Shown in pieces: positions 1 through 64,000 of a stretch of 64,000 nt of DNA. A program made the position numbers and the translations under genes. The stretch lies in NCBI GenBank assembly GCA_031292215.1, contig JARLHO010000125.1, positions 1-64,000 on the forward strand. Direction: 5' to 3'. The stretch is from Syntrophobacteraceae bacterium. Its GTDB lineage: Bacteria > Desulfobacterota > Syntrophobacteria > Syntrophobacterales > Syntrophobacteraceae. The notes under the pieces were generated by a model. It ran no database searches. It was not told the DNA's origin and worked only from the letters and a program-made list of their open reading frames with translations. Position 1 is the stretch's first letter; each line of letters begins with the position of its first letter.

Positions 1-79
1 ATGCTTATCATCCCCCCTGTCCTCCGGTAACCTGGTGAGTCGTGCACCAGCACATTGTTACCGGATGCGACGGTTGAGG

Positions 80-129
80 GTGGGGGAATTTTGGACCGTC
101 ATTTGCCCTCAAAGTGGGGGAATTTTAGG
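80..129. repeat. Tandem near-repeat, possible transposon-end remnant
   Basis: The motif GTGGGGGAATTTT occurs at 80-92 and again at 114-126, 34 bases apart, in otherwise non-coding sequence. I associate closely spaced copies of this motif with the ends of IS elements, but no transposase gene is visible in the window, so this is at most a scar. The rest of 1-650 shows no supportable gene; the short reading frames there match no family I recognise. Confidence 0.35.
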
Positions 130-595
130 CTATCAAAATCATCGGACCAAGACAAAAAAGGAAAACTCCACACATCTCTCCTCTATACGTAGTGCGCTCT
201 CCCGCCACAGCACTTTATATTTCCGTCTCATTTCCGAAGCTTGGCTTTACCGAGCCTGCGTCTGCCGGAGTCGTCGGGGCGCGCCATCCGCAATATTAAC
301 TTTAGTATAAAGGTTAATATTCGCGTATTTTAATTTTCCGGCGATAAAGAGTTCTTTGTCGCCTTCGGGCCGCACATCCGTATCATATCAAGTTGCGTCC
401 AAGATGCGTCAACCAGACGTGATCAACCGTAGAATGGGTGGAACGATCGGCGCAACCCATCAAGCCAATCTTGAACGCAAACTGGTATCATTTACCAGCA
501 CCATTCACCAACACCACTCCCCAAACCAAACCTTACAAAATTGTGAGTTTTCCCTTCTCTTTTGTAAGGTACATCCTGGTTCCAAGCTCGCCTGA

Positions 596-1549
<954 letters not shown>

Positions 1550-1561
1550 GGAGAAACCAAA

Positions 1562-1918
1562 ATGCTGATGATCAAATCGATCGTAAGACCGGATAAGGTG
1601 GACAATGTGATGGCGGCCCTCATGGAAGCGGGGTTTCCGGCGGTGACCAAGATATCGGTTGTGGGCCGGGGCAAGCAACGAGGGATAAAGATAGGCGAGA
1701 TAACCTACGACGAGATCCCCAAAGAGCTTCTCCTGACGGTGGTAAACGATTCGGACAAGGACTTCGTGATCCGAACGGTGATTCGGGCGGCCAGAACGGG
1801 GGACAAGGGCGCCTACGGCGACGGGAAGATTTTTGTCAGTTCGGTCGAAGAGGTCTACACCATCAGTTCCGGCATCAAGGAATCCGCGAGCGGGACTGTC
1901 GAAGAGGTGAAGATATGA
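1562..1918 (+). CDS. nifI1: Nitrogen regulatory PII-like protein NifI1
   Basis: PII-family protein of 118 residues. NifI1 and NifI2 form a complex that binds dinitrogenase and blocks its contact with NifH when 2-oxoglutarate is low, which is the ammonia switch-off known from methanogens. Seen here: the PII core with KISVVGRGKQRGIKIGE leading into the T-loop and the C-terminal GDGKIFVSSVEEVYTI segment. AAGGAG at 1548-1553 precedes the ATG by 8 bases; a second Met two codons later is also possible. It lies between nifH and nifD, the diagnostic position for NifI, and its stop overlaps the nifI2 start by 4 bases, so the two are probably translationally coupled. Confidence 0.93.
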   Translation: MLMIKSIVRPDKVDNVMAALMEAGFPAVTKISVVGRGKQRGIKIGEITYDEIPKELLLTVVNDSDKDFVIRTVIRAARTGDKGAYGDGKIFVSSVEEVYTISSGIKESASGTVEEVKI

Positions 1919-2295
1919 AGGAAGTGATGGCGATAGTGCGCATGAACATGATGAACAAGACCAAGCGGGCGCTCTCGGATAACGGCATATCGTCTATGAC
2001 CGCACGAGACGTCCTGGGAAGAGGCAAGGGACTGGTGGACACCTCTCTTCTCGAAGGGGCCGAGAAGGGATACGAGGAGGCTATCGCTCAACTTGGTCAC
2101 AGCCAGCGACTCATCCCCAAGCGACTGATATTTGTGGTGGTGCCCGACAAGCTCGTGGACACAACAGTTAAAACGATCATCAGCGTCAATCGCACGGGAA
2201 AATCCGGAGACGGAAAGATATTCGTCATGCCCGCGCTCGACTCGATTAGCGTGCGCACAGCAGAAACCGGAACCGGAACACTTGACGAGGCCTGA
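1915..2295 (+). CDS. nifI2: Nitrogen regulatory PII-like protein NifI2
   Basis: Second PII paralogue, 126 residues, beginning MKEVMAIVRMNMMNKTKRAL and ending its core with GKSGDGKIFVMPALDSISVRT. In the family, NifI2 carries the longer T-loop that contacts the MoFe protein; here the stretch between LGRGKGLVDTS and KRLIFVVVPDK fits that loop. The start overlaps the nifI1 stop (ATGA), and nifD begins 29 bases after the stop. Presence of the pair indicates that nitrogenase activity is likely switched off reversibly by ammonium at the protein level. Confidence 0.93.
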   Translation: MKEVMAIVRMNMMNKTKRALSDNGISSMTARDVLGRGKGLVDTSLLEGAEKGYEEAIAQLGHSQRLIPKRLIFVVVPDKLVDTTVKTIISVNRTGKSGDGKIFVMPALDSISVRTAETGTGTLDEA

Positions 2296-2324
2296 TTTTC
2301 ATAGGGTTCAAACGGAGAAATACA

Positions 2325-3977
2325 ATGGCGCCCAGTAAGATAGACCCGGCCATAGAGATCGAAGCGATCGATCCCGGCGCGCTAAAAGCCGAACTTGTCG
2401 CGAAATACCCGACCAAGGTGGGCCGCAAGCGGGCCAAGCAAATTGTCGTAAACCGAGTGGATGAATGCGCGGACATACCGGAAATCGGCGCAAATTCGAG
2501 GACCATTCCCGGCATCATCACTCAGCGCGGATGCAGCTACGCGGGATGCAAAGGCGTTGTGCTCGGGCCCACACGCGACATCATTAATCTAACCCATGGC
2601 CCCATCGGGTGCGGCTTCTATTCCTGGCTTACCAGGCGTAACCAGACCAAGCCCAAAGGAGAGGGGGACGCAAACTTCATTCCCTACTGCTTTTCGACCG
2701 ACCTGCATGACGAAGATATCGTTTTCGGCGGTGAAAAGAAGCTAAAAGCCGCAATCCGGGAGGCCTACGAGACCTTCAAGCCAAAGGCGATCAGCATATT
2801 TTCCACCTGCCCCGTCGGGCTCATCGGCGACGACGTTCACTCGGTAGCCCGCGAAATGAAGGCCGAGCTCGGGATAAACATCTTCGGCTTTAGTTGCGAG
2901 GGCTACAAGGGAGTCAGTCAGTCGGCGGGCCATCACATCGCCAATAACGGCATCTTCAAGCATGTTATCGGCCTGGACGACACGGCCAGGGAAGGAAAAT
3001 TCAAGATCAACATGCTTGGCGAGTACAACATCGGCGGCGATGCCTTCGAAATCGAACGGATCATGGACAACGCCGGAATCACACTGATTTCGACCTTTAG
3101 CGGAAATTCCACCTATGACAGCTTTACGAACGCGCACACCGCCGATCTAAATACCGTCATGTGCCATCGCTCGATCAACTACGTGGCTGAAATGATGGAG
3201 AAAAAATACGGCATCCCCTGGATTAAGGTCAATTTCGTGGGGGCCGCTTCGACCGCGAAATCCCTTCGAAAAATCGCGAGCTATTTCGAAGACGAGGAAC
3301 TGATCGAGCGAGTTGAATCGATAGTTGCCGAGGAAATGGTCGAGGTGGAAAAAGTGCGGCTGGATGTAAAAGCCAGGTGCGAAGGAAAGCTCGCCATGCT
3401 CTTTGTCGGCGGCTCCCGCGCCCACCACTACCAGGACCTTTTCAGGGAAATCGGGATGAAGACGATCGCCGCGGGCTACGAATTCGCCCATCGAGACGAC
3501 TATGAAGGCCGCGCGGTTCTTCCCGACATAAAGGTCGACGCCGACAGCCGAAACATCGAGGAACTCGACATCGAGCCCGATCCCGAACGGTTTAGCCCCA
3601 GAAAGTCCGAAGAGGCCCTCGAAAGGTTAAAGGAGAAGGGATTCCGGTTCAAGGACTACGACGGCATGATGGCGGAGATGGAAAACGGGACCCTGGTTAT
3701 CGACGATATTTCGCAGTACGAAACGGAAAAACTGATCGAAATCTATAAGCCGGCCATTTTCTGCGCGGGCATTAAGGAAAAATACGCGGTCCAGAAGCAG
3801 GGCATCCCCATGAAACAGCTCCACAACTACGATTCCGGCGGACCGTACGCGGGGTTTAAGGGTGCTGTCAACTTCTGGCAGGAAATAGACCGCATGGTCA
3901 ACACCAAGATCTGGAGTTATCTCAAGGCGCCTTGGCAGAAAGCCCCGGAGCTTTCCGCAACCTATGCCTGGGAATAG
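2325..3977 (+). CDS. nifD: Nitrogenase molybdenum-iron protein alpha chain NifD
   Basis: Alpha subunit of dinitrogenase, which holds FeMo-co and shares the P-cluster with NifK. P-cluster ligands are visible as Cys70 (QRGCSYAG), Cys96 (HGPIGCG) and Cys162 (STCPVGLIGDD). The FeMo-co ligands are Cys280 (VMCHRSINY) and His500 (KQLHNYDSGGPY). At 550 residues it is about 50 longer than the Azotobacter chain. The extra residues lie around 390-450, as in the Clostridium pasteurianum type, so this is an anaerobe-type Mo nitrogenase and not a V or Fe-only enzyme (no anfG/vnfG gene follows). GGAG at 2314-2317 precedes the ATG. Confidence 0.97.
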   Translation: MAPSKIDPAIEIEAIDPGALKAELVAKYPTKVGRKRAKQIVVNRVDECADIPEIGANSRTIPGIITQRGCSYAGCKGVVLGPTRDIINLTHGPIGCGFYSWLTRRNQTKPKGEGDANFIPYCFSTDLHDEDIVFGGEKKLKAAIREAYETFKPKAISIFSTCPVGLIGDDVHSVAREMKAELGINIFGFSCEGYKGVSQSAGHHIANNGIFKHVIGLDDTAREGKFKINMLGEYNIGGDAFEIERIMDNAGITLISTFSGNSTYDSFTNAHTADLNTVMCHRSINYVAEMMEKKYGIPWIKVNFVGAASTAKSLRKIASYFEDEELIERVESIVAEEMVEVEKVRLDVKARCEGKLAMLFVGGSRAHHYQDLFREIGMKTIAAGYEFAHRDDYEGRAVLPDIKVDADSRNIEELDIEPDPERFSPRKSEEALERLKEKGFRFKDYDGMMAEMENGTLVIDDISQYETEKLIEIYKPAIFCAGIKEKYAVQKQGIPMKQLHNYDSGGPYAGFKGAVNFWQEIDRMVNTKIWSYLKAPWQKAPELSATYAWE

Positions 3978-4001
3978 AGTTAAACAGGAAGGATCGGTTT
4001 C

Positions 4002-5378
4002 ATGCTGCTAAGACACACGACAAAAGAGATAAAGGAAAGAAAGGCCCTCACCATCAACCCGGCCAAGACCTGTCAGCCGATCGGGGCGATGTACGCGGCC
4101 CTTGGCATTCACAACTGTCTACCCCACAGCCATGGGTCACAGGGATGCTGCTCCTACCACAGAAGCACCCTCACCCGCCATTACAAGGAACCGGTAATGG
4201 CCGGCACCAGCTCATTTACCGAGGGCGCTTCCGTGTTTGGCGGCCAGGCCAACCTGATTCAGGCCATAGATACGATATTTACCGTCTATGACCCGGATGT
4301 AATCGCCGTCCATACCACCTGTCTTTCGGAGACAATCGGCGACGACATTCCACAGATCGCCAGAAAGGCGGATGCCGACGGCAAGATCCCCGGCGGCAAA
4401 TATGTCATCCACGCAAACACCCCAAGCTATGTGGGGACGCACGTAACGGGTTTTGCCACCATGACCAAGGCCATGGTCGACTATTTTGCCGAATCGAAGG
4501 GCCCGAAAATCGACCAGATCAATATCATCCCCGGCTACGTGGAACCCTCCGACATGGAGGAAGTAAAAAGGATTCTCTCCCAACTGGGAATAAAGTCGGT
4601 AATGTTTCCGGATACCTCCAATGTGCTCAATCGGCCGCAGACCGGTAGATACGACATGTTCCCCAAGGGCGGCGTAACCGTTGAAGCGCTCAGGACCACC
4701 GGCAGCAGCAGGGCCACCATAGCCCTGGGCCGGCTGGCTTCAGGACCGGCGGCCCGCGCCCTGGACTCGAAGTGCAAGGTGCCGTGCGAAATCCTCGAGC
4801 TGCCCATCGGGCTTTTGGCAACCGATGCTTTCGTCGACACCCTGCGGAGAGTATGCGGGGTCTCCGTGCCCGAATCGATCAACAACGAGCGCGGGCAGTT
4901 GCTCGATATCATTACCGATATGCATCAGTATTTTTACGGCAAAAAGGTCGGCCTCGTGGGAGACCCCGATCAGCTCATCTCGCTTGCCGAATTTCTGGTT
5001 TCGATCGACATGTGGCCCATCTACGTCGTAACGGGTACGGAGGGCAAAAAATTCGAATCGAAAATCAGGGAAATAACGCGCGATGTTCCTCACGAGGTAA
5101 AGGTCGTTGCCGGAGGAGATATGTTTCTCTTTCATCAGTGGATAAAGAACGAACCGGTGGACCTCATGATGGGCAACACCTATCTGAAATACATCTCAAG
5201 AGACGAGGACATTCCGTTCGTGCGCTTTGGCTTTCCAATACTTGACCGTGTCGGCCACAGCTATTTCCCGACCGTTGGCTACCGGGGAGGCATGAGACTG
5301 CTCGAAAAAATCCTCGATGCCCTTTTGGACAGAAACGACAGGACGTCGCCGGAGGAATCCTTCGAACTCGTGTTGTAG
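4002..5378 (+). CDS. nifK: Nitrogenase molybdenum-iron protein beta chain NifK
   Basis: Beta subunit of dinitrogenase. Its P-cluster ligand motifs are PAKTCQPIGAMYA, HGSQGCCSYHR and HTTCLSETIGDD, all in the N-terminal 110 residues. It has 458 residues and lacks the roughly 50-residue N-terminal arm of the Azotobacter chain, which complements the longer NifD seen here and again matches the Clostridium type. AGGAAGGA at 3986-3993 lies 8 bases before the ATG, and the gene starts 24 bases after nifD. It ends the first nif transcription block; the 270-base gap that follows carries repeat hairpins. Confidence 0.97.
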   Translation: MLLRHTTKEIKERKALTINPAKTCQPIGAMYAALGIHNCLPHSHGSQGCCSYHRSTLTRHYKEPVMAGTSSFTEGASVFGGQANLIQAIDTIFTVYDPDVIAVHTTCLSETIGDDIPQIARKADADGKIPGGKYVIHANTPSYVGTHVTGFATMTKAMVDYFAESKGPKIDQINIIPGYVEPSDMEEVKRILSQLGIKSVMFPDTSNVLNRPQTGRYDMFPKGGVTVEALRTTGSSRATIALGRLASGPAARALDSKCKVPCEILELPIGLLATDAFVDTLRRVCGVSVPESINNERGQLLDIITDMHQYFYGKKVGLVGDPDQLISLAEFLVSIDMWPIYVVTGTEGKKFESKIREITRDVPHEVKVVAGGDMFLFHQWIKNEPVDLMMGNTYLKYISRDEDIPFVRFGFPILDRVGHSYFPTVGYRGGMRLLEKILDALLDRNDRTSPEESFELVL

Positions 5379-5481
5379 GTCGGGCTAAGCCGGTGGGTGG
5401 GTGAGCTGCCGGCAATCATCCACACATCCCCCCACTTACCTCCTTTCGCAATGACGCGCAGGGAGGGGCCTGGCTCGATCG

Positions 5482-5502
5482 CCCCCCTTTCGCAAAGGGG
5501 GG
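5482..5502. repeat. Perfect 9-bp hairpin of C/G tracts between nifK and the ferredoxin gene
   Basis: CCCCCCTTT, a CGC loop, then AAAGGGGGG. It is followed by another G-run rather than a T-run, so it is a dispersed intergenic palindrome more than a canonical terminator, although it could stop or stabilise the nifK transcript 3' end. A related C6T8/A5G3 element occurs at 23050-23072. Confidence 0.5.
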
Positions 5503-5560
5503 TTGGGGGGATTTACTCTGCCGGGGCGGGAAACGACGGAACAGCCCTGTAGCCCTGCAG

Positions 5561-5587
5561 GTTGGGCTAAGCAAAGCGCAGCCCAAC
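5561..5587. repeat. GTTGGGCT/AGCCCAAC inverted repeat
   Basis: GTTGGGCT at 5561-5568 is the exact reverse complement of AGCCCAAC at 5580-5587. This resembles a very common intergenic repeat of proteobacteria (the GTTGGGCTTCGC type). It sits about 65 bases before the ferredoxin gene and could form a hairpin in the leader of the second nif transcription unit. Confidence 0.5.
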
Positions 5588-5651
5588 AACCGAGAACTTC
5601 TCATCGCGTCATCGCGGCTTCGCGTGGGAAAATCTTTCAAGGAGAAACGAA

Positions 5652-5954
5652 ATGAAAAAACCCGAATACCACCTATTGATGTGTGCGAGCTTCAGGGGCA
5701 CGGAAGCCAAGGGCAAGTGCATCAAGAAAGACTCCATGCAGCTCATAAACTATATCGAAGAAGAAATTCAGGACCGGGGGCTCGATGCAATGGTATCGAG
5801 CACCGGCTGCCTCAAACTCTGCGAGGAGGGCCCTATCATGGTCGTCTATCCCCAGGGCTACTGGTACAAAAACGTCAGTAGTGAGAGCACCGTGGACGAG
5901 ATCCTGGATGCGCTGGAAAATGGAGCGGCCGCCACACCGCACTTGCTCACGTAA
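5652..5954 (+). CDS. Thioredoxin-like [2Fe-2S] ferredoxin of the nif cluster
   Basis: Small ferredoxin of 100 residues with the thioredoxin-fold [2Fe-2S] pattern: Cys11 (LLMCASFRG), Cys23 (KGKCIKK), Cys52 and Cys56 (STGCLKLC). The Cys spacing matches the [2Fe-2S] ferredoxin of Clostridium pasteurianum and Azotobacter FeSII-like proteins, which bind the MoFe protein. AAGGAG at 5639-5644 precedes the ATG by 7 bases. It sits directly before nifE-nifN, so a role in electron supply to, or protection of, nitrogenase or its cofactor assembly is likely; which of these cannot be told from sequence. Confidence 0.9.
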   Translation: MKKPEYHLLMCASFRGTEAKGKCIKKDSMQLINYIEEEIQDRGLDAMVSSTGCLKLCEEGPIMVVYPQGYWYKNVSSESTVDEILDALENGAAATPHLLT

Positions 5955-6002
5955 TGGGTAACGGCAACGGCAATAAGTTTTTGCAACCCGGAAAGGAACA
6001 CC

Positions 6003-7364
6003 ATGAGCACAACCGCCCCTGTAATTTTTCAGGAACGCCAGGACCAGATAATGCGCAAAGGCGAAGGCGCCTTCGATATGAACTGCAACCGGGATAGCCT
6101 TGCCGGAGCGGTCAGCCAGAGGGCTTGCGTCTTCTGCGGTTCCAGGGTGGTGCTCTACCCGATTGCCGATGCGCTCCACCTGGTGCACGGTCCCATCGGC
6201 TGCGCCGCCTACACCTGGGACATCCGGGGCGCTCTTTCCTCGGGCCCCGAGTTGCACCGGTTGAGCTTTTCAACCGACTTGCAGGAAAAAGACATAATCT
6301 TTGGAGGCGAAGAAAAGCTCTACCGGGCCCTGACCGAACTGATCGACCGGCACGAGCCCAAAGCCGCCTTTGTCTACTCGACCTGTATTGTCGGCATAAT
6401 CGGAGACGACCTGGCCGCCATTTGCCGCAAAGTCGCCGCCGAAAAAGGGATCCCCGTTTTGCCGGTCCAGTCGGAAGGGTTTAAGGGCAACAAGCGCGAA
6501 GGCTACGGGGCGGCATGCAAAGCGATGTTCAATCTTATGGGCTCGGGCGATACCTCCGGCATCGGCCCCCTTGGCATCAATATCCTGGGAGATTTCAACC
6601 TGGCCGGGGAAATCTGGATCATCCGGGACTATTTCGAACGGATGGGCATCCAGACGGTCGCAAACATCACAGGCGACGGCAGGGTAGCGGATTTGCAGCG
6701 GGCCCACGGGGCAGCTCTAAATGTCGTCCAGTGCTCGGGGGCCACCATGGAGCTTGCGAAAATGATGAAAGAGGCTTTCGGAATTCCATTTTTGCGGGTT
6801 TCCTACTTCGGGGTCGAAGACATGGCGGAGTCGCTCTACCAGATAGCTCGCTTCTTCGAACCCATTGCCCCGGGGATCATGGAGAAAACGAAGGAACTGG
6901 TAAAAGGGGAGCTTACCGCACTCTATCCCAAACTCCAGGAGTTCCGACGAGAACTTGCCGGGAAAAAAGCGGCTATCTACGTCGGAGGGGCCTTCAAAGC
7001 CTTTTCGCTGGTAAAGGCCTTTCGGCAGCTCGGCATGCAGGTGGTGCTCGTAGGCTCGCAGACCGGAACCGAAGAGGACTACAAGGAGCTCTATGACATT
7101 ACCGACGAGGGGACAATTATCGTAGACGATTCCAATCCCCTCGAGCTTTCGAGTTTTCTAAAAGAAAAGGATGTCGACGTTTTCGTAGGTGGCGTTAAGG
7201 AGCGGCCGATCGCCTACAAGCTCGGGGTCGGGTTTTGCGATCACAACCACGAGCGCAAGCAGCCCCTCGAAGGCTTTATCGGAATGCTAAATTTCGCGCG
7301 CGAAATCCACTCCTCGGTGATGAGTCCCGTGTGGCGGTTCGTACCGCGACGGAAAGCGAGTTAG
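6003..7364 (+). CDS. nifE: Nitrogenase FeMo-cofactor scaffold protein NifE
   Basis: NifE pairs with NifN to form the scaffold on which the NifB product is matured to FeMo-co before transfer to NifDK. The 453-residue protein is a NifD paralogue with the cluster-ligand Cys motifs RACVFCGSRVV, HGPIGCAAY and STCIVGIIGDD. The FeMo-co His region of NifD is replaced by KLGVGFCDHNHERK near the C terminus, as expected for NifE. It follows the ferredoxin by 48 bases and is followed by nifN after only 2 bases. Confidence 0.96.
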   Translation: MSTTAPVIFQERQDQIMRKGEGAFDMNCNRDSLAGAVSQRACVFCGSRVVLYPIADALHLVHGPIGCAAYTWDIRGALSSGPELHRLSFSTDLQEKDIIFGGEEKLYRALTELIDRHEPKAAFVYSTCIVGIIGDDLAAICRKVAAEKGIPVLPVQSEGFKGNKREGYGAACKAMFNLMGSGDTSGIGPLGINILGDFNLAGEIWIIRDYFERMGIQTVANITGDGRVADLQRAHGAALNVVQCSGATMELAKMMKEAFGIPFLRVSYFGVEDMAESLYQIARFFEPIAPGIMEKTKELVKGELTALYPKLQEFRRELAGKKAAIYVGGAFKAFSLVKAFRQLGMQVVLVGSQTGTEEDYKELYDITDEGTIIVDDSNPLELSSFLKEKDVDVFVGGVKERPIAYKLGVGFCDHNHERKQPLEGFIGMLNFAREIHSSVMSPVWRFVPRRKAS

Positions 7365-7366
7365 AA

Positions 7367-8746
7367 ATGGAACGTGTAGACTACGTCTCGACAACAAATG
7401 GGTGCAAGCTGTGTAAACCCCTCGGGGCATGCCTCGCCTTCAGGGGCATCGAGGGGGCAGTCCCCATGCTGCACGGCTCACAGGGCTGCGCCACCTATAT
7501 GCGCCGATACATCATAAGCCACTTCCGGGAGCCGATGGACATCGCCTCGTCTTCGCTTGGCGAAAAACATGCGGTCTACGGTGGGGGGGCAAACCTCAAG
7601 CAGGGACTAAAAAATATAATGAATAAATACGGGGCGGGCCTTATCGGCGTGGCTACCACCTGCCTGACCGAGACCATCGGAGATGATGTTCCGATGATCA
7701 TACGGGAGTTTCGAAAAGAAATGGAGGAGGCTGGAAACGCCCCCCCCGCCCCGCCCCTGGTCTGCGTGTCCACCCCCAGTTACTCGGGCACCCACATGGA
7801 GGGCTTTCACGCAGCCGTTCGGGCCGTGGTCGACCAGTTGTGCGCCAAAGGTTCTCTTGTAGAAGATGGGGAAAGCAAATTCGTAAATCTTCTCCCCGGG
7901 TTTATCTCCCCCGAGGACTTAAGGTATCTAAAAGAAATCGTGGAAGATTTCGATCTGGGATGCGTCATGCTCCCGGACATCTCGGATACCCTCGATGGCC
8001 CGGCCCTTGAAGACTACGGAAAAATTCCCGCCGGCGGGACCCCGGTTTCCGACATAAAACGGATGGGGGGCGCTGCGGCAAGCCTTGAGTTCGGACACAC
8101 GCTGGCAGAAAAACCCACAGCGGGCGCGATTTTACTCGAACGCTTCAACGTGTCCCTGCACCCTCTGGGAATCCCGATAGGTTTGCGGGAAACCGACGCT
8201 TTCTTTTCAGCCCTGGAAGAGGCCTCGGGGAGACCTGCTCCCGAAAGACACGAACTGGAACGAGGCCGCCTTGTAGACTCCTATGTGGATGCCCACAAGT
8301 ATCTGTTCGGCAAGCGAGCGGTGGTCTACGGCGAAGAGGACCTGGTCATAGCGTTAACCGCCTTCCTTGTTGAAATCGGCATAAAGCCTGTGCTGTGCGC
8401 CTCCGGGGGAAAATCGGGCCGCATGAAATCCTGCATCGAAACGGTGACCTCGGGTCTTCTTGAAACTCCTCCGATGGTGGAGGAAGGAGCGGATTTCTAC
8501 AAAATCGAAAAGCTCTGCGAAGACCTTTCCCCCGACCTTCTGGTAGGCCACAGCAAAGGCTACAGGCTCTCAAAGAAACTCGATGCGCCCCTTATCCGGG
8601 TGGGATTTCCGATCCACGACCGCTTCGGCGGCCAGAGGACCCTGCACGTGGGCTACCGCGGGACCCAGAGGCTCCTGGATCGCATCGTAAACGCCATTCT
8701 GGAAAAAAACCAGGAAGATTCGAATCTTGGCTACGCATATATGTAG
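7367..8746 (+). CDS. nifN: Nitrogenase FeMo-cofactor scaffold protein NifN
   Basis: Partner of NifE, 459 residues, and a NifK paralogue: NGCKLCKPLGACLAFRG, LHGSQGCATYMRR and ATTCLTETIGDDVP occupy the places of the NifK P-cluster motifs. The reading frame is open back to 7235 inside nifE, but homology and the motif-proximal MERVDYVSTTNGC point to the ATG at 7367, two bases after the nifE stop, implying coupling. It is a separate NifN, not fused to NifB. Confidence 0.95.
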   Translation: MERVDYVSTTNGCKLCKPLGACLAFRGIEGAVPMLHGSQGCATYMRRYIISHFREPMDIASSSLGEKHAVYGGGANLKQGLKNIMNKYGAGLIGVATTCLTETIGDDVPMIIREFRKEMEEAGNAPPAPPLVCVSTPSYSGTHMEGFHAAVRAVVDQLCAKGSLVEDGESKFVNLLPGFISPEDLRYLKEIVEDFDLGCVMLPDISDTLDGPALEDYGKIPAGGTPVSDIKRMGGAAASLEFGHTLAEKPTAGAILLERFNVSLHPLGIPIGLRETDAFFSALEEASGRPAPERHELERGRLVDSYVDAHKYLFGKRAVVYGEEDLVIALTAFLVEIGIKPVLCASGGKSGRMKSCIETVTSGLLETPPMVEEGADFYKIEKLCEDLSPDLLVGHSKGYRLSKKLDAPLIRVGFPIHDRFGGQRTLHVGYRGTQRLLDRIVNAILEKNQEDSNLGYAYM

Positions 8747-8761
8747 GGCAGTAACACTGCG
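8746..8761 (+). promoter_or_regulatory. Possible sigma-54 promoter before nifB
   Basis: GGGCAGTAACACTGCG overlaps the nifN stop codon and keeps GG (8747-8748) and GC (8759-8760) exactly ten bases apart, with GGCA and TGC matching the RpoN consensus. It lies about 140 bases before nifB. The T of TGG and the first T of TTGC are missing. The same bases also form a short hairpin (GCAGT-AAC-ACTGC), so this could be chance. Confidence 0.35.
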
Positions 8762-8899
8762 TCCCACCCGGGACACCCGGAAACCATGAAAAGTATTCTC
8801 CCCTTTGCTACTTCGCGGCATCGCGTGAGAAAACTTTTCATGACAGACTGTTGATTTCGGGAATCGACGGGTCCCGAAATGGAGAGGATAAAAGTCATC

Positions 8900-10165
8900 A
8901 TGAAGGCAAATCTCGAACGCCATCCCTGTTTTAACGCCGAGGCAAAAGGCTCCTACGGACGGGTCCATCTGCCGGTTGCACCCGAGTGCAATATCCGGTG
9001 CAATTACTGTAACCGCAAAACCGACTGCGTTAACGAAAGCCGACCGGGCGTTTCGAGCGCTATTCTGACTCCCATGCAGGCTTTGGCCTACATGGATAAG
9101 GTCCTCGAAAAAGAGTCCAGGATTTCTGTCGCGGGAATAGCGGGGCCGGGAGACCCTTTCGCAAATCCCACGGAAACTCTTGAAACCATGCGCCTTATAA
9201 AAGAGCATTACCCGGAAATGCTTCTGTGCCTCTCCTCCAATGGGCTCGCGGTGCCAAGACACCTCGAAGAAATTGCAAAAATCGGCGTCTCTCACGTGAC
9301 GATCACCATAAACGCGGTCGATCCGCAGATCGGGGCAAAAATCTACAGTTGGGTCCGGGACGGCAAAGTGATTTACCGGGGAATAAAGGGCGCCGAACTT
9401 TTGCTGGAGCGCCAGCTCCAGGCGGTCGAAGGTTTAAAGAAACTGGGTGTTACCGTTAAGGCAAACGTTATCGTTGTCCCGACCGTAAACGATCATCATG
9501 TGGAGGAGGTGGCGAAAACGTTGGCCGGCCTGGGCGTCGATCTCTTAAATTGCATGGCGATGTTTCCCAACCGGGAGACGGTCTTTGAAGATATCCCCGA
9601 ACCCGAGGCGGCTCTCATGGAAGAGCTTCGAGCGAAAGCCGAAAAGTATCTCCCCCAGATGCGCCACTGCACCCGGTGCCGGGCCGACGCGGTGGGACTT
9701 CTGGGAAACGACCGAAGCGCAGAGCTCTGTCTAAGTCTAAGAGAATGCGCGGCCCTGCCAAGGGATCTGGCCGAAAGGCCCCATGTGGCCGTTGCAACCG
9801 TTGAGGGTCTTCTTGTAAACCTTCATCTCGGCGAGACCGAAAAGTTCCAGATCTGGTCAAAGACCGCCGAGGGATTTCGCTGCATCGACCGCCGGGAAGC
9901 CCCCGAACCCGGGAGCGGAACGAAGAGATGGGAAAACCTGGCAGAGCTCCTAAAAGATTGTCGCGCCGTTCTGGTGGCCGGGGTCGGTGAGACCCCGCGA
10001 AAAGTTCTCCTGGACTCGGGGATAGAACCCGTCGAGATGAACGGCTTTATTGAAATGGGCCTTGATGCCGTCTACTCGGGCCGAAGCGCCAGGGAGTTCA
10101 AGGTGCGAAAAACCGGCGGATGCGCCAAAAACTTCGGTTGCAGCGGAACCGGTGAGGGATGCTAG
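8900..10165 (+). CDS. nifB: FeMo-cofactor biosynthesis protein NifB with NifX-like C-terminal domain
   Basis: Radical SAM enzyme that builds NifB-co, the [8Fe-9S-C] precursor of FeMo-co. With the start used here the SAM-cluster motif is Cys30-Cys34-Cys37 (ECNIRCNYC), and the accessory-cluster residues include Cys10 (HPCFN) and CTRCRADAVGLLG. About 120 C-terminal residues (from PHVAVAT) form a NifX/NafY-type cofactor-binding domain ending in a Cys-rich tail. I chose the ATG at 8900 because GGAGAGGA lies 11 or more bases upstream and the sequence then begins MKANLERHPCFN, as in homologues. The alternative ATG at 8879 adds seven residues and has no visible ribosome site. Confidence 0.95.
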   Translation: MKANLERHPCFNAEAKGSYGRVHLPVAPECNIRCNYCNRKTDCVNESRPGVSSAILTPMQALAYMDKVLEKESRISVAGIAGPGDPFANPTETLETMRLIKEHYPEMLLCLSSNGLAVPRHLEEIAKIGVSHVTITINAVDPQIGAKIYSWVRDGKVIYRGIKGAELLLERQLQAVEGLKKLGVTVKANVIVVPTVNDHHVEEVAKTLAGLGVDLLNCMAMFPNRETVFEDIPEPEAALMEELRAKAEKYLPQMRHCTRCRADAVGLLGNDRSAELCLSLRECAALPRDLAERPHVAVATVEGLLVNLHLGETEKFQIWSKTAEGFRCIDRREAPEPGSGTKRWENLAELLKDCRAVLVAGVGETPRKVLLDSGIEPVEMNGFIEMGLDAVYSGRSAREFKVRKTGGCAKNFGCSGTGEGC

Positions 10166-10182
10166 ACATATCTACGACACAT

Positions 10183-10209
10183 TTGTATCATATGATCCAT
10201 AAGATACAA
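10183..10209. promoter_or_regulatory. TTGTATC-N13-GATACAA inverted repeat between nifB and nifA
   Basis: Two perfect 7-base arms at 10183-10189 and 10203-10209 in an AT-rich patch 150 bases before nifA. The arm spacing suits either an operator for a dimeric regulator of nifA or a weak hairpin after nifB; there is no T-run, so a factor-independent terminator is unlikely. Confidence 0.35.
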
Positions 10210-10356
10210 TATTGTTACGAATAATCTTGAAATTTTTAATTCCAGTAGTTGTCGAACCCGGGGGCGCGCTGCTTGAATCGCGCCTGGCTTTCCAGCGCCG
10301 GTGCGGGTTTACTGGTTTTCTTCGGATAAAGGCCAGCCCACTGCGGCGGAATTGGC

Positions 10357-11919
10357 ATGATAAATGTATCTTCGCCCATAATGGAAAAAAATCTTAGAGA
10401 AGCAGAACTCAACGTATTGTATGAGACGTGCCGGGTTATCGGGCAGGCGCTAAAGCTTGACAAGGCGCTGGAGACCATCCTCGGCATCCTTTCGACCTCG
10501 CTTTCGATGAAGCGGGCAACCGTCACCCTTAAAGACGAGGAGACCGACTACCTCGTGATCCGCGCCTCCCAGGGCTTAAGCGAGCAGGAACGAAAGCGCG
10601 GCATTTACAGGCAGGACGAAGGGGTGACCGGATTGATCTTTCGGACCGCCAAGCCCTACGTGGTCCCCGATATCAGCAAGGAGCCCCTTTTTCTAAACAA
10701 GACACGGTCGAGGCCCATCCTCAAAGGCTCCATAACCTTTCTGGGCGTCCCCATCCTGTTGCATGGAAAGCCCATAGGGGTTTTAAATGTAGACCGGCTT
10801 TTCGGAAACGAAGTCCCCTATGAGGAAGACATTCGGCTCCTTTCGATAGTTGCGACCCTCATAGCTCAATTTGTAAGCCTCAACCGCCAGGTAAAACTGA
10901 GGGAGGAAAAACTTAGAAAGGATTGCGCGATTTCGGGCTCCGAGGCCCAGGCAAAGCTTTTCATGGTAGGCAAAAGCCCGGCCATGCATACGGTGCAGGA
11001 GCAGATAAGAAAAGTCGCCCCAAGCAAGGCCTCCGTTCTTCTCCTGGGGGAATCGGGAACCGGCAAGACCCTTGTGGCCAAAATCATCCACGAGTTGAGC
11101 ACGAGGGCCAGGCAGGCATTCGTAAAGATAAATTGCGCCTCCCTTCCCGAGAACCTGCTCGAATCCGAACTATTCGGCTACGAAAAGGGCGCCTTTACCG
11201 GGGCGCTAAAAGCCAAGCCGGGAAGGGTGGAAGAGGCCGACGGGGGCACGGTATTTCTAGACGAGATCGGGGAGCTCCCCTTAACTTTGCAGGCAAAACT
11301 TCTCCGGTTCATCCAGGAAAAGGAATTCGAAAGGCTTGGCGGGATAAAGACGTTAAAAGTCGATGTCCGCGTGGTGGCGGCGACCAACCGGGACTTGGCG
11401 GGCGCGGTCGACGAGGGGGCCTTTCGAGAAGACCTCTACTATCGGCTAAATGTCTTTCCAATCCGGGTGCCTGCGCTGCGGGAGCGAAAGGAAGACATTC
11501 CGGAGCTTTTGCGCCATTTTCTGGAAACGACCTCGCTTGAGTACGGCAGGCAGGTGAGCATCACCAAGGCGGCGCTCGCTCATTTTCTAAAATACGACTG
11601 GCCCGGCAATGTGCGCGAGATGGAAAATCTGGTCGAGCGCTTGGTCATAATGGCTGACGGAGACGAGATCTGCACGGGCATCCTGCCGGTATACCTAAAC
11701 AAGGTTTCTCTGGACAAAGAAACCGCTCCTCTTTCGCGCATCGAGGAAATCGAGCGCAAAGAAATCCTCACAGCCCTTGAGCAAAATGGTTGGAACCAGA
11801 CGCGAACGGCCAAAGAACTCGGCGTGACCCTCAGGCAGATTGGCTACAGAATCAGAAAATTCGGGTTCGAAAAAATGGTCGAAGAGCACAAAAGGGGGAA
11901 TAGATCCTGGGAGCGATAG
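10357..11919 (+). CDS. nifA: NifA-type sigma-54-dependent transcriptional activator
   Basis: Enhancer-binding protein of 520 residues with an N-terminal GAF domain (about 30-175), an AAA+ domain and a C-terminal Fis-type helix-turn-helix (about 465-510, NQTRTAKELGVTLRQIGYRIRKFG). Walker A is GESGTGKT at 231-238 and the sigma-54 contact loop GAFTGA is at 278-283. There is no Cys-x4-Cys linker as in oxygen-sensitive rhizobial NifA. Location after nifB and the RpoN promoter before nifH make NifA the best call; other GAF-type activators such as NorR-like proteins look similar. The start could also be the ATG at 10381 (MEKNLREAEL). Confidence 0.85.
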   Translation: MINVSSPIMEKNLREAELNVLYETCRVIGQALKLDKALETILGILSTSLSMKRATVTLKDEETDYLVIRASQGLSEQERKRGIYRQDEGVTGLIFRTAKPYVVPDISKEPLFLNKTRSRPILKGSITFLGVPILLHGKPIGVLNVDRLFGNEVPYEEDIRLLSIVATLIAQFVSLNRQVKLREEKLRKDCAISGSEAQAKLFMVGKSPAMHTVQEQIRKVAPSKASVLLLGESGTGKTLVAKIIHELSTRARQAFVKINCASLPENLLESELFGYEKGAFTGALKAKPGRVEEADGGTVFLDEIGELPLTLQAKLLRFIQEKEFERLGGIKTLKVDVRVVAATNRDLAGAVDEGAFREDLYYRLNVFPIRVPALRERKEDIPELLRHFLETTSLEYGRQVSITKAALAHFLKYDWPGNVREMENLVERLVIMADGDEICTGILPVYLNKVSLDKETAPLSRIEEIERKEILTALEQNGWNQTRTAKELGVTLRQIGYRIRKFGFEKMVEEHKRGNRSWER

Positions 11920-12164
11920 CTCTTGAATCTATCCCCATAAAATCCCGTCCGAGGACTTGGCCATTCAGTCCCCCAAGCAGCCACAGGTTCGATTGTAAAA
12001 GCCCATTTCCTGTAACACTGCCCGTACTCGTCTCCCCCGGCTTTTTCCTCCCCGCCCCTCCTGTTGAGTTTAGTTAGTTTCTCATTAATTCCAAGACGCA
12101 CGAAAAATCGTTTTATCCCCGCCAACTCCCAAGAACTAAGCAAGGTTCACCTATAAGATATTCA
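11920..12164. other. Non-coding gap between nifA and the MucR-type gene
   Basis: No gene, RNA or strong hairpin was recognised here. The minus-strand reading frame covering part of it overlaps nifA in antisense and has no family resemblance. Confidence 0.4.
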
Positions 12165-12195
12165 TTGCTTTACCCTACTTAATTGGTAGTATAAT
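12165..12195 (+). promoter_or_regulatory. Sigma-70-like promoter of the MucR-type regulator
   Basis: TATAAT at 12190-12195 is a perfect -10 element, with TTGCTT at 12165-12170 as a weak -35 at 19-base spacing. The surrounding 60 bases are AT-rich (ATTGGTAGTATAATATACTG), the kind of sequence MucR/Ros proteins bind, so autoregulation is plausible. GAGAGGATC before the ATG gives the ribosome site. Confidence 0.5.
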
Positions 12196-12243
12196 ATACT
12201 GTAACAAAGCAATTAATTTACGCTAAATCTGAGAGGATCTTTA

Positions 12244-12765
12244 ATGTCCAGAAAACTTATCGAACTCGCGTCGGAAATTGTGCAAACCCAGGTATCTCAA
12301 ACTCACATGACGGCTACCGAGATCACAGCATCTCTTCGGCAGGTCTTCGACACCCTCCACGAAATGCAGCGGGCGGAGTCGGAGGAAATCGAACTGTCTA
12401 AAATACAGGAACACGAACCTGAACCATCACTCAAACCTCAGGATTCCATTCAGAATGATAAAGTGATCTGCCTGGAATGCGGCGCCGAGATGAGGCAGCT
12501 TACCAAGTTGCATCTTGTCTCCCATGGCCTGACCGCCAAAGAGTATAAGAAAAAATATGGATTCACCATGGGGACGCCTCTTACGGCAAAGTCTTTGACT
12601 AAAGCCAGAAGCAAGGCGGCCAAGAAAAGAGGGATTCCGGAGAACCTGCAAAAGTACATGGAGGCACGAAGGCAAAGCAAGGCCGAAGCAGCCACACCGG
12701 CGGCAACAGAGGAAGCGGGCGTGGAAAAACCGAAACAGACACGGATAAGAAAGAAGACGGCCTAA
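12244..12765 (+). CDS. MucR/Ros family zinc-finger transcriptional regulator
   Basis: Protein of 173 residues with a prokaryotic C2H2 zinc finger: CLECGAEMRQLTKLHLVSHG, followed by the family hallmark GLTAKEYKKKYGF and a basic region KARSKAAKKRG. The finger has one more residue between the second Cys and first His than classical Ros. MucR proteins are DNA-binding silencers of AT-rich genes in alphaproteobacteria, and homologues occur in Desulfobacterota. The C-terminal tail is rich in Ala, Glu and Lys. The last codons abut a MITE insertion that duplicated the bases at the stop codon, so the downstream region has been displaced but the protein is intact. Confidence 0.88.
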   Translation: MSRKLIELASEIVQTQVSQTHMTATEITASLRQVFDTLHEMQRAESEEIELSKIQEHEPEPSLKPQDSIQNDKVICLECGAEMRQLTKLHLVSHGLTAKEYKKKYGFTMGTPLTAKSLTKARSKAAKKRGIPENLQKYMEARRQSKAEAATPAATEEAGVEKPKQTRIRKKTA

Positions 12766-12899
12766 ATTTTTGTAACCGTTCACCGCCGAGTTAAGCTTTG
12801 CCTCCGCTCTGGAAAAGAACCTGCCCCTGGAACATCTTTTCATTGCTTTGGGTGTTCCGAAGCAACATGAGAGACTGTGGTGAACGCTTACAAATTTTT
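12764..12899. mobile_element. IS66-type MITE with 8-bp target duplication
   Basis: A 120-bp element (12772-12891) has terminal inverted repeats GTAACCGTTCACC and GGTGAACGCTTAC, which pair with one mismatch. It is flanked by identical direct repeats AAATTTTT at 12764-12771 and 12892-12899. GTAA termini, a GTAAGCG-like repeat and 8-bp duplications are hallmarks of the IS66 family. The 94-bp interior has no coding capacity, so it is a non-autonomous miniature element. It contains an internal GGAACA/TGTTCC pair. It was inserted exactly at the stop codon of the MucR-type gene (TAA at 12763-12765). Confidence 0.85.
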
Positions 12900-13035
12900 G
12901 GCTAAAATCGGAACGGGTGACTACAAGGTGTGGCCGGCAAAGGCCTACCAGCTCCGCTTACTGGCGTCAGGGCTGCGTTCATAATTAATTTTCTCATAGG
13001 GGTTGTGCTTTGCATCACCCATCCTACAGTCTGCC

Positions 13036-13067
13036 CACCCATCCGCGGACTCGACGTGGGATGGGTG
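13036..13067. repeat. CACCCATCC hairpin downstream of tyrS
   Basis: CACCCATCC occurs at 13016-13024 and 13036-13044, and its reverse complement GGATGGGTG at 13059-13067. The second and third copies form a 9-bp stem about 100 bases past the tyrS stop, between convergent genes. It may act as a transcript end, but lacks a T-run on either side. Confidence 0.45.
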
Positions 13068-13163
13068 AAACACGGGCGGGCAACGGGCGAGAAGCCCATC
13101 GGCGCCGTCCGCAAGAGCGACTCTGCGATTATCTTTCCCAGCACACTCCCCGCCCCCCCGTAA

Positions 13164-14438
13164 TCAATCGACCTTTATACGATGCACCTTTTTCTTTCCG
13201 GCCTTAAGCAAAAGAGAGCCTTCCCGTAGATGCGAAAGATCGATTCGGAAATCGATCTCGCCTATGCGTTCTTCGTTTACATAGGCCCCACCCTGCTCAA
13301 TCAAACGCCGCGCGGCGCTTTTGGAGTCGCAAAGCGCGATTTCGGCAAAAAGCTCGAAGGCGCAAATTCCACCCTCCAACCGCTCTTTGGAAAGAATGGT
13401 CGTGGGAACCGCATCGGCCTTTTCTCCCGATGCCCTGGGGATATCGCTTGACGAAAGCATGTCGGGCGGAAGCCGCCTTTCGCCAAAAACCGAGGAGGCC
13501 GCCTCGATTGCCGCAAGCGCTGCCCCCCTGCCATGGACAAGCTTTGTCACCTCGAAAGCCAGAACGGATTTGCAACCATTAAGCTCCTTACCCTCAAGAG
13601 CGCTAACCGCCGCTATTTCGGCTACCGGCAGAAACGTGTAGAGCTTTAGGAATCTCTCGACGTCACGGTCGTCGGTGTTTATCCAAAACTGGTAGAAATC
13701 GAACGAGCTCGTTTTCTCCGGGCTTAACCACACGGCGCCGGCCGCAGTTTTTCCCATCTTTGCGCCCGAAGCCGTCGTAAGCAGCGGGAACGTGATACAG
13801 TGAGCGGAGCGGCGCAGCTTCTTGCGTATCAGATCGATGCCCGCAACGATATTTCCCCACTGGTCGTCGCCACCCATCTGGAGGCAACAGTCGTAATCCT
13901 TTGCAAGGTGATAAAAATCATACGACTGGAGCAGCATATAGTTAAACTCGATAAAATTAAGTCCCGCCTCCAGGCGTATCTTATAGCTCTCGGCGGCAAG
14001 CATCCGGTTCACACTGAAGTGCTTGCCGATATCGCGCAAAAATTCGATATAGCGCAGTTCGACAAGCCAGTCGGCGTTATTGACCAAAAGGGATTTATTA
14101 TCGCTAAAATCAAGGAAGCGCGAAAGTTGGACTCGAAGCGAGTCCACATTGGACTCAATCTGCTCAAGAGTCAAAAGCCGGCGCATTTCCGTCTTTCCGC
14201 TCGGGTCCCCGACAAGACCTGTACCACCCCCTACGACAACTATCGGTCGATGCCCCGCCCGCTGCATGTGGGCAAGGGCCATAATGGGCACAAGGCTTCC
14301 GACGTGCAGGCTGCTAGCGGTCGGATCAAACCCGATATAGCACGAAGCAGGTTTTGACAGATAAAGCTTAAGATCCTCGATATCTGTGGCTTGCGCCACA
14401 AATCCACGTTTATTTAAGGTATCGAATACATCGCTCAC
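13164..14438 (-). CDS. tyrS: Tyrosyl-tRNA synthetase
   Basis: Class I synthetase that charges tRNA-Tyr; cytoplasmic. 424 residues, with the HIGH-type motif in DPTASSLHVGSLVPIMAL, the tyrosine pocket QSYDFYHLAKDYDCCLQMGGDDQWGNI, and a KMSKS-type loop GAKMGKTAAGAVWL. The last 65 residues form an S4 RNA-binding domain (SAARRLIEQGGAYVNEERI). The start codon is GTG at 14436-14438. It follows rny by 37 bases on the same strand and is probably cotranscribed with it. Confidence 0.95.
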   Translation of the reverse strand: MSDVFDTLNKRGFVAQATDIEDLKLYLSKPASCYIGFDPTASSLHVGSLVPIMALAHMQRAGHRPIVVVGGGTGLVGDPSGKTEMRRLLTLEQIESNVDSLRVQLSRFLDFSDNKSLLVNNADWLVELRYIEFLRDIGKHFSVNRMLAAESYKIRLEAGLNFIEFNYMLLQSYDFYHLAKDYDCCLQMGGDDQWGNIVAGIDLIRKKLRRSAHCITFPLLTTASGAKMGKTAAGAVWLSPEKTSSFDFYQFWINTDDRDVERFLKLYTFLPVAEIAAVSALEGKELNGCKSVLAFEVTKLVHGRGAALAAIEAASSVFGERRLPPDMLSSSDIPRASGEKADAVPTTILSKERLEGGICAFELFAEIALCDSKSAARRLIEQGGAYVNEERIGEIDFRIDLSHLREGSLLLKAGKKKVHRIKVD

Positions 14439-14475
14439 TGCAGCAATCTCGCATTCATCTCAAAGGTAGGCGGTA

Positions 14476-16038
14476 TCATTTAGCGAATTCCACAGCCCTG
14501 GTTTCCCTGATCACCGTGACTTTGATCTGGCCGGGATAGGTCAGTTCGCTCTCTATCTTCTTGGCTATGTCGCGGCTAAGAAGCGCAACATCCGCATCTC
14601 CTACGACATTGCTCTCAACAGTTATTCGGAGTTCCCTTCCGGCCTGAATCGCGTAAGCCTTACTGATCCCGGTAAAGGCCCCGGCGATGCGCTCGAGATC
14701 TTCGAGCCTGCGGACATAGGTCTCAAGCAGTTCCTTTCGAGCTCCGGGCCGTGCTCCCGAGAGCGCGTCGGCGGCCTGAACCAGGGTGGCGATAACGTCT
14801 TCGGCAGGAATGTCCTCATGGTGGGCGGCTATGGCGTGGACAATGGCATGCGACTCGCCGTAGCGCCTCGCCAGATCGGCGCCAATGGCGGCATGGGGTC
14901 CTTCCATTTCGTGGTCCACAGCTTTTCCGATATCGTGCAGCAACCCGGCCCGTCGCGCTTGCTTTTCATTTAAACCCAGTTCGGCGGCCATGATTCCACA
15001 CAGAAAAGAAACTTCCCGAGAATGCTGCAAAACGTTTTGTGCGTAGCTTGTGCGAAATTTGAGCTTTCCAATCAACTTTATCAGCTCGGGATTTATGCCG
15101 TGCACCCCGACGTCGAACGCCGCCTGTTCGCCGGCCTCTCGTACTGAGGTCTCAATTTCAGCGGTAACTTTTTCAACGATTTCTTCAATTCGCGCCGGAT
15201 GAATTCTTCCATCGGATATCAGCCTTTCGAGAGCAACCCGTGCAATCTCACGACGCACCGGATTAAATCCGGACAAAATAACCGCCTCGGGAGTATCGTC
15301 GATTATAAGGTCAACACCCGTCGATGCCTCGATGGCGCGGATGTTCCTGCCCTCTCTTCCAATAATTCGCCCCTTCATTTCCTCGTTGGGAAGGGTCACA
15401 ACGGAGACGGTCTTCTCGGCTACGTAATCGCCCGAGTATCTTTGGATGGCAAGAGATATTATATTTTTTGCCTTCCTGTCCCCCATTTCCCGCGCTTCCG
15501 TTTCAATCTTTTTGACAAGCACCGCCGCGTCATGACGCGCTTCATTTTCAACCGATCGCACCAACTCCTCTTTAGCTTCCATAGCCGACATACCGGAGAT
15601 ATTTTCAAGCTTGGTTCTTTCCTCTTTTAGTAAAGAGTCCAGGTCCCGTTCACGGAAGAGCAGTTCTTTTTCCTGCTGGGCCAACTGCTTCTCGCGCTTG
15701 GCAATGGCCGACTCCTTTCTGTCCAAACCCTCAACTTTTCGATCGAGATTTTCCTCCTTCTGCAAAATCCGCTTCTCGAGGGTTTGAAATTCCTTCCTGC
15801 CCTCCTTCGATTCCCGTTCGAATTCGAGCTTCATCTGCAAAACGTTGTCCTTAGCCGCGAGGATGGCCTCCTTTTTGATTGTCTCGGCCTCCTTTTTCGC
15901 CTCGGCCATCAAAGTTTTAGCGTCGTCTTCGAATTGCCTCCGCCTTTTTTCCAGCCATAAATATCTGCCGAAATAACCTGCGGCCCCACCGGCTGGGAAT
16001 ACCAATAATATGACAAGAAAAAGCTCCGTATAACTCAT
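14476..16038 (-). CDS. rny: Ribonuclease Y
   Basis: Membrane-anchored endoribonuclease that starts mRNA decay. The 520-residue protein has an N-terminal membrane helix ([19 protein letters not shown]), a long coiled coil (about 30-200, rich in Lys and Glu), a KH domain around [17 protein letters not shown] and an HD domain with [13 protein letters not shown] and AIAAHHEDI. Length equals the family norm. AAGGAAATTG precedes the ATG. The 6S RNA gene lies 230 bases upstream on the same strand, an arrangement common in this phylum. Confidence 0.95.
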
Positions 16039-16270
16039 TAATTCAATTTCCTTTCAGCCATTAAAGACCGCAGGGCTCCCATCAAAAGCCTGCCCGGAAG
16101 GAAGACTTCGCCGACCGGTTTTTGAAACCGGGCGATTTTCTCCATAATTACCGGACACCAAGGCTACAAGAAACAATAGAGAAAAATGAACAGGATAGAG
16201 GCCGGAGGACGCTTCGAGCGTCGCCAGGCAACCGGAAGGCGCCGGGAAGAGCGGAAGAAAAGATAAGAAA

Positions 16271-16455
16271 GGCATTGCCCCCGCATTATGCCGTGTCGAC
16301 AGGTGGTCTTGAACCTAAGGTTCAGGTGGGCGCCCTATAACTCCTTTAGGCTTTCAGCCGAAACTGACATGCACACCGGAGCCAGGCAGAGCACCCTTTC
16401 AGTTTATGTTGGCTCAGAAACATTCTGCCAATCACAAACACAGCAGGGGCAAACC
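16271..16455 (-). ncRNA. ssrS: 6S RNA
   Basis: Read on the minus strand, the region starts with TTGCCCC (16446-16452), which pairs with GGGGGCAA near the 3' end (16275-16282) to close the long hairpin. The conserved parts of 6S RNA are present: GAGCCAACATAA, CTCTGCCTGGCTCCGGTGTG, then CATGTC, and the arm CCTGAACCTTAGGTTCAAG. About 185 nt matches the usual length. 6S RNA binds the sigma-70 RNA polymerase holoenzyme in stationary phase. Ends are approximate to within about 10 nt. It lies upstream of rny. Confidence 0.85.
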
Positions 16456-16506
16456 GAGCATTAACGATTTATTCTTCAGGTCCTTGTAGCCGCCTTAAAA
16501 ACAAAA

Positions 16507-16767
16507 AAGGCAGGGCTAGAACCAAAGTTAGAAATCAACTATTTCCGCCGAATAATTCGGTAATGGATGACCGGTAAAGCCGATCTCGCCTTTTCAACCT
16601 TCAGACGGTCAAAATCATTTTAGTCCCAAACCGGCCGGCTGAACGGCTGGATATACAAATAGAACGCACCCTTTTTTGCAGCTTCACGTCTCAATTGCGC
16701 CAAGCACAAGGGATAGAGTTCCGTATCCACTCTCGCAAGGTATTTTAGCCAAAGAAGGCAGGGCTAG
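16507..16767. repeat. Direct repeats in the gap between atpC and 6S RNA
   Basis: AAGGCAGGGCTAG is present at 16507-16519 and 16755-16767, each preceded by an A-rich stretch. The roughly 235 bases between them hold no gene or RNA that I recognise. The pair may mark an old insertion or a duplicated promoter-proximal segment upstream of the 6S RNA gene. Confidence 0.35.
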
Positions 16768-16856
16768 TCAAGTTTGAATATCGATTGCAGACCCTTGGGA
16801 ACTTTTACGGGGTGAAGAATCGGCGGGACCCCGGACCACGTGCTGCAAACAAAGAC

Positions 16857-16886
16857 AAAAAAAGGCCTCCCCAACCCGGGAGGCCT
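16857..16886 (-). terminator. Rho-independent terminator of the atp operon
   Basis: On the minus strand, GGCCTCCC, a short loop and GGGGAGGCC are followed by a run of seven T. The stem is 8 bp and GC-rich. It lies just after the atpC stop codon and closes the atpF'-F-H-A-G-D-C operon. Confidence 0.9.
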
Positions 16887-16908
16887 CGTATCCAAATCAC
16901 TAGACTAA

Positions 16909-17310
16909 TTATCTTTCGGCAATCTTTAACCGCGCCAAAGCCCTTTGCAAAGCAGCCTGCGCACGGACAAAATCAAATTTATCCTTGGACTCGGCAAGCC
17001 GCCTTTCAGCTCTTTCCCGCGCAGCCTTGGCTCGAATAACGTCGATTTCGACCGCCGCCTCGGCTGCTGTGGCAAGGATCGTAACCTGGTTATTCAAAAC
17101 CTCGGCGTACCCGCCCATTACGGCAATCTGGTGCGAGGCTGCGCCCTGACGGTACCGCAACTCTCCGACCCTGAGCTTGCAAAGAAAGGCGATGTGGCCG
17201 GGAAGAACGCCAAATTCCCCCATCTCTCCAGGCGCAACAACAATATCAACCGTCTCGCTTACGACCTTCCTCTCAGGGGTAACGATCTCCAGGATAATTT
17301 TATCGGCCAT
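16909..17310 (-). CDS. atpC: F1 ATP synthase epsilon subunit
   Basis: Subunit of the central stalk that couples rotation to catalysis and can inhibit ATP hydrolysis. 133 residues, with the N-terminal beta-sandwich (ILEIVTPERKVVSETVDIVVAPGEMGEFGVLPGH is spread over residues 5-38) and the C-terminal two-helix part rich in Ala, Glu and Arg. It ends the atp operon; the terminator follows at once. Spacing to atpD is 129 bases, longer than elsewhere in the operon. Confidence 0.95.
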   Translation of the reverse strand: MADKIILEIVTPERKVVSETVDIVVAPGEMGEFGVLPGHIAFLCKLRVGELRYRQGAASHQIAVMGGYAEVLNNQVTILATAAEAAVEIDVIRAKAARERAERRLAESKDKFDFVRAQAALQRALARLKIAER

Positions 17311-17439
17311 ACCCTCACCATCTTCTCATGTCAGGCTACTTTTCGCCTGGAAGTAATCCATCATTACAGATTGACTGTGGAAGCGACACGCGAAAAACTC
17401 ATCGACTCAATGTCCCAACCACTTCCCGGCTTACACCTC

Positions 17440-18873
<1,434 letters not shown>

Positions 18874-19746
18874 TTATTTCTTGAGGGCCTCAGCGCCGCC
18901 TACTATATCCATTAATTCCTTGGTAATACCCGCCTGCCTGGCCTTGTTGTAGGTAAGGGTCAGGGTCTTTACCAATTCCTTGCAGTTGCTCGTAGCATTT
19001 TCCATGGCCGCCATGCGCGAGGCATGTTCGCCAACGGATGTCTGGTACAGACTTTCAAGAACCTGGACGTAAATATAGTTGGGCAGCAGATCGGTCAGCA
19101 GCGCCTGATGCGAAGGCTCGAAGAGGTATTCAAACGGGGTTGCCCCCTCCTCGCCGGCTGCGGGCGTAATCGGCAAAAGCTTCACAAGAGAAGCCTGCTG
19201 TTTAGCTATATTGATGAAATGGCTGTAAATAACGTAGACCTCGTCGGCGCTCCCGGTTTCAAACTGGTCGATCAAATCGCCGCCAATCCTGCGGGCATCC
19301 TCGTAGGCAACCTTATTTAGCAACCCCGTATAGCTATCGCGCACCTTGACCGGCCTGCGCCGGAAGTAATCCTTGGCCTTCCGGCCGGCATTGACCAGAC
19401 TTACCTCGATGCCTTCGGCTTTCTTGGCCCGAATGAACCTTTCGGCCGCAACCAAAAGGTTCGTGTTAAAACTGCCGCAAAGACCCCGGTCAGCAGTGAT
19501 CAGAAGAAGCTCAACGGATTTTACTTCCTCTTTGGGCGTTAGCAACGAGTAGGCTTTGGTGTCTTCCACCCCGGCGGCAAGCCGGCCGATAAATTCGCGG
19601 AACTTGAGCGCGTACGGGTGGAATTTTTCCATGTTCTGCTGGGCGGTGCGAAGTTTTGACGCAGCGACCATATTCATTGCCTTCGTAATCTGCGAGGTCT
19701 TCTTGACAGCCTCAATCTTTCGCTTAACGTCTCTTAGAGTTGCCAT
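18874..19746 (-). CDS. atpG: F1 ATP synthase gamma subunit
   Basis: Rotor shaft of F1. With the ATG at 19746 the 290-residue protein starts MATLRDVKRKIEAVKKTSQITKAM written in two parts: MATLRDVKRKIEAV and KKTSQITKAM, the universal gamma N terminus. It ends with TYNKARQAGITKELMDIVGGAEAL. A TTG further upstream would add twelve residues that match no gamma subunit, and AGAGGA lies between the two, supporting the ATG. Confidence 0.95.
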   Translation of the reverse strand: MATLRDVKRKIEAVKKTSQITKAMNMVAASKLRTAQQNMEKFHPYALKFREFIGRLAAGVEDTKAYSLLTPKEEVKSVELLLITADRGLCGSFNTNLLVAAERFIRAKKAEGIEVSLVNAGRKAKDYFRRRPVKVRDSYTGLLNKVAYEDARRIGGDLIDQFETGSADEVYVIYSHFINIAKQQASLVKLLPITPAAGEEGATPFEYLFEPSHQALLTDLLPNYIYVQVLESLYQTSVGEHASRMAAMENATSNCKELVKTLTLTYNKARQAGITKELMDIVGGAEALKK

Positions 19747-19782
19747 GTCACATTCTGTCCTCTGAGATTTATTCCCGGGCAA

Positions 19783-21300
19783 TTAAGCCTGGAAAACCCC
19801 CGCAAATTCAGTCAGGGCAGCACCAATCTTCTTATCAAGCGAATCGTCGATGGCCTTCTTTTCCTTGATCTCGGCCAAAACATCCGCAAACTTTCTGTCC
19901 ATGAAAGCCAGCATCTGCTGCTCGTACTGAGCGATCTTCTCGACAGGTACCGTATCAAGAAAACCCCTGGTGCCCGAGTAGAGCGACATGATCTCTTTTT
20001 CCGCAGACATTGGCTGATACTGGGGCTGCCTTAGCAATTCGACAAGCCGGACACCACGGTTTAACTGGGCCTGCGTCGATTTGTCAAGATCGCTTCCAAA
20101 TTTAGCGAATGCCTCCAGTTCACGATACTGGGCCAGTTCCAGGCGCAGCTTGCCGGCTACCTGCTTCATGGCCTTGGTCTGAGCGGCGCCGCCGACGCGG
20201 GAAACCGAAAGACCAACGTTTATGGCCGGACGAACGCCTGCGAAAAATAGACTCGGCTCCAGGTAAATCTGGCCGTCGGTAATCGAAATAACGTTGGTCG
20301 GAATGTATGCCGAAACGTCTCCGGCCTGGGTCTCGATGATCGGCAAAGCGGTTAGTGACCCGCTTCCAAGTTCCTTATTGAGCTTAGACGATCTTTCGAG
20401 AAGCCGCGAGTGATTGTAGAAAATGTCTCCAGGATAGGCTTCGCGTGCCGGCGGACGGCGCAAAAGAAGAGAAACCTGCCGGTAGGCCGTGGCCTGCTTG
20501 GAAAGGTCATCGTAGATGATGAGGGCATGGCCGCCTCTGTCACGGTAATACTCGCCCATGGCCGTTCCGGCGTAAGGGGCGACAAATTGTAGAGCAGCGG
20601 CATCACTCGCACAGGCAGCGACTACGATCGTATAATCCATCGCCCCGTGCTTTCGAAGCGTTTCAACAACCTGGGCAACCGTAGATTTTTTCTGCCCTAC
20701 CGCAACGTAGATACAGATGTTGCCGGAGTCTTTCTGGTTGATGATCGCATCTACTGCGATCGCCGTCTTTCCGATCTGGCGGTCGCCAATGATCAGTTCG
20801 CGCTGACCGCGCCCAACAGGGGTCATCGCATCGATGGCCTTTAGCCCGGTGTACATCGGCTCGCTTACCGACTGCCTTGCGATAACACCAGGCGCCATGA
20901 CTTCGATCCGGCGAAACTCGGTCGCATTGATCGGCCCCTTACCGTCTAGAGGATTTCCAACCGAGTCGATAACACGGCCCAAAACGGCGTCGCCTACCGG
21001 GACTTCCGCGATACGACCGGTCCGTCTAACCTCGTCGCCCTCCTTGATCAACGCGTCATCGCCCATGATGGCGACACCCACGTTGTCTTCTTCAAGGTTT
21101 AGGGCCAACCCGAAGATGGCTCCTTGTGCCGTAGGGAACTCAAGCAATTCCATCGACATGCATTTTTCAACTCCGTAGACGCGGGCGATACCATCACCTA
21201 CGGAGAGCACCCGTCCGGTTTCGCTGAGATCAACCTTCTTCTCGTAGTCCTTGATCTGCTCTCTTATGATCTGGCTGATTTCTTCTGATCTGATTTCCAT
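19783..21300 (-). CDS. atpA: F1 ATP synthase alpha subunit
   Basis: Non-catalytic nucleotide-binding subunit, 505 residues. Seen: [11 protein letters not shown] (Walker A), [12 protein letters not shown] (Walker B region), and the alpha signature [17 protein letters not shown]. The N terminus ([19 protein letters not shown]) contacts the delta subunit. It follows atpH without any gap. Confidence 0.98.
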
Positions 21301-21852
21301 TTATCCTACCGCACCCCTCTTCAAAGATTCTTTAAAATTAAGAAGCTGACGCTTTACACTCCCGTCTAAAACAAAATCGCCGATTTGGGCGAAAACCCCG
21401 CCCAGAAGTGAGGGATCCTGCTCAAACTCGACGACTATTTTCTTTCCCATCTTCTTTTCCAGCGCGGCGGCGATCTTTTCGATCTCGGCGGCGTCAAGCT
21501 TTACTGCCGCCCGCACCTTGGCCCTGGAAATATTGGAATGCTCGTCTATCAACCGGTGGTAATAGTCGGTAATTTCGGGCAAGTGCTGAATTCGCTTCTT
21601 ATCCACGAGAAGGTGTAGAAAGTTGCTAAGGACCGGGGACAGCTCCATTTGGGCCGCCACCTTCTGAAAAAGCCCCTTTTTCACCGCTTCGGGATAAAGA
21701 GGATTCCGGAGTATGTTCTCAAAGTCGGGGAAAGCCTTGAGGACTTGACTGAAGCCGTCCAGCTCCGCTCCATACTGCTCTATTGCATTGCCCTCGGCGG
21801 CAAGACTGAACAGAGCCCTCGAATAACGCTTCGCGATAACTTGGTTTTTCAC
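21301..21852 (-). CDS. atpH: F1 ATP synthase delta subunit
   Basis: Joins the F1 head to the peripheral stalk. 183 residues; starts KNQVIAKRYSRALFSLA and ends with the family motif DPSLLGGVFAQIGDFVLDGSV. The start overlaps the end of atpF by 4 bases and the stop abuts the atpA start. Confidence 0.95.
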   Translation of the reverse strand: MKNQVIAKRYSRALFSLAAEGNAIEQYGAELDGFSQVLKAFPDFENILRNPLYPEAVKKGLFQKVAAQMELSPVLSNFLHLLVDKKRIQHLPEITDYYHRLIDEHSNISRAKVRAAVKLDAAEIEKIAAALEKKMGKKIVVEFEQDPSLLGGVFAQIGDFVLDGSVKRQLLNFKESLKRGAVG

Positions 21853-22454
21853 TTCGCCTCCACCACCTTCGTCATGAATTCATTTACCAGACGTTGTTGA
21901 TCCTCGGCCCTGATTTTCTTTTGGATGATGGCTTCGGCGCCGGCAACAGCCAGATCGGCGACTTCGTCCTTTAGTTTTCCGCGCGCCGTTTGCATCTCCT
22001 GCTCGATTGCAACATGAGCCTGCTGCTGAATGTAGTCCGCTTCCCTGTGGGCAGCCTCGATGATCTTTTGCCTCTCGGCTTCCCCCTCGGAAATCAGCTC
22101 GTCGACAATCTTTTTGGTTTCCTCTTCCAGAGAATCCATCTTAGCCTGCACACGCGCATGCTCGGCTTTTGCCTCGGCCGTCCTGGTCTCCAGTTCGGAG
22201 AGCAAACTCTTAATTTCTTCTCTGCGCGCACTGAGGAAGTTGGCCATCGGTTTTTTTAGCAGCTTCACAAGCACCGCGACAACGATCGAGGTTGCCACCA
22301 CGCGGTATGCGAAATCTGTCCAGTTAAGGGGCTCGGCAGCCTCGGCCTCCGCGGCGAAAGCAGTGGCTAGCCAGGTCAAAGACAACACTACCCCGGCAAG
22401 GGAGGCAAACAATCCGGACTTAAATCTGTTCCCTCTTAGACTCGCGTGCATCAA
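21849..22454 (-). CDS. atpF: F0 ATP synthase subunit b
   Basis: Peripheral-stalk subunit. The 201-residue protein has an N-terminal hydrophobic segment (SLAGVVLSLTWLATAFAA, signal-like), a second hydrophobic stretch (FAYRVVATSIVVAVLVKLL) and then a long charged helix. The first hydrophobic segment ends in AFA-AEA, so it may be cleaved, as seen for b subunits of this phylum. It overlaps the preceding b' gene by 4 bases. Confidence 0.9.
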   Translation of the reverse strand: MMHASLRGNRFKSGLFASLAGVVLSLTWLATAFAAEAEAAEPLNWTDFAYRVVATSIVVAVLVKLLKKPMANFLSARREEIKSLLSELETRTAEAKAEHARVQAKMDSLEEETKKIVDELISEGEAERQKIIEAAHREADYIQQQAHVAIEQEMQTARGKLKDEVADLAVAGAEAIIQKKIRAEDQQRLVNEFMTKVVEAK

Positions 22455-22876
22455 ACCTTCCTCCCGAGAATCTTTTGCGCCAGTTCGCCTGAAAATGTTT
22501 TGACCTGCTGCTTGAGCTCCTTTCGAGCAACTCCGATGTCTTTCTGGATCTTTGCCCGCAGACCCTGAACTTTTTCGGCAGTCTCTTCGCCCACCTGCCT
22601 CAAAAGCTCCTTTTCCTGCTCGTACCCAGCCGCCTTGAGTTCCTGAATCCTCTGAGCGCCGCTCATCCTGGCATCCCGGAGCCTCGCATCGAAGTCGGAT
22701 AGCCCGGACTGCGACAGCCCTTCGATCCGTTCGATCCCTTCCTGCTTTTCCAGAACATGCCTTTTCCTCTCTGCCACTATCCGACGAATCGGGCGATACA
22801 ACACAAAATTCATCAGGATAAGAAACACAAGGAAATTGGCCATCTGGATAAAAAGCGAGTAATTGATATCGACCAT
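22451..22876 (-). CDS. atpF': F0 ATP synthase subunit b' (second b-type subunit)
   Basis: 141 residues, one N-terminal membrane helix (MANFLVFLILMNFVLYRPIRRIV) followed by an amphipathic coiled coil. This pairing of b' and b genes in front of atpH is typical of Desulfobacterota, cyanobacteria and others that use a b-b' heterodimer stalk. First gene of the operon; the a and c subunit genes (atpB, atpE) are not in the window and must lie elsewhere. Confidence 0.9.
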   Translation of the reverse strand: MVDINYSLFIQMANFLVFLILMNFVLYRPIRRIVAERKRHVLEKQEGIERIEGLSQSGLSDFDARLRDARMSGAQRIQELKAAGYEQEKELLRQVGEETAEKVQGLRAKIQKDIGVARKELKQQVKTFSGELAQKILGRKV

Positions 22877-22908
22877 CTTACTCCACCCTCCCGCTTAGAC
22901 AAAAAATC

Positions 22909-22926
22909 ACATGTCTTAAGACATGT
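22909..22926. promoter_or_regulatory. 18-bp perfect palindrome before the atp operon
   Basis: ACATGTCTTAAGACATGT is an exact palindrome 33 bases before the first atp gene. In the minus-strand transcript it would form a 7-bp stem with a TTAA loop followed by GATTTTTTG, which is terminator-like though AU-rich. It is therefore either an operator for a dimeric regulator or a leader attenuator of the atp operon. Confidence 0.55.
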
Positions 22927-23049
22927 ATGCTCGCGGTCGCTAATCAGTCTGTTCCGATTCGGAAAGACCCTACTAGGTTAATAAAGACCATACGCGGCCA
23001 TCAACTGCAGGCCGCCAAAAGAGCCGGGCTTCTTTCGCCGGTAACCTCG

Positions 23050-23072
23050 CCCCCCCTTTTTTTTAAAAAGGG
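23050..23072. terminator. C7T8/A5G3 hairpin, possible terminator
   Basis: CCCTTTTT (23054-23061), TTT, AAAAAGGG (23065-23072) makes an 8-bp stem within a longer C7T8 run. It resembles the dispersed element at 5482-5502. It lies in the gap between rodA and the atp operon. The rest of 22927-23290 shows no gene. Confidence 0.4.
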
Positions 23073-23290
23073 AAAAGCCGCTCGGTTTCCCTCACCAGGC
23101 GAAAAGCCCCATTTCCCGAATCGAGCGCCACTCTTGCCTGACCCGGCCAAAACTTGCGATCGCCGGCAGGCGCAAACGGGCAAAACTGAATCCGTCAAAC
23201 TGACTACAGGTAAACTTCTATGGGCGTGCTTACTAGCACAGGTAAGCCATCTTGGCAAGTGAAAAGCAAAAAGATTCACAATAATAAAGG

Positions 23291-23324
23291 AGCGGGGAGC
23301 AGGAAGCCGGAAGCGGGAAGCGGG
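23291..23324. repeat. Heptanucleotide array AGCGGGN, five units
   Basis: Five successive 7-base units (AGCGGGG, AGCAGGA, AGCCGGA, AGCGGGA, AGCGGG) lie about 30 bases past the rodA stop. They are followed by an 8-base repeat (GATTCACC twice, 23333-23348). The unit is the reverse complement of the one in the larger array at 57088-57204. Confidence 0.75.
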
Positions 23325-23352
23325 CCGCCCCGATTCACCGATTCACCGATTT

Positions 23353-24468
23353 TTAATGCGTTTGAAACACGTAACGGCGCATGCTAACATTTTCCGCCAA
23401 TCCGACGGCAAGGCACAGGGCAATGATCGAAGAACCGCCGTAGCTTACAAACGGCAGCGTTATGCCCACGACCGGAAGAAGTCCCAGCACCATGCCGATG
23501 TTTATCAGCGCCTGCCACATGATAAGGCCCCCCACTCCGACGACTATTAGCGAGCCGAACCTGTCGCGGGATCTGGCAGCGATTCGCAGTATCAGAAAAA
23601 TCAGCAGGCCAAACAGCAAAATGAGTGCAGCGCAGCCCACAAACCCCCATTCTTCGGCCCAGACCGAGAAGATGAAATCCGTTTGCTTTTCAGGCAGAAA
23701 ACGGAGCTTATTCTGCGTGCCGTTAAGAAACCCCTTCCCCCAAAGCATTCCCGATCCTATGGCGATCTTTGACTGCCGTATGTGGTAGCCCGCGCCCAGT
23801 GGATCGCGGTCGGGGCTTAGAAGGATCAAAACCCGCTGTTTTTGGTAAGGTTTTAGCACGCGCTGCCACACGGGCAAAAGGAGGGGAATTATGGTCAAAA
23901 TAAGTATCGCGAGGTATCTCCAGCGAACGCCGACAAAAAGAATCATCGAACCGGCCGTAGCCGCCAAAGCGATCGCGCTCCCAAGATCGGGTTCGGCAAG
24001 GACAAGCAGCACGGGCAATATGACCATCCCAACCGGAAGGATCAGCTTTCGAAAGTTGGGAAAGTTTGAGACCTCCTGCGAGGAGAAGTAGCCCGATAGC
24101 CAGATGATGATAATAACTTTTACAAACTCCGAGGGCTGGAACTGAAAGCCTGCGATTTCGAGCCACCTCTTCGAGCCGTTTACCTCTTTTCCCACGAGCA
24201 AAACGGCCGCCAGCAAGAACACGATTATTCCGTAGAGCCAGGGGCTAAGAGCCCTCAAGCGCTGGTAGTTTATAAAAAGGGATCCGCACATGACCGCAAA
24301 ACCCACCACCAGCCAGATAATCTGCTTTACAAAGAGATTATTGGTCGGCCGGGCCTGAATCTGCGGGTAAACGGCGGAGTAGATGCTAAGCAGTCCGATG
24401 CATAGGATCGCCATCATAGTCCAGATAACGGACCAGTCGAAGTTTTCTATAAGGCGTCTGTCCATCAT
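23353..24468 (-). CDS. rodA: Rod-shape peptidoglycan polymerase RodA (SEDS family)
   Basis: SEDS glycosyltransferase that polymerises glycan strands with PBP2 during elongation; polytopic inner-membrane protein. From the ATG at 24468 (MMDRRLIENFDWSVIW) it has 371 residues with about ten hydrophobic segments and the SEDS signatures LAEPDLGSAI, GKGFLNGTQNKLRFLPEKQTD in the middle loop, and GITLPFVSYGGSSI near the end. The reading frame is open back to 24531 through a GTG that abuts the mrdA stop, but that extension is non-homologous. Last gene of mreB-C-D-mrdA-rodA. Confidence 0.93.
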   Translation of the reverse strand: MMDRRLIENFDWSVIWTMMAILCIGLLSIYSAVYPQIQARPTNNLFVKQIIWLVVGFAVMCGSLFINYQRLRALSPWLYGIIVFLLAAVLLVGKEVNGSKRWLEIAGFQFQPSEFVKVIIIIWLSGYFSSQEVSNFPNFRKLILPVGMVILPVLLVLAEPDLGSAIALAATAGSMILFVGVRWRYLAILILTIIPLLLPVWQRVLKPYQKQRVLILLSPDRDPLGAGYHIRQSKIAIGSGMLWGKGFLNGTQNKLRFLPEKQTDFIFSVWAEEWGFVGCAALILLFGLLIFLILRIAARSRDRFGSLIVVGVGGLIMWQALINIGMVLGLLPVVGITLPFVSYGGSSIIALCLAVGLAENVSMRRYVFQTH

Positions 24469-24531
24469 AGCAGGTAGTTGCCTTCCAAGACTTTTCCCCC
24501 AAACCGCATCCAGCCAAAAGGCGCGGCACAC

Positions 24532-26391
24532 CTACCGTTTGGCAGACTGATGCTTGCCTTTCAAATAAGCCATGATCACCTGCTTTACCAAAGGCCCCGC
24601 AGCCGATCCTCCGTGTCCGCCGTGCTCAACGATTGCGGCAACGCATATCTTGGGATCCGAGGCAGGCGCATAGCCAACAAACCACGCGTCGTCCTTGTCA
24701 TTTTCACCGGCTTTATGCCCCCCCCGGCCCAACCCCACGACCTGGGCCGTGCCCGTTTTTCCGGCAATCGGATACGCTGCGTCATACAAGCTGTGGGCCG
24801 TTCCCCCCGGCTCTCCCACAACCTCGGTCAAACCCTTTTGCACCAGCTCAAACCAACTCCTCTCGATGGGGATCTCGCGCTTTAGCCTGGGCCCCGCTCC
24901 CGCGACTTCCCCCGGGGCCATCCCCTCGACCCGATTTACCACGTAAGGCGTCCACAGCTTCCCGCCATTGGCGATCGCCCCGTAGGCCACGGCCATCTGC
25001 AGTGGAGTCACCAGGTCGTAGCCCTGCCCGATGGATATGGATATGGTTTCCCCCATCTGCCACGGGACCCCGGTAGCCCGTTTTTTCCAACCGGAGGTGG
25101 GGATCAGCCCGGGGTTTTCCCCGGGAAGGCCTATGCCCGTCTTTGCCCCGAGCCCGAACATTTTCACATATTGGGCCAATCGATCGACGCCCATCTTGAG
25201 CCCGGTGTGGTAGAAAAAAACATCGCAACTCTGCATGAGAGCCCTTTCGACAGAAATCGTGCCGTGGCCGCCCTTTCTCCAGCAGTGATACTGGCGCCCG
25301 GCAAAGGACAAGTAGCCGGGGCACTGGAAGGTGGTGGTCGGGGTGATCGCCCCGCACTGAAGCGCGCCAAGAGCCACCAGCGGCTTATAGGTGGACCCCG
25401 GGGGATAGGCCGCCCCGCTGACCCGGTTTAGCAGAGGATGGCCGGGGTCTTTGGCCATCTCCGTCCAATCGCTTTCGCTCAGCCCCTTTATGAACTTTTC
25501 CTGGTTGAAGGTGGGGCTCGATGCAAAAGCGAGCACCTCTCCATCGTCGGGGTCCACCGCGACAATCGCTCCGGCTTTTCCCGCAAGAGCCGATTCGGCG
25601 GTCCTTTGCACATCCATATCGATTGTAAGCCACAGATCGTGGCCCGCAACAGGGGGCTGCTCCTGGAGCAACCGCACACGTCTTCCCACCGCGTCGACTT
25701 CTACCTGCCGGTGTCCCCGCACGCCGTGAAGATACTTTTCAAACGCGCACTCGACCCCGATCTTGCCGATATCCTCACCGGGATAATAGCCGGAATATTT
25801 TCCGCTCTTAATCTCCTTTTCCGTAATCTGGCTGAGATAGCCGATGAGGTGAGCCGCCGTTCCGTCCCAGTTGTATTCACGCTTGGGCGCGATCACTATC
25901 TCTACGCCCGGAAGCCGGATAAGGTCCGCCTCAACCCTTGCCAGGCAATCCCTGTCCATGTCGGAGAGAAGCTTTATCGGAATGAACCGGGGGGAGCCTT
26001 TGTTGGCCTCGACGATCGAAAACAGATCCGCTGGATCGCACTCGCACAACCGGGCAAGTTCTTTGATCGTACCATCAAGATCCCCTACGTCCTCGCGCAC
26101 GAGCATCAGGTCGTAAGCCGGACGGTTCTCAACGATTGGCACGCCGTTTCTATCGAATATAATCCCGCGCGGCGCCTCGATGTCCTCCACCCGGATCCGG
26201 TTATTTTCCGACTGGTAGCGGTAATACTGCCCGCAGATCGCCTGCAGGTACCACAGCCGCGCAAGGTATACCATCATCATAAGAAGCATGATCGCAAAAA
26301 ACACGATATACTGCTTCTTAAATGAAAGCGACTCGGCGCTCTCAAGATTTATCAGTTTCGGTCCGTCCAGCTTTCTGCCCTTTGTTTTCAT
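24532..26391 (-). CDS. mrdA: Penicillin-binding protein 2 (elongation transpeptidase)
   Basis: Class B PBP that cross-links peptidoglycan during rod elongation. One N-terminal membrane helix (IVFFAIMLLMMMVYLARLW), the pedestal domain with EAPRGIIFDRNG, and a transpeptidase domain with the active-site motif STYK (Ser337 when counted from the GTG at 26403), the second motif SCD in LMQSCDVFFYH, and KTGTAQ. The ATG at 26391 is preferred; the upstream GTG at 26403 adds four residues and neither has a strong ribosome site. Confidence 0.93.
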   Translation of the reverse strand: MKTKGRKLDGPKLINLESAESLSFKKQYIVFFAIMLLMMMVYLARLWYLQAICGQYYRYQSENNRIRVEDIEAPRGIIFDRNGVPIVENRPAYDLMLVREDVGDLDGTIKELARLCECDPADLFSIVEANKGSPRFIPIKLLSDMDRDCLARVEADLIRLPGVEIVIAPKREYNWDGTAAHLIGYLSQITEKEIKSGKYSGYYPGEDIGKIGVECAFEKYLHGVRGHRQVEVDAVGRRVRLLQEQPPVAGHDLWLTIDMDVQRTAESALAGKAGAIVAVDPDDGEVLAFASSPTFNQEKFIKGLSESDWTEMAKDPGHPLLNRVSGAAYPPGSTYKPLVALGALQCGAITPTTTFQCPGYLSFAGRQYHCWRKGGHGTISVERALMQSCDVFFYHTGLKMGVDRLAQYVKMFGLGAKTGIGLPGENPGLIPTSGWKKRATGVPWQMGETISISIGQGYDLVTPLQMAVAYGAIANGGKLWTPYVVNRVEGMAPGEVAGAGPRLKREIPIERSWFELVQKGLTEVVGEPGGTAHSLYDAAYPIAGKTGTAQVVGLGRGGHKAGENDKDDAWFVGYAPASDPKICVAAIVEHGGHGGSAAGPLVKQVIMAYLKGKHQSAKR

Positions 26392-26412
26392 TTCTTGGAA
26401 CACCCGATCCGC

Positions 26413-26934
26413 TCAGCCGTTAATCGTTTCCTGGCTCAACAGCGGATAGATCAAAAGGGGCGCAATTGTCGCCGAAAGAAGCGTTCGGATGCAGAGGCTG
26501 ACCCATATGGAGGTGAGCGTGGCCGAATCCGTTGGAACATAGGACAGAAAAAGGCCAAGGGCAATCGACTGACCAAGACCGCACAGCCCCACCAGCCCCA
26601 ATTGGTAGGCGGGATTGCAGCAGTCGAAATTTTCCGATGCCATGTTCACCAGGCAAACGGTTACCACGTAGGAACCCACATGAAGACCCCAGAATTCCCC
26701 CGAAAACACATCCACGACAAACCCAAGGGAGCCGGCCCACAAAAGGCCCGCCATCGGCGACCATTCCACGGCGACCGCGAACATGAACGACAGTAAAAGA
26801 TCTATGCGCAAAGCGGCGTAGGGAAGCTGCGGAACGATTTGGCCCTGCAGCGCGAGCAGCAAAAAACCGGAGGAAAAAAACTTGAGAGCCTTTTTCACGG
26901 TTACACCTTGAGGCATGGACCGGGAAGCGATCAT
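26413..26934 (-). CDS. mreD: Rod-shape determining protein MreD
   Basis: Small integral membrane protein (173 residues) of the elongasome. It shows five or six hydrophobic segments and the MreD-like WSPMAGLLWAGSLGFVVDVFSG in the middle, which marks the family. Start overlaps the mreC stop by 4 bases. Confidence 0.88.
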   Translation of the reverse strand: MIASRSMPQGVTVKKALKFFSSGFLLLALQGQIVPQLPYAALRIDLLLSFMFAVAVEWSPMAGLLWAGSLGFVVDVFSGEFWGLHVGSYVVTVCLVNMASENFDCCNPAYQLGLVGLCGLGQSIALGLFLSYVPTDSATLTSIWVSLCIRTLLSATIAPLLIYPLLSQETING

Positions 26935-28055
26935 CGCCGCTTCTCTTTGGGGCCGGGTCTTGCCGGAGGAGCCGGCCGCGTCTGCCCGCGAACCCCGTTT
27001 CGAACCTTTGCCGCCGACTCGACGCGATGCCCCTTGGCCTTCTTATCCGCTCCGGCCCCATGTCCGGCGCCCGCGGCCTTTACCGGGCGCTTGTCCCGGG
27101 GGGGGGCCCCCACAGACTTTTTAGACTCTTTTTTTCCCCGAACGACACAAGGCTTCCCGGCGGGCTTCGGGGCCGCGGAGTCAGCAGTTTCAGGGCGGAT
27201 GTTTTCCAGGGGGCCCATCTCGATTTTCCCCCGTTTGATTATCAGCACCTCTTCGAGCGTGCTCAACTGCACGAGGGGTTTTACGTCGATTCTCTGGAAC
27301 ATGCTCGCCGGGTCCTTGTAGACCGAATGGACGATGCCCAGCTTCAACCCCTTGGGGAATATGCCGTCTTTTCCCGAAGTGATCATCAGGTCGCCCTCTT
27401 CGATATCGAGGTTGGCGCTCACATATTTTAGGACACACCCGTTAACATCTTTTCCGCTCAAAATCCCCCGCACCCGGTTGCGCTCGTCGATGGCGTCAAC
27501 CGCCGATCCCTGATCGGTTATCAGCAAGACCCGACTGTAGTGGTTGGAGACATCGAGGATGCGCCCGATGACCCCCTCCTCGTTTACAACGGGCATGTCG
27601 GCCCCCACCCCGTCGCTAAACCCCTTATCCACCATCAAGGTCTGGAACCATCCGGTCAAATCGTGGACCACCACCTGGGCGGCTATGGTCTGATAGCCCG
27701 TAGTCTTTTTGAAGTCCAAAAGCCGCCGTAACTGTTGGTTTTCGACAAACGCTTCCTGGTAGGAAGTTAACTGGTTTTGCAAAACAGAGATCCGGGTCTT
27801 TAGAGATTCATTCTCGCTACGCAGATTTTTTAGCCAGATGTAGTCTTTAAAAAACCCCTCGAAATTGGATACAACTCTTCCCACCAGTTCCAGCGGAGGA
27901 CTGCCCACCTCGGTTACGAAACGCTGCAACCGATCCATTTTGTCAGGGGTTCTAAAATTTAGGGAAAATATATAGAGAAAGGCGCTGACAAAGACAAGGG
28001 CCAGAAGTGCGCCACGCAACCGGCGAAGCCATACGCCCGTACTAAAAAATCTCAT
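26931..28055 (-). CDS. mreC: Rod-shape determining protein MreC with long basic tail
   Basis: Periplasmic scaffold protein anchored by one N-terminal helix (LRGALLALVFVSAFLYIFSL), followed by a coiled coil and the two beta-barrel domains (VVNEEGVIGRILDVSNHYSRVLLITDQGSAVDA spans the first). The start used is the ATG at 28055 (MRFFSTGVWLRR); the frame is open to 28127 but that part is unlike MreC. The last roughly 90 residues, after GPLENIRPE, are low in complexity and strongly basic (Lys, Arg, Pro, Ala), which is not part of the MreC fold. Confidence 0.92.
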   Translation of the reverse strand: MRFFSTGVWLRRLRGALLALVFVSAFLYIFSLNFRTPDKMDRLQRFVTEVGSPPLELVGRVVSNFEGFFKDYIWLKNLRSENESLKTRISVLQNQLTSYQEAFVENQQLRRLLDFKKTTGYQTIAAQVVVHDLTGWFQTLMVDKGFSDGVGADMPVVNEEGVIGRILDVSNHYSRVLLITDQGSAVDAIDERNRVRGILSGKDVNGCVLKYVSANLDIEEGDLMITSGKDGIFPKGLKLGIVHSVYKDPASMFQRIDVKPLVQLSTLEEVLIIKRGKIEMGPLENIRPETADSAAPKPAGKPCVVRGKKESKKSVGAPPRDKRPVKAAGAGHGAGADKKAKGHRVESAAKVRNGVRGQTRPAPPARPGPKEKRR

Positions 28056-28139
28056 ATCCGGCACTTCGATTCGAAAACATTGGCCCGCCGGGCCGCAAAA
28101 CCGCGCACCCCAAGGCTGCGCGGACACCGTTTAAAGACT

Positions 28140-29189
<1,050 letters not shown>

Positions 29190-29244
29190 TCAAACCAGTT
29201 TTTACGGCGCCCCCTACATAACACGTGAGGCGCACCTCGCGCAA

Positions 29245-29474
29245 CGCCTAAGAGAAAATGCTACGAATTAGCGGCTAATTTGCCGCAATCCATCCGAAAA
29301 CCATAGCCCGGCCGGCCCGCGGACAAAACCTTATGTCGCCTCCACAAATTGTCCACTGTTCAATGGGGCGGGGCGGATGGCCCCAAAATGTTTCGGCGGC
29401 GCATCGAATTAGTGTGGAATTTTTTTACGGGTTAATAGACAATACCACTACCTTGGGCGGCACTTTTTGCATTC
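29245..29474. other. Divergent intergenic region between mreB and rpmH
   Basis: AT-rich stretches alternate with GC-rich ones; no gene. I looked for DnaA boxes because rpmH often borders oriC. TTGTCCACT near 29350 and TGTGGAATT near 29413 each differ from TTATCCACA in two or more positions, and there is no cluster. Confidence 0.4.
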
Positions 29475-29504
29475 TTGACAAGTGGCGCGATTTGCGATTA
29501 AAAT
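29475..29504 (+). promoter_or_regulatory. Sigma-70 promoter of rpmH-rnpA operon
   Basis: A perfect -35 TTGACA (29475-29480) and -10 TAAAAT (29499-29504) are separated by 18 bases. Transcription would begin near 29511, giving a leader of about 90 nt before rpmH. Confidence 0.75.
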
Positions 29505-29601
29505 AGAGTTTTTGTGTGCGCCGCGTCGTCTAAACGGCTCCGAGCGAACCTCCCGCGCTGTTTTCGGCGGGCAATTCATACCTGTAGAGGAAGCGTTACT
29601 T

Positions 29602-29739
29602 ATGTCTAAAAGAACATATCAACCCAGCAATATCAAAAGAAATCGCACCCACGGCTTCCTTGAACGCATGTCCACAAAGGCCGGACGCGATGTGCTAAAG
29701 CGCCGGCGCGCAAAGGGCAGAAAACGCCTCTCGGTGTAA
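29602..29739 (+). CDS. rpmH: Ribosomal protein L34
   Basis: 45-residue large-subunit protein: starts [18 protein letters not shown], ends [26 protein letters not shown] (29587-29594) precedes the ATG at 29602; the upstream in-frame extension to 29482 is leader sequence. First gene of rpmH-rnpA-yidD-yidC-jag-mnmE-rsmG. Confidence 0.97.
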
Positions 29740-29777
29740 GAACAGATGGAGTCCCGGAATCTTCGGATCGCAAATCC

Positions 29778-30137
29778 TTGACGGCCCCGCACAGCTTCGG
29801 CCCTCATGAAAGAATTCGTTGTTCCGCCGATTTCCAGCGAGTAAAAATGGCGGGGAAACGCACGAAATCCTACCATTTCGGCCTGAATTTCCTTCCCAAT
29901 GGTCTCGAACATCATCGACTGGGCCTTATTGTGCAAAAGCGGTTCTGGCCGGAGGCAGTCTGGCGCAACCGTATCAAAAGGGTCATCCGCGAATGGTTTA
30001 GACTATATAAGGGGGAAATTCCACGACCGGCAAAAGATATCGTCGTAATTGCCCGCCAGGGAGCGGAAAAACTTTCGCCGGAAGAGCTCCGAAGGGAGTT
30101 CTCCCGGGTTTTCCAGGGACAGGAAAATGGCCGATGA
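29778..30137 (+). CDS. rnpA: Ribonuclease P protein component
   Basis: Protein cofactor of RNase P, which matures tRNA 5' ends. 119 residues with the RNR signature [15 protein letters not shown] and the N-terminal [20 protein letters not shown] that contacts precursor tRNA. The start is set at TTG 29778, since no ATG lies ahead of the conserved region. Its stop overlaps the yidD start by 4 bases. Confidence 0.93.
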
Positions 30138-30370
30138 TCCGGTGGATATTTCTGGGTCTGATTCGAACCTATCAAATCATGATCTCGCCGCTGTTTCCTC
30201 AGGCCTGCCGATTTTCGCCGAGTTGTTCCCGCTATGCCTACGATGCGATCGAAATTCACGGCGTCCCAAGGGGAATCTACCTTGGTCTAAGACGCGTTCT
30301 GCGTTGCCACCCTTTTAGCCCTGGCGGATATGACCCCGTTCCCCAACGCTCGTTTGGTAGCGACAAGTAA
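30134..30370 (+). CDS. yidD: Membrane protein insertion efficiency factor YidD
   Basis: Small (78 residues) amphipathic membrane-associated protein that assists YidC. The family motif with three Cys residues is clear: [19 protein letters not shown] and [18 protein letters not shown]. Coupled to rnpA by an ATGA overlap and followed by yidC after 22 bases. Confidence 0.95.
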
Positions 30371-30392
30371 AGATTAACGGAGATTTGCTTAC

Positions 30393-32045
30393 ATGGATTC
30401 CAAAGCCTTTCTGGCAATAGTGTTATCGGTGCTGCTCTTTCTTGCCTGGCAGCATTACTTCGCGCCACACCAAATCCCCACTACGCGCCAGGAACAGTTG
30501 GCCACCACTTCGACTGCGCCCCGGTCCCCCGAGGCCCCTCCCGCAGCCCTGGCGCCTCCCGTGGCCCCCGAGGTGAACCTGGCCAAACAGAAAACCTGGT
30601 CGATAGGCGATAAGCTCTACAGGCTAAAGATCATCGCCCAGGGCGCCCGCGAGAGTTCCTTTGAACTGCTTAAGTTCAGGCAGAAACTATCGCCAAACTC
30701 CCCGCCCATTCAGCTCGTGCGCGAGAAAGCCTACCTCCCGCTAGACGTTCAGCTTGTCTCCCATAAGACAATCGATCTGAGCGCCCTCGCTTTTTCGAGT
30801 TCCGCCCCCTCAGACGAAGAAGTCCGGAAGGCGCAAGGCTCCCGAAACGTCTCCTTCCACGCGGAAGTCCCCGGGCAAATTCGGCTCACAAAAATTTTTA
30901 CCGTAAATCCCGATTCCTACGCCATAAACATGCAGGTTCGAATAAGGAACCTTTCCAATAAAAATTTCTCGGACCAACTGGGGATCAGTTTCTATTTCAA
31001 GCCTTACACCACCGGCGAAAAATACAACCTCTCCCGGCTTACCTACTCCCTTAACGGTTCAAACCACGACGTCGCCCCAAAATCCTTTGCCAACCCCGGC
31101 GCCATTCCCGTTCCCATCAACTGGGCGGCCTGGCAGGATAACTATTTCATCCAGGCGATCATACCTCCCGCAGCCGGCGGCTTCCAACTGATTCCAAGCG
31201 AGATAAACACCGCAAACCCCGACGAACCAATCACCCGGGTCGTCTACCTCACCAATAATTTCGATCTGGCGCCCAACGCCTCCAAAACCTTTACTCTCGA
31301 TCTCTACAACGGTCCCAAGGAAATTCCCGCCTTGAAACTGGCCGGCCACAATCTTGTCGCCTCCATCGATTACGGTTGGTTCAGCATCCTTGCCAAGCCG
31401 CTCCTGGTAGTTCTCAAGTGGTTTTATTCCTTTACAGGCAATTTCGGGGTCGCCATCATTTTGCTAACGGTCTGCATCAAGATTATCTTCTGGCCTCTGA
31501 CTCACAAAAGCTATACCTCGATGCAGAAGATGAAAAAAATCCAGCCGAAGATTCAGCAGATCCGCGAAAAATACAAGGACGATCGCGAAAAGCTCAACAC
31601 GGAGCTCATGCAGATCTACAAGACCTACAAGGTCAACCCGATGGGCGGCTGTCTGCCGATGGCGCTCCAAATACCGGTATTTTTCGCTCTCTACCGCATG
31701 CTGGAGGGCACCATCGAGCTTCGACACAAGCCTTTCATACTCTGGATAACCGATCTTACCGCTCCCGACCGGTTGCACATGGGGTTTTCCGTAAATCTTC
31801 CCTTCATCGGCAACTTGAACGGCCTGCCGGTCTTAACGATCCTTATGGGGATCACCATGTTTTTCCAGCAGAAAATGACCCCCACCGGAGGTGACCCGAT
31901 GCAGGAAAAGATAATGCTGATCATGCCCGTCATGTTTACATTTTTCTTTATAAATTTCCCTGCGGGGCTTGTGCTATACTGGTTTGTAAATAATGTTCTC
32001 TCTATCGCGCAGCAATACTGGATCAATCGTCATGCCGCCGCTTAG
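30393..32045 (+). CDS. yidC: Membrane protein insertase YidC
   Basis: Inner-membrane insertase, 550 residues, of the Gram-negative type: N-terminal anchor (FLAIVLSVLLFLAWQHYF), a Pro/Ala-rich linker, a large periplasmic domain (about 60-330), and five C-terminal membrane segments starting with SIDYGWFSILAKPLLVVLKWFY. The conserved cytoplasmic loop MKKIQPKIQQIREKYKDDR and NPMGGCLPMALQIPVF are present. Confidence 0.97.
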   Translation: MDSKAFLAIVLSVLLFLAWQHYFAPHQIPTTRQEQLATTSTAPRSPEAPPAALAPPVAPEVNLAKQKTWSIGDKLYRLKIIAQGARESSFELLKFRQKLSPNSPPIQLVREKAYLPLDVQLVSHKTIDLSALAFSSSAPSDEEVRKAQGSRNVSFHAEVPGQIRLTKIFTVNPDSYAINMQVRIRNLSNKNFSDQLGISFYFKPYTTGEKYNLSRLTYSLNGSNHDVAPKSFANPGAIPVPINWAAWQDNYFIQAIIPPAAGGFQLIPSEINTANPDEPITRVVYLTNNFDLAPNASKTFTLDLYNGPKEIPALKLAGHNLVASIDYGWFSILAKPLLVVLKWFYSFTGNFGVAIILLTVCIKIIFWPLTHKSYTSMQKMKKIQPKIQQIREKYKDDREKLNTELMQIYKTYKVNPMGGCLPMALQIPVFFALYRMLEGTIELRHKPFILWITDLTAPDRLHMGFSVNLPFIGNLNGLPVLTILMGITMFFQQKMTPTGGDPMQEKIMLIMPVMFTFFFINFPAGLVLYWFVNNVLSIAQQYWINRHAAA

Positions 32046-32100
32046 GGGGTTGTCTCTCCGCAAACCATCTCATACCTTCCCGTAAACGTCGGAGGAGAGC

Positions 32101-32790
32101 ATGTCCACTCTTGAATTTGAAGAAAAATCAGTCGAAGACGCAATCGATCTTGCCTGCAGGGAGTTGAAACTTCCCCGAGAAAAACTCGAAATCGAGATCC
32201 TCGCCAAAGGTTCCTCGGGGATTTTCGGGATTGTCGGGGCCAGGAGGGCCAGAATTCGGGTGACGACAAAAATTCCCCCGGTGGGACTGGCGGCTGAAAA
32301 GTCCAAGGACGTCCTCGATGAGATTCTAAAGCATATCGATTTGCCCATGGTTGTTGAAGCCGAAGCAAAAGAGGGCTACTGCTACTTAAATATTATCAGC
32401 AACGGCTCGGGACTGCTTATCGGAAAGCGGGGCAAAACGCTAAATGCGCTCCAATTCCTTGTGACCAAAATCGTGAGCAGGCAGACCGGGGAAAGTGTCT
32501 CCCTTGTGGTGGATACGGAAAACTACCGCTCCAAGCGCGAGGAAAGCCTCAACCTGCTTGCGCGCCAACTAAGCGATAAGGTCAAAAAATCGCATCGCTC
32601 GCTTACAACCGGCCCGATGAGCGCGCAGGATCGCCGGGTGATTCACCTGGCGCTAAAAGACGACCACGAGGTCAGAACCAAAAGCAAGGGCGAAGGGACT
32701 CTTCGGCGCGTTATCATCTACCCGGTAAGAAAGGCCAAGGAATCCCCGAAGGCCCCGGAACCCCCGAAGGCACCGGAACAAACGGAGTAG
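32101..32790 (+). CDS. jag: RNA-binding protein Jag/KhpB
   Basis: 229 residues with an N-terminal Jag_N domain (EFEEKSVEDAIDLACRELKL), a KH domain (GLLIGKRGKTLNALQFLV) and an R3H domain (RRVIHLALKDDHEVRTKSKGEG). The Pro/Lys/Glu tail is unstructured. GGAGGAGA directly before the ATG gives a strong ribosome site. Its place between yidC and mnmE is the usual one. Confidence 0.93.
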   Translation: MSTLEFEEKSVEDAIDLACRELKLPREKLEIEILAKGSSGIFGIVGARRARIRVTTKIPPVGLAAEKSKDVLDEILKHIDLPMVVEAEAKEGYCYLNIISNGSGLLIGKRGKTLNALQFLVTKIVSRQTGESVSLVVDTENYRSKREESLNLLARQLSDKVKKSHRSLTTGPMSAQDRRVIHLALKDDHEVRTKSKGEGTLRRVIIYPVRKAKESPKAPEPPKAPEQTE

Positions 32791-32818
32791 AACGCCGTCT
32801 CCGGCTGGGTGGAAAGAT

Positions 32819-34222
32819 TTGGAACTGCTAACGGATACCATTTGCGCCATAGCCACGCCCGTTGGTGAAGCCGGTATCGGCATCATCCGGTTGAGCGGAC
32901 CGCAAGCCCTCGATGTGGCACGAAAGATTTTCAGCCATAAAGACCCCGGCCTGCATCTTCAGTCCCACACCCTCCACCACGGATGGATCGTCGATCCCGA
33001 TGCAAACGAGCCGATCGACGAGGTTCTCCTGAGCTTTATGGCCGCCCCCCGCACCTACACCGGGGAAGACGTAGTCGAGATAAACTGCCACAGCGGCTAT
33101 GCCGTTCTAAACCGTGTTCTCGGCCTGGTTATCGGTTCGGGCGCGCGGCTGGCTCAACCCGGCGAGTTCACACGGCGCGCCTTCTTAAATGGGCGAATCG
33201 ACCTCTCGCAGGCAGAGGCGGTCATTGACACCATCCGGACCCGCTCGGAGCAGGGCTTACTGCTCGCAAACCGCCATCTGCGAGGAGACTTTAGACAGCT
33301 CGTCGAAAACTGGCTCGAAATTCTCGAGCAGGCCCAATCGCGCCTCGATGCCCTCCTTGACTTTTGCGAAGACATCCCCGAAGAAACCGCCCGGGAACCA
33401 CACCTTTATGACTCGCTTTTGGAGGCCCTGGCCGTTGGGGTCAAACAACCTCTTCGCGCCGCCCTAAACAGGTTCGAAGAGGGTCGAGTCCTGCGCGAAG
33501 GACTGACTTTCGTTCTGGTCGGAAAGCCAAACGTCGGAAAGTCCTCGATGCTAAACGCACTTCTCGGAAAAGAGCGGGCCATCGTCACAGCATTGCCTGG
33601 AACGACAAGGGATGTGATCGAGGATACGCTACTTCTTGGCGGTGTGCAGGTTAGGGTCTTCGATACCGCGGGGATACGGGCAGAACCCGATGAAATCGAG
33701 TCGCGCGGGATCGAAATGACGATTCGCTCGCTTACTCAGGCCGATGTGGCTTTGTGGCTTCTGGACCACGGCAGGCCGATTTCCGAAGAGGACCAAAGTG
33801 TCTATGAGGCGATAGCGAAAAAGCCCTGCGTCGTGCTTTTAAACAAATCCGATCTTCCGCCTGCTTTCCCCGCCCAAAGCCTAAACGAGCGCTTTCCCGG
33901 CCTTGGTCCGGCCCTTAGTCTTTCGGCCATAAACCCCTCGGATATAGAGGGCCTCAAAGCCCGTCTTGCCCACTCCTACGTAAGGACTCCTGTAAATAAC
34001 TGCGGCTCGCAAATCGTACCCAATACCCGGCAAAAAGAGTGTCTGGAGTGCGCTTTGGACTCTATCCTCACAGCCGAGGCGCTCCTTCGCTCGAACTCTT
34101 ACGGTGAACTCATCAGTTTCGAACTGGGTAGCGCAAGACAGCACCTTGAGGCCATCGTTGGCCGAGCCCACGATGTCGAACTGCTCGATCGGATTTTTCT
34201 CCAGTTTTGCGTAGGCAAATAG
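32819..34222 (+). CDS. mnmE: tRNA modification GTPase MnmE
   Basis: GTPase that with MnmG modifies U34 of tRNAs. 467 residues: N-terminal folate-binding domain (DTICAIATPVGEAGIGIIRLSG), central helical part, G domain (GKPNVGKSSMLNALLG, DTAGIR, NKSD) and the C-terminal catalytic motif CVGK in place of the usual CIGK. The start must be TTG at 32819: no ATG or GTG lies between the upstream stop and the conserved N terminus, and GGTGGAAAG precedes it. Confidence 0.95.
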   Translation: MELLTDTICAIATPVGEAGIGIIRLSGPQALDVARKIFSHKDPGLHLQSHTLHHGWIVDPDANEPIDEVLLSFMAAPRTYTGEDVVEINCHSGYAVLNRVLGLVIGSGARLAQPGEFTRRAFLNGRIDLSQAEAVIDTIRTRSEQGLLLANRHLRGDFRQLVENWLEILEQAQSRLDALLDFCEDIPEETAREPHLYDSLLEALAVGVKQPLRAALNRFEEGRVLREGLTFVLVGKPNVGKSSMLNALLGKERAIVTALPGTTRDVIEDTLLLGGVQVRVFDTAGIRAEPDEIESRGIEMTIRSLTQADVALWLLDHGRPISEEDQSVYEAIAKKPCVVLLNKSDLPPAFPAQSLNERFPGLGPALSLSAINPSDIEGLKARLAHSYVRTPVNNCGSQIVPNTRQKECLECALDSILTAEALLRSNSYGELISFELGSARQHLEAIVGRAHDVELLDRIFLQFCVGK

Positions 34223-34237
34223 CTCTTTTGAGGGACC

Positions 34238-34909
34238 ATGTTCGAAGAAGAATTTAGTGCTCTAATCCTCCATCATGCCAATGAGGCGCGCGTCGAATTA
34301 ACGACGAGCCAGGCCCGGCTACTGAGCCTCCACGTCCGCGTCATGCTCGAATGGAATTCCCGTTTGAATCTCACCCGGATAACCGCGCCGGAGGAGGTGA
34401 TAATCAAACATATCCTCGATTCGATGATCCCGGCCGGCTGCCTTCCCCGATCCGGCCCGGCCCTCGACGTCGGCGCAGGCGCCGGCTTTCCGGGTATTCC
34501 GCTACAGATTTTTCACCCCGACCTCCAGATGGTGCTTCTGGAATCGAGCCGGAAAAAGGCGAACTTTCTAAGCGCCGCGGCCGCCTCTCTTGCCCTGGAG
34601 GGGCTCACGGTGGTGCACGGCAGTTGGCAGGACTTCCGGCAACAAAAGGAAAACGCAGGCAAGTTTGAGCTAATCGTCATGCGCGCGCTAAAGCCCGAGC
34701 CGAAACACTTGAGCCGGCTTGCCTCCTCGGTGCTTGCCCCCGGCGGTTTTTTCGCCCGCTGGGAAGTGGTCGACCCCGACGCCGGCCCCAAAGACACCCT
34801 GGAGATGGGGGGCAAAGTCCGCGCAAATATCGAGTTCCATGGCGACTTCGAATACTCGCTCCCGGGCGTTTCGCGCCGCAGGGCCGTGCGGTTGTGGAAA
34901 AAAACTTAA
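34238..34909 (+). CDS. rsmG: 16S rRNA (guanine527-N7) methyltransferase RsmG
   Basis: SAM-dependent methyltransferase, 223 residues, with EWNSRLNLTRI, the SAM motif LDVGAGAGFPGIPLQI and VMRALKPEP. Ends YSLPGVSRRRAVRLWKKT. It follows mnmE by 15 bases. The last 58 coding and stop bases recur at 45674-45732 on the far side of the accessory island, so the island appears to have joined the chromosome here. parA and parB, frequent neighbours in relatives, do not follow. Confidence 0.95.
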   Translation: MFEEEFSALILHHANEARVELTTSQARLLSLHVRVMLEWNSRLNLTRITAPEEVIIKHILDSMIPAGCLPRSGPALDVGAGAGFPGIPLQIFHPDLQMVLLESSRKKANFLSAAAASLALEGLTVVHGSWQDFRQQKENAGKFELIVMRALKPEPKHLSRLASSVLAPGGFFARWEVVDPDAGPKDTLEMGGKVRANIEFHGDFEYSLPGVSRRRAVRLWKKT

Positions 34910-34910
34910 A
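34852..34910 (+). repeat. Left copy of the rsmG 3'-end repeat (att-like)
   Basis: These 59 bases (end of rsmG with its stop) match 45674-45732 at 51 positions, including a run of 19 and a run of 14. The repeat is direct and brackets the defence operon, the layout left by site-specific integration into the 3' end of a gene. Confidence 0.7.
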
Positions 34911-35131
34911 ATCCAAAGGTTTCCATCCGGAAGCTCATATCGCGACCTTCGTTTTTTTCCGGCCGCTGCCAGTCGCGTGTAGAAGAAGAAGCTCTTTATC
35001 TTGTCATTGCATCCGCTGAACGCGGCCACCCCAACGCCCCCTCCCCCGGCCTGGCTGATAAAAACAGCGAAAAAACAAGTATCATTTTTTGCAACTTGTT
35101 GAGTTTTATGAATTTACTCGGTTCTAAGCCC

Positions 35132-35236
35132 CGAAATAACAGCGAGTTAACAGCAGGGGTATCAGCGTGAATAACAGCGAGGTAACAGCCAGATAACAGC
35201 GTGAATAACAGCCAGGTAACAGCGAGGTGACAGCCT
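35132..35236. repeat. TAACAGCGAGG-type short tandem repeats
   Basis: About eight imperfect units built on TAACAGC (TAACAGCGAGT, TAACAGCAGGG, TAACAGCGAGG, TAACAGCCAGA, TAACAGCGTGA and so on) follow one another every 11-13 bases. A longer unit beginning CAGCGTGAATAACAGC occurs at about 35163 and again at about 35197. No reading frame through it resembles a protein. The array resembles plasmid iterons in form but not in any sequence I know. Confidence 0.7.
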
Positions 35237-35753
35237 TGATTTAGAGCTGATGAGGTGTTGGAGGTTGCAGGAAGAACTCTGAGCAATACAGTATTCTTTT
35301 GTCAATGAAGGGCACGAGTGGCGCGATCTGCGGCGGACTAAACGCCGGCCCCTTTACCTGGGACGCATTAATCCGCAAGTCATATAGCACGAAGCTGATT
35401 CGGGCCGCAAAGCGGCAACGAGAAGTGGAAACGAAGAACGGCAATAGAAGCGGCAACGAGAAGAGGAAAAATGCTCATGAGTGGTGGCAAAACCCGGGAC
35501 ATTGCGTGATTCGAGTATAAATTCTTATGCAACCTTTGGAATTCCTTGAATCGGCAAATCTTTTTCGACCGAAGCGGCAGGGAATGCCGTTCGAATTCGA
35601 ATTTAAGCGAGATCATGGCAAAACACGGGATTCGCATGAGACAAAACAGATTGAAAGGCCAATGCCATGGTACGCTTAAGAACGGAAACACTCCGGCCTC
35701 GGCCTCTGCCTCAGATGGAAAATAACAGATGCAGAAAGAAAGTGTCCCGTCCA
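35237..35753. other. Non-coding left arm of the island
   Basis: No supportable gene. AAGCGGCAACGAGAAG is directly repeated at 35410-35425 and 35448-35463. Two similar stretches GGCAAAACCCGGGA (near 35483) and GGCAAAACACGGGA (near 35617) are also present. The region probably holds debris from the insertion or the 3' tail of the operon. Confidence 0.4.
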
Positions 35754-38474
35754 TCATACGCAACAGAAAAATCGAGCGGCCAAGTTCTCAATGGTGATAT
35801 TCGTAGCAATCTCGCCATAAGGAATCAGCAGGTAGCGCCAAGGTTTACCTCCATAGCTCTGTGCGTGCGCCGAAGCGTTGGCGCACCACTGGACGGCGGA
35901 TTCCATCTTTGCGAGTACGGCCAGATCATTCATCTGGTTGTTGGCTTTTAGTTCGAGCATGAGAATCATATGGGCAGTTTCGGCAACAAAATCTGGCAGG
36001 TATTCGAGATGGTCAGCTCCATCGCGGTAGAAAATCTGAAATTGGCCTTTTGCGGGCCGAAACCACTTAATTGCTTCCCGATCCAGGATAAGGGCCAACT
36101 TCCGCTCAGCATCGGAGTCGAATTTTTGAACTGAGTAGAGACACCGCTCGAACCCTCCGAACAGGTATTTCGCCATGTTACTCTTGTCAGATGGCGATAT
36201 ACGGAAATCCAAGGGTGGTTCATTGGCGGAAAACGTGTATGCGCTTGGCTTAAGCTCAGTGAAACCTTTGCTCACCTTTATTTCATACCCGATCGCCTCT
36301 TCCCAATAGTGCGCTTGCATTTGCGTATGAATAAACCGGGCAATGTCACGTTGATGGCAGCGCAGCACCTTGCACGTGTCTTCATCGGAGAGGTAGGTGC
36401 GAAAATGATTCACCGTCTGTGCGGCAAGATCATAGAGCAAATCGGCGTGGTCGTCGTAGGAGATATCGTCGAAATCGAACAAGCCGGCCACCACGTAGTC
36501 TTCTAATCTTTTCTCCTGCGAGTCGTAGCGGTCAAGAGCCAGGACATCGAGTTGGTCGGTCCTCAAATGTTTGATCCACAAATCTTCGGAGATGGCCTGG
36601 TAGTTCAGCACGCCAAGTTCCAGGTTAAACGGAGTAAAACCGGACTTAACTTCACCTTTCGGGACGACCAGGATGCGCGGTATGTCGATGGTTTGCTGTG
36701 TGACCAATTCTACGGTCTTTGCCACCACAGCTTCGATTTCCGGCTTTTTCAAGACGGCCTCCATCTCCAACTGCAAAGGCCGTTGCTGCTCCTCGACAGC
36801 CAGGACTATCGCGGCCTGAATTTCGGATCTTTGCAGGTAATGTATTGTCGGTATAGCTTTGGGCTCATTTTCCAGCTTACGTATGCACTCCCAGGCGATC
36901 TGGGCCACATTTTGTTCTGCGGGCGTCGAGAAAGCGGGGGCGCACTCATGCCCGGCCACCACGGTGCCGCCGCTTATGCACGCAGGTTTTATCCCAAGCT
37001 TTATTGCCAGTTGGGACTGCGATACGAGTGTAACCGTTTTTTGGGACAATTCTTCCGCATCAATGACTAGCGCTTGCAGCCGAATTGTGGAATCCGGTCG
37101 ATTGGCCTCATCGATAATCTCCTGGAACTTGTCGTGTGCGACAATGTTTAGCCGGTCGACTGCCATGACCCCTGTACGCTTCCCATAAGGCAGGCGAAGT
37201 CCTCGGCCAATTGATTGCTCTATTAGAATTCGGGCGTTAGCCGCACGCAGCGGGATGATAGTATAAAGGTTGGTAACGTCCCAGCCTTCTTTGAGCATAT
37301 TGACGTGAATGACAACCTCAGTAGGTTCGGAAGCTGACTCCACCTTGAGGAGGCGCTCGATCATTTCCACCTCATCCTTCCCAGTCCGGCTGGAATCCAC
37401 CTGGATTGCTTTCCCTTTGTATTGTCCCTCAAAAAAAGCGTCTGACTCGACGAATTGCAACAACTCGCCCGCGTGGGTCGTATCGCGGGCTATCACAAGC
37501 AGGAAAGGTTTCACAGTGGGATTGCCGCTTTCACGCGCATAGGTCTCCAACTCCACCTTCACGCTTTCGTGAAGGCGGATTCCGTCTTCTAATTTCAATC
37601 GCTCAATCTCTCCTGGCGACATTCCGGCTGGATTGAAATTCTTACGCGTCACCACTGCCGGTTCTTTCACGAAACCATCAGCCATTGCCCTACCCAGAGG
37701 ATAGTCATAGATCACGTTCTTAAATGGCACAGGACCGCTGCTGGTTTCAACGAGTGGGGTGGCTGTAAGCTCCAGGCCCATTATCGGCTTTAATTCGTTT
37801 ATTGCTCGGACCCCCGCACTGGCGCGATAGCGGTGCGACTCGTCCATGAGCAAGACCAAGTCCGGCAGACCCGCCAAATAGTCGAAGTAGCTCTCTCCTA
37901 TATATTCAGACAGCCTTTTTATGCGGGGAGATTTCCCCCCGCGAACTTCCGAATTGATTTTGGAAATGTTGAAGATATTGATATGAACGCCCTGCCTGAT
38001 CAGCCAGGGCATTCGGAGCTGCCCTCGCAAATCCTCCCGCACGCCTATGCCGCTTTCATAAGTGTCACCGGTAATAACCGTTGGAGCATCAACTGCGAAC
38101 TCCGCTATCCCTTTGAATACATATTTGGGCGTGTTCGGCGTGAAATCGGTTATCAGTTTATTGTAGATGGTCAGGTTGGGCGCCAAAACAAAGAAATTGT
38201 CGATACCGTACGCCAGGTGAAGGTAACTTATGAATGCCCCCATCAGCCGAGTTTTGCCAACGCCTGTGGCAAGGGCAAAACAGAGGGAAGGAAAATCCCG
38301 TTCAAAATCGATAACCGATGGAAATTCACTACGGATGATCTCCAGTACGATTTCCGCATCCGCGTTCTTGCCGGGCGAGGCAATTTCCATTATTCGATCC
38401 AGGATCTCCAGAGAACGGCGCTGAGGCGGACGCAAAGAAAGGCGGCTGGCTATGGCATTCACGTGGCGATTCAT
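35754..38474 (-). CDS. Type III restriction enzyme Res-like helicase-nuclease
   Basis: 906 residues. SF2 helicase core with Walker A ATGVGKT (69-75), DESH (211-214), ELTATPL (motif III) and a C-terminal helicase half with EQSIGRGLRLPYG. Near the C terminus PDF (828) followed by ELK (841-843) forms a PD-(D/E)xK nuclease motif, as in EcoP15I-type Res. In type III systems Res cuts unmodified DNA after ATP-driven communication between two Mod sites. Its ATG overlaps the stop of the methyltransferase gene by 4 bases, so the two form a Mod-Res pair. Last gene of the five-gene island operon. Confidence 0.9.
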   Translation of the reverse strand: MNRHVNAIASRLSLRPPQRRSLEILDRIMEIASPGKNADAEIVLEIIRSEFPSVIDFERDFPSLCFALATGVGKTRLMGAFISYLHLAYGIDNFFVLAPNLTIYNKLITDFTPNTPKYVFKGIAEFAVDAPTVITGDTYESGIGVREDLRGQLRMPWLIRQGVHINIFNISKINSEVRGGKSPRIKRLSEYIGESYFDYLAGLPDLVLLMDESHRYRASAGVRAINELKPIMGLELTATPLVETSSGPVPFKNVIYDYPLGRAMADGFVKEPAVVTRKNFNPAGMSPGEIERLKLEDGIRLHESVKVELETYARESGNPTVKPFLLVIARDTTHAGELLQFVESDAFFEGQYKGKAIQVDSSRTGKDEVEMIERLLKVESASEPTEVVIHVNMLKEGWDVTNLYTIIPLRAANARILIEQSIGRGLRLPYGKRTGVMAVDRLNIVAHDKFQEIIDEANRPDSTIRLQALVIDAEELSQKTVTLVSQSQLAIKLGIKPACISGGTVVAGHECAPAFSTPAEQNVAQIAWECIRKLENEPKAIPTIHYLQRSEIQAAIVLAVEEQQRPLQLEMEAVLKKPEIEAVVAKTVELVTQQTIDIPRILVVPKGEVKSGFTPFNLELGVLNYQAISEDLWIKHLRTDQLDVLALDRYDSQEKRLEDYVVAGLFDFDDISYDDHADLLYDLAAQTVNHFRTYLSDEDTCKVLRCHQRDIARFIHTQMQAHYWEEAIGYEIKVSKGFTELKPSAYTFSANEPPLDFRISPSDKSNMAKYLFGGFERCLYSVQKFDSDAERKLALILDREAIKWFRPAKGQFQIFYRDGADHLEYLPDFVAETAHMILMLELKANNQMNDLAVLAKMESAVQWCANASAHAQSYGGKPWRYLLIPYGEIATNITIENLAARFFCCV

Positions 38475-40099
38475 GACCCCACCTCCTGGCCGAATAGGGT
38501 TAACTGCCCGGGTTTACGCGGGGCCTTGGGAAGATTTTCCACCTTCAGGCTATAGTCGTCGTGGTCCCACTCACAGCGGGAAAGGACCTGTTTGGGAATC
38601 TTTTTCACTGTCAGGTTGGGATACTCTCCCCTACCTCTAAATGCAGTGCAAAGCACAAGCAGCGATCGCTCCTGCCCTACTTCTTCCGATAGTTGCTGGA
38701 GATGCTCGTGGCTCAGGTTTGCAGTGGTGACATAAATGAAGTCACGCTCGGTGGAGTAGCCGTGTTGCCAGTAGACCGAGTCACTGGGAGAGTAGGTGAA
38801 CCCCTCCAGCTTGCACAGGGCTGCGGCCAGCATTGGAGCGTTGTAAGTCTTGTTGATGACCCAGTTATCCCATTTGTCTTTTTCCAACAAAGACGGCGCA
38901 AGGCGGTAATAACGAAATCCACCGCCGCCTTTCCAGTTGACGGCCTCAGTAATCCCGCCCGGGTCTTCATCATCTATAACTTTCTTAAGGCGCGGGATTA
39001 TGTGAGTATGGCAGTGCTCGCCCAGTTCCACCATAATCCACCGGCGGCCCATTTTGTGGGCCACTGCGCCGGTTGTTCCAGAACCGGCGAAAGAGTCGAG
39101 GACGAGATCATTTGGATTCGTTGCAAGATGCATAATTCTGTGTAACAATCTTTCAGGTTTAGGCGTTGAAAACACCTCTTCAACCTCGCTAAACAACGAG
39201 AGGGTCTCCTTCTTTGCTTCACTGTTGTGACCTGCGTCCTGATGTGACCACCATGTGGTGGGAGGCAAGGATTGAGTGACTTCCGACAGAAAGCGCTTCA
39301 ACCGAGGCATATTGCCTCCCCTTTCCCCAAACCAAATGCGATTATCGGCGATCAATTCTTGAATTTTATCCTTGTTAAAACGCCAACTCGATCCCTTGGG
39401 AGGCCAGTACTCCTTCCCAGCAGGAGTCTGAATGGGATAGATCGCGTAGTCACGGGCTTCTGTCCTTAAAAGATTGTCGGATGCCCATGGCCCTCGTGGA
39501 TCGCTATCTGGATTCTTATATCGAGCGTCCTGTTCAATGGTTCTTGAGAACCCGTTCAAGCGAAACTGGCTAGTGCTCTTTGCGAAAACGAGCACATATT
39601 CGTGGAACTCCGAGAAGAATTGGGAGTCGGCTTTGCCCGCGTATTTCTTTTGCCACACTACTGTTGCTACGAAGTTCCGTCTGCCAAAAACCTCATCGCA
39701 GACGACTTTCAGATAGTGCGCCTCGTTGTCGTCGATTGTGATCCACAATGAACCATCGTCTGATAAAAGCCGCCGGATGATCTCCAGCCGATCACGCATA
39801 AGCCCCAGCCAAATCGAATGTTCCACCCCGTCGTCGTAGTGTTCGAATGCGCTTCCGGTATTATATGGCGGGTCGATAAATACGCATTTGACCTTGCCCG
39901 TAAACTCCGCCTCCAGCGCCTTTAACGCGAGCAGATTATCACCATAGATCAGCCGGTTGTTGAAAACATCTTTACTCGTCACCAGGTGATTGGCATGGTA
40001 GGACTTTTCCGGTTCTTCAAGAAGAATGCGCGGTTCCAGCTTTGGCCGGTTCTCCTTGCCTATCCAGGTCAGTTCAAGTTTTTGCTTCTTTGTGGCCAT
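38471..40099 (-). CDS. Site-specific DNA adenine methyltransferase (Mod-like, beta class)
   Basis: 542 residues. Motif IV DPPYNTGSAFEHYDD at 76 onward precedes motif I SFAGSGTTGAVA at 336 onward, the order of beta-class amino-methyltransferases, which include type III Mod subunits. The variable part between them (about 150-320) would be the target-recognition region. An N-terminal stretch KLELTWIGKENRPKLEPRIL and a 140-residue C-terminal domain lie outside the catalytic core. It would mark host DNA at N6-adenine; the recognition site cannot be read from sequence. Starts 4 bases after the ATPase gene. Confidence 0.92.
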   Translation of the reverse strand: MATKKQKLELTWIGKENRPKLEPRILLEEPEKSYHANHLVTSKDVFNNRLIYGDNLLALKALEAEFTGKVKCVFIDPPYNTGSAFEHYDDGVEHSIWLGLMRDRLEIIRRLLSDDGSLWITIDDNEAHYLKVVCDEVFGRRNFVATVVWQKKYAGKADSQFFSEFHEYVLVFAKSTSQFRLNGFSRTIEQDARYKNPDSDPRGPWASDNLLRTEARDYAIYPIQTPAGKEYWPPKGSSWRFNKDKIQELIADNRIWFGERGGNMPRLKRFLSEVTQSLPPTTWWSHQDAGHNSEAKKETLSLFSEVEEVFSTPKPERLLHRIMHLATNPNDLVLDSFAGSGTTGAVAHKMGRRWIMVELGEHCHTHIIPRLKKVIDDEDPGGITEAVNWKGGGGFRYYRLAPSLLEKDKWDNWVINKTYNAPMLAAALCKLEGFTYSPSDSVYWQHGYSTERDFIYVTTANLSHEHLQQLSEEVGQERSLLVLCTAFRGRGEYPNLTVKKIPKQVLSRCEWDHDDYSLKVENLPKAPRKPGQLTLFGQEVGS

Positions 40100-40103
40100 A
40101 GGC

Positions 40104-42407
40104 TTACGACGGCTTTCTTAGTGGATAGAGTCTTCTGGTCTCACCTGATGTTGCCCAATACTCACCGGATTTGTCATTCTTCGGCCAGCCGGCGTCGGGA
40201 TCTGTTAAGGTCTCCATCAGTTCAAGGACCTTCCGGCCAAATGCCAAGGCTTCCCTGTCCAGGTGTTCAAAGGATATGACCTTGAAATGGCATCCGAAAA
40301 GATTGCGGGCCTCGGCAATACGGATCAACTCATTCAATATAGGGGTCAAAATTACGGTTTTACGCTGCGGTGCTCCAGTTTCATCCTTGCCAGTGAGAAC
40401 ATCAACTCTCATCGCTTCCCGCAGCTTCTTGCTCATAACGGGCAAAAGGTCACCGATTGTGTATCGATCCTCATGTTTGCGAGGCACCGCGCATTCGTAT
40501 AGCAGCGTCAGAAAGTTCAGCGCCGCTTCTAGAATGTATCCCGCTTTGGAACTAACGAGCTGAAGGTCTGGTGGTGTTTCGGCGAGTAATGTCCTGAGTC
40601 GTTCGACATCAGGTATAGTGCGGATCACGGCTAAGCCACTAAGATTAGTCCATTTCGCAAGCTCAACGAACTGGCACTCGCCGCTTTTTAGCCATCCCCA
40701 CCGAAGTTTGTGTTTCCATGGGCCGTAATGAGTTGTGATTATGCAATGGCGAAACCTGAGCGCCTCGGAATAGAGCATTTCGATCAGGCGATCTACATGC
40801 GGTTCGTCCACGCTTGCCAGCACGTCATCCAACACCAAAATTGTGTTCTCAGGCTGATCCAGGGCGGCAAGGGCGAGAAAAACGCATAATCCGAGAGTAT
40901 CGAGATGAGAATCACTGAAGTATGCTTGCGGCGGCGCGCATTGGCCGCAAAAATTCGCTTCTATCTCCAACGAGGCTCTCTTATTCGGATCGAGTTGCAG
41001 GCTTATCTTGTCAAGGCCCTCGCCGGGATGAACAGCTTCGTATAGTCGGCCAACTTCATTCGCTATGTTGGTCAGGACACTGTCCGTGAATTTACGTCGT
41101 TCCTCTCCCAGCAGCTCAAGCGCCTTGGTCAATCGGGGAATAAGGCGGTCAAGAGCTTCCAGCGTTTCGGAGTTAGACCTCCAATTCTCCAAGCCTTTCG
41201 CCAGGTTGGTTATTGTCTGCTTTTTGTCGTATCTTTCAGTCTCGGCAACTTTCCAGGTTTTCGCCAGCTCGTCATTTTTAGACAGCCATGCTTTTAGCTC
41301 TAATGCTGATTGAGGGGCTGGCGTATCTGGTAAGCTGATGTCTTTGGGCCATATATTTTCAGATCTCCATTTTTCGAATCCCAAAACGTCCGTCTCAAAG
41401 CTTGCACGGCATGCTTCAATTTTACTGATAGCCGTTCTTATCGATTCTTCGGCTGCCGTTTTCAGCTTCAGAGCAGCTTGAAGGGAAGAGAATTTGCTGA
41501 GTCTTTCCTCGACACGCCTCGCGAGGTCAGCAGCTTTTTCCCGGCTCTCGCACAATGGGCACACAAATGGTGACGGATTTTTGGCAAGATAATCCTGTGC
41601 GGCCTCCAAAAGGCCTACCGTCTCTCTAGCATCTTTGGCAACATCCTTAGCACATTCCTCAACCGAATTGATCGCCGCTGCATCAAAATTTTGGGCGTCC
41701 TTGAGCGACTCTTCAGCGGAAATAAGTTGGTCGGGGTGAGCGGTCATGCGCTTGTAGGCATCCTGAAGCGCCACAAGGTTGCTGATTTCCGTTTCCAGCG
41801 TCTTAGCATCCCGGGCTGCCTCGGCCGTGGCCCATGAAAAGGGGGCCTTTCCCGGTGATCCAGCAGTTTCCCATGTGCGGCGCAACTCATCGATATTTTC
41901 TTGAACACGGGCAGCAGCGATGTCTCGGCCTCTATTTAGATCGCGTATCAGTCCTTTGAGGGTTTCCTCCGATGCCTCGATTCCTGAAACATCAATAAAC
42001 CTGCGTATCGACTCATATCGATTACTCGGCGTTGCTTCGATCAGCGCCAGTATTTGTTTCCTCCGGAGCACTTCGACCCCGGGTCGATTCTCGGGCGGGG
42101 TCACTACTACATTGCTCCGCTGTATTACGGCACGGCAAGAGGAACTCAAAGTCTCAAGCTGGACGGCAACATCAGAAGACTTTTTCCCCAGAGAACACCA
42201 GAACCGGCTCGTTTTGCCTAAACCACGATTCTCCAGCGAGCCAACTGTCCCTTTGCCCAAGAAATCGAATGCGTCACAGATCGTAGATTTTCCAGCACCG
42301 TTCTCGCCATATACGACCGTGAGTTTTTTGCCTTTTTCGAATGCCAGTGAAAACGGAACAACCGAGCCTCGAAGGTGGTCAATTTTAAGCTGTTTAAGGG
42401 CGCTCAT
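40104..42407 (-). CDS. SMC/RecF-like ABC ATPase with zinc-hook-like CPLC motif
   Basis: 767 residues. Walker A GENGAGKST (34-42), long helical arms with CPLC at 283-286 near the turn (a Rad50/RloC-like zinc hook), a signature region FSDSHLDTLGLCVFLALA (497-514), Walker B ILVLDD (523-528), D-loop SVDEPH and H-loop TTHYGP. A second CxxC (487-490) precedes the signature. After the ATPase head there are about 190 residues (575-767) of mostly helical, unassigned sequence, the place where an effector would sit. Similar ATPases act as sensors in RloC-, Lamassu- and Wadjet-type defence. It overlaps the small upstream gene by 4 bases. Confidence 0.88.
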   Translation of the reverse strand: MSALKQLKIDHLRGSVVPFSLAFEKGKKLTVVYGENGAGKSTICDAFDFLGKGTVGSLENRGLGKTSRFWCSLGKKSSDVAVQLETLSSSCRAVIQRSNVVVTPPENRPGVEVLRRKQILALIEATPSNRYESIRRFIDVSGIEASEETLKGLIRDLNRGRDIAAARVQENIDELRRTWETAGSPGKAPFSWATAEAARDAKTLETEISNLVALQDAYKRMTAHPDQLISAEESLKDAQNFDAAAINSVEECAKDVAKDARETVGLLEAAQDYLAKNPSPFVCPLCESREKAADLARRVEERLSKFSSLQAALKLKTAAEESIRTAISKIEACRASFETDVLGFEKWRSENIWPKDISLPDTPAPQSALELKAWLSKNDELAKTWKVAETERYDKKQTITNLAKGLENWRSNSETLEALDRLIPRLTKALELLGEERRKFTDSVLTNIANEVGRLYEAVHPGEGLDKISLQLDPNKRASLEIEANFCGQCAPPQAYFSDSHLDTLGLCVFLALAALDQPENTILVLDDVLASVDEPHVDRLIEMLYSEALRFRHCIITTHYGPWKHKLRWGWLKSGECQFVELAKWTNLSGLAVIRTIPDVERLRTLLAETPPDLQLVSSKAGYILEAALNFLTLLYECAVPRKHEDRYTIGDLLPVMSKKLREAMRVDVLTGKDETGAPQRKTVILTPILNELIRIAEARNLFGCHFKVISFEHLDREALAFGRKVLELMETLTDPDAGWPKNDKSGEYWATSGETRRLYPLRKPS

Positions 42408-42580
42408 ACCTGGCCCTCCTTTGAGTCGCTAAGCTCCAGGGCCAGCCGCCAATCCTCCTGGCTTATTTTCCCGGATTCGAGTTTTGGTATTAGCTTTTTT
42501 CCTTGCCTATCCGTCAGGAGGCCCTCACCGATTAGTCTCTGCATAATTTTTTCGGCAAGCCTGCGCGATGGTGTTTCCAT
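42404..42580 (-). CDS. Small 58-residue protein in the defence operon
   Basis: Starts METPSRRLAEKIMQRLIGEG and continues with a Lys-rich helical stretch ending KISQEDWRLALELSDSKEGQV. AGGAGGGG lies 2-9 bases before the ATG, one of the strongest ribosome sites in the island. The start is 9 bases after the SNF2 gene and the stop overlaps the ATPase ATG (ATGA). No catalytic motif or Cys. Predicted to be two or three amphipathic helices, so an adaptor or regulator of the ATPase is my best guess. The tight coupling on both sides argues that it is real. Confidence 0.8.
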   Translation of the reverse strand: METPSRRLAEKIMQRLIGEGLLTDRQGKKLIPKLESGKISQEDWRLALELSDSKEGQV

Positions 42581-42589
42581 AACCCCCTC

Positions 42590-45448
42590 CTAAATGATCT
42601 TCCATTTCATTTTGAAAAGGTGGTTCGAAGAAATCTTGGGAACCAACTTGGCCTCGATAATTTTGATAAATTCCTCACGCTGGCGATCCACCTCATCCTG
42701 TGCATCGAATAACGAACGCCGTTTTTGATTACGATGAGCTTCAAGCGTCTTTACCTGCTTTTGGCCGGCAAGCTTTTCCTCCAAGGTTAAAGCAAATTTC
42801 GCTGCACGCCTTGCTTCCTTAATCTGGCGATCCAACTCTTTAATTTCCCGCTCCAGACCGATCTTAAGGTCATCGGCCCATCCATCCAGCTTCTCTGCTT
42901 CCGCCTCAAAGAAACGGGCATTGCGCTCTGAAATACTTCTTTGGATTTGAACATGTTTTTGCTCGGCTATCGGTTTTAGGATTTCATCGGGTGAATCGGA
43001 AATCGAGACCGTTATAATCTTGCCGGGTAGGCTCAGAAGTCGAGTTGAAGTTTCCTCATCCAGTGCCAGCCCGGCATCGGTGATAGCCGCCAGAATCAGA
43101 TTGTCTTCAGCTTGGTCAAGGGATTCAACCGTGAAAATCGAAGCCGATAGCCAACCTGATTGACCAATATAAGGCTCAAGGATTGAAATCTTGCCTTCAT
43201 GTCCTCCATAATCAAAATGAACTTCCGCCGGTGGTAATTCTCGACTTGTCGCCCTGTTCAGCAGAGCTTCGGCAAGGGGGTGATTCATACGATACAGGTG
43301 AGCCTCGCCACTGCGCCGAGGCAATTCGTACAGTCCAAGGGGGATTTGCTTTTTTAGTTCGGGAAAGGGATTGGACGTCAATTTGAAGCTGGAGTCGGTC
43401 AAAAACTCAGCGTTTGCGCTCAGTTCGTGTGCAGTCAGCTGCATTAGCATACGCTCGAAACGGTTGAGGCAGGCCTTGGAATTTTCATCTCTAAACTTGA
43501 GTTTTTCTCGGACCTCATCATCAAAGTTTTCGAGCAGTTGCTGGCGTGTGCGGGTCAAAGCTTCGTTGATCTCAAGGCTTAGATCAAGCTGAAGCTGATC
43601 GAAAGCTCGCTGAGTTTCGTCGGGTCTTCGGCAGCTCTGATAAATTGCTGCAATACGCTTCTCGAAATCTACTCCCGACTCAATGACCCCAAGGACCTCA
43701 TCACTTGCTCCGAATACCCCCTCAAAGAGCTTGAACTTTTCGGAGAGGAGTTCAAACACCCGCTGGTCGGCGGCATTATTTCTATTTAAAAAATTGACCA
43801 CCACAACATCATGCTGTTGGCCATATCGATGGCAGCGGCCAATGCGCTGTTCAATGCGCTGTGGATTCCATGGCAGATCGTAGTTTACGACAAGAGAACT
43901 AAATTGAAGGTTAATTCCTTCTGCACCAGCCTCTGTGGCGATCATGATCCTACCCTGCTCACGAAAATAATCCACGATGGCCGAGCGCATGTCGGCGGTA
44001 CGGGACCCTGTTACGCGATCCGTACCTTGATGCCGTTTCTGCCAGTCGTTATAGATCGCCTTCGAAGCGCAGTCAGTGTTGGAACCATTGAACAGGACCA
44101 TGCCTTCGGCGAAGGGGCTGTCTGCGAGCAAGCGCAGCAGATAAGCCTGGGTGCGACGAGACTCCGTGAATATAACAGCCTTCTGCGCGGCGCCGATCTC
44201 GGCTGCTTTGGCAAAGGCAACCTCAAGGGCCTGGAGCAAAGCTCTTCCTTTAGCGTTATGTTCGATTGAAGTCGCCAAGTTAGCAAATGCGTCTAGATCA
44301 TCGATTTCCTGCTTAATGGCTGCAATATCAGCCTCAGAAAGGCCTTCTTCAGACTCATCACCATTCCACTCATCCGCCGTTTCGTCTAGTGGCTCATAGT
44401 CCTGAGTTAACTCGTCTTGGAGCGATTCGGGCGGGTCCGCTCTTTTGAGCTTGGTCTTCAACCGATTGGAAAGCGAGGTCAATGCTCCAGCTATGGCAAA
44501 GGTGGAGGAAGCCAGTAGTTTACGTAGCACCAGTGTCATCAAGGAGCGTTGGCCTGTTGGCAACGCTTGCAGGTTTTCTCGTTGTAAATAATCGGAGACA
44601 AGGTTGTAAAGGCGATCTTCACTTTCCTCCGGAATGAACTCCTGTAAAAGCGGCAACCGGCGTGTGAACTTGATATAAGGAAGCACCTGCCGTCGAAGGG
44701 TGCGGTGACATACGGCTTTAAGACGTGCTTTGAGGGTTTGAAATTCTTGGTTTTGGCCAAGATTTGCGAATTGCTCGCGAAAGCTCTTCAGATCACCAAA
44801 GGTATGCTCGTCAATAAAGCTGACCAAACCGAACAGCTCCAGCAGTGAATTCTGCAGTGGCGTTGCTGTTAGGAGCAGTTTGTCCCTACCTGCCAATGCC
44901 ACTCTAATCGCATTGGCGATAACGTTAGAAGGTTTATAAACGTTACGTAGACGGTGGGCCTCATCGATAACCACCAAATCCCACGGAATGGCGCACACAT
45001 CATCTGCCTTGTTCCTGGCAAACTGATAGGAACAGATCACAATCTCAGGCGCTTCAAACGGGCGAAAATCGCCTTGTTTAATGGCAGCCTTGTAAGATTT
45101 CGATTCCAGGAGACGACACGGTAGAAAAAATTTCTCGTTCAGTTCCTGGTACCACTGTTTGCGTAGATTGGATGGCGTAATAATCAGGATACGTCGTTTA
45201 CGTTCCGCCCACTTCTGCGCAAGCACCAATCCAGCTTCAATTGTCTTGCCGAGGCCTACTTCATCGGCCAGCAGAGCGCCTTTGGACAGAGGTGACTTGA
45301 AAGCGAACAATGCGGCATCAATCTGATGCGGATTCAGATCGACCTGTGCATCGACGAGCGCCACGGTAAGTTTTTCGTCGCTATCCGGCGGAAAGCGTCG
45401 AGTCAGGTCATAAGCAATGTATTTGGCCTGGTAATCCGTGAGGCCCAA
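42590..45448 (-). CDS. SNF2/RapA-like helicase (DNA translocase)
   Basis: 952 residues. SF2 core of the Snf2 group: DEVGLGKT (62-69), DEAH (162-165), LLLTATPLQNS, then a C-terminal core with NLQFSSLVVNYDLPWNP and EQRIGRCHRYGQ. The last 120 residues form a charged coiled coil (EREIKELDRQIKEARRAAKF). Proteins of this type in BREX- and DISARM-like loci are thought to translocate on DNA. The start is TTG at 45446-45448: AGGGAG lies 10 bases ahead and MGLTDYQAKYIAYDL is the likely N terminus. First gene of the operon. Confidence 0.88.
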   Translation of the reverse strand: MGLTDYQAKYIAYDLTRRFPPDSDEKLTVALVDAQVDLNPHQIDAALFAFKSPLSKGALLADEVGLGKTIEAGLVLAQKWAERKRRILIITPSNLRKQWYQELNEKFFLPCRLLESKSYKAAIKQGDFRPFEAPEIVICSYQFARNKADDVCAIPWDLVVIDEAHRLRNVYKPSNVIANAIRVALAGRDKLLLTATPLQNSLLELFGLVSFIDEHTFGDLKSFREQFANLGQNQEFQTLKARLKAVCHRTLRRQVLPYIKFTRRLPLLQEFIPEESEDRLYNLVSDYLQRENLQALPTGQRSLMTLVLRKLLASSTFAIAGALTSLSNRLKTKLKRADPPESLQDELTQDYEPLDETADEWNGDESEEGLSEADIAAIKQEIDDLDAFANLATSIEHNAKGRALLQALEVAFAKAAEIGAAQKAVIFTESRRTQAYLLRLLADSPFAEGMVLFNGSNTDCASKAIYNDWQKRHQGTDRVTGSRTADMRSAIVDYFREQGRIMIATEAGAEGINLQFSSLVVNYDLPWNPQRIEQRIGRCHRYGQQHDVVVVNFLNRNNAADQRVFELLSEKFKLFEGVFGASDEVLGVIESGVDFEKRIAAIYQSCRRPDETQRAFDQLQLDLSLEINEALTRTRQQLLENFDDEVREKLKFRDENSKACLNRFERMLMQLTAHELSANAEFLTDSSFKLTSNPFPELKKQIPLGLYELPRRSGEAHLYRMNHPLAEALLNRATSRELPPAEVHFDYGGHEGKISILEPYIGQSGWLSASIFTVESLDQAEDNLILAAITDAGLALDEETSTRLLSLPGKIITVSISDSPDEILKPIAEQKHVQIQRSISERNARFFEAEAEKLDGWADDLKIGLEREIKELDRQIKEARRAAKFALTLEEKLAGQKQVKTLEAHRNQKRRSLFDAQDEVDRQREEFIKIIEAKLVPKISSNHLFKMKWKII

Positions 45449-45673
45449 CGTTCCAATTCTCCCTTCGATTTATATATTCTTGAAGCTTCAGGTTCTATGG
45501 GGTTAATGTGATTTTCCAGGGCTTAGGATGAAACAATAAAGAATCAGTGTCAATGGTGGAATGCCATCCTGCTTGGGGCTGGCAGTGTCCCCAGGGAGGC
45601 GCGGATAATCAAGGCCGCAATGATCTTTCCGGACGGTTTGTCGGGGGACAGGGCCATCGAGGATACGCTTCTT
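45449..45673. other. Promoter-side, non-coding right arm of the island
   Basis: Should contain the promoter of the five-gene operon; TATATA near 45470 in an AT-rich patch is the best -10-like element, and no clear -35 was found. ATCGAGGATACGCT at 45656-45669 is identical to 33617-33630 in mnmE. One frame reads as a protein-like fragment (NAILLGAGSVPREARIIKAA) that runs into the rsmG repeat, perhaps a relic. Confidence 0.35.
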
Positions 45674-45732
45674 ATACTCGCTCCCGGGCGTTGAACGCCA
45701 TAGAGCCGCGCGGTTGTGGAAAAAAACATAAA
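45674..45732 (+). pseudogene. Right copy of the rsmG 3' end (att-like)
   Basis: Encodes YSLPGVERHRAARLWKKT followed by TAA, identical in 15 of 18 residues to the end of RsmG. Differences are conservative in the protein, so this looks like the tail of a real but diverged rsmG allele, not random similarity. It has no upstream gene and cannot be expressed as RsmG. Confidence 0.7.
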
Positions 45733-45864
45733 TAATCCACTGCAGAGTCCGGCCGTGGACGGGACATGTGAGACAGCAGAGACGGGCCTGATTACTGTTC
45801 GTCCGGGAGTTTCCGTATGGCGCTAATAAGACGCCTCCGCAGAGTCAAGTGGTAATTTTTCTAG

Positions 45865-45899
45865 TTTTTCCTCTGCGCCCTCTGCGGTGAATTTTTTTA
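45865..45899. repeat. Dispersed CTCTGCGCCCTCTGCGG-type intergenic repeat
   Basis: CCTCTGCGCCCTCTGCGGTG followed by AATTTTTTT lies just before the yggS stop side. Related TTCGCGxxTTCGCGTG-type stretches occur at about 5598-5642 and 8809-8842 in the nif cluster. These look like common bacterial intergenic repeats. Confidence 0.4.
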
Positions 45900-45908
45900 A
45901 TCTTTTTT

Positions 45909-46604
45909 CTACCTTCTACCAAAAATCGCCGTCCCTACCCGCACGATAGTCGCCCCCTCCTCTATCGCCGCCTCGAAGTCCCCGCTCATCCCCATGGAGA
46001 GTTCGCGCATCTTCTCGGGCTGCGGGGCCTCGGCCTTAAGCGTTTTGAGCAGCTCCCCCATGCGCCTGAAGTAGGGCCGCACCCTTTCCGGCTGATCGAA
46101 AAAGGGGGGAATCGCCATCAGCCCCCGGACCTCCAGATGGTCGAAATCGCGGCAGAGCCTTAAAAAGGACACAATTTCTTCCTCCCCCATGCCGCTTTTT
46201 GTCGCCTCGCCCCCGATATTTACCTGGATAAGGACCGGGATTTTTCTGCCTGCATCCCCCGCCCTGCGGTTAAGCTCAACGGCAAGGCTTTGGCGATCGA
46301 CCGTTTCGATCCAGTCAAAGCACTCGATGGCGATCTTTACCTTGTTTGTCTGCACATGGCCTATGCAGTGCCAGGCGACGGGAAATCCCGCGAGCGGCTC
46401 CCGCTTGCTCTTAGCCTCCTGGATATAGTTTTCCCCTATAATTTCGAGGCCCGCTTCGATCCCCTCCCGGATACTTTGCGCGGAGACCGTCTTGGTAACC
46501 CCCACAAGCTTTACGCCGGCAGGGTCTCGCCCCGCCCTCGCGCACGCTTTTTCGATCCGCGAACGCACATCGGCCAAGTTCCCGGCAACTTCGGTTCTCT
46601 CCAC
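45909..46604 (-). CDS. yggS: Pyridoxal phosphate homeostasis protein (YggS/PLPBP family)
   Basis: 231 residues, fold-type III PLP-binding protein without enzymatic activity known, which buffers free PLP. Family motifs [11 protein letters not shown] (PLP lysine), [25 protein letters not shown] and [26 protein letters not shown] are all present. It starts one base after the thiS stop, so it is the last gene of the thiamine operon under the TPP riboswitch. Confidence 0.95.
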
Positions 46605-46805
46605 CTATCCCCCTCCGACAAACCTGATTATCTCGAACTCATCGCCCGAAAGAATGGGCTGGGATTCCACCAAATCGCGGGAAACGATCTCCCGGTTTCG
46701 CTCGACCGCAACCTGTTTGGGGTCGATCCCCAAGGAGCCCAGCAGATCGCCAAGAACGGGCGCACCGCTGTACTCGGACTCTTTTCCGTTTATCCTTATC
46801 TTCAT
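46605..46805 (-). CDS. thiS: Sulfur carrier protein ThiS
   Basis: 66-residue beta-grasp protein ending in FVGGG, so the Gly-Gly end needed for thiocarboxylation is available (one extra Gly). The core MKIRINGKESEY and LSGDEFEIIRFVGG fit ThiS. It carries sulfur to ThiG. The start overlaps the thiH stop by 4 bases. ThiF, which would adenylate it, is not in the window. Confidence 0.95.
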   Translation of the reverse strand: MKIRINGKESEYSGAPVLGDLLGSLGIDPKQVAVERNREIVSRDLVESQPILSGDEFEIIRFVGGG

Positions 46806-47926
46806 GAAAGCGCCTCATCCCAATCTTTCCAGACCGGTTCGTACCCCTTTTGCCTGATCGCCTCGGCAACCGCCTCCGGGTCCCGGTCATCGGAGATCTC
46901 GAACTGCGCCCCGGCCTCCTGATGCTGCGGATGGGTGTAGCCGCCGGGATCGGTCCTGGAGCCCGCGCTCATCGCCGTAATGGCCAGAGGAATGAGATGG
47001 TCCCGCAGCCCTGCAGGCTCCCTTGTAGACAGGGCAAAACCGGTATCGGGCAAAAAAAGCCGAAGCGCTGTCAGGAGTTGCACAAACGCTCTATCCGATA
47101 CCTCGCAGGGGACAGGGAAAGCGCCCGCAGCGGGCCTTAGCCTCGGAAACGATATCGAGACCTGCGATTTCCAGTATTTGCGCATTAGGTGCTTCGCGTG
47201 AAGGCCCATATAAAACCCCTCAACGCGCCAGTTCTCAAGACCAAGGAGCGCCCCCAGGCCGATCCGGCGAAATCCGGCTTCCCCTCCCCTGTCCGGGGTC
47301 TCGAGTCTATACTGGAAGTTTCGTTTCTTTCCTCCCAGATGGTACCGCTCATAGGCCCGCTCGCTGTAAGTCTCCTGGAAAACGGTCAGCCCGTCTATCC
47401 CGCAGCCGGTAAGGGCGCGGTACTCCTCTACGCCCATCGGATAGATTTCAACCGCAAGGGAGGAAAATATTGGCCTGAGCAGCCCGCAGATCTCGATAAA
47501 GTAATCGAGCGAGGCCGCCTGGCGGTCTTCCCCGCTTACCAGCAGCAGGTGTCTAAAGCCCAGTTTATGAATGTATTCGCCTTCCAATTTTACCTGCTCC
47601 GGGGTAAGGGCGAGCCGTGCGATCTCGTTTTTCGTATTGAAACCGCAATAGGCGCAGGAGTTTTTGCAAAAATTTGAAACATAGAGCGGCGCAAAAAGGC
47701 CGATCGTATTGCCAAACCGCTGCCGGGTAATAGTGTGCGCAAGCCCTGCGCTTTCTTCGAGATACCGCTCGGCGGCAGGCGAAAGAAGGCTCATGAAGTG
47801 ATGTAGGTCTACTCCTCCCGGGCCGCCCGCCCCCAAGGCGGATTCGACATCGGCCTCCGAGCACCCTTCGATTTCTCTTTCTATCTGCGTCCAACTGGTG
47901 CGCTTCACTTCGTCATAAAAACTCAT
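46802..47926 (-). CDS. thiH: 2-iminoacetate synthase ThiH
   Basis: Radical SAM lyase that splits tyrosine to dehydroglycine for the thiazole of thiamine. 374 residues from the ATG at 47926 (MSFYDEVKRTSW). The cluster motif is CKNSCAYCGF, and RFGNTIGLFAPLYVSNFC precedes it. A GTG at 47938 is in frame but overlaps the GAGGAGGTG ribosome site, so the ATG is preferred. Use of ThiH rather than the oxidase ThiO fits anaerobic life. Confidence 0.95.
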   Translation of the reverse strand: MSFYDEVKRTSWTQIEREIEGCSEADVESALGAGGPGGVDLHHFMSLLSPAAERYLEESAGLAHTITRQRFGNTIGLFAPLYVSNFCKNSCAYCGFNTKNEIARLALTPEQVKLEGEYIHKLGFRHLLLVSGEDRQAASLDYFIEICGLLRPIFSSLAVEIYPMGVEEYRALTGCGIDGLTVFQETYSERAYERYHLGGKKRNFQYRLETPDRGGEAGFRRIGLGALLGLENWRVEGFYMGLHAKHLMRKYWKSQVSISFPRLRPAAGAFPVPCEVSDRAFVQLLTALRLFLPDTGFALSTREPAGLRDHLIPLAITAMSAGSRTDPGGYTHPQHQEAGAQFEISDDRDPEAVAEAIRQKGYEPVWKDWDEALS

Positions 47927-47955
47927 CGGGCAGTACACCTCCTCGCGCTTTGCAG

Positions 47956-48726
47956 CTAGCGCAAAAATCCCGTAAGAGGGCTCGACGCTTCAGCCTGCCT
48001 TCGAGTCCGGCCAAGTCCGGCAAGGTAGGCCTGCCTGCCCGCCTCCACGCCTTTTTTGAAAGCGGCGGCCATTGCGGCCGGGTCCCTCGCCACCGCGATC
48101 GCAGTATTTACGAGCACGCCGTCGGCCCCCATCTCGAGCGCCTCCGCGGCGTGGGACGGGGCGCCAAGACCCGCGTCGACCACGACCGGAACGGTAGCCC
48201 CCTCAATGATAATCTCGATTGCGTCCCTGGTCCTTATTCCTCGGTTCGACCCGATGGGGGCGCCAAGGGGCATGACCGTGGCTGTGCCCGCTTCCTCCAG
48301 GCGCTTGGCCAAAATGGGATCGGCCTGTATGTAGGGCAAAACAATAAATCCCTCTTTTACAAGTATTTCCGCCGCCTTGAGCGTTTCGACCGGATCAGGC
48401 AGAAGGTAGCGCGGGTCGGGGATTACCTCGAGTTTTATCCAGGGCTCGCATCCGCCCACGCGCGCAAGGCGCGCGAGCCTCACCGCCTCCCCGGCGTCCC
48501 TTGCCCCTGAGGTGTTGGGCAAAAGCAGGTACTTTTCCCTGTCGATAGCGTGTAAAATACTGTCGGCGGGGTTTTCCAGCTCAACTCGGCGCAGAGCCAC
48601 CGTAACGATCTGCGCCCCGGAAGCTTCGATCGCCCTCTTCATCACCTCCGAAGACGAAAACTTCCCGGTTCCCATAAGAAGGCGCGAGCCAAACCTGCGC
48701 CCCGCGATTATCAACGCCTCTTCCAT
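47956..48726 (-). CDS. thiG: Thiazole synthase ThiG
   Basis: Assembles the thiazole phosphate from deoxyxylulose phosphate, dehydroglycine and ThiS thiocarboxylate. 256 residues with [21 protein letters not shown] and the phosphate site [11 protein letters not shown] plus [20 protein letters not shown]-like text (here [17 protein letters not shown]). GGGAG lies 5 bases before the ATG at 48726; the in-frame GTG at 48732 is less likely. First gene after the riboswitch. Confidence 0.96.
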
Positions 48727-48756
48727 TTTCACTCCCTATCGACATGGTTGGAAAAC

Positions 48757-48797
48757 AAAAAAGACCGCGCCCTCGAAACGCGAGAGCAAACGGTCTT
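48757..48797 (-). terminator. Attenuator terminator of the TPP riboswitch
   Basis: On the minus strand AAGACCG (48791-48797), an inner GC-rich stem and CGGTCTT (48761-48767) are followed by TTTTTTG. It lies between the aptamer and thiG, so TPP binding would be expected to cause early termination. Confidence 0.88.
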
Positions 48798-48825
48798 GTG
48801 AAAAGCAATGGAAAATTTTTCCCAA

Positions 48826-48906
48826 GCCATTTCCCTACGCTGGTATTACCCAGATCAGGTAATTTGAGGGTCTTCTCTCAGCCCGGCTTTCGCCAGACAC
48901 CCCTAA
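48826..48906 (-). promoter_or_regulatory. TPP riboswitch (THI element)
   Basis: On the minus strand the sequence contains the conserved aptamer parts GGGGTGTCTGG, GGGCTGAGAGAAGACCCT, TACCTGATCTGGGTAATACC and AGCGTAGGGAA. It is in the leader of thiG-thiH-thiS-yggS, 100 bases before thiG, and a terminator follows. Confidence 0.97.
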
Positions 48907-48926
48907 CGGCCGCTATATCGCAATAG

Positions 48927-48955
48927 ATCCTACTCCAAGTGCTGCGTACAGTCAA
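48927..48955 (-). promoter_or_regulatory. Sigma-70 promoter of the thiamine operon
   Basis: On the minus strand TTGACT (48950-48955) and TAGGAT (48927-48932) are spaced by 17 bases. Transcription would start near 48920, placing the whole riboswitch in the leader. Confidence 0.7.
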
Positions 48956-49121
48956 AAGAATTGGAAAGTCGCGCCCGCCATCGCCCGAAGACTATCTCAG
49001 CCGGAATGCCAAATAGCAAATGACGATAAGACGCAATCGCGAGGTTGACTAGACCCCGTTAAAAAGCTATTAATCGGCACTACAAAAACTAAAAGTTTCG
49101 TGAAAATGAGGTCTCTGGTCT

Positions 49122-49697
49122 ATGAATAGTAATTACATCGAAGTAAGATGGCACGGCCGGGGTGGCCAGGGCGCGGTCACGGCCGCCGAAATCCTGGCTC
49201 AAGCCGCCTTCTATGAAGGATTTAAGGGTGTTACCGCGGCCCCATTTTTCGGGGCCGAAAGAAGAGGCGCGCCCGTCGTCGCCACAAACCGTTTCTCGCG
49301 CGAGCCGGTAAGAACATTGTCCCTTGTCCAGAAGCCCTCGGTCGTGGTCGTTATGGATGAGACGATTCTGCGCGTCGTAGACGTCGTAGCGGGCATACGG
49401 CCGGATGGGATCGTCATTATAAACAGCAAAAAGACGCCCGCCCAGCTCTCTTTGCCCTCGTCTCTGCGCATTGCGGTTACCGATGCAACCCGGTGGGCAA
49501 CCGAAGTGGGCCTGGTGATCTCGGGGACCGTAATGTTTAACACGGCCATCCTGGGGGGATTTTCCAGAGCCACCGGACTCGTCAGCATGGAGAGCGTGGA
49601 AAAGGCGCTACGAGAACACTTCGGCGGAGAAGCCTGCGAGAAAAACGTGCAGGGCGCACGCCTTGCCTCTGCGGGAACGGTTGTTTCCGGAACATGA
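49122..49697 (+). CDS. 2-oxoacid:ferredoxin oxidoreductase gamma subunit
   Basis: 191 residues. The family start EVRWHGRGGQGAVTAAEIL and the middle FFGAERRGAPVVATNRFS identify the gamma domain of pyruvate or 2-oxoisovalerate:ferredoxin oxidoreductases (PorC/VorC type). The complex oxidises a 2-oxoacid to acyl-CoA with reduction of ferredoxin. GAGG precedes the ATG. It is followed by a delta subunit but no alpha or beta gene is near, so the substrate cannot be told. Confidence 0.9.
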   Translation: MNSNYIEVRWHGRGGQGAVTAAEILAQAAFYEGFKGVTAAPFFGAERRGAPVVATNRFSREPVRTLSLVQKPSVVVVMDETILRVVDVVAGIRPDGIVIINSKKTPAQLSLPSSLRIAVTDATRWATEVGLVISGTVMFNTAILGGFSRATGLVSMESVEKALREHFGGEACEKNVQGARLASAGTVVSGT

Positions 49698-49764
49698 TTT
49701 TTCGGCCGGCGGGCTGTCTTTAGATTCCGCTCTTTTCGGCCTGTCGGAATAAAGGGAAAGATAT

Positions 49765-50067
49765 ATGGCACTTGGCAAAGCTCACTGCGATCCTTTTACG
49801 GTCGCAAGATCCAAACTGTGCAAGGCGGAAGGCGGAAAAACAGGCGACTGGAGAACTTCGCGCCCGGTAATAGACCACTCCCGATGCATTCCCTCAAAAA
49901 GCGGGAAAAAGGGCTGCTTTCTTTGCTGGGCGTATTGCCCCGAAGGGATCGTAACCAGGACCATCCCCGTTGCAATCGACTACGATTACTGCAAGGGATG
50001 CGGCATATGCGCGCAAGAGTGCCCGGCGGGGGCAATCGAGATGATTGACGAAAGCCAGAGCGAGTAA
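49765..50067 (+). CDS. 2-oxoacid:ferredoxin oxidoreductase delta (ferredoxin-like) subunit
   Basis: 100 residues with two [4Fe-4S] motifs: a first modified one (CIPSKSGKKGCFLCWAYCPEG) and a standard one CKGCGICAQECPAG. The long first spacing is typical for PorD/VorD. It transfers electrons from the oxidoreductase to ferredoxin. Follows the gamma gene by 67 bases. An unrelated gene on the other strand comes next, so the operon ends here. Confidence 0.92.
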   Translation: MALGKAHCDPFTVARSKLCKAEGGKTGDWRTSRPVIDHSRCIPSKSGKKGCFLCWAYCPEGIVTRTIPVAIDYDYCKGCGICAQECPAGAIEMIDESQSE

Positions 50068-50095
50068 GCCCGAGGGATTTTTCTCGTTTACGCTC

Positions 50096-50839
50096 TTACG
50101 AAAAGCCATTTTTTCGGAAAGTAAAAACTGCCCGGTCGAAGAATTCGTCCATATTTTCGGCTGCCATGCCCAGGTGTGTAAATCCTCGGGCCTGGAAAGC
50201 CCTGGTCAACTCCTCCCCGGTCACGGCGCCGCTCATGCACCACGCCCATGCGTCCGGCTCTTCGGCAAAGTAGCCGGGCAAAATCCCCTTTCGGCACAGG
50301 TCGGCGCCGGCAACTATCCCGCCGGGCTTTAGCACGCGGTGTAGTTCCTCGATCAGCTCTTCTTTTTGGGGGAAAAGATTAAAGACCCCATTGAGAATAA
50401 CCCACTCAAAAGAACCCGGCTCAAAGGGAATAGATCCCCCATCGGCGCAGATAAATTCGAAGCCGCGACCCGAAGATACGCTGCGAGCCGCTCTTTTGGC
50501 CTTCACCAACGCCGAAAAAGCGGTGTCCAGGTTGACCACCTGAAATTCCACCCGGGCGCAAATCTTTACAAGCAGCGAATCGACCCCTGCCCCGCACCCG
50601 AGGTTCAACACCCTGTCGCCCCCCTTGGGATCGAGGGCGGACAAAACGTAGCCGCAGGGGAAAAAATCCTCCCACGTTTCACCTGGGATCGAATCGATCA
50701 GCTCGGGCGGATAGCCTAGTTCGACCGCAAGAGGTTTGCCCCCAAGTCCCCTGGCCCCGCCGCTTTCCCCCCGGTAACGCTGCTCGTAGAATTGCCTGAT
50801 ATGGCTTTTAATTTTTGATTCCGGCGGTCGCAAAATCAC
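50096..50839 (-). CDS. Class I SAM-dependent methyltransferase (arsenite methyltransferase-like)
   Basis: 247 residues with SAM motif I DRVLNLGCGAGVDSLL, the acidic motif II (QVVNLDTAF), an ADGGSIPFEPGSFEWVILNGVFNLFP segment split over motifs III-IV, and LHRVLKPGGIVAGADL. The general build (methyltransferase 11/31 with long N-terminal part) resembles ArsM-like enzymes, but the Cys residues for arsenite binding are not clear, so the substrate is unknown. Confidence 0.8.
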   Translation of the reverse strand: MILRPPESKIKSHIRQFYEQRYRGESGGARGLGGKPLAVELGYPPELIDSIPGETWEDFFPCGYVLSALDPKGGDRVLNLGCGAGVDSLLVKICARVEFQVVNLDTAFSALVKAKRAARSVSSGRGFEFICADGGSIPFEPGSFEWVILNGVFNLFPQKEELIEELHRVLKPGGIVAGADLCRKGILPGYFAEEPDAWAWCMSGAVTGEELTRAFQARGFTHLGMAAENMDEFFDRAVFTFRKNGFS

Positions 50840-50871
50840 CTCGATAGTTTTGCCTACAATTTTTTACAGGC

Positions 50872-51408
50872 CTAAACTCTCATAATTCCAACCACTTTTT
50901 CGGACACTTCCCGTAAGTCGGCCTCGCTCGGCCGGCCTTCGATATTTCCCAGCCGACCCTTTAGGGACATCGGCCGCAGCTTCCCATTGTACTCGCCGAC
51001 AAAATACCACTCGTCTATCACTTCGAAGCCCAGATGATCGAAGAGCTGCGCCAAAAACTTTACCGCCGGAACGGCCTCCTTTACCCCCGTGTGGGCGCCG
51101 CCGTACGTACAGTAGACCACCGCCCTTTTGCCTTGGCGCCTGGGGGATGCGGGCAATATGTCGCCTTCACGAACGTATTTTTCCCTCAGCTTATCAAAAA
51201 GGGCGATCATGGGCTTACCCGGAAGCCAGGTGTAGACCCCCGAACCGGCCAAAACCAGGTCATAGGCGAGAATGTCAGGCTCCATGCCGTCTTTTGAAAC
51301 CTTTACGCTGTCGACCAAAACCCCCTGCTCGCCAAGCGTTCTGTCAATCTGTTTTGCTATCTTTTCCGTGTTTCCCGTTGCCGAAAAATATAGATTTAGA
51401 GCCTTCAT
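50872..51408 (-). CDS. Flavodoxin-like protein
   Basis: 178 residues from the ATG at 51408 (MKALNLYFSATGNTEKIAKQ). SATGNTEKIA is the FMN phosphate loop; GSGVYTWLPGKPM and VVYCTYGGAHTG supply the two flavin-side loops. The frame is open to 51468, but GGAGG lies 10 bases before the ATG. The fold suggests an electron carrier or a flavodoxin-domain oxidoreductase; the partner is unknown. Confidence 0.85.
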   Translation of the reverse strand: MKALNLYFSATGNTEKIAKQIDRTLGEQGVLVDSVKVSKDGMEPDILAYDLVLAGSGVYTWLPGKPMIALFDKLREKYVREGDILPASPRRQGKRAVVYCTYGGAHTGVKEAVPAVKFLAQLFDHLGFEVIDEWYFVGEYNGKLRPMSLKGRLGNIEGRPSEADLREVSEKVVGIMRV

Positions 51409-51680
51409 GTTTTCTCGTCCTCCCCGATCCATTGGGTCATTGAGGTTCGCGCCACAAGCGCCTCCCACCTAACGCCTGCCATGATACTCCCCTCTTGGAA
51501 GATGTGCAAATCAGGCGGCAACGTTTCGGCTGCTCCTTTCACTTCTTTTCGCAATGGCGTCGAGATGGAACCGGGGAAGTCTCCGGAGGGGAATTCACAA
51601 TGAGATCGACTCCCCGGGCAGGCGCAAAAATTATGGAGGTTTGGGACTCCGCCCAATTGCTCCGATAATAAATCGGGACC
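51409..51680. other. Non-coding gap
   Basis: No gene seen. It holds a small palindromic stretch near 51582 (TCTCCGGAGGGGA) and nothing else that I can name. Confidence 0.35.
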
Positions 51681-52373
51681 CTATGTGTCTAAAAAAACGC
51701 GCAGGGGGCACGCTTGGCAAAGCGGGGAGGTCTTGCGGCAGTAAAGGTTTCCGATTCGAACCAGAAGAGCGTGAAATTCCTTAAAAAGCTCCACGTCCGG
51801 CTCCATTGCCCCCATGAAATATTCCCGCAGATCGTCGTAGGAAATCGATTCTTCCACCCATCCATGCCTGGAAAAAATACGCCAGGTATATGTGTCTACG
51901 ACAAAGGAGGGCTTAAGGGCCGCGTAAAGAACCAAGCTGTCGGCGGTTTCCGGGCCGATTCCCCGGATTGTGAGCAGCTCGGCCCGCAAGGATTCCATGT
52001 CCTGTGCGAGTAATTCTTCAACCGATCCGTTCCAATTCGTTAAAACATATTCGCAAAAGCCCTTGATCCTCTTGGCCTTTTGTCTGTAGTAACCAGACGG
52101 GCGAATGAGCGCCTCAAACTCTTCGGCGCTTATCCCGCAAATCCCGTTTATACTCAGCAAATTGTTGTCTCGAAGGTTTGCGATAGCAGCCGCAACGTTT
52201 TTCCACGCGGTATTCTGTGTGAGCATCGCCCCCAATATGACTTCAAACGGGGTCTTGGCCGGCCACCAATGCTGTGGCCCCAAAGCCGCGATAAGCGTGT
52301 CGTATATCTGCTGTAGCAACTCTTTTGTGTCCGCTCTCAATCCAGTCCGACCCCGGCCGGGGCAGTCGCACAT
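51681..52373 (-). CDS. Endonuclease III-family DNA glycosylase (MagIII-like)
   Basis: HhH-GPD glycosylase of 230 residues that would remove damaged bases. The helix-hairpin-helix reads LLTIRGIGPETADSLVLYA: the Lys of endonuclease III (GVGRKTA) is replaced by Glu, while the catalytic Asp in FVVDTYTWRI is kept. This matches monofunctional MagIII-like glycosylases. The C terminus has CRKTSPLCQACPLRVFLDT, only three of the four cluster Cys. The start is uncertain: the ATG at 52373 overlaps the upstream radical SAM gene by 37 bases; a TTG near its stop is the alternative. Confidence 0.8.
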   Translation of the reverse strand: MCDCPGRGRTGLRADTKELLQQIYDTLIAALGPQHWWPAKTPFEVILGAMLTQNTAWKNVAAAIANLRDNNLLSINGICGISAEEFEALIRPSGYYRQKAKRIKGFCEYVLTNWNGSVEELLAQDMESLRAELLTIRGIGPETADSLVLYAALKPSFVVDTYTWRIFSRHGWVEESISYDDLREYFMGAMEPDVELFKEFHALLVRIGNLYCRKTSPLCQACPLRVFLDT

Positions 52374-53347
52374 TTTGCGCACACGCCGCCCTCTATGTTT
52401 TGTTTCCTTATGGAGTAGCCGAACCGTTCGATGAGCAAGGCCCCGCAGGAATGGCAAAACGTGTTCTCCCCACCCTCTCCCGGCACATTGCCCGTGTACA
52501 CATAACGCAGGCCGGCATCAAGTCCGATTTGCCTCGCCCGTTTGATTGTCTCAACAGGCGTTGGCCCAACGTCCATCATCTTATAGGAAGGATGAAAACG
52601 GCTTACGTGCCACGGAATCTCGGCGCCAAGGGAGACCAGGAACGCGGCGATTTGCGTTAACTCGGCCTCGGAATCGTTTAAGCCCGGGATGATAAGCGTT
52701 GTTACTTCAAGCCAAATGGACTTTTCCTTCATTCTCTCAAGCGTCAGGAGCACAGGCTTTAGGCTTGCGCCGCATTTTTCCCGGTAAAACGCATCATCAA
52801 AGGATTTAAGGTCCACGTTGGCAGCATTGAGCAAAGGGGCGACACCATCGAGGGCTTCCTTGCTCATATAGCCGTTCGTTACGAAAACATTTTGAATCCC
52901 CCGCTCTTTCGCAAGCGTAGCCACATCCAGGGCATATTCCATAAAAACGGTTGGCTCCGTGTAGGTATACGAAATCGATGCGCATCCCTCTTTTTGAGCC
53001 TGCTCGACGACCTCTTTGGCTGTTATGCTCCGAGTGTCAATCTCCCCTGAAATTGGGAGCTGCGATATGTCGGCGTTCTGGCAAAACATACATTGGAAGT
53101 TACACCCTGCAGTAGCTATCGAATAGCTTGTCGAACCGGGCAGGAAGTGGAACAGGGGTTTTTTTTCAATAGGATCCACATGGCGTGCGACCGGTTTTCC
53201 ATAGACCAGGCTAAAGAGTTTGCCGTCCCGGTTCTGACGCACCCCGCATTTTCCGATCCCCCCGGAGTCGATATGACAATGGTGGGAGCAAAGAAAACAA
53301 TGCACCCGCACTTCACCCAGCGGCCGGTAGAACATCGCCTCTTTCAT
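52337..53347 (-). CDS. amrS: AmmeMemoRadiSam system radical SAM enzyme
   Basis: 336 residues, related to pyruvate-formate-lyase activating enzyme. The SAM cluster motif is CNFQCMFCQN; two CxxC-type zinc-like pairs flank it (CFLCSHHCHI at the N terminus and FCHSCG near the end), typical for AmrS. It usually works with AMMECR1- and MEMO1-like proteins, which are not in the window. Starts MKEAMFYRPLGEVRVHC; an alternative Met is at residue 5. Confidence 0.88.
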   Translation of the reverse strand: MKEAMFYRPLGEVRVHCFLCSHHCHIDSGGIGKCGVRQNRDGKLFSLVYGKPVARHVDPIEKKPLFHFLPGSTSYSIATAGCNFQCMFCQNADISQLPISGEIDTRSITAKEVVEQAQKEGCASISYTYTEPTVFMEYALDVATLAKERGIQNVFVTNGYMSKEALDGVAPLLNAANVDLKSFDDAFYREKCGASLKPVLLTLERMKEKSIWLEVTTLIIPGLNDSEAELTQIAAFLVSLGAEIPWHVSRFHPSYKMMDVGPTPVETIKRARQIGLDAGLRYVYTGNVPGEGGENTFCHSCGALLIERFGYSIRKQNIEGGVCAKCATAPAGVGLD

Positions 53348-53385
53348 GTTCTGTCCTCATACAAAGCGGGCCAATCGGCGCCCGC

Positions 53386-54189
53386 TCACATATCCATCGA
53401 CTTTTGCGGGGGCCCTGCGCAACTGCGCCAGCATCCCGGGGAATGGGCCGAGACTTTTACCCCGGCCGGGAGTTTCTCGAAGACCGGCGTCTGTACCGTG
53501 CGAACGCGGCATTGCATGTCGACGCGCATCGCAATGAAAAGTCCGAACGGGTTCCGCTGCACCAGTGGCAGCCGCTCCAGAAACTGAAAGTAGGGAAGTA
53601 GTTGCGGCGGCAGGGAAAAACACGTTCGCCATTCGATGGGAACAGCGCCGCAAAGAATTTTCTCGCACATCCGGCTCAACTTGAAAACGCTAAAGAACCT
53701 GGCCCGGCTGTAAATCGAACGCTTCCAAAATCTTTGGGCACGGTACTGGAGCCCGCCCAGCGAAAACCCGTTCAAGACCCCGAGAAGTACGTTTCTGCGA
53801 GCGACCCGGAAGGCTTCTTTTAGCGCCAGGAGGGGTTCGTCGACAAATTCGAGCGTTGTTATCAGGGCAACCGTATCGAATTCATTGTCCTCAAAGGGCA
53901 GGTCCTCGGCAAATCCCTGCGTGAGCCGGACTTTATTGCCCAGCCTCTCGCGCGCAAGCTCAAGGCTTACACTCGATGGATCGAGCCCGGTCACCATATG
54001 GCCCCGGGCTCTAAACCATTCCAGGAAAACACCGGCGCCGCAGCCCACCTCAAGGACGCGCTGCGCGGAAACGGGCCTCCAGACTTCGCTAAAAAGCCCC
54101 TGTTCGAACTCGAGCGCCCTTTTCCCCTTAGCGGAGCCAAACCACCTCTCGTAGCGCTCCACATCGGCCAGGCTGAAGATATGACCCAC
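53386..54189 (-). CDS. Class I SAM-dependent methyltransferase
   Basis: 267 residues. Motif I RVLEVGCGAGVFLEWF, motif II GLDPSSVSLELAR and AEDLPFEDNEFDTVALITTLEF give a methyltransferase-11 fold. The C-terminal 100 residues include several aromatic and hydrophobic stretches (QLLPYFQFLERLPLVQRNPFG). Substrate unknown. It lies 38 bases upstream of the radical SAM enzyme on the same strand, and may share its transcript. Confidence 0.8.
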   Translation of the reverse strand: MGHIFSLADVERYERWFGSAKGKRALEFEQGLFSEVWRPVSAQRVLEVGCGAGVFLEWFRARGHMVTGLDPSSVSLELARERLGNKVRLTQGFAEDLPFEDNEFDTVALITTLEFVDEPLLALKEAFRVARRNVLLGVLNGFSLGGLQYRAQRFWKRSIYSRARFFSVFKLSRMCEKILCGAVPIEWRTCFSLPPQLLPYFQFLERLPLVQRNPFGLFIAMRVDMQCRVRTVQTPVFEKLPAGVKVSAHSPGCWRSCAGPPQKSMDM

Positions 54190-54226
54190 GGCAAACCTTT
54201 ACTTGCACCCGCAACGCGGTGCAATT

Positions 54227-55891
54227 CTATTCACTTTGCAAAACAGCGCCTCGTGAACCCGAGGTGACCATGCGCGCGTACCGGCCAAGGTATCCGTGCG
54301 TAATCCTGGGCGCGCGCGGCTTCCACGCCTGCCTGCGCTTTTCCATCTCCGCACTGTCGACAAGCAGCTCCAATTTCTTGCCGGGGATATCCACCAGGAT
54401 TTGATCCCCTTCCTCGATCAACGCGATCGGACCTCCTACCGCGGCCTCGGGAGAAATGTGCCCGATCGCCGCTCCCTGCGTGCCTCCGCTAAACCGGCCA
54501 TCGGTTATCAGCGCCACATCCAGCCCCAGGCCCCGACCGATGATCGCCGCCGTAGGCGTCAGCATCTCCTGCATGCCCGGGCCCCCTTTGGGACCTTCGT
54601 AGCGAATGACCACCACGTCGCCCGCAACGATTAGGCCGTTCAAAATAGCGTCGGCTGCTTCGGACTCGCTTTCGAAAACCCGCGCCCTGCCCGTGCGGAC
54701 AAGCATCTGCGGGGCAACCGCCGACTGCTTGACCACACCGCCTTCGGGGGCGATGTTTCCATAAAGAACGGCAATGCCGCCTACATTATGATAAGGATCT
54801 TCGAGCGACCTGATAACATCGGGCCGAAGGATCCGCGCATTTTTGAGATTCTCGCCAACCGATTTTCCGGTTGCGGTCAAAGGCGCCGGATCGATCAGCT
54901 CCCGGCGCAAAAGCTCCTTCATTACCGCCGGCACACCCCCGGCAACGTTTAGGTCCTCCAGGAAATGGGCGCCTCCGGGCCGCAGGCTGCACAAGTGAGG
55001 CGTCTTGGAGCTGATATCGTTAAAGACGCCCAGCTCCAGACGGATTCCAGCCTCGTGCGCAATCGCGGGCACGTGCAGGACGGTGTTGGTCGAGCACCCA
55101 AGCGCCATATCCACTGCTATCGCGTTACGGAATGCGCTCATGCTCGCAATGTCTCGCGGCTTGAGATTCATGGCCAAAAGCTCCATTATCTTCATCCCCG
55201 CCTCTTTTGCCAGCCGCACCCTGGCCGCTGTCACCGCCGGGATCGTTCCATTTCCAGGCAGCGCGAGCCCGATGGCCTCAGCCAGGCAATTCATCGAATT
55301 GGCCGTAAACATACCCGCGCAGGACCCGCACCCCGGGCACGCCTGCTCCTCTAGTTCCTCGAGCTCGCTCGCCGAGATCTGTCCGGCCCTTAGCGCCCCC
55401 ACGCCTTCAAAAACCGATATCAGGTCTACCGGCTTCCCCCCCACGCGGCCGGAGAGCATTGGCCCCCCGCTCACCATAATCGAGGGAATGTCGAGCCTTA
55501 GGGCGGCCATCATCATCCCCGGTATTATTTTATCGCAGTTGGGAATCAGCACCAGTGCATCGAAAGGATGGGCGGTTGCCATTATTTCGATCGAATCGGC
55601 TATCAACTCGCGGCTTGCCAGAGAGTAGCGCATTCCGGCGTGATTCATGGCGAGCCCGTCGCAAACGCCAATCGTGTTGAATTCAACGGGAGTTCCACCG
55701 GCCAGCCGGACGCCCGCCTTCACCCCCTCGGCTATTTTACCCAGGTGAATATGGCCCGGAATGATTTCATTTGCCGAATTGACCACCCCGATGATCGGTC
55801 GGTCAATTTCGGTTTGCGTGTAACCCATGGCTTTTAACAGTGAGCGATGGGGGGCCTTCTCGACGCCCTTTTTCATCAAATCGCTTCGCAT
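54227..55891 (-). CDS. ilvD: Dihydroxy-acid dehydratase
   Basis: Fe-S enzyme of valine, leucine and isoleucine synthesis. 554 residues. The cluster-binding motifs [10 protein letters not shown] and [16 protein letters not shown], and the C-terminal [20 protein letters not shown], are clear. Length matches the family. GGAGGG precedes the ATG by 10 bases. No other ilv genes are next to it. The leader contains a hairpin with a CTCC loop at 55923-55942. Confidence 0.97.
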
Positions 55892-55922
55892 TTTCTCGTA
55901 TCCCTCCAGCGGCCTGCTGTTT

Positions 55923-55942
55923 GCCGGGGAGGAGTCCCCGGC
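55923..55942 (-). promoter_or_regulatory. Hairpin in the ilvD leader
   Basis: GCCGGGGA, loop CTCC, TCCCCGGC on the minus strand, a perfect 8-bp stem 32 bases before ilvD. The loop is complementary to GGAG of the downstream ribosome site, so a pseudoknot that hides the site is possible. No T-run and no branched-chain amino acid leader peptide was seen. Confidence 0.4.
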
Positions 55943-56067
55943 AATGCATCCGGACTCTAAACAGGTAATAAATTAAAATATTTCAGCCCCTTTTGGAAGC
56001 AAAAACACCCAGCAAATAAGCCTTTTGAGACTAAAGGTTTATTTACGGACAAGCCCTTAGCCAAAAG

Positions 56068-56096
56068 TTGACAAACCGTTTTGAGGCAGATAGAAT
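56068..56096 (+). promoter_or_regulatory. Sigma-70 promoter for a leaderless mRNA
   Basis: TTGACA (56068-56073) and TAGAAT (56091-56096) are 17 bases apart, a near-perfect sigma-70 promoter. The predicted start of transcription, 6-7 bases after the -10, coincides with the GTG start codon at 56103. Confidence 0.8.
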
Positions 56097-56102
56097 TCTT
56101 GT

Positions 56103-57044
56103 GTGAAATCAATATTCGGCCCCGTACCTTCACGTCGTTTCGGCAAATCCCTCGGAATAGACGTCATCCCGGCGAAGACATGTTCGTTTGATTGCATTTA
56201 TTGCGAGTCGGGCCCTACCACATCCTTTAGTCTGACGCCGCAAAATTTCATTGCTTGCGCCAAGGTGCTCGAAGAGCTGCGCGCCTTTATCCGTAAAAAT
56301 CCTGACGGCGCGGATGTCTTCACCTTTTCGAGCGCGGGAGAACCCACCCTATATGGCCCCCTGGGAGAGCTCATCACAGCAGTCAAAAAGGATTATCCGC
56401 AGACCCCTCTGATCGTTCTAACAAACGGTTCTCTTTTGTGGAAGCCGGAGGTAAGGCGCGGGTTACTTGGCGCCGACCGCGTGGTCCCATCCCTTGACGC
56501 CGTAACGCCGAAGGTTTTCCGTAAAATCAACCGGCCCCACCCCGGCCTGGAACCGGGGTTGATAATCGAAGGCCTTCGGGCCTTTCGAAAAGAATATAAA
56601 GGGCAGCTCCACATCGAGGTGTTGCTGGTAGAGGGGGTAAACGACTCCCCGGAGGAGCTTTCCGCCATCGCTTCGACCCTCGAGACCTTAAGGCCGGACA
56701 AGGTCGAACTAAACTCCGTCGTTCGCCCTCCCGCCCACGCCGGAACCCACGGCCTGACAGGCGATGGCATGAACCGGGCCGCCGCGTTTTTTAGCGCCCT
56801 GAATCTTGAAATTATCGGCGCCTTCCAATCGAGCGAAAAAACCTGCGGCCGGGAAGATCTCGCGCAGCGAATAGTAGATACCGTGCAAAGGCGCCCCTGC
56901 ACCGCCAATGAACTGGCCGCCTCCCTCGGAGTCTCTTTCGAACTGGTGCAACGGGAATCAAAAAAGCTCGAGGAACAGGGAAAACTCAGCCGGCAGACCT
57001 TTGGCGCAAAGTCCTTTCTGTGCCCCCCCGCGCCGATCCGGTAA
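56103..57044 (+). CDS. Radical SAM protein (MoaA/wyosine-like family)
   Basis: 313 residues. Starts with the family hallmark IFGPVPSRRFGKSLGID, then the cluster motif CSFDCIYCESG and the SAM site TFSSAGEPTLYG. The last 80 residues form a winged-helix-like domain (PCTANELAASLGVSFELVQRESKKLEEQGKL). Function is not established for this group. The GTG start is fixed by the family N terminus; there is no ribosome site, and the promoter is so close that the mRNA should be leaderless. Confidence 0.85.
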   Translation: MKSIFGPVPSRRFGKSLGIDVIPAKTCSFDCIYCESGPTTSFSLTPQNFIACAKVLEELRAFIRKNPDGADVFTFSSAGEPTLYGPLGELITAVKKDYPQTPLIVLTNGSLLWKPEVRRGLLGADRVVPSLDAVTPKVFRKINRPHPGLEPGLIIEGLRAFRKEYKGQLHIEVLLVEGVNDSPEELSAIASTLETLRPDKVELNSVVRPPAHAGTHGLTGDGMNRAAAFFSALNLEIIGAFQSSEKTCGREDLAQRIVDTVQRRPCTANELAASLGVSFELVQRESKKLEEQGKLSRQTFGAKSFLCPPAPIR

Positions 57045-57066
57045 AAACCGCCTTCACTGTTCACTC

Positions 57067-57225
57067 TTCACGCTTCACTGTCTTGGCCCCGCTCCCCGCT
57101 CCCCGCTCCCCGCTCCCCGCTCCCCGCTTCACGCTCCCCGCTCCACGCTCCACGCTCCACGCTCCACGCTCCACGCTCCACGCTCCACGCTCCACGCTCC
57201 ACGCTTCACGCTTCACTGTCTTGGC
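57067..57225. repeat. Heptanucleotide tandem array with flanking 21-bp direct repeats
   Basis: About sixteen units of 7 bases lie between 57088 and 57204: GCTCCCC units, then mostly GCTCCAC, with one GCTTCAC unit inside. Both ends carry TTCACGCTTCACTGTCTTG followed by GC (57067-57087 and 57205-57225), so the array may have been duplicated or inserted with its flank. It lies between two convergent genes, after both stops apart from the last 13 bases, which extend into the peptidase gene end. Not a CRISPR, as there are no spacers. Confidence 0.9.
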
Positions 57226-59891
57226 GCCGTCCTTACCGTCAGGGTATTTGCGAAAAGGTTGCGGGCAAGCTCTTGTATCTGTTTGGCGGTAACCGCCCGG
57301 ACGAGAGCGGGATAGCGTTGGCTGTAGTCCCAGCCAAGCCCCAGCACCTCGTCTAGCGCCGCATCGGCAGCCTGGCTCTCCACCGTCTCGTCTTCAAACT
57401 TAAGCCCCACGACCAGGGCCTCTTTGGCCCTTTCCAATTCACTTGGCGACACGAGCTCGTCTTGTAGACGATTGAGATTTTTTCCGATAATCTGCTCCAC
57501 TTTGGGCAGATTCGCCAACGTGGTCTGGGTGAGCACGCCGAAAAATCCGGCGTTTTCACCGTAAAACGGGAAAGTATCAACCGTATAGACAAGGTCTTCG
57601 CTGCCTCCTCTAAGCGAGTCGAACATCCTGCCCGAAAGCGAACCACCTCCCGAGAGCACCTCGTTTAGCACATCGAGTACGGGCCGCCTCGAGTCATTTA
57701 CGCCAAGACCGTTTGTGCCGACCAAAAGAGCCGAACTGCTCTTTTCATCCCGTATCTCCACGACGCGGTTTGCACTGAGCGGATGGGTCTCATTGGCAAT
57801 GTTCGTCGTAACCGTTCTGCCGGTCCATTCTCCGAATTCCCGGTTCGCAAGCCTTACTGCCTCCTGCGGGTCCACATCGCCATAAATTGCCAGGACAGAG
57901 TGAGTAGGATTTACCATTTTATGATAGAAATCGATGATTTGTTTGCGAGTGAAAGCGCTTACCGAAGCTCGCGTTCCCAATTTGTAGTGTGCGTAGGGGG
58001 TCTTGTGGAAATAATTTCTCATAAACAGCCCGGTTACTTCATTTCGCCAGTTTTCATCACGGATTTTTATCGCGGTAAGTGTGTCGGCTTTCTGCTTTTC
58101 CACCTGGTCTTCGGGAAATACGGCGTTGCGCGCTATATCGGCGAGAAGACGCAATCCGGCCCCGTAGTCCTCCTTTAAGACCTCTATCGAAATATGGTAG
58201 CTGTTGTTGTCTGAAGAGGCGCCGATCTGGTCTCCGACATCCTCCACCTCTTGTAATAAGTCGATTTTTTTTACCGTCTTGGTCCCAGCAGTCAGAAGGG
58301 CGGCGGTAAAGGCAGATATCCCCGGATTTTTCCCATCTTCCATCGCCAGGCCGCCCTTGCCCCACAGTTGCAAAGTCACGATCGGCAGGTTCGCATTCCG
58401 CTTTATCAGCACCTTCAGCCCGTTGCCCATCGGGCTGAACCGAACCCGCCAAGTTTTGGCAACCGGACATTTGAGTGCCGAAACCATGTGCACAGGAGAA
58501 GAAGGAGGCTTTATTACCGCAACGGTCATGCGCTCGCGCACCAGGTAGCGCCTGGCCGCAGCCTGCACCTGCTTCGCTGTCACTGCGCCGATCTTTTGGA
58601 CATACTCGTCGTCAAAGTAAGGATCTCCCGTGAGAAGATAGGAAGAAGCAAGCGAGGAGGCCATGGCCGCAACCGACTCTTTTTGGAAGATGTGCTGAGC
58701 AATGGCGGTCTTCCTGGCTTTCCCCAGCTCCGCCTCGCTGATTGGCGCCTCCTTTAGCCGCTCGATTTCATTTTCGATGCATTGGAGCGCCGAAGGCCAC
58801 TGGGCTGCGGAAAGAGAGGCGGAGATAATGAACTGGCCGCGCACAAAACCCGGGGTCCAGTTGCCGGCCTCGATGCTAAACACTTTATTGTGCTCTTCTT
58901 TCATACTGCAATAAAGACGGCAGGTTTGGCCCTGCCCCATCACTTGGGCAAGAACATCCAGGGCGTAGAGGTCCTTGCCGTAGGCGTCAACCGATGGGAA
59001 TCCGATCATCGCCTCGGTCAGCCGGGTGATGGGGACCACCTTTTCCGCCCACCGGGGGCTTGTCTGCGGGGGTTCCGGAGCCACAACCACCGGGGCGCAG
59101 TTTCCCGAGGTAAATCCCCGGGTCTTTTCCGCGACAAACTGGAGAACCTGCCCGGCCGGGACATTGCCCGCAACAGCCACGATCATGTTCTGAGGCTGAT
59201 AATAGCTGCGATAATAATCCAGAAGGGCATCCCGCCCCTGTTTTACAAAGACCTCGGGGTAGCCGATAACAGGATTTCGAACCGGGCTTTTCTGGTATGC
59301 CGTTTGGACAAACAGGTTCCACAACGAGGTGGCAGGGCTGCTGTCGCGCATTTTCATTTCCTGTTCGATAACGTTTTTTTCCCTTGCGATATCTTTGGGG
59401 GCAATAAGATTTTCGCCTACCTTGGAGAGCAGGATGCCCAGAGCATCCCGCCAGTGAGCGGCCCCCGCATTGATGTAGAACACCGTCCGGTCATAGCTGG
59501 TGTAGGCGTTTGTCGATCCGCCTATCGCTTCTATGCGTTCCTTGGCCTGCTCTTCGGTAAACGAACGGGTAGAACCCGAGGCCACTATGTGCTCCAGATA
59601 ATGAGAAAGACCACCCCTCATGTATTTGCCTTCCTCAACCGAGCCGGTCCGAACGAAAACCTGGGTGGAGACCACCCCGGATTCGGCCATGGGATGGACG
59701 AGCAAGGTCAATCCGTTTTTTAACACCACAAAAAGGTCGCCGGGCTTTGAGGCAATAGTTCGCGAAACCAATGGCGCCCACTGTGGCAGGAGGGCTGGAC
59801 AGTGGCCGCCTTGGAACGAATATGCCCGGCAGGGGATCGCTACGCTTAAGGCTGCGGCCAGAAAACTTGCAAAAATGAACCTTTTTCGCAT
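57213..59891 (-). CDS. Secreted M16 family zinc metallopeptidase, two-domain
   Basis: 892 residues from the ATG at 59891. Signal peptide MRKRFIFASFLAAALSVAIP with cleavage near CRA-YS, so it is exported. The first M16 domain has the zinc motif HYLEH (97-101) in RGGLSHYLEHIVASGS. The second (from about 460) starts FSPMGNGLKVLIKRNANLP and lacks the motif, as is usual in such tandem proteins. The frame is open back to 60113, but AAAGGA lies 9 bases before the chosen ATG and the signal peptide follows directly. Role: likely periplasmic peptide breakdown. Confidence 0.92.
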   Translation of the reverse strand: MRKRFIFASFLAAALSVAIPCRAYSFQGGHCPALLPQWAPLVSRTIASKPGDLFVVLKNGLTLLVHPMAESGVVSTQVFVRTGSVEEGKYMRGGLSHYLEHIVASGSTRSFTEEQAKERIEAIGGSTNAYTSYDRTVFYINAGAAHWRDALGILLSKVGENLIAPKDIAREKNVIEQEMKMRDSSPATSLWNLFVQTAYQKSPVRNPVIGYPEVFVKQGRDALLDYYRSYYQPQNMIVAVAGNVPAGQVLQFVAEKTRGFTSGNCAPVVVAPEPPQTSPRWAEKVVPITRLTEAMIGFPSVDAYGKDLYALDVLAQVMGQGQTCRLYCSMKEEHNKVFSIEAGNWTPGFVRGQFIISASLSAAQWPSALQCIENEIERLKEAPISEAELGKARKTAIAQHIFQKESVAAMASSLASSYLLTGDPYFDDEYVQKIGAVTAKQVQAAARRYLVRERMTVAVIKPPSSPVHMVSALKCPVAKTWRVRFSPMGNGLKVLIKRNANLPIVTLQLWGKGGLAMEDGKNPGISAFTAALLTAGTKTVKKIDLLQEVEDVGDQIGASSDNNSYHISIEVLKEDYGAGLRLLADIARNAVFPEDQVEKQKADTLTAIKIRDENWRNEVTGLFMRNYFHKTPYAHYKLGTRASVSAFTRKQIIDFYHKMVNPTHSVLAIYGDVDPQEAVRLANREFGEWTGRTVTTNIANETHPLSANRVVEIRDEKSSSALLVGTNGLGVNDSRRPVLDVLNEVLSGGGSLSGRMFDSLRGGSEDLVYTVDTFPFYGENAGFFGVLTQTTLANLPKVEQIIGKNLNRLQDELVSPSELERAKEALVVGLKFEDETVESQAADAALDEVLGLGWDYSQRYPALVRAVTAKQIQELARNLFANTLTVRTAPRQ

Positions 59892-60224
59892 CAATTCATT
59901 CCTTTGGCCGATTTTTAAGTAAATCTCAAGAAAGGATCGGCTAATTGTAAATGCGAAGTCAATAGCCTCCGGTCGCGACAGGAAAACAAGCCGAAATAAC
60001 TCCGGATAATCAGAACCATACGGAACCGGCAATTCGTCCATGCCCGAAGTATGCCAGATAATGTTGACGGATTCATGCCAATTAATTTTAAAAGTAACAG
60101 GGGGGGAGGCCAATGTAGAACCTGGAAAAGCACTACCTGTAAAATTTGAGAATTGCGAGCAACGTAGCCATGGCGACCGACCGACCGGAATCGACGAAAA
60201 ACCCGCCCCGGGGCCAGCTCCTGT
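59892..60224. other. Gap between the M16 peptidase and the helicase-like gene
   Basis: No gene. It contains AT-rich patches (near 60085) that may carry the peptidase promoter, but no clear -35/-10 pair was found. Confidence 0.35.
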
Positions 60225-61673
60225 TTAACGCATTGCCTCCCGGGCCTCCGCCTGGCCGCCCAGCAAGAGGTCGGGGTGAACGCCATAGTTATAACTTCGC
60301 ATGCGAAAATAATTGTCTAATATGCCGACTCTTGTATCGACATAATCATAGATGGTCAACCGGCTGTCTGCTGTTTCTCCATCCCGGGATATGTCTCGGA
60401 TGGCGTTGGAAAGATTCTTTTGGAAGTATACCGGAACGGCTAGAAAAACCACATGAGACCTCAGCGTGCGCGAGCACTGAGCCATAGAGCCGGGAGAAAC
60501 CAAAAGCACCTGGGCCTGCGATGCTCCAGGACCCACACTGTTGCCGTTCCCCCCCTCTGCCATCCCGGAGTTGCCGGGACCTGCGCTCAACTGACTGTAT
60601 GGAAACACGGTTATTCCGCGTCGGCCAAGCTCGGCGCCAAGGGCTACCTCCTGGTCTTCGCCTCCCGAAAGAACAACGAGCGGCTTTTCGCCTTTGCCCA
60701 GTTCGGTTTCCACATCGTCTGCAATCTTGCTGTTTCTATCCGAGTCGACCATGAGTCCCTGTAGCATGGGCTGATAGTCGGCCCTGGAAGAGTAGGGATA
60801 ATCGAAATCGGTGCGCCGTGCTATGACAGTGCCCGGTATTATTCCCCGTCCTTCCCTGGCGTCTTTTTCGTCGATGGAATAGACCACCTCGCCAAGGTAG
60901 AAATGAATGAGTTTCAAAAGACGGTCTTTTCGCTGGAGGGTGTTGGACAAACCCAGTATATAGCGGCAGTCGAAATTGGGAAGAAGATTGGTAAGGATCT
61001 TTGCAGGGGACCTCTGGGACTCGTCGAATATGATGTATCCTACCTTATCGAAAATCTTTCTCCAATGGCGCATGACCTCGCCTATATGGCCAATGGTAAT
61101 CCATTTTCCGATCTCTTGGGTTCCACTGGAAAAAATTCCGACCTCAGAGGCCGGAACCTGCAGAAAACCTTCGATCTTTTTTAGCCAACCGTCAAAAAGG
61201 TCGGCTCTGGGCACTACGATGAGCGTGGGCTGGCGCCGCTGGGCGGCGGTATAAAGAGCGATTACCGTTTTGCCGCTCTTATGGCCCCCCACCAGGGTGG
61301 CGCAATCGTGTTCGAGTACGGCCTCGGCGGCCTCCTGCTGATAGCTTTTGAGTTCGCCGTGGAACTCAAGCTCTATCGGGTCGAAATGGCGCCTTCGGTC
61401 GACCAGGCGGTACGAAACCTGGTATCTTTTACACAGGTCGAGAAACTGATCGAGAAACCCCCTCGGAATCAGATAATTTCTGCCCTTTTGCTTAAAACAG
61501 CTAATCTGCGCGGGAATGTTTCCGAGCCACTCACCGCTATTGTGGCGCATCTCATACTCGGGATTGGTAAAAACAAGTCGCTCGTGCAACTTCTTTTCCA
61601 TTATGGGAGGCAGCCCGTCAACAGGCACCTTGATCCATTCGGCGAGCAACACATTGATATTTTTCGTAAACAT
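60225..61673 (-). CDS. Degenerate SF2 helicase-like protein
   Basis: 482 residues from the ATG at 61673 (MFTKNINVLLAEWIKVP); GGAGGG precedes it by 8 bases, and the in-frame extension to 61751 is rejected. N-terminal domain TNPEYEMRHNSGEWLGNIPAQI with LIPRGFLDQFLDLC resembles the front part of TOTE-like and phage helicases. Walker A GGHKSGKT is intact; DEAD is DESQ, motif III is SNT, and the C-terminal half lacks a clear arginine-finger motif VI. It may be an ATPase with altered function. Neighbours give no hint. Confidence 0.78.
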   Translation of the reverse strand: MFTKNINVLLAEWIKVPVDGLPPIMEKKLHERLVFTNPEYEMRHNSGEWLGNIPAQISCFKQKGRNYLIPRGFLDQFLDLCKRYQVSYRLVDRRRHFDPIELEFHGELKSYQQEAAEAVLEHDCATLVGGHKSGKTVIALYTAAQRRQPTLIVVPRADLFDGWLKKIEGFLQVPASEVGIFSSGTQEIGKWITIGHIGEVMRHWRKIFDKVGYIIFDESQRSPAKILTNLLPNFDCRYILGLSNTLQRKDRLLKLIHFYLGEVVYSIDEKDAREGRGIIPGTVIARRTDFDYPYSSRADYQPMLQGLMVDSDRNSKIADDVETELGKGEKPLVVLSGGEDQEVALGAELGRRGITVFPYSQLSAGPGNSGMAEGGNGNSVGPGASQAQVLLVSPGSMAQCSRTLRSHVVFLAVPVYFQKNLSNAIRDISRDGETADSRLTIYDYVDTRVGILDNYFRMRSYNYGVHPDLLLGGQAEAREAMR

Positions 61674-61955
61674 CTTATAAACCCTCCGCCCGGCCCTCAA
61701 CCCCACGAGCAACCGCTCCTGGACAGGAGCAAACTGAAAGCATAGGGCCAAGTGCCGGATATCAGGCGCTCACTGCCATTATCCGACCCTCCCCGTACCC
61801 GGAAGCCGCCAATGGGACTGAACGCCGGAGAGGCAAAAATGGCGCCCCAGCGCAGGCCAATAATATCTCGCCGCATACCGGCCGTTTGGTTCTCGGTGAG
61901 CGTAATATTCGAAATGTAGTTACTTTTCGCAATGTGGGACGATTAATAGCAACTG
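61674..61955. other. Divergent gap before the small unknown gene
   Basis: No gene recognised. CGCTCCTGGACAGGAGC near 61715 is a short inverted repeat (GCTCCTG/CAGGAGC) in the helicase leader. Confidence 0.35.
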
Positions 61956-61985
61956 TTTCGCACACTCTGCGCAAAGTGGTATAAC
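61956..61985 (+). promoter_or_regulatory. Possible promoter of the small unknown gene
   Basis: TATAAC (61980-61985) with TTTCGC (61956-61961) at 18 bases. Only the -10 is convincing. Confidence 0.4.
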
Positions 61986-62019
61986 GATTTAACTTATTCC
62001 CCAAAAGGAGGAGCGTTCA

Positions 62020-62325
62020 GTGAAAGATAAAACCCCGCAGCTATCGATTATAGAACAACTTGCCCGCGAATACGACGAAAAATATCGAAACCTTGAAAAA
62101 CTTATTGCACAAAGCGCCCCCGAAGATATACCGCCTCAGTTGGCGGCGCTGGCCGAACAGGCGTCGAACTGTTTTCGCTCCGCTCAAATGGATTTGTTCT
62201 CACTGCCCGAGATATTGGCAAGCGATACAAGGGATTTCCCCGCCATGACCGCGCTTTTCCGCTCTTTTGACGAGCTGCGCATTCTTTTCCATTTTCTCTA
62301 CGAACACTACCTGCCGCGGAGCTGA
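62020..62325 (+). CDS. Hypothetical small helical protein
   Basis: 101 residues. Starts at GTG 62020, with AAAAGGAGGAG a few bases before it, the strongest ribosome site near by, which makes the gene credible. The product (KDKTPQLSIIEQLAREYDEK, later LFRSFDELRILFHFLYEHYL) is acidic in the middle and looks fully helical. There are no motifs or membrane segments, and I do not recognise the family. Confidence 0.65.
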   Translation: MKDKTPQLSIIEQLAREYDEKYRNLEKLIAQSAPEDIPPQLAALAEQASNCFRSAQMDLFSLPEILASDTRDFPAMTALFRSFDELRILFHFLYEHYLPRS

Positions 62326-62340
62326 ATGCAAAGCGCTCGT

Positions 62341-62442
62341 CCCGTGGTCCCCCCGGATCACGGGACTTTACCGCATAAGACTCCCCCGGCCGGCCGGGAG
62401 GCCTTTGCACAAAAGGCCTCCCGGCCAAACCCGGTGGGAGTC
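62341..62442. terminator. Large hairpins between convergent genes (bidirectional terminator)
   Basis: GGCCGGGAGGCCTTT (62392-62406) and its exact complement (62412-62426) form a 15-bp stem, enclosed by a further GACTCCC/GGGAGTC pair (62379-62385, 62436-62442). A smaller hairpin CCCGTGGTCC/GGATCACGGG lies at 62341-62363. Together they separate the small plus-strand gene from ahcY. Confidence 0.7.
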
Positions 62443-62517
62443 GCAGACGATTTCAAACTAGACTTAGTAGCAAGACCGGATGATCTGACAGCAAAACAAA
62501 GAGTCTTTCCCCGAGCA

Positions 62518-63774
<1,257 letters not shown>

Positions 63775-63855
63775 TCACACTCTCCGTTAACCAGTCCATA
63801 GAAGCAACCCCAGGAGCGCATCGCGTAAATCCTGAAGCCAGGTGTGTTATTGCCT

Positions 63856-64000
63856 TTAGCATTTACACGTACTGCCGATCCGGCTAAGGCCCGCTCTTTC
63901 CCTGAGTGCGTCGACCATATCGGTCTTTTCCCAGGTAAAATCCGGATCGGTCCTTCCGAAATGGCCCCCGCACGCGGTTTTTCTAAATATCGGCCTTTGG
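63856..64000 (-). CDS. metK: S-adenosylmethionine synthetase, C-terminal fragment
   Basis: The last 47 residues of MetK enter from the window edge: [15 protein letters not shown], then [12 protein letters not shown] and the tail [20 protein letters not shown] and FTWEK are the family's C-terminal signature. The rest of the gene lies beyond 64000. Producing SAM next to the enzyme that removes its product SAH forms a methyl-cycle operon. Confidence 0.93.

Follow-up and report, generated by a model that had tools for sequence, protein, structure and literature searches.

The window analysed here, a stretch of 64,000 nucleotides from a Syntrophobacteraceae bacterium, carries a mucR/ros-type regulator gene on the plus strand (12244..12765; 173 aa) that ends in a TAA stop at 12763-12765 and whose product matches PF05443 (ROS/MUCR) with an E-value of 9.2e-36. 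Behind it lies a 120-bp unit (12772..12891, plus strand) flanked by two exact copies of the 8-bp sequence AAATTTTT, at 12764..12771 and 12892..12899. The terminal inverted repeats of the unit, GTAACCGTTCACC on the left (12772..12784, plus strand) and GTAAGCGTTCACC on the right (12879..12891, minus strand; GGTGAACGCTTAC when read on the plus strand), are 13 bp long and pair at 12 positions with a mismatch at position 5, and the order in the window is ...GCC TAA ATTTTT GTAACCGTTCACC ... GGTGAACGCTTAC AAATTTTT GGC.... According to the ORF list, the reading frames that overlap the unit, mucR aside, are incidental. Direct reading thus bears out an earlier note on this DNA, which had described a 120-bp non-coding unit with 13-bp inverted repeats containing one mismatch, as well as an exact 8-bp duplication holding two bases of the TAA. 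The same note placed the insertion exactly at the stop codon. This is correct for the staggered target, which begins at the second base of the stop so that the first two bases of the left duplication are the AA of TAA, but the left tip of the element lies 6 bp beyond it. Since the full target AAATTTTT and the T preceding it are old sequence, the TAA of mucR predates the insertion. The mucR product is 79% identical over its full length to the nearest congener homologue, which ends at about the same codon, and the element has not truncated the mucR frame.

The genes mucR and tyrS are convergent with the element between them, so that no polar effect on tyrS is expected and, with the mucR frame intact, the insertion is probably neutral. 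In the window, mucR and the element are situated between nifA and tyrS (11920-13163). In congener G001, the only one with recognisable nifA-tyrS synteny, these two genes almost adjoin (~100 bp apart) and mucR is missing, which means that the mucR segment was either gained in the window genome or lost in G001. An uninserted site would read TAAATTTTTGGCT uninterrupted behind mucR; the mucR homologues of the congeners are found in other neighbourhoods, and the element is absent behind them. None of these loci thus offers the orthologous empty site that the earlier note had proposed for comparison.

The genome (4.89 Mb in 177 contigs) was searched with a 136-bp query consisting of the unit and its duplications. 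In total, 32 matches were obtained, 31 of them besides the window unit, and nearly all were split into left arms (query ~1-64) or right arms (~47-136). Complete copies were identified as 303-314-bp units on contigs C8, C161, C36, C62, and C123. The pattern GTAASCGTTYACC matched the genome 49 times, against none for the reversed control. Family A, as we call it here, has ~15 left and ~13 right ends in the genome, corresponding to ~15-17 insertion sites when both paired and unpaired ends are included. The genome search for the 120-bp unit that the earlier note had suggested thus gave many other copies, mostly of the 303-314-bp form. Many copies end at contig ends, inside the repeat, and because many contigs stop in this way, the family explains a number of the contig breaks in the assembly.

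For the analysis of target duplications, the 8 bases outside every end were collected and the right-end flanks compared with the left-end flanks. Ten exact 8-bp pairs were found in family A, two around single elements on C61 (AAATTTTT) and C123 (GAAAGCTT) and eight between contigs whose breaks lie within or beside the repeat, while one further pair (C36) agreed at seven of eight positions. By chance, random 8-mers from the window in a 16 x 13 design gave a mean of 0.011 pairs and a maximum of 2 in 3000 simulations. The targets are AT-rich (36% GC versus 54% for the window). Family A is thus multicopy with target duplications as well as short, non-coding, and bounded by terminal inverted repeats in both its 120-bp and its 303-314-bp form, as expected of a MITE. 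The flanks of two complete copies, C8:14381-14694 and C62:3421-3724, pair elsewhere or mismatch each other, suggesting recombination between copies or misassembly; for C8:14381-14694, whose left and right flanks have their partners on two different contigs, either two copies have recombined or the contig is chimeric.

Short length is unique to the window copy, which lacks the ~194 bp that lie between two 17-bp direct repeats in the long copies. Six copies were aligned, and the pattern GRAAAAGAACCTGCCCC was found twice in complete long copies, at a spacing of ~194 bp, but only once in the copy of the window, for which a deletion between direct repeats is therefore the best explanation. The single 17-bp copy in the window, GGAAAAGAACCTGCCCC (12811..12827, plus strand), is the probable deletion junction, and the 120-bp form would have arisen from the 303-314-bp family through loss between the two repeats, which may have preceded or followed insertion. 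Repeats that resemble the missing segment but lack MITE ends are present elsewhere in the same genome and in congener G007, and the long form is therefore a composite. This resemblance would also suit the opposite order of events, where the 120-bp unit is ancestral and the long copies captured a 194-bp repeat while duplicating the 17-bp sequence. We consider this order unlikely, as the window copy alone is short and every other testable copy long, and as its left arm agrees with the long form as far as the direct repeat. Moreover, the short copy is only a few bases off the long consensus and is therefore not visibly older. Shortening of a long copy is thus the preferred reading. In G007, the inner segment of long copies is part of a dispersed repeat, present in dozens of copies without MITE ends (L081, L084, and L087).

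The predicted RNA fold of the unit is more stable than those of shuffled sequences (z -3.8) and AAATTTTT follows directly after the right end, as might be seen if the hairpin were kept as a functional 3' end of mucR, acting as terminator or RNA. Such a role is highly improbable, since a stable fold is expected of any inverted-repeat element, the terminator scan gave nothing at the element, and no Rfam family matched the unit at the gathering threshold; in addition, the unit is missing behind the mucR homologues of the congeners and is present at many unrelated sites. A structured RNA was rejected on the lack of an Rfam match and of a terminator call, the fold stability being that expected from inverted repeats. 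The earlier note had regarded a conserved structured RNA as the finding that would speak against a MITE; with no Rfam match and no complete copy in the congeners, the unit is not such an RNA. Complete copies of the MITE were found neither in ten congeners nor in 25 family members, and the exact 31-bp left end had no match in a scan of GTDB genomes, from which near records may be missing. The lack of complete copies in these relatives and the intact duplication fit a recent amplification at the species level, and are likewise in line with the fairly recent insertion first suggested for the window copy.

IS66 ends start with GTAAGCG and are accompanied by 8-bp repeats (PMC11946415). The ends of the window MITE, GTAACCG and GTAAGCG, conform to GTAA(G/C)CG, and its target duplication is likewise 8 bp; in the ISPa75 group, too, the ends, GTAAGCGTCC and GTAACCGTCC, differ by G versus C at position 5 (PMC12888890). 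Transposases of the PF03050 family were detected in six of the 11 genomes of the genus. In G005 (MAG JAKAJS01, Deltaproteobacteria WY4.bin13), we identified a complete element of 1,437 bp (L098, GTAACCGTTCACC ... GGTGAACGGTTAC) that has the left terminal sequence of the window MITE, GTAACCGTTCACC, at both ends and encodes a transposase of at least 431 aa in one ORF (PF03050, E 5.5e-32); this element has no intact 8-bp duplication. Pieces of IS66 transposases in G001 and G009 are also accompanied by L098-type ends, one of which continues with GTAACCGTTCACCGttGAGTT like the MITE. The ends of the MITE are thus common with those of an autonomous IS of a congener. PF03050 is present in the end-matched L098 and absent from the unit itself, and the inverted repeats pair over 13 bp at the tips rather than over the 20-30 bp of IS66, for which reason the unit is filed as an IS66-type MITE and not as an IS66 member. 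Beyond 13-21 bp at the tips, we saw no homology of the MITE body to the IS66 elements.

Based on the GTAAGCG/GTAACCG ends, the 8-bp duplications, and the ends of L098, the window element is very probably a non-autonomous IS66-type MITE, as the earlier note had proposed. Descent from a non-IS66 transposase family with 8-bp duplications, which the lack of a matching IS66 transposase in the same genome might favour, is the least credible alternative in view of the IS66-type tips and the exact 13-bp match to either end of the IS66-family element L098 of congener G005. For the IS66-type MITE, a single-ORF (ISBst12-like) IS66 transposase would have recognised the 13-bp ends in trans and, after a staggered cut of 8 bp in AT-rich sequence at the 3' end of mucR, inserted a copy there; fill-in would then have produced the AAATTTTT duplication. 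A full IS66 element with matching ends, which the note had suggested looking for, is present in congeners but not in the window genome. When the latter was searched for a matching transposase, a single IS66 fragment from a different subgroup was all that was found, and the family therefore looks stranded or its helper unassembled. This fragment, at C125, was rejected as a helper, since it shares only 24% identity with the end-matched transposase and lacks ends of this kind.

A second MITE family (B), ~155-186 bp in length and sharing the 13-bp left end of family A (GTAAGCGTTCACCACGAAG...CTTCGTGGTGAACGATTAC), was observed at ~16 sites, with the 8-bp duplications CAATATTC, GCTCTGCG, and AATTTTTT. 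Among its members are L035:1501 (C1:2843-2997), L048 (C60:23011-23196), L148, and L153. The last two, C121:10574-10759 and C177:16839-17024, have the common 8-bp flank AATTTTTT on different contigs, reflecting either a preference for AT-rich targets or duplication of the region. Group II introns (RF02005, RF00029) are located at or inside copies of these inverted-repeat elements (L038:1-165, L040:36-191, and the tails of L041, L053, and L057), as if the inverted-repeat hairpins were a group II intron target. Two MITE families with IS66-type ends may have amplified in one species whose genome keeps no matching transposase, and we tentatively suggest, as a possibility short of an even chance, that they were mobilised in trans by a transient or foreign IS66 element of the ISBst12-like type.

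Our results add a MITE family of the IS66 type that is well supported, shows target duplications, and has an autonomous counterpart with matching ends in a congener; it is a new family, and otherwise ordinary genome biology. In a limited literature search, we came across no clear account of a MITE derived from IS66. The ISBst12 group of IS66, which comprises single-ORF elements such as ISDge4 (PMC12898284), has the same GTAA tips, imperfect inverted repeats, and 8-bp target duplication, and is further resembled by the partner element L098 with its one PF03050 ORF. In contrast to this group, the MITE has no transposase, inverted repeats recognisable for 13 bp only, and an unrelated body. MITEPsy1 (100 bp, PMC3189936) and MITECca01 (~240 bp, PMC9769881) are, like the window MITE, short, non-coding, multicopy, restricted to close relatives, and equipped with ends matching an IS able to supply the transposase. 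However, their partners, ISPsy2 (IS5-like) for MITEPsy1 and ISCca4 (IS982) for MITECca01, reside in the same genome, whereas the window MITE is of the IS66 type, generates 8-bp duplications, and has no partner found in its own assembly.
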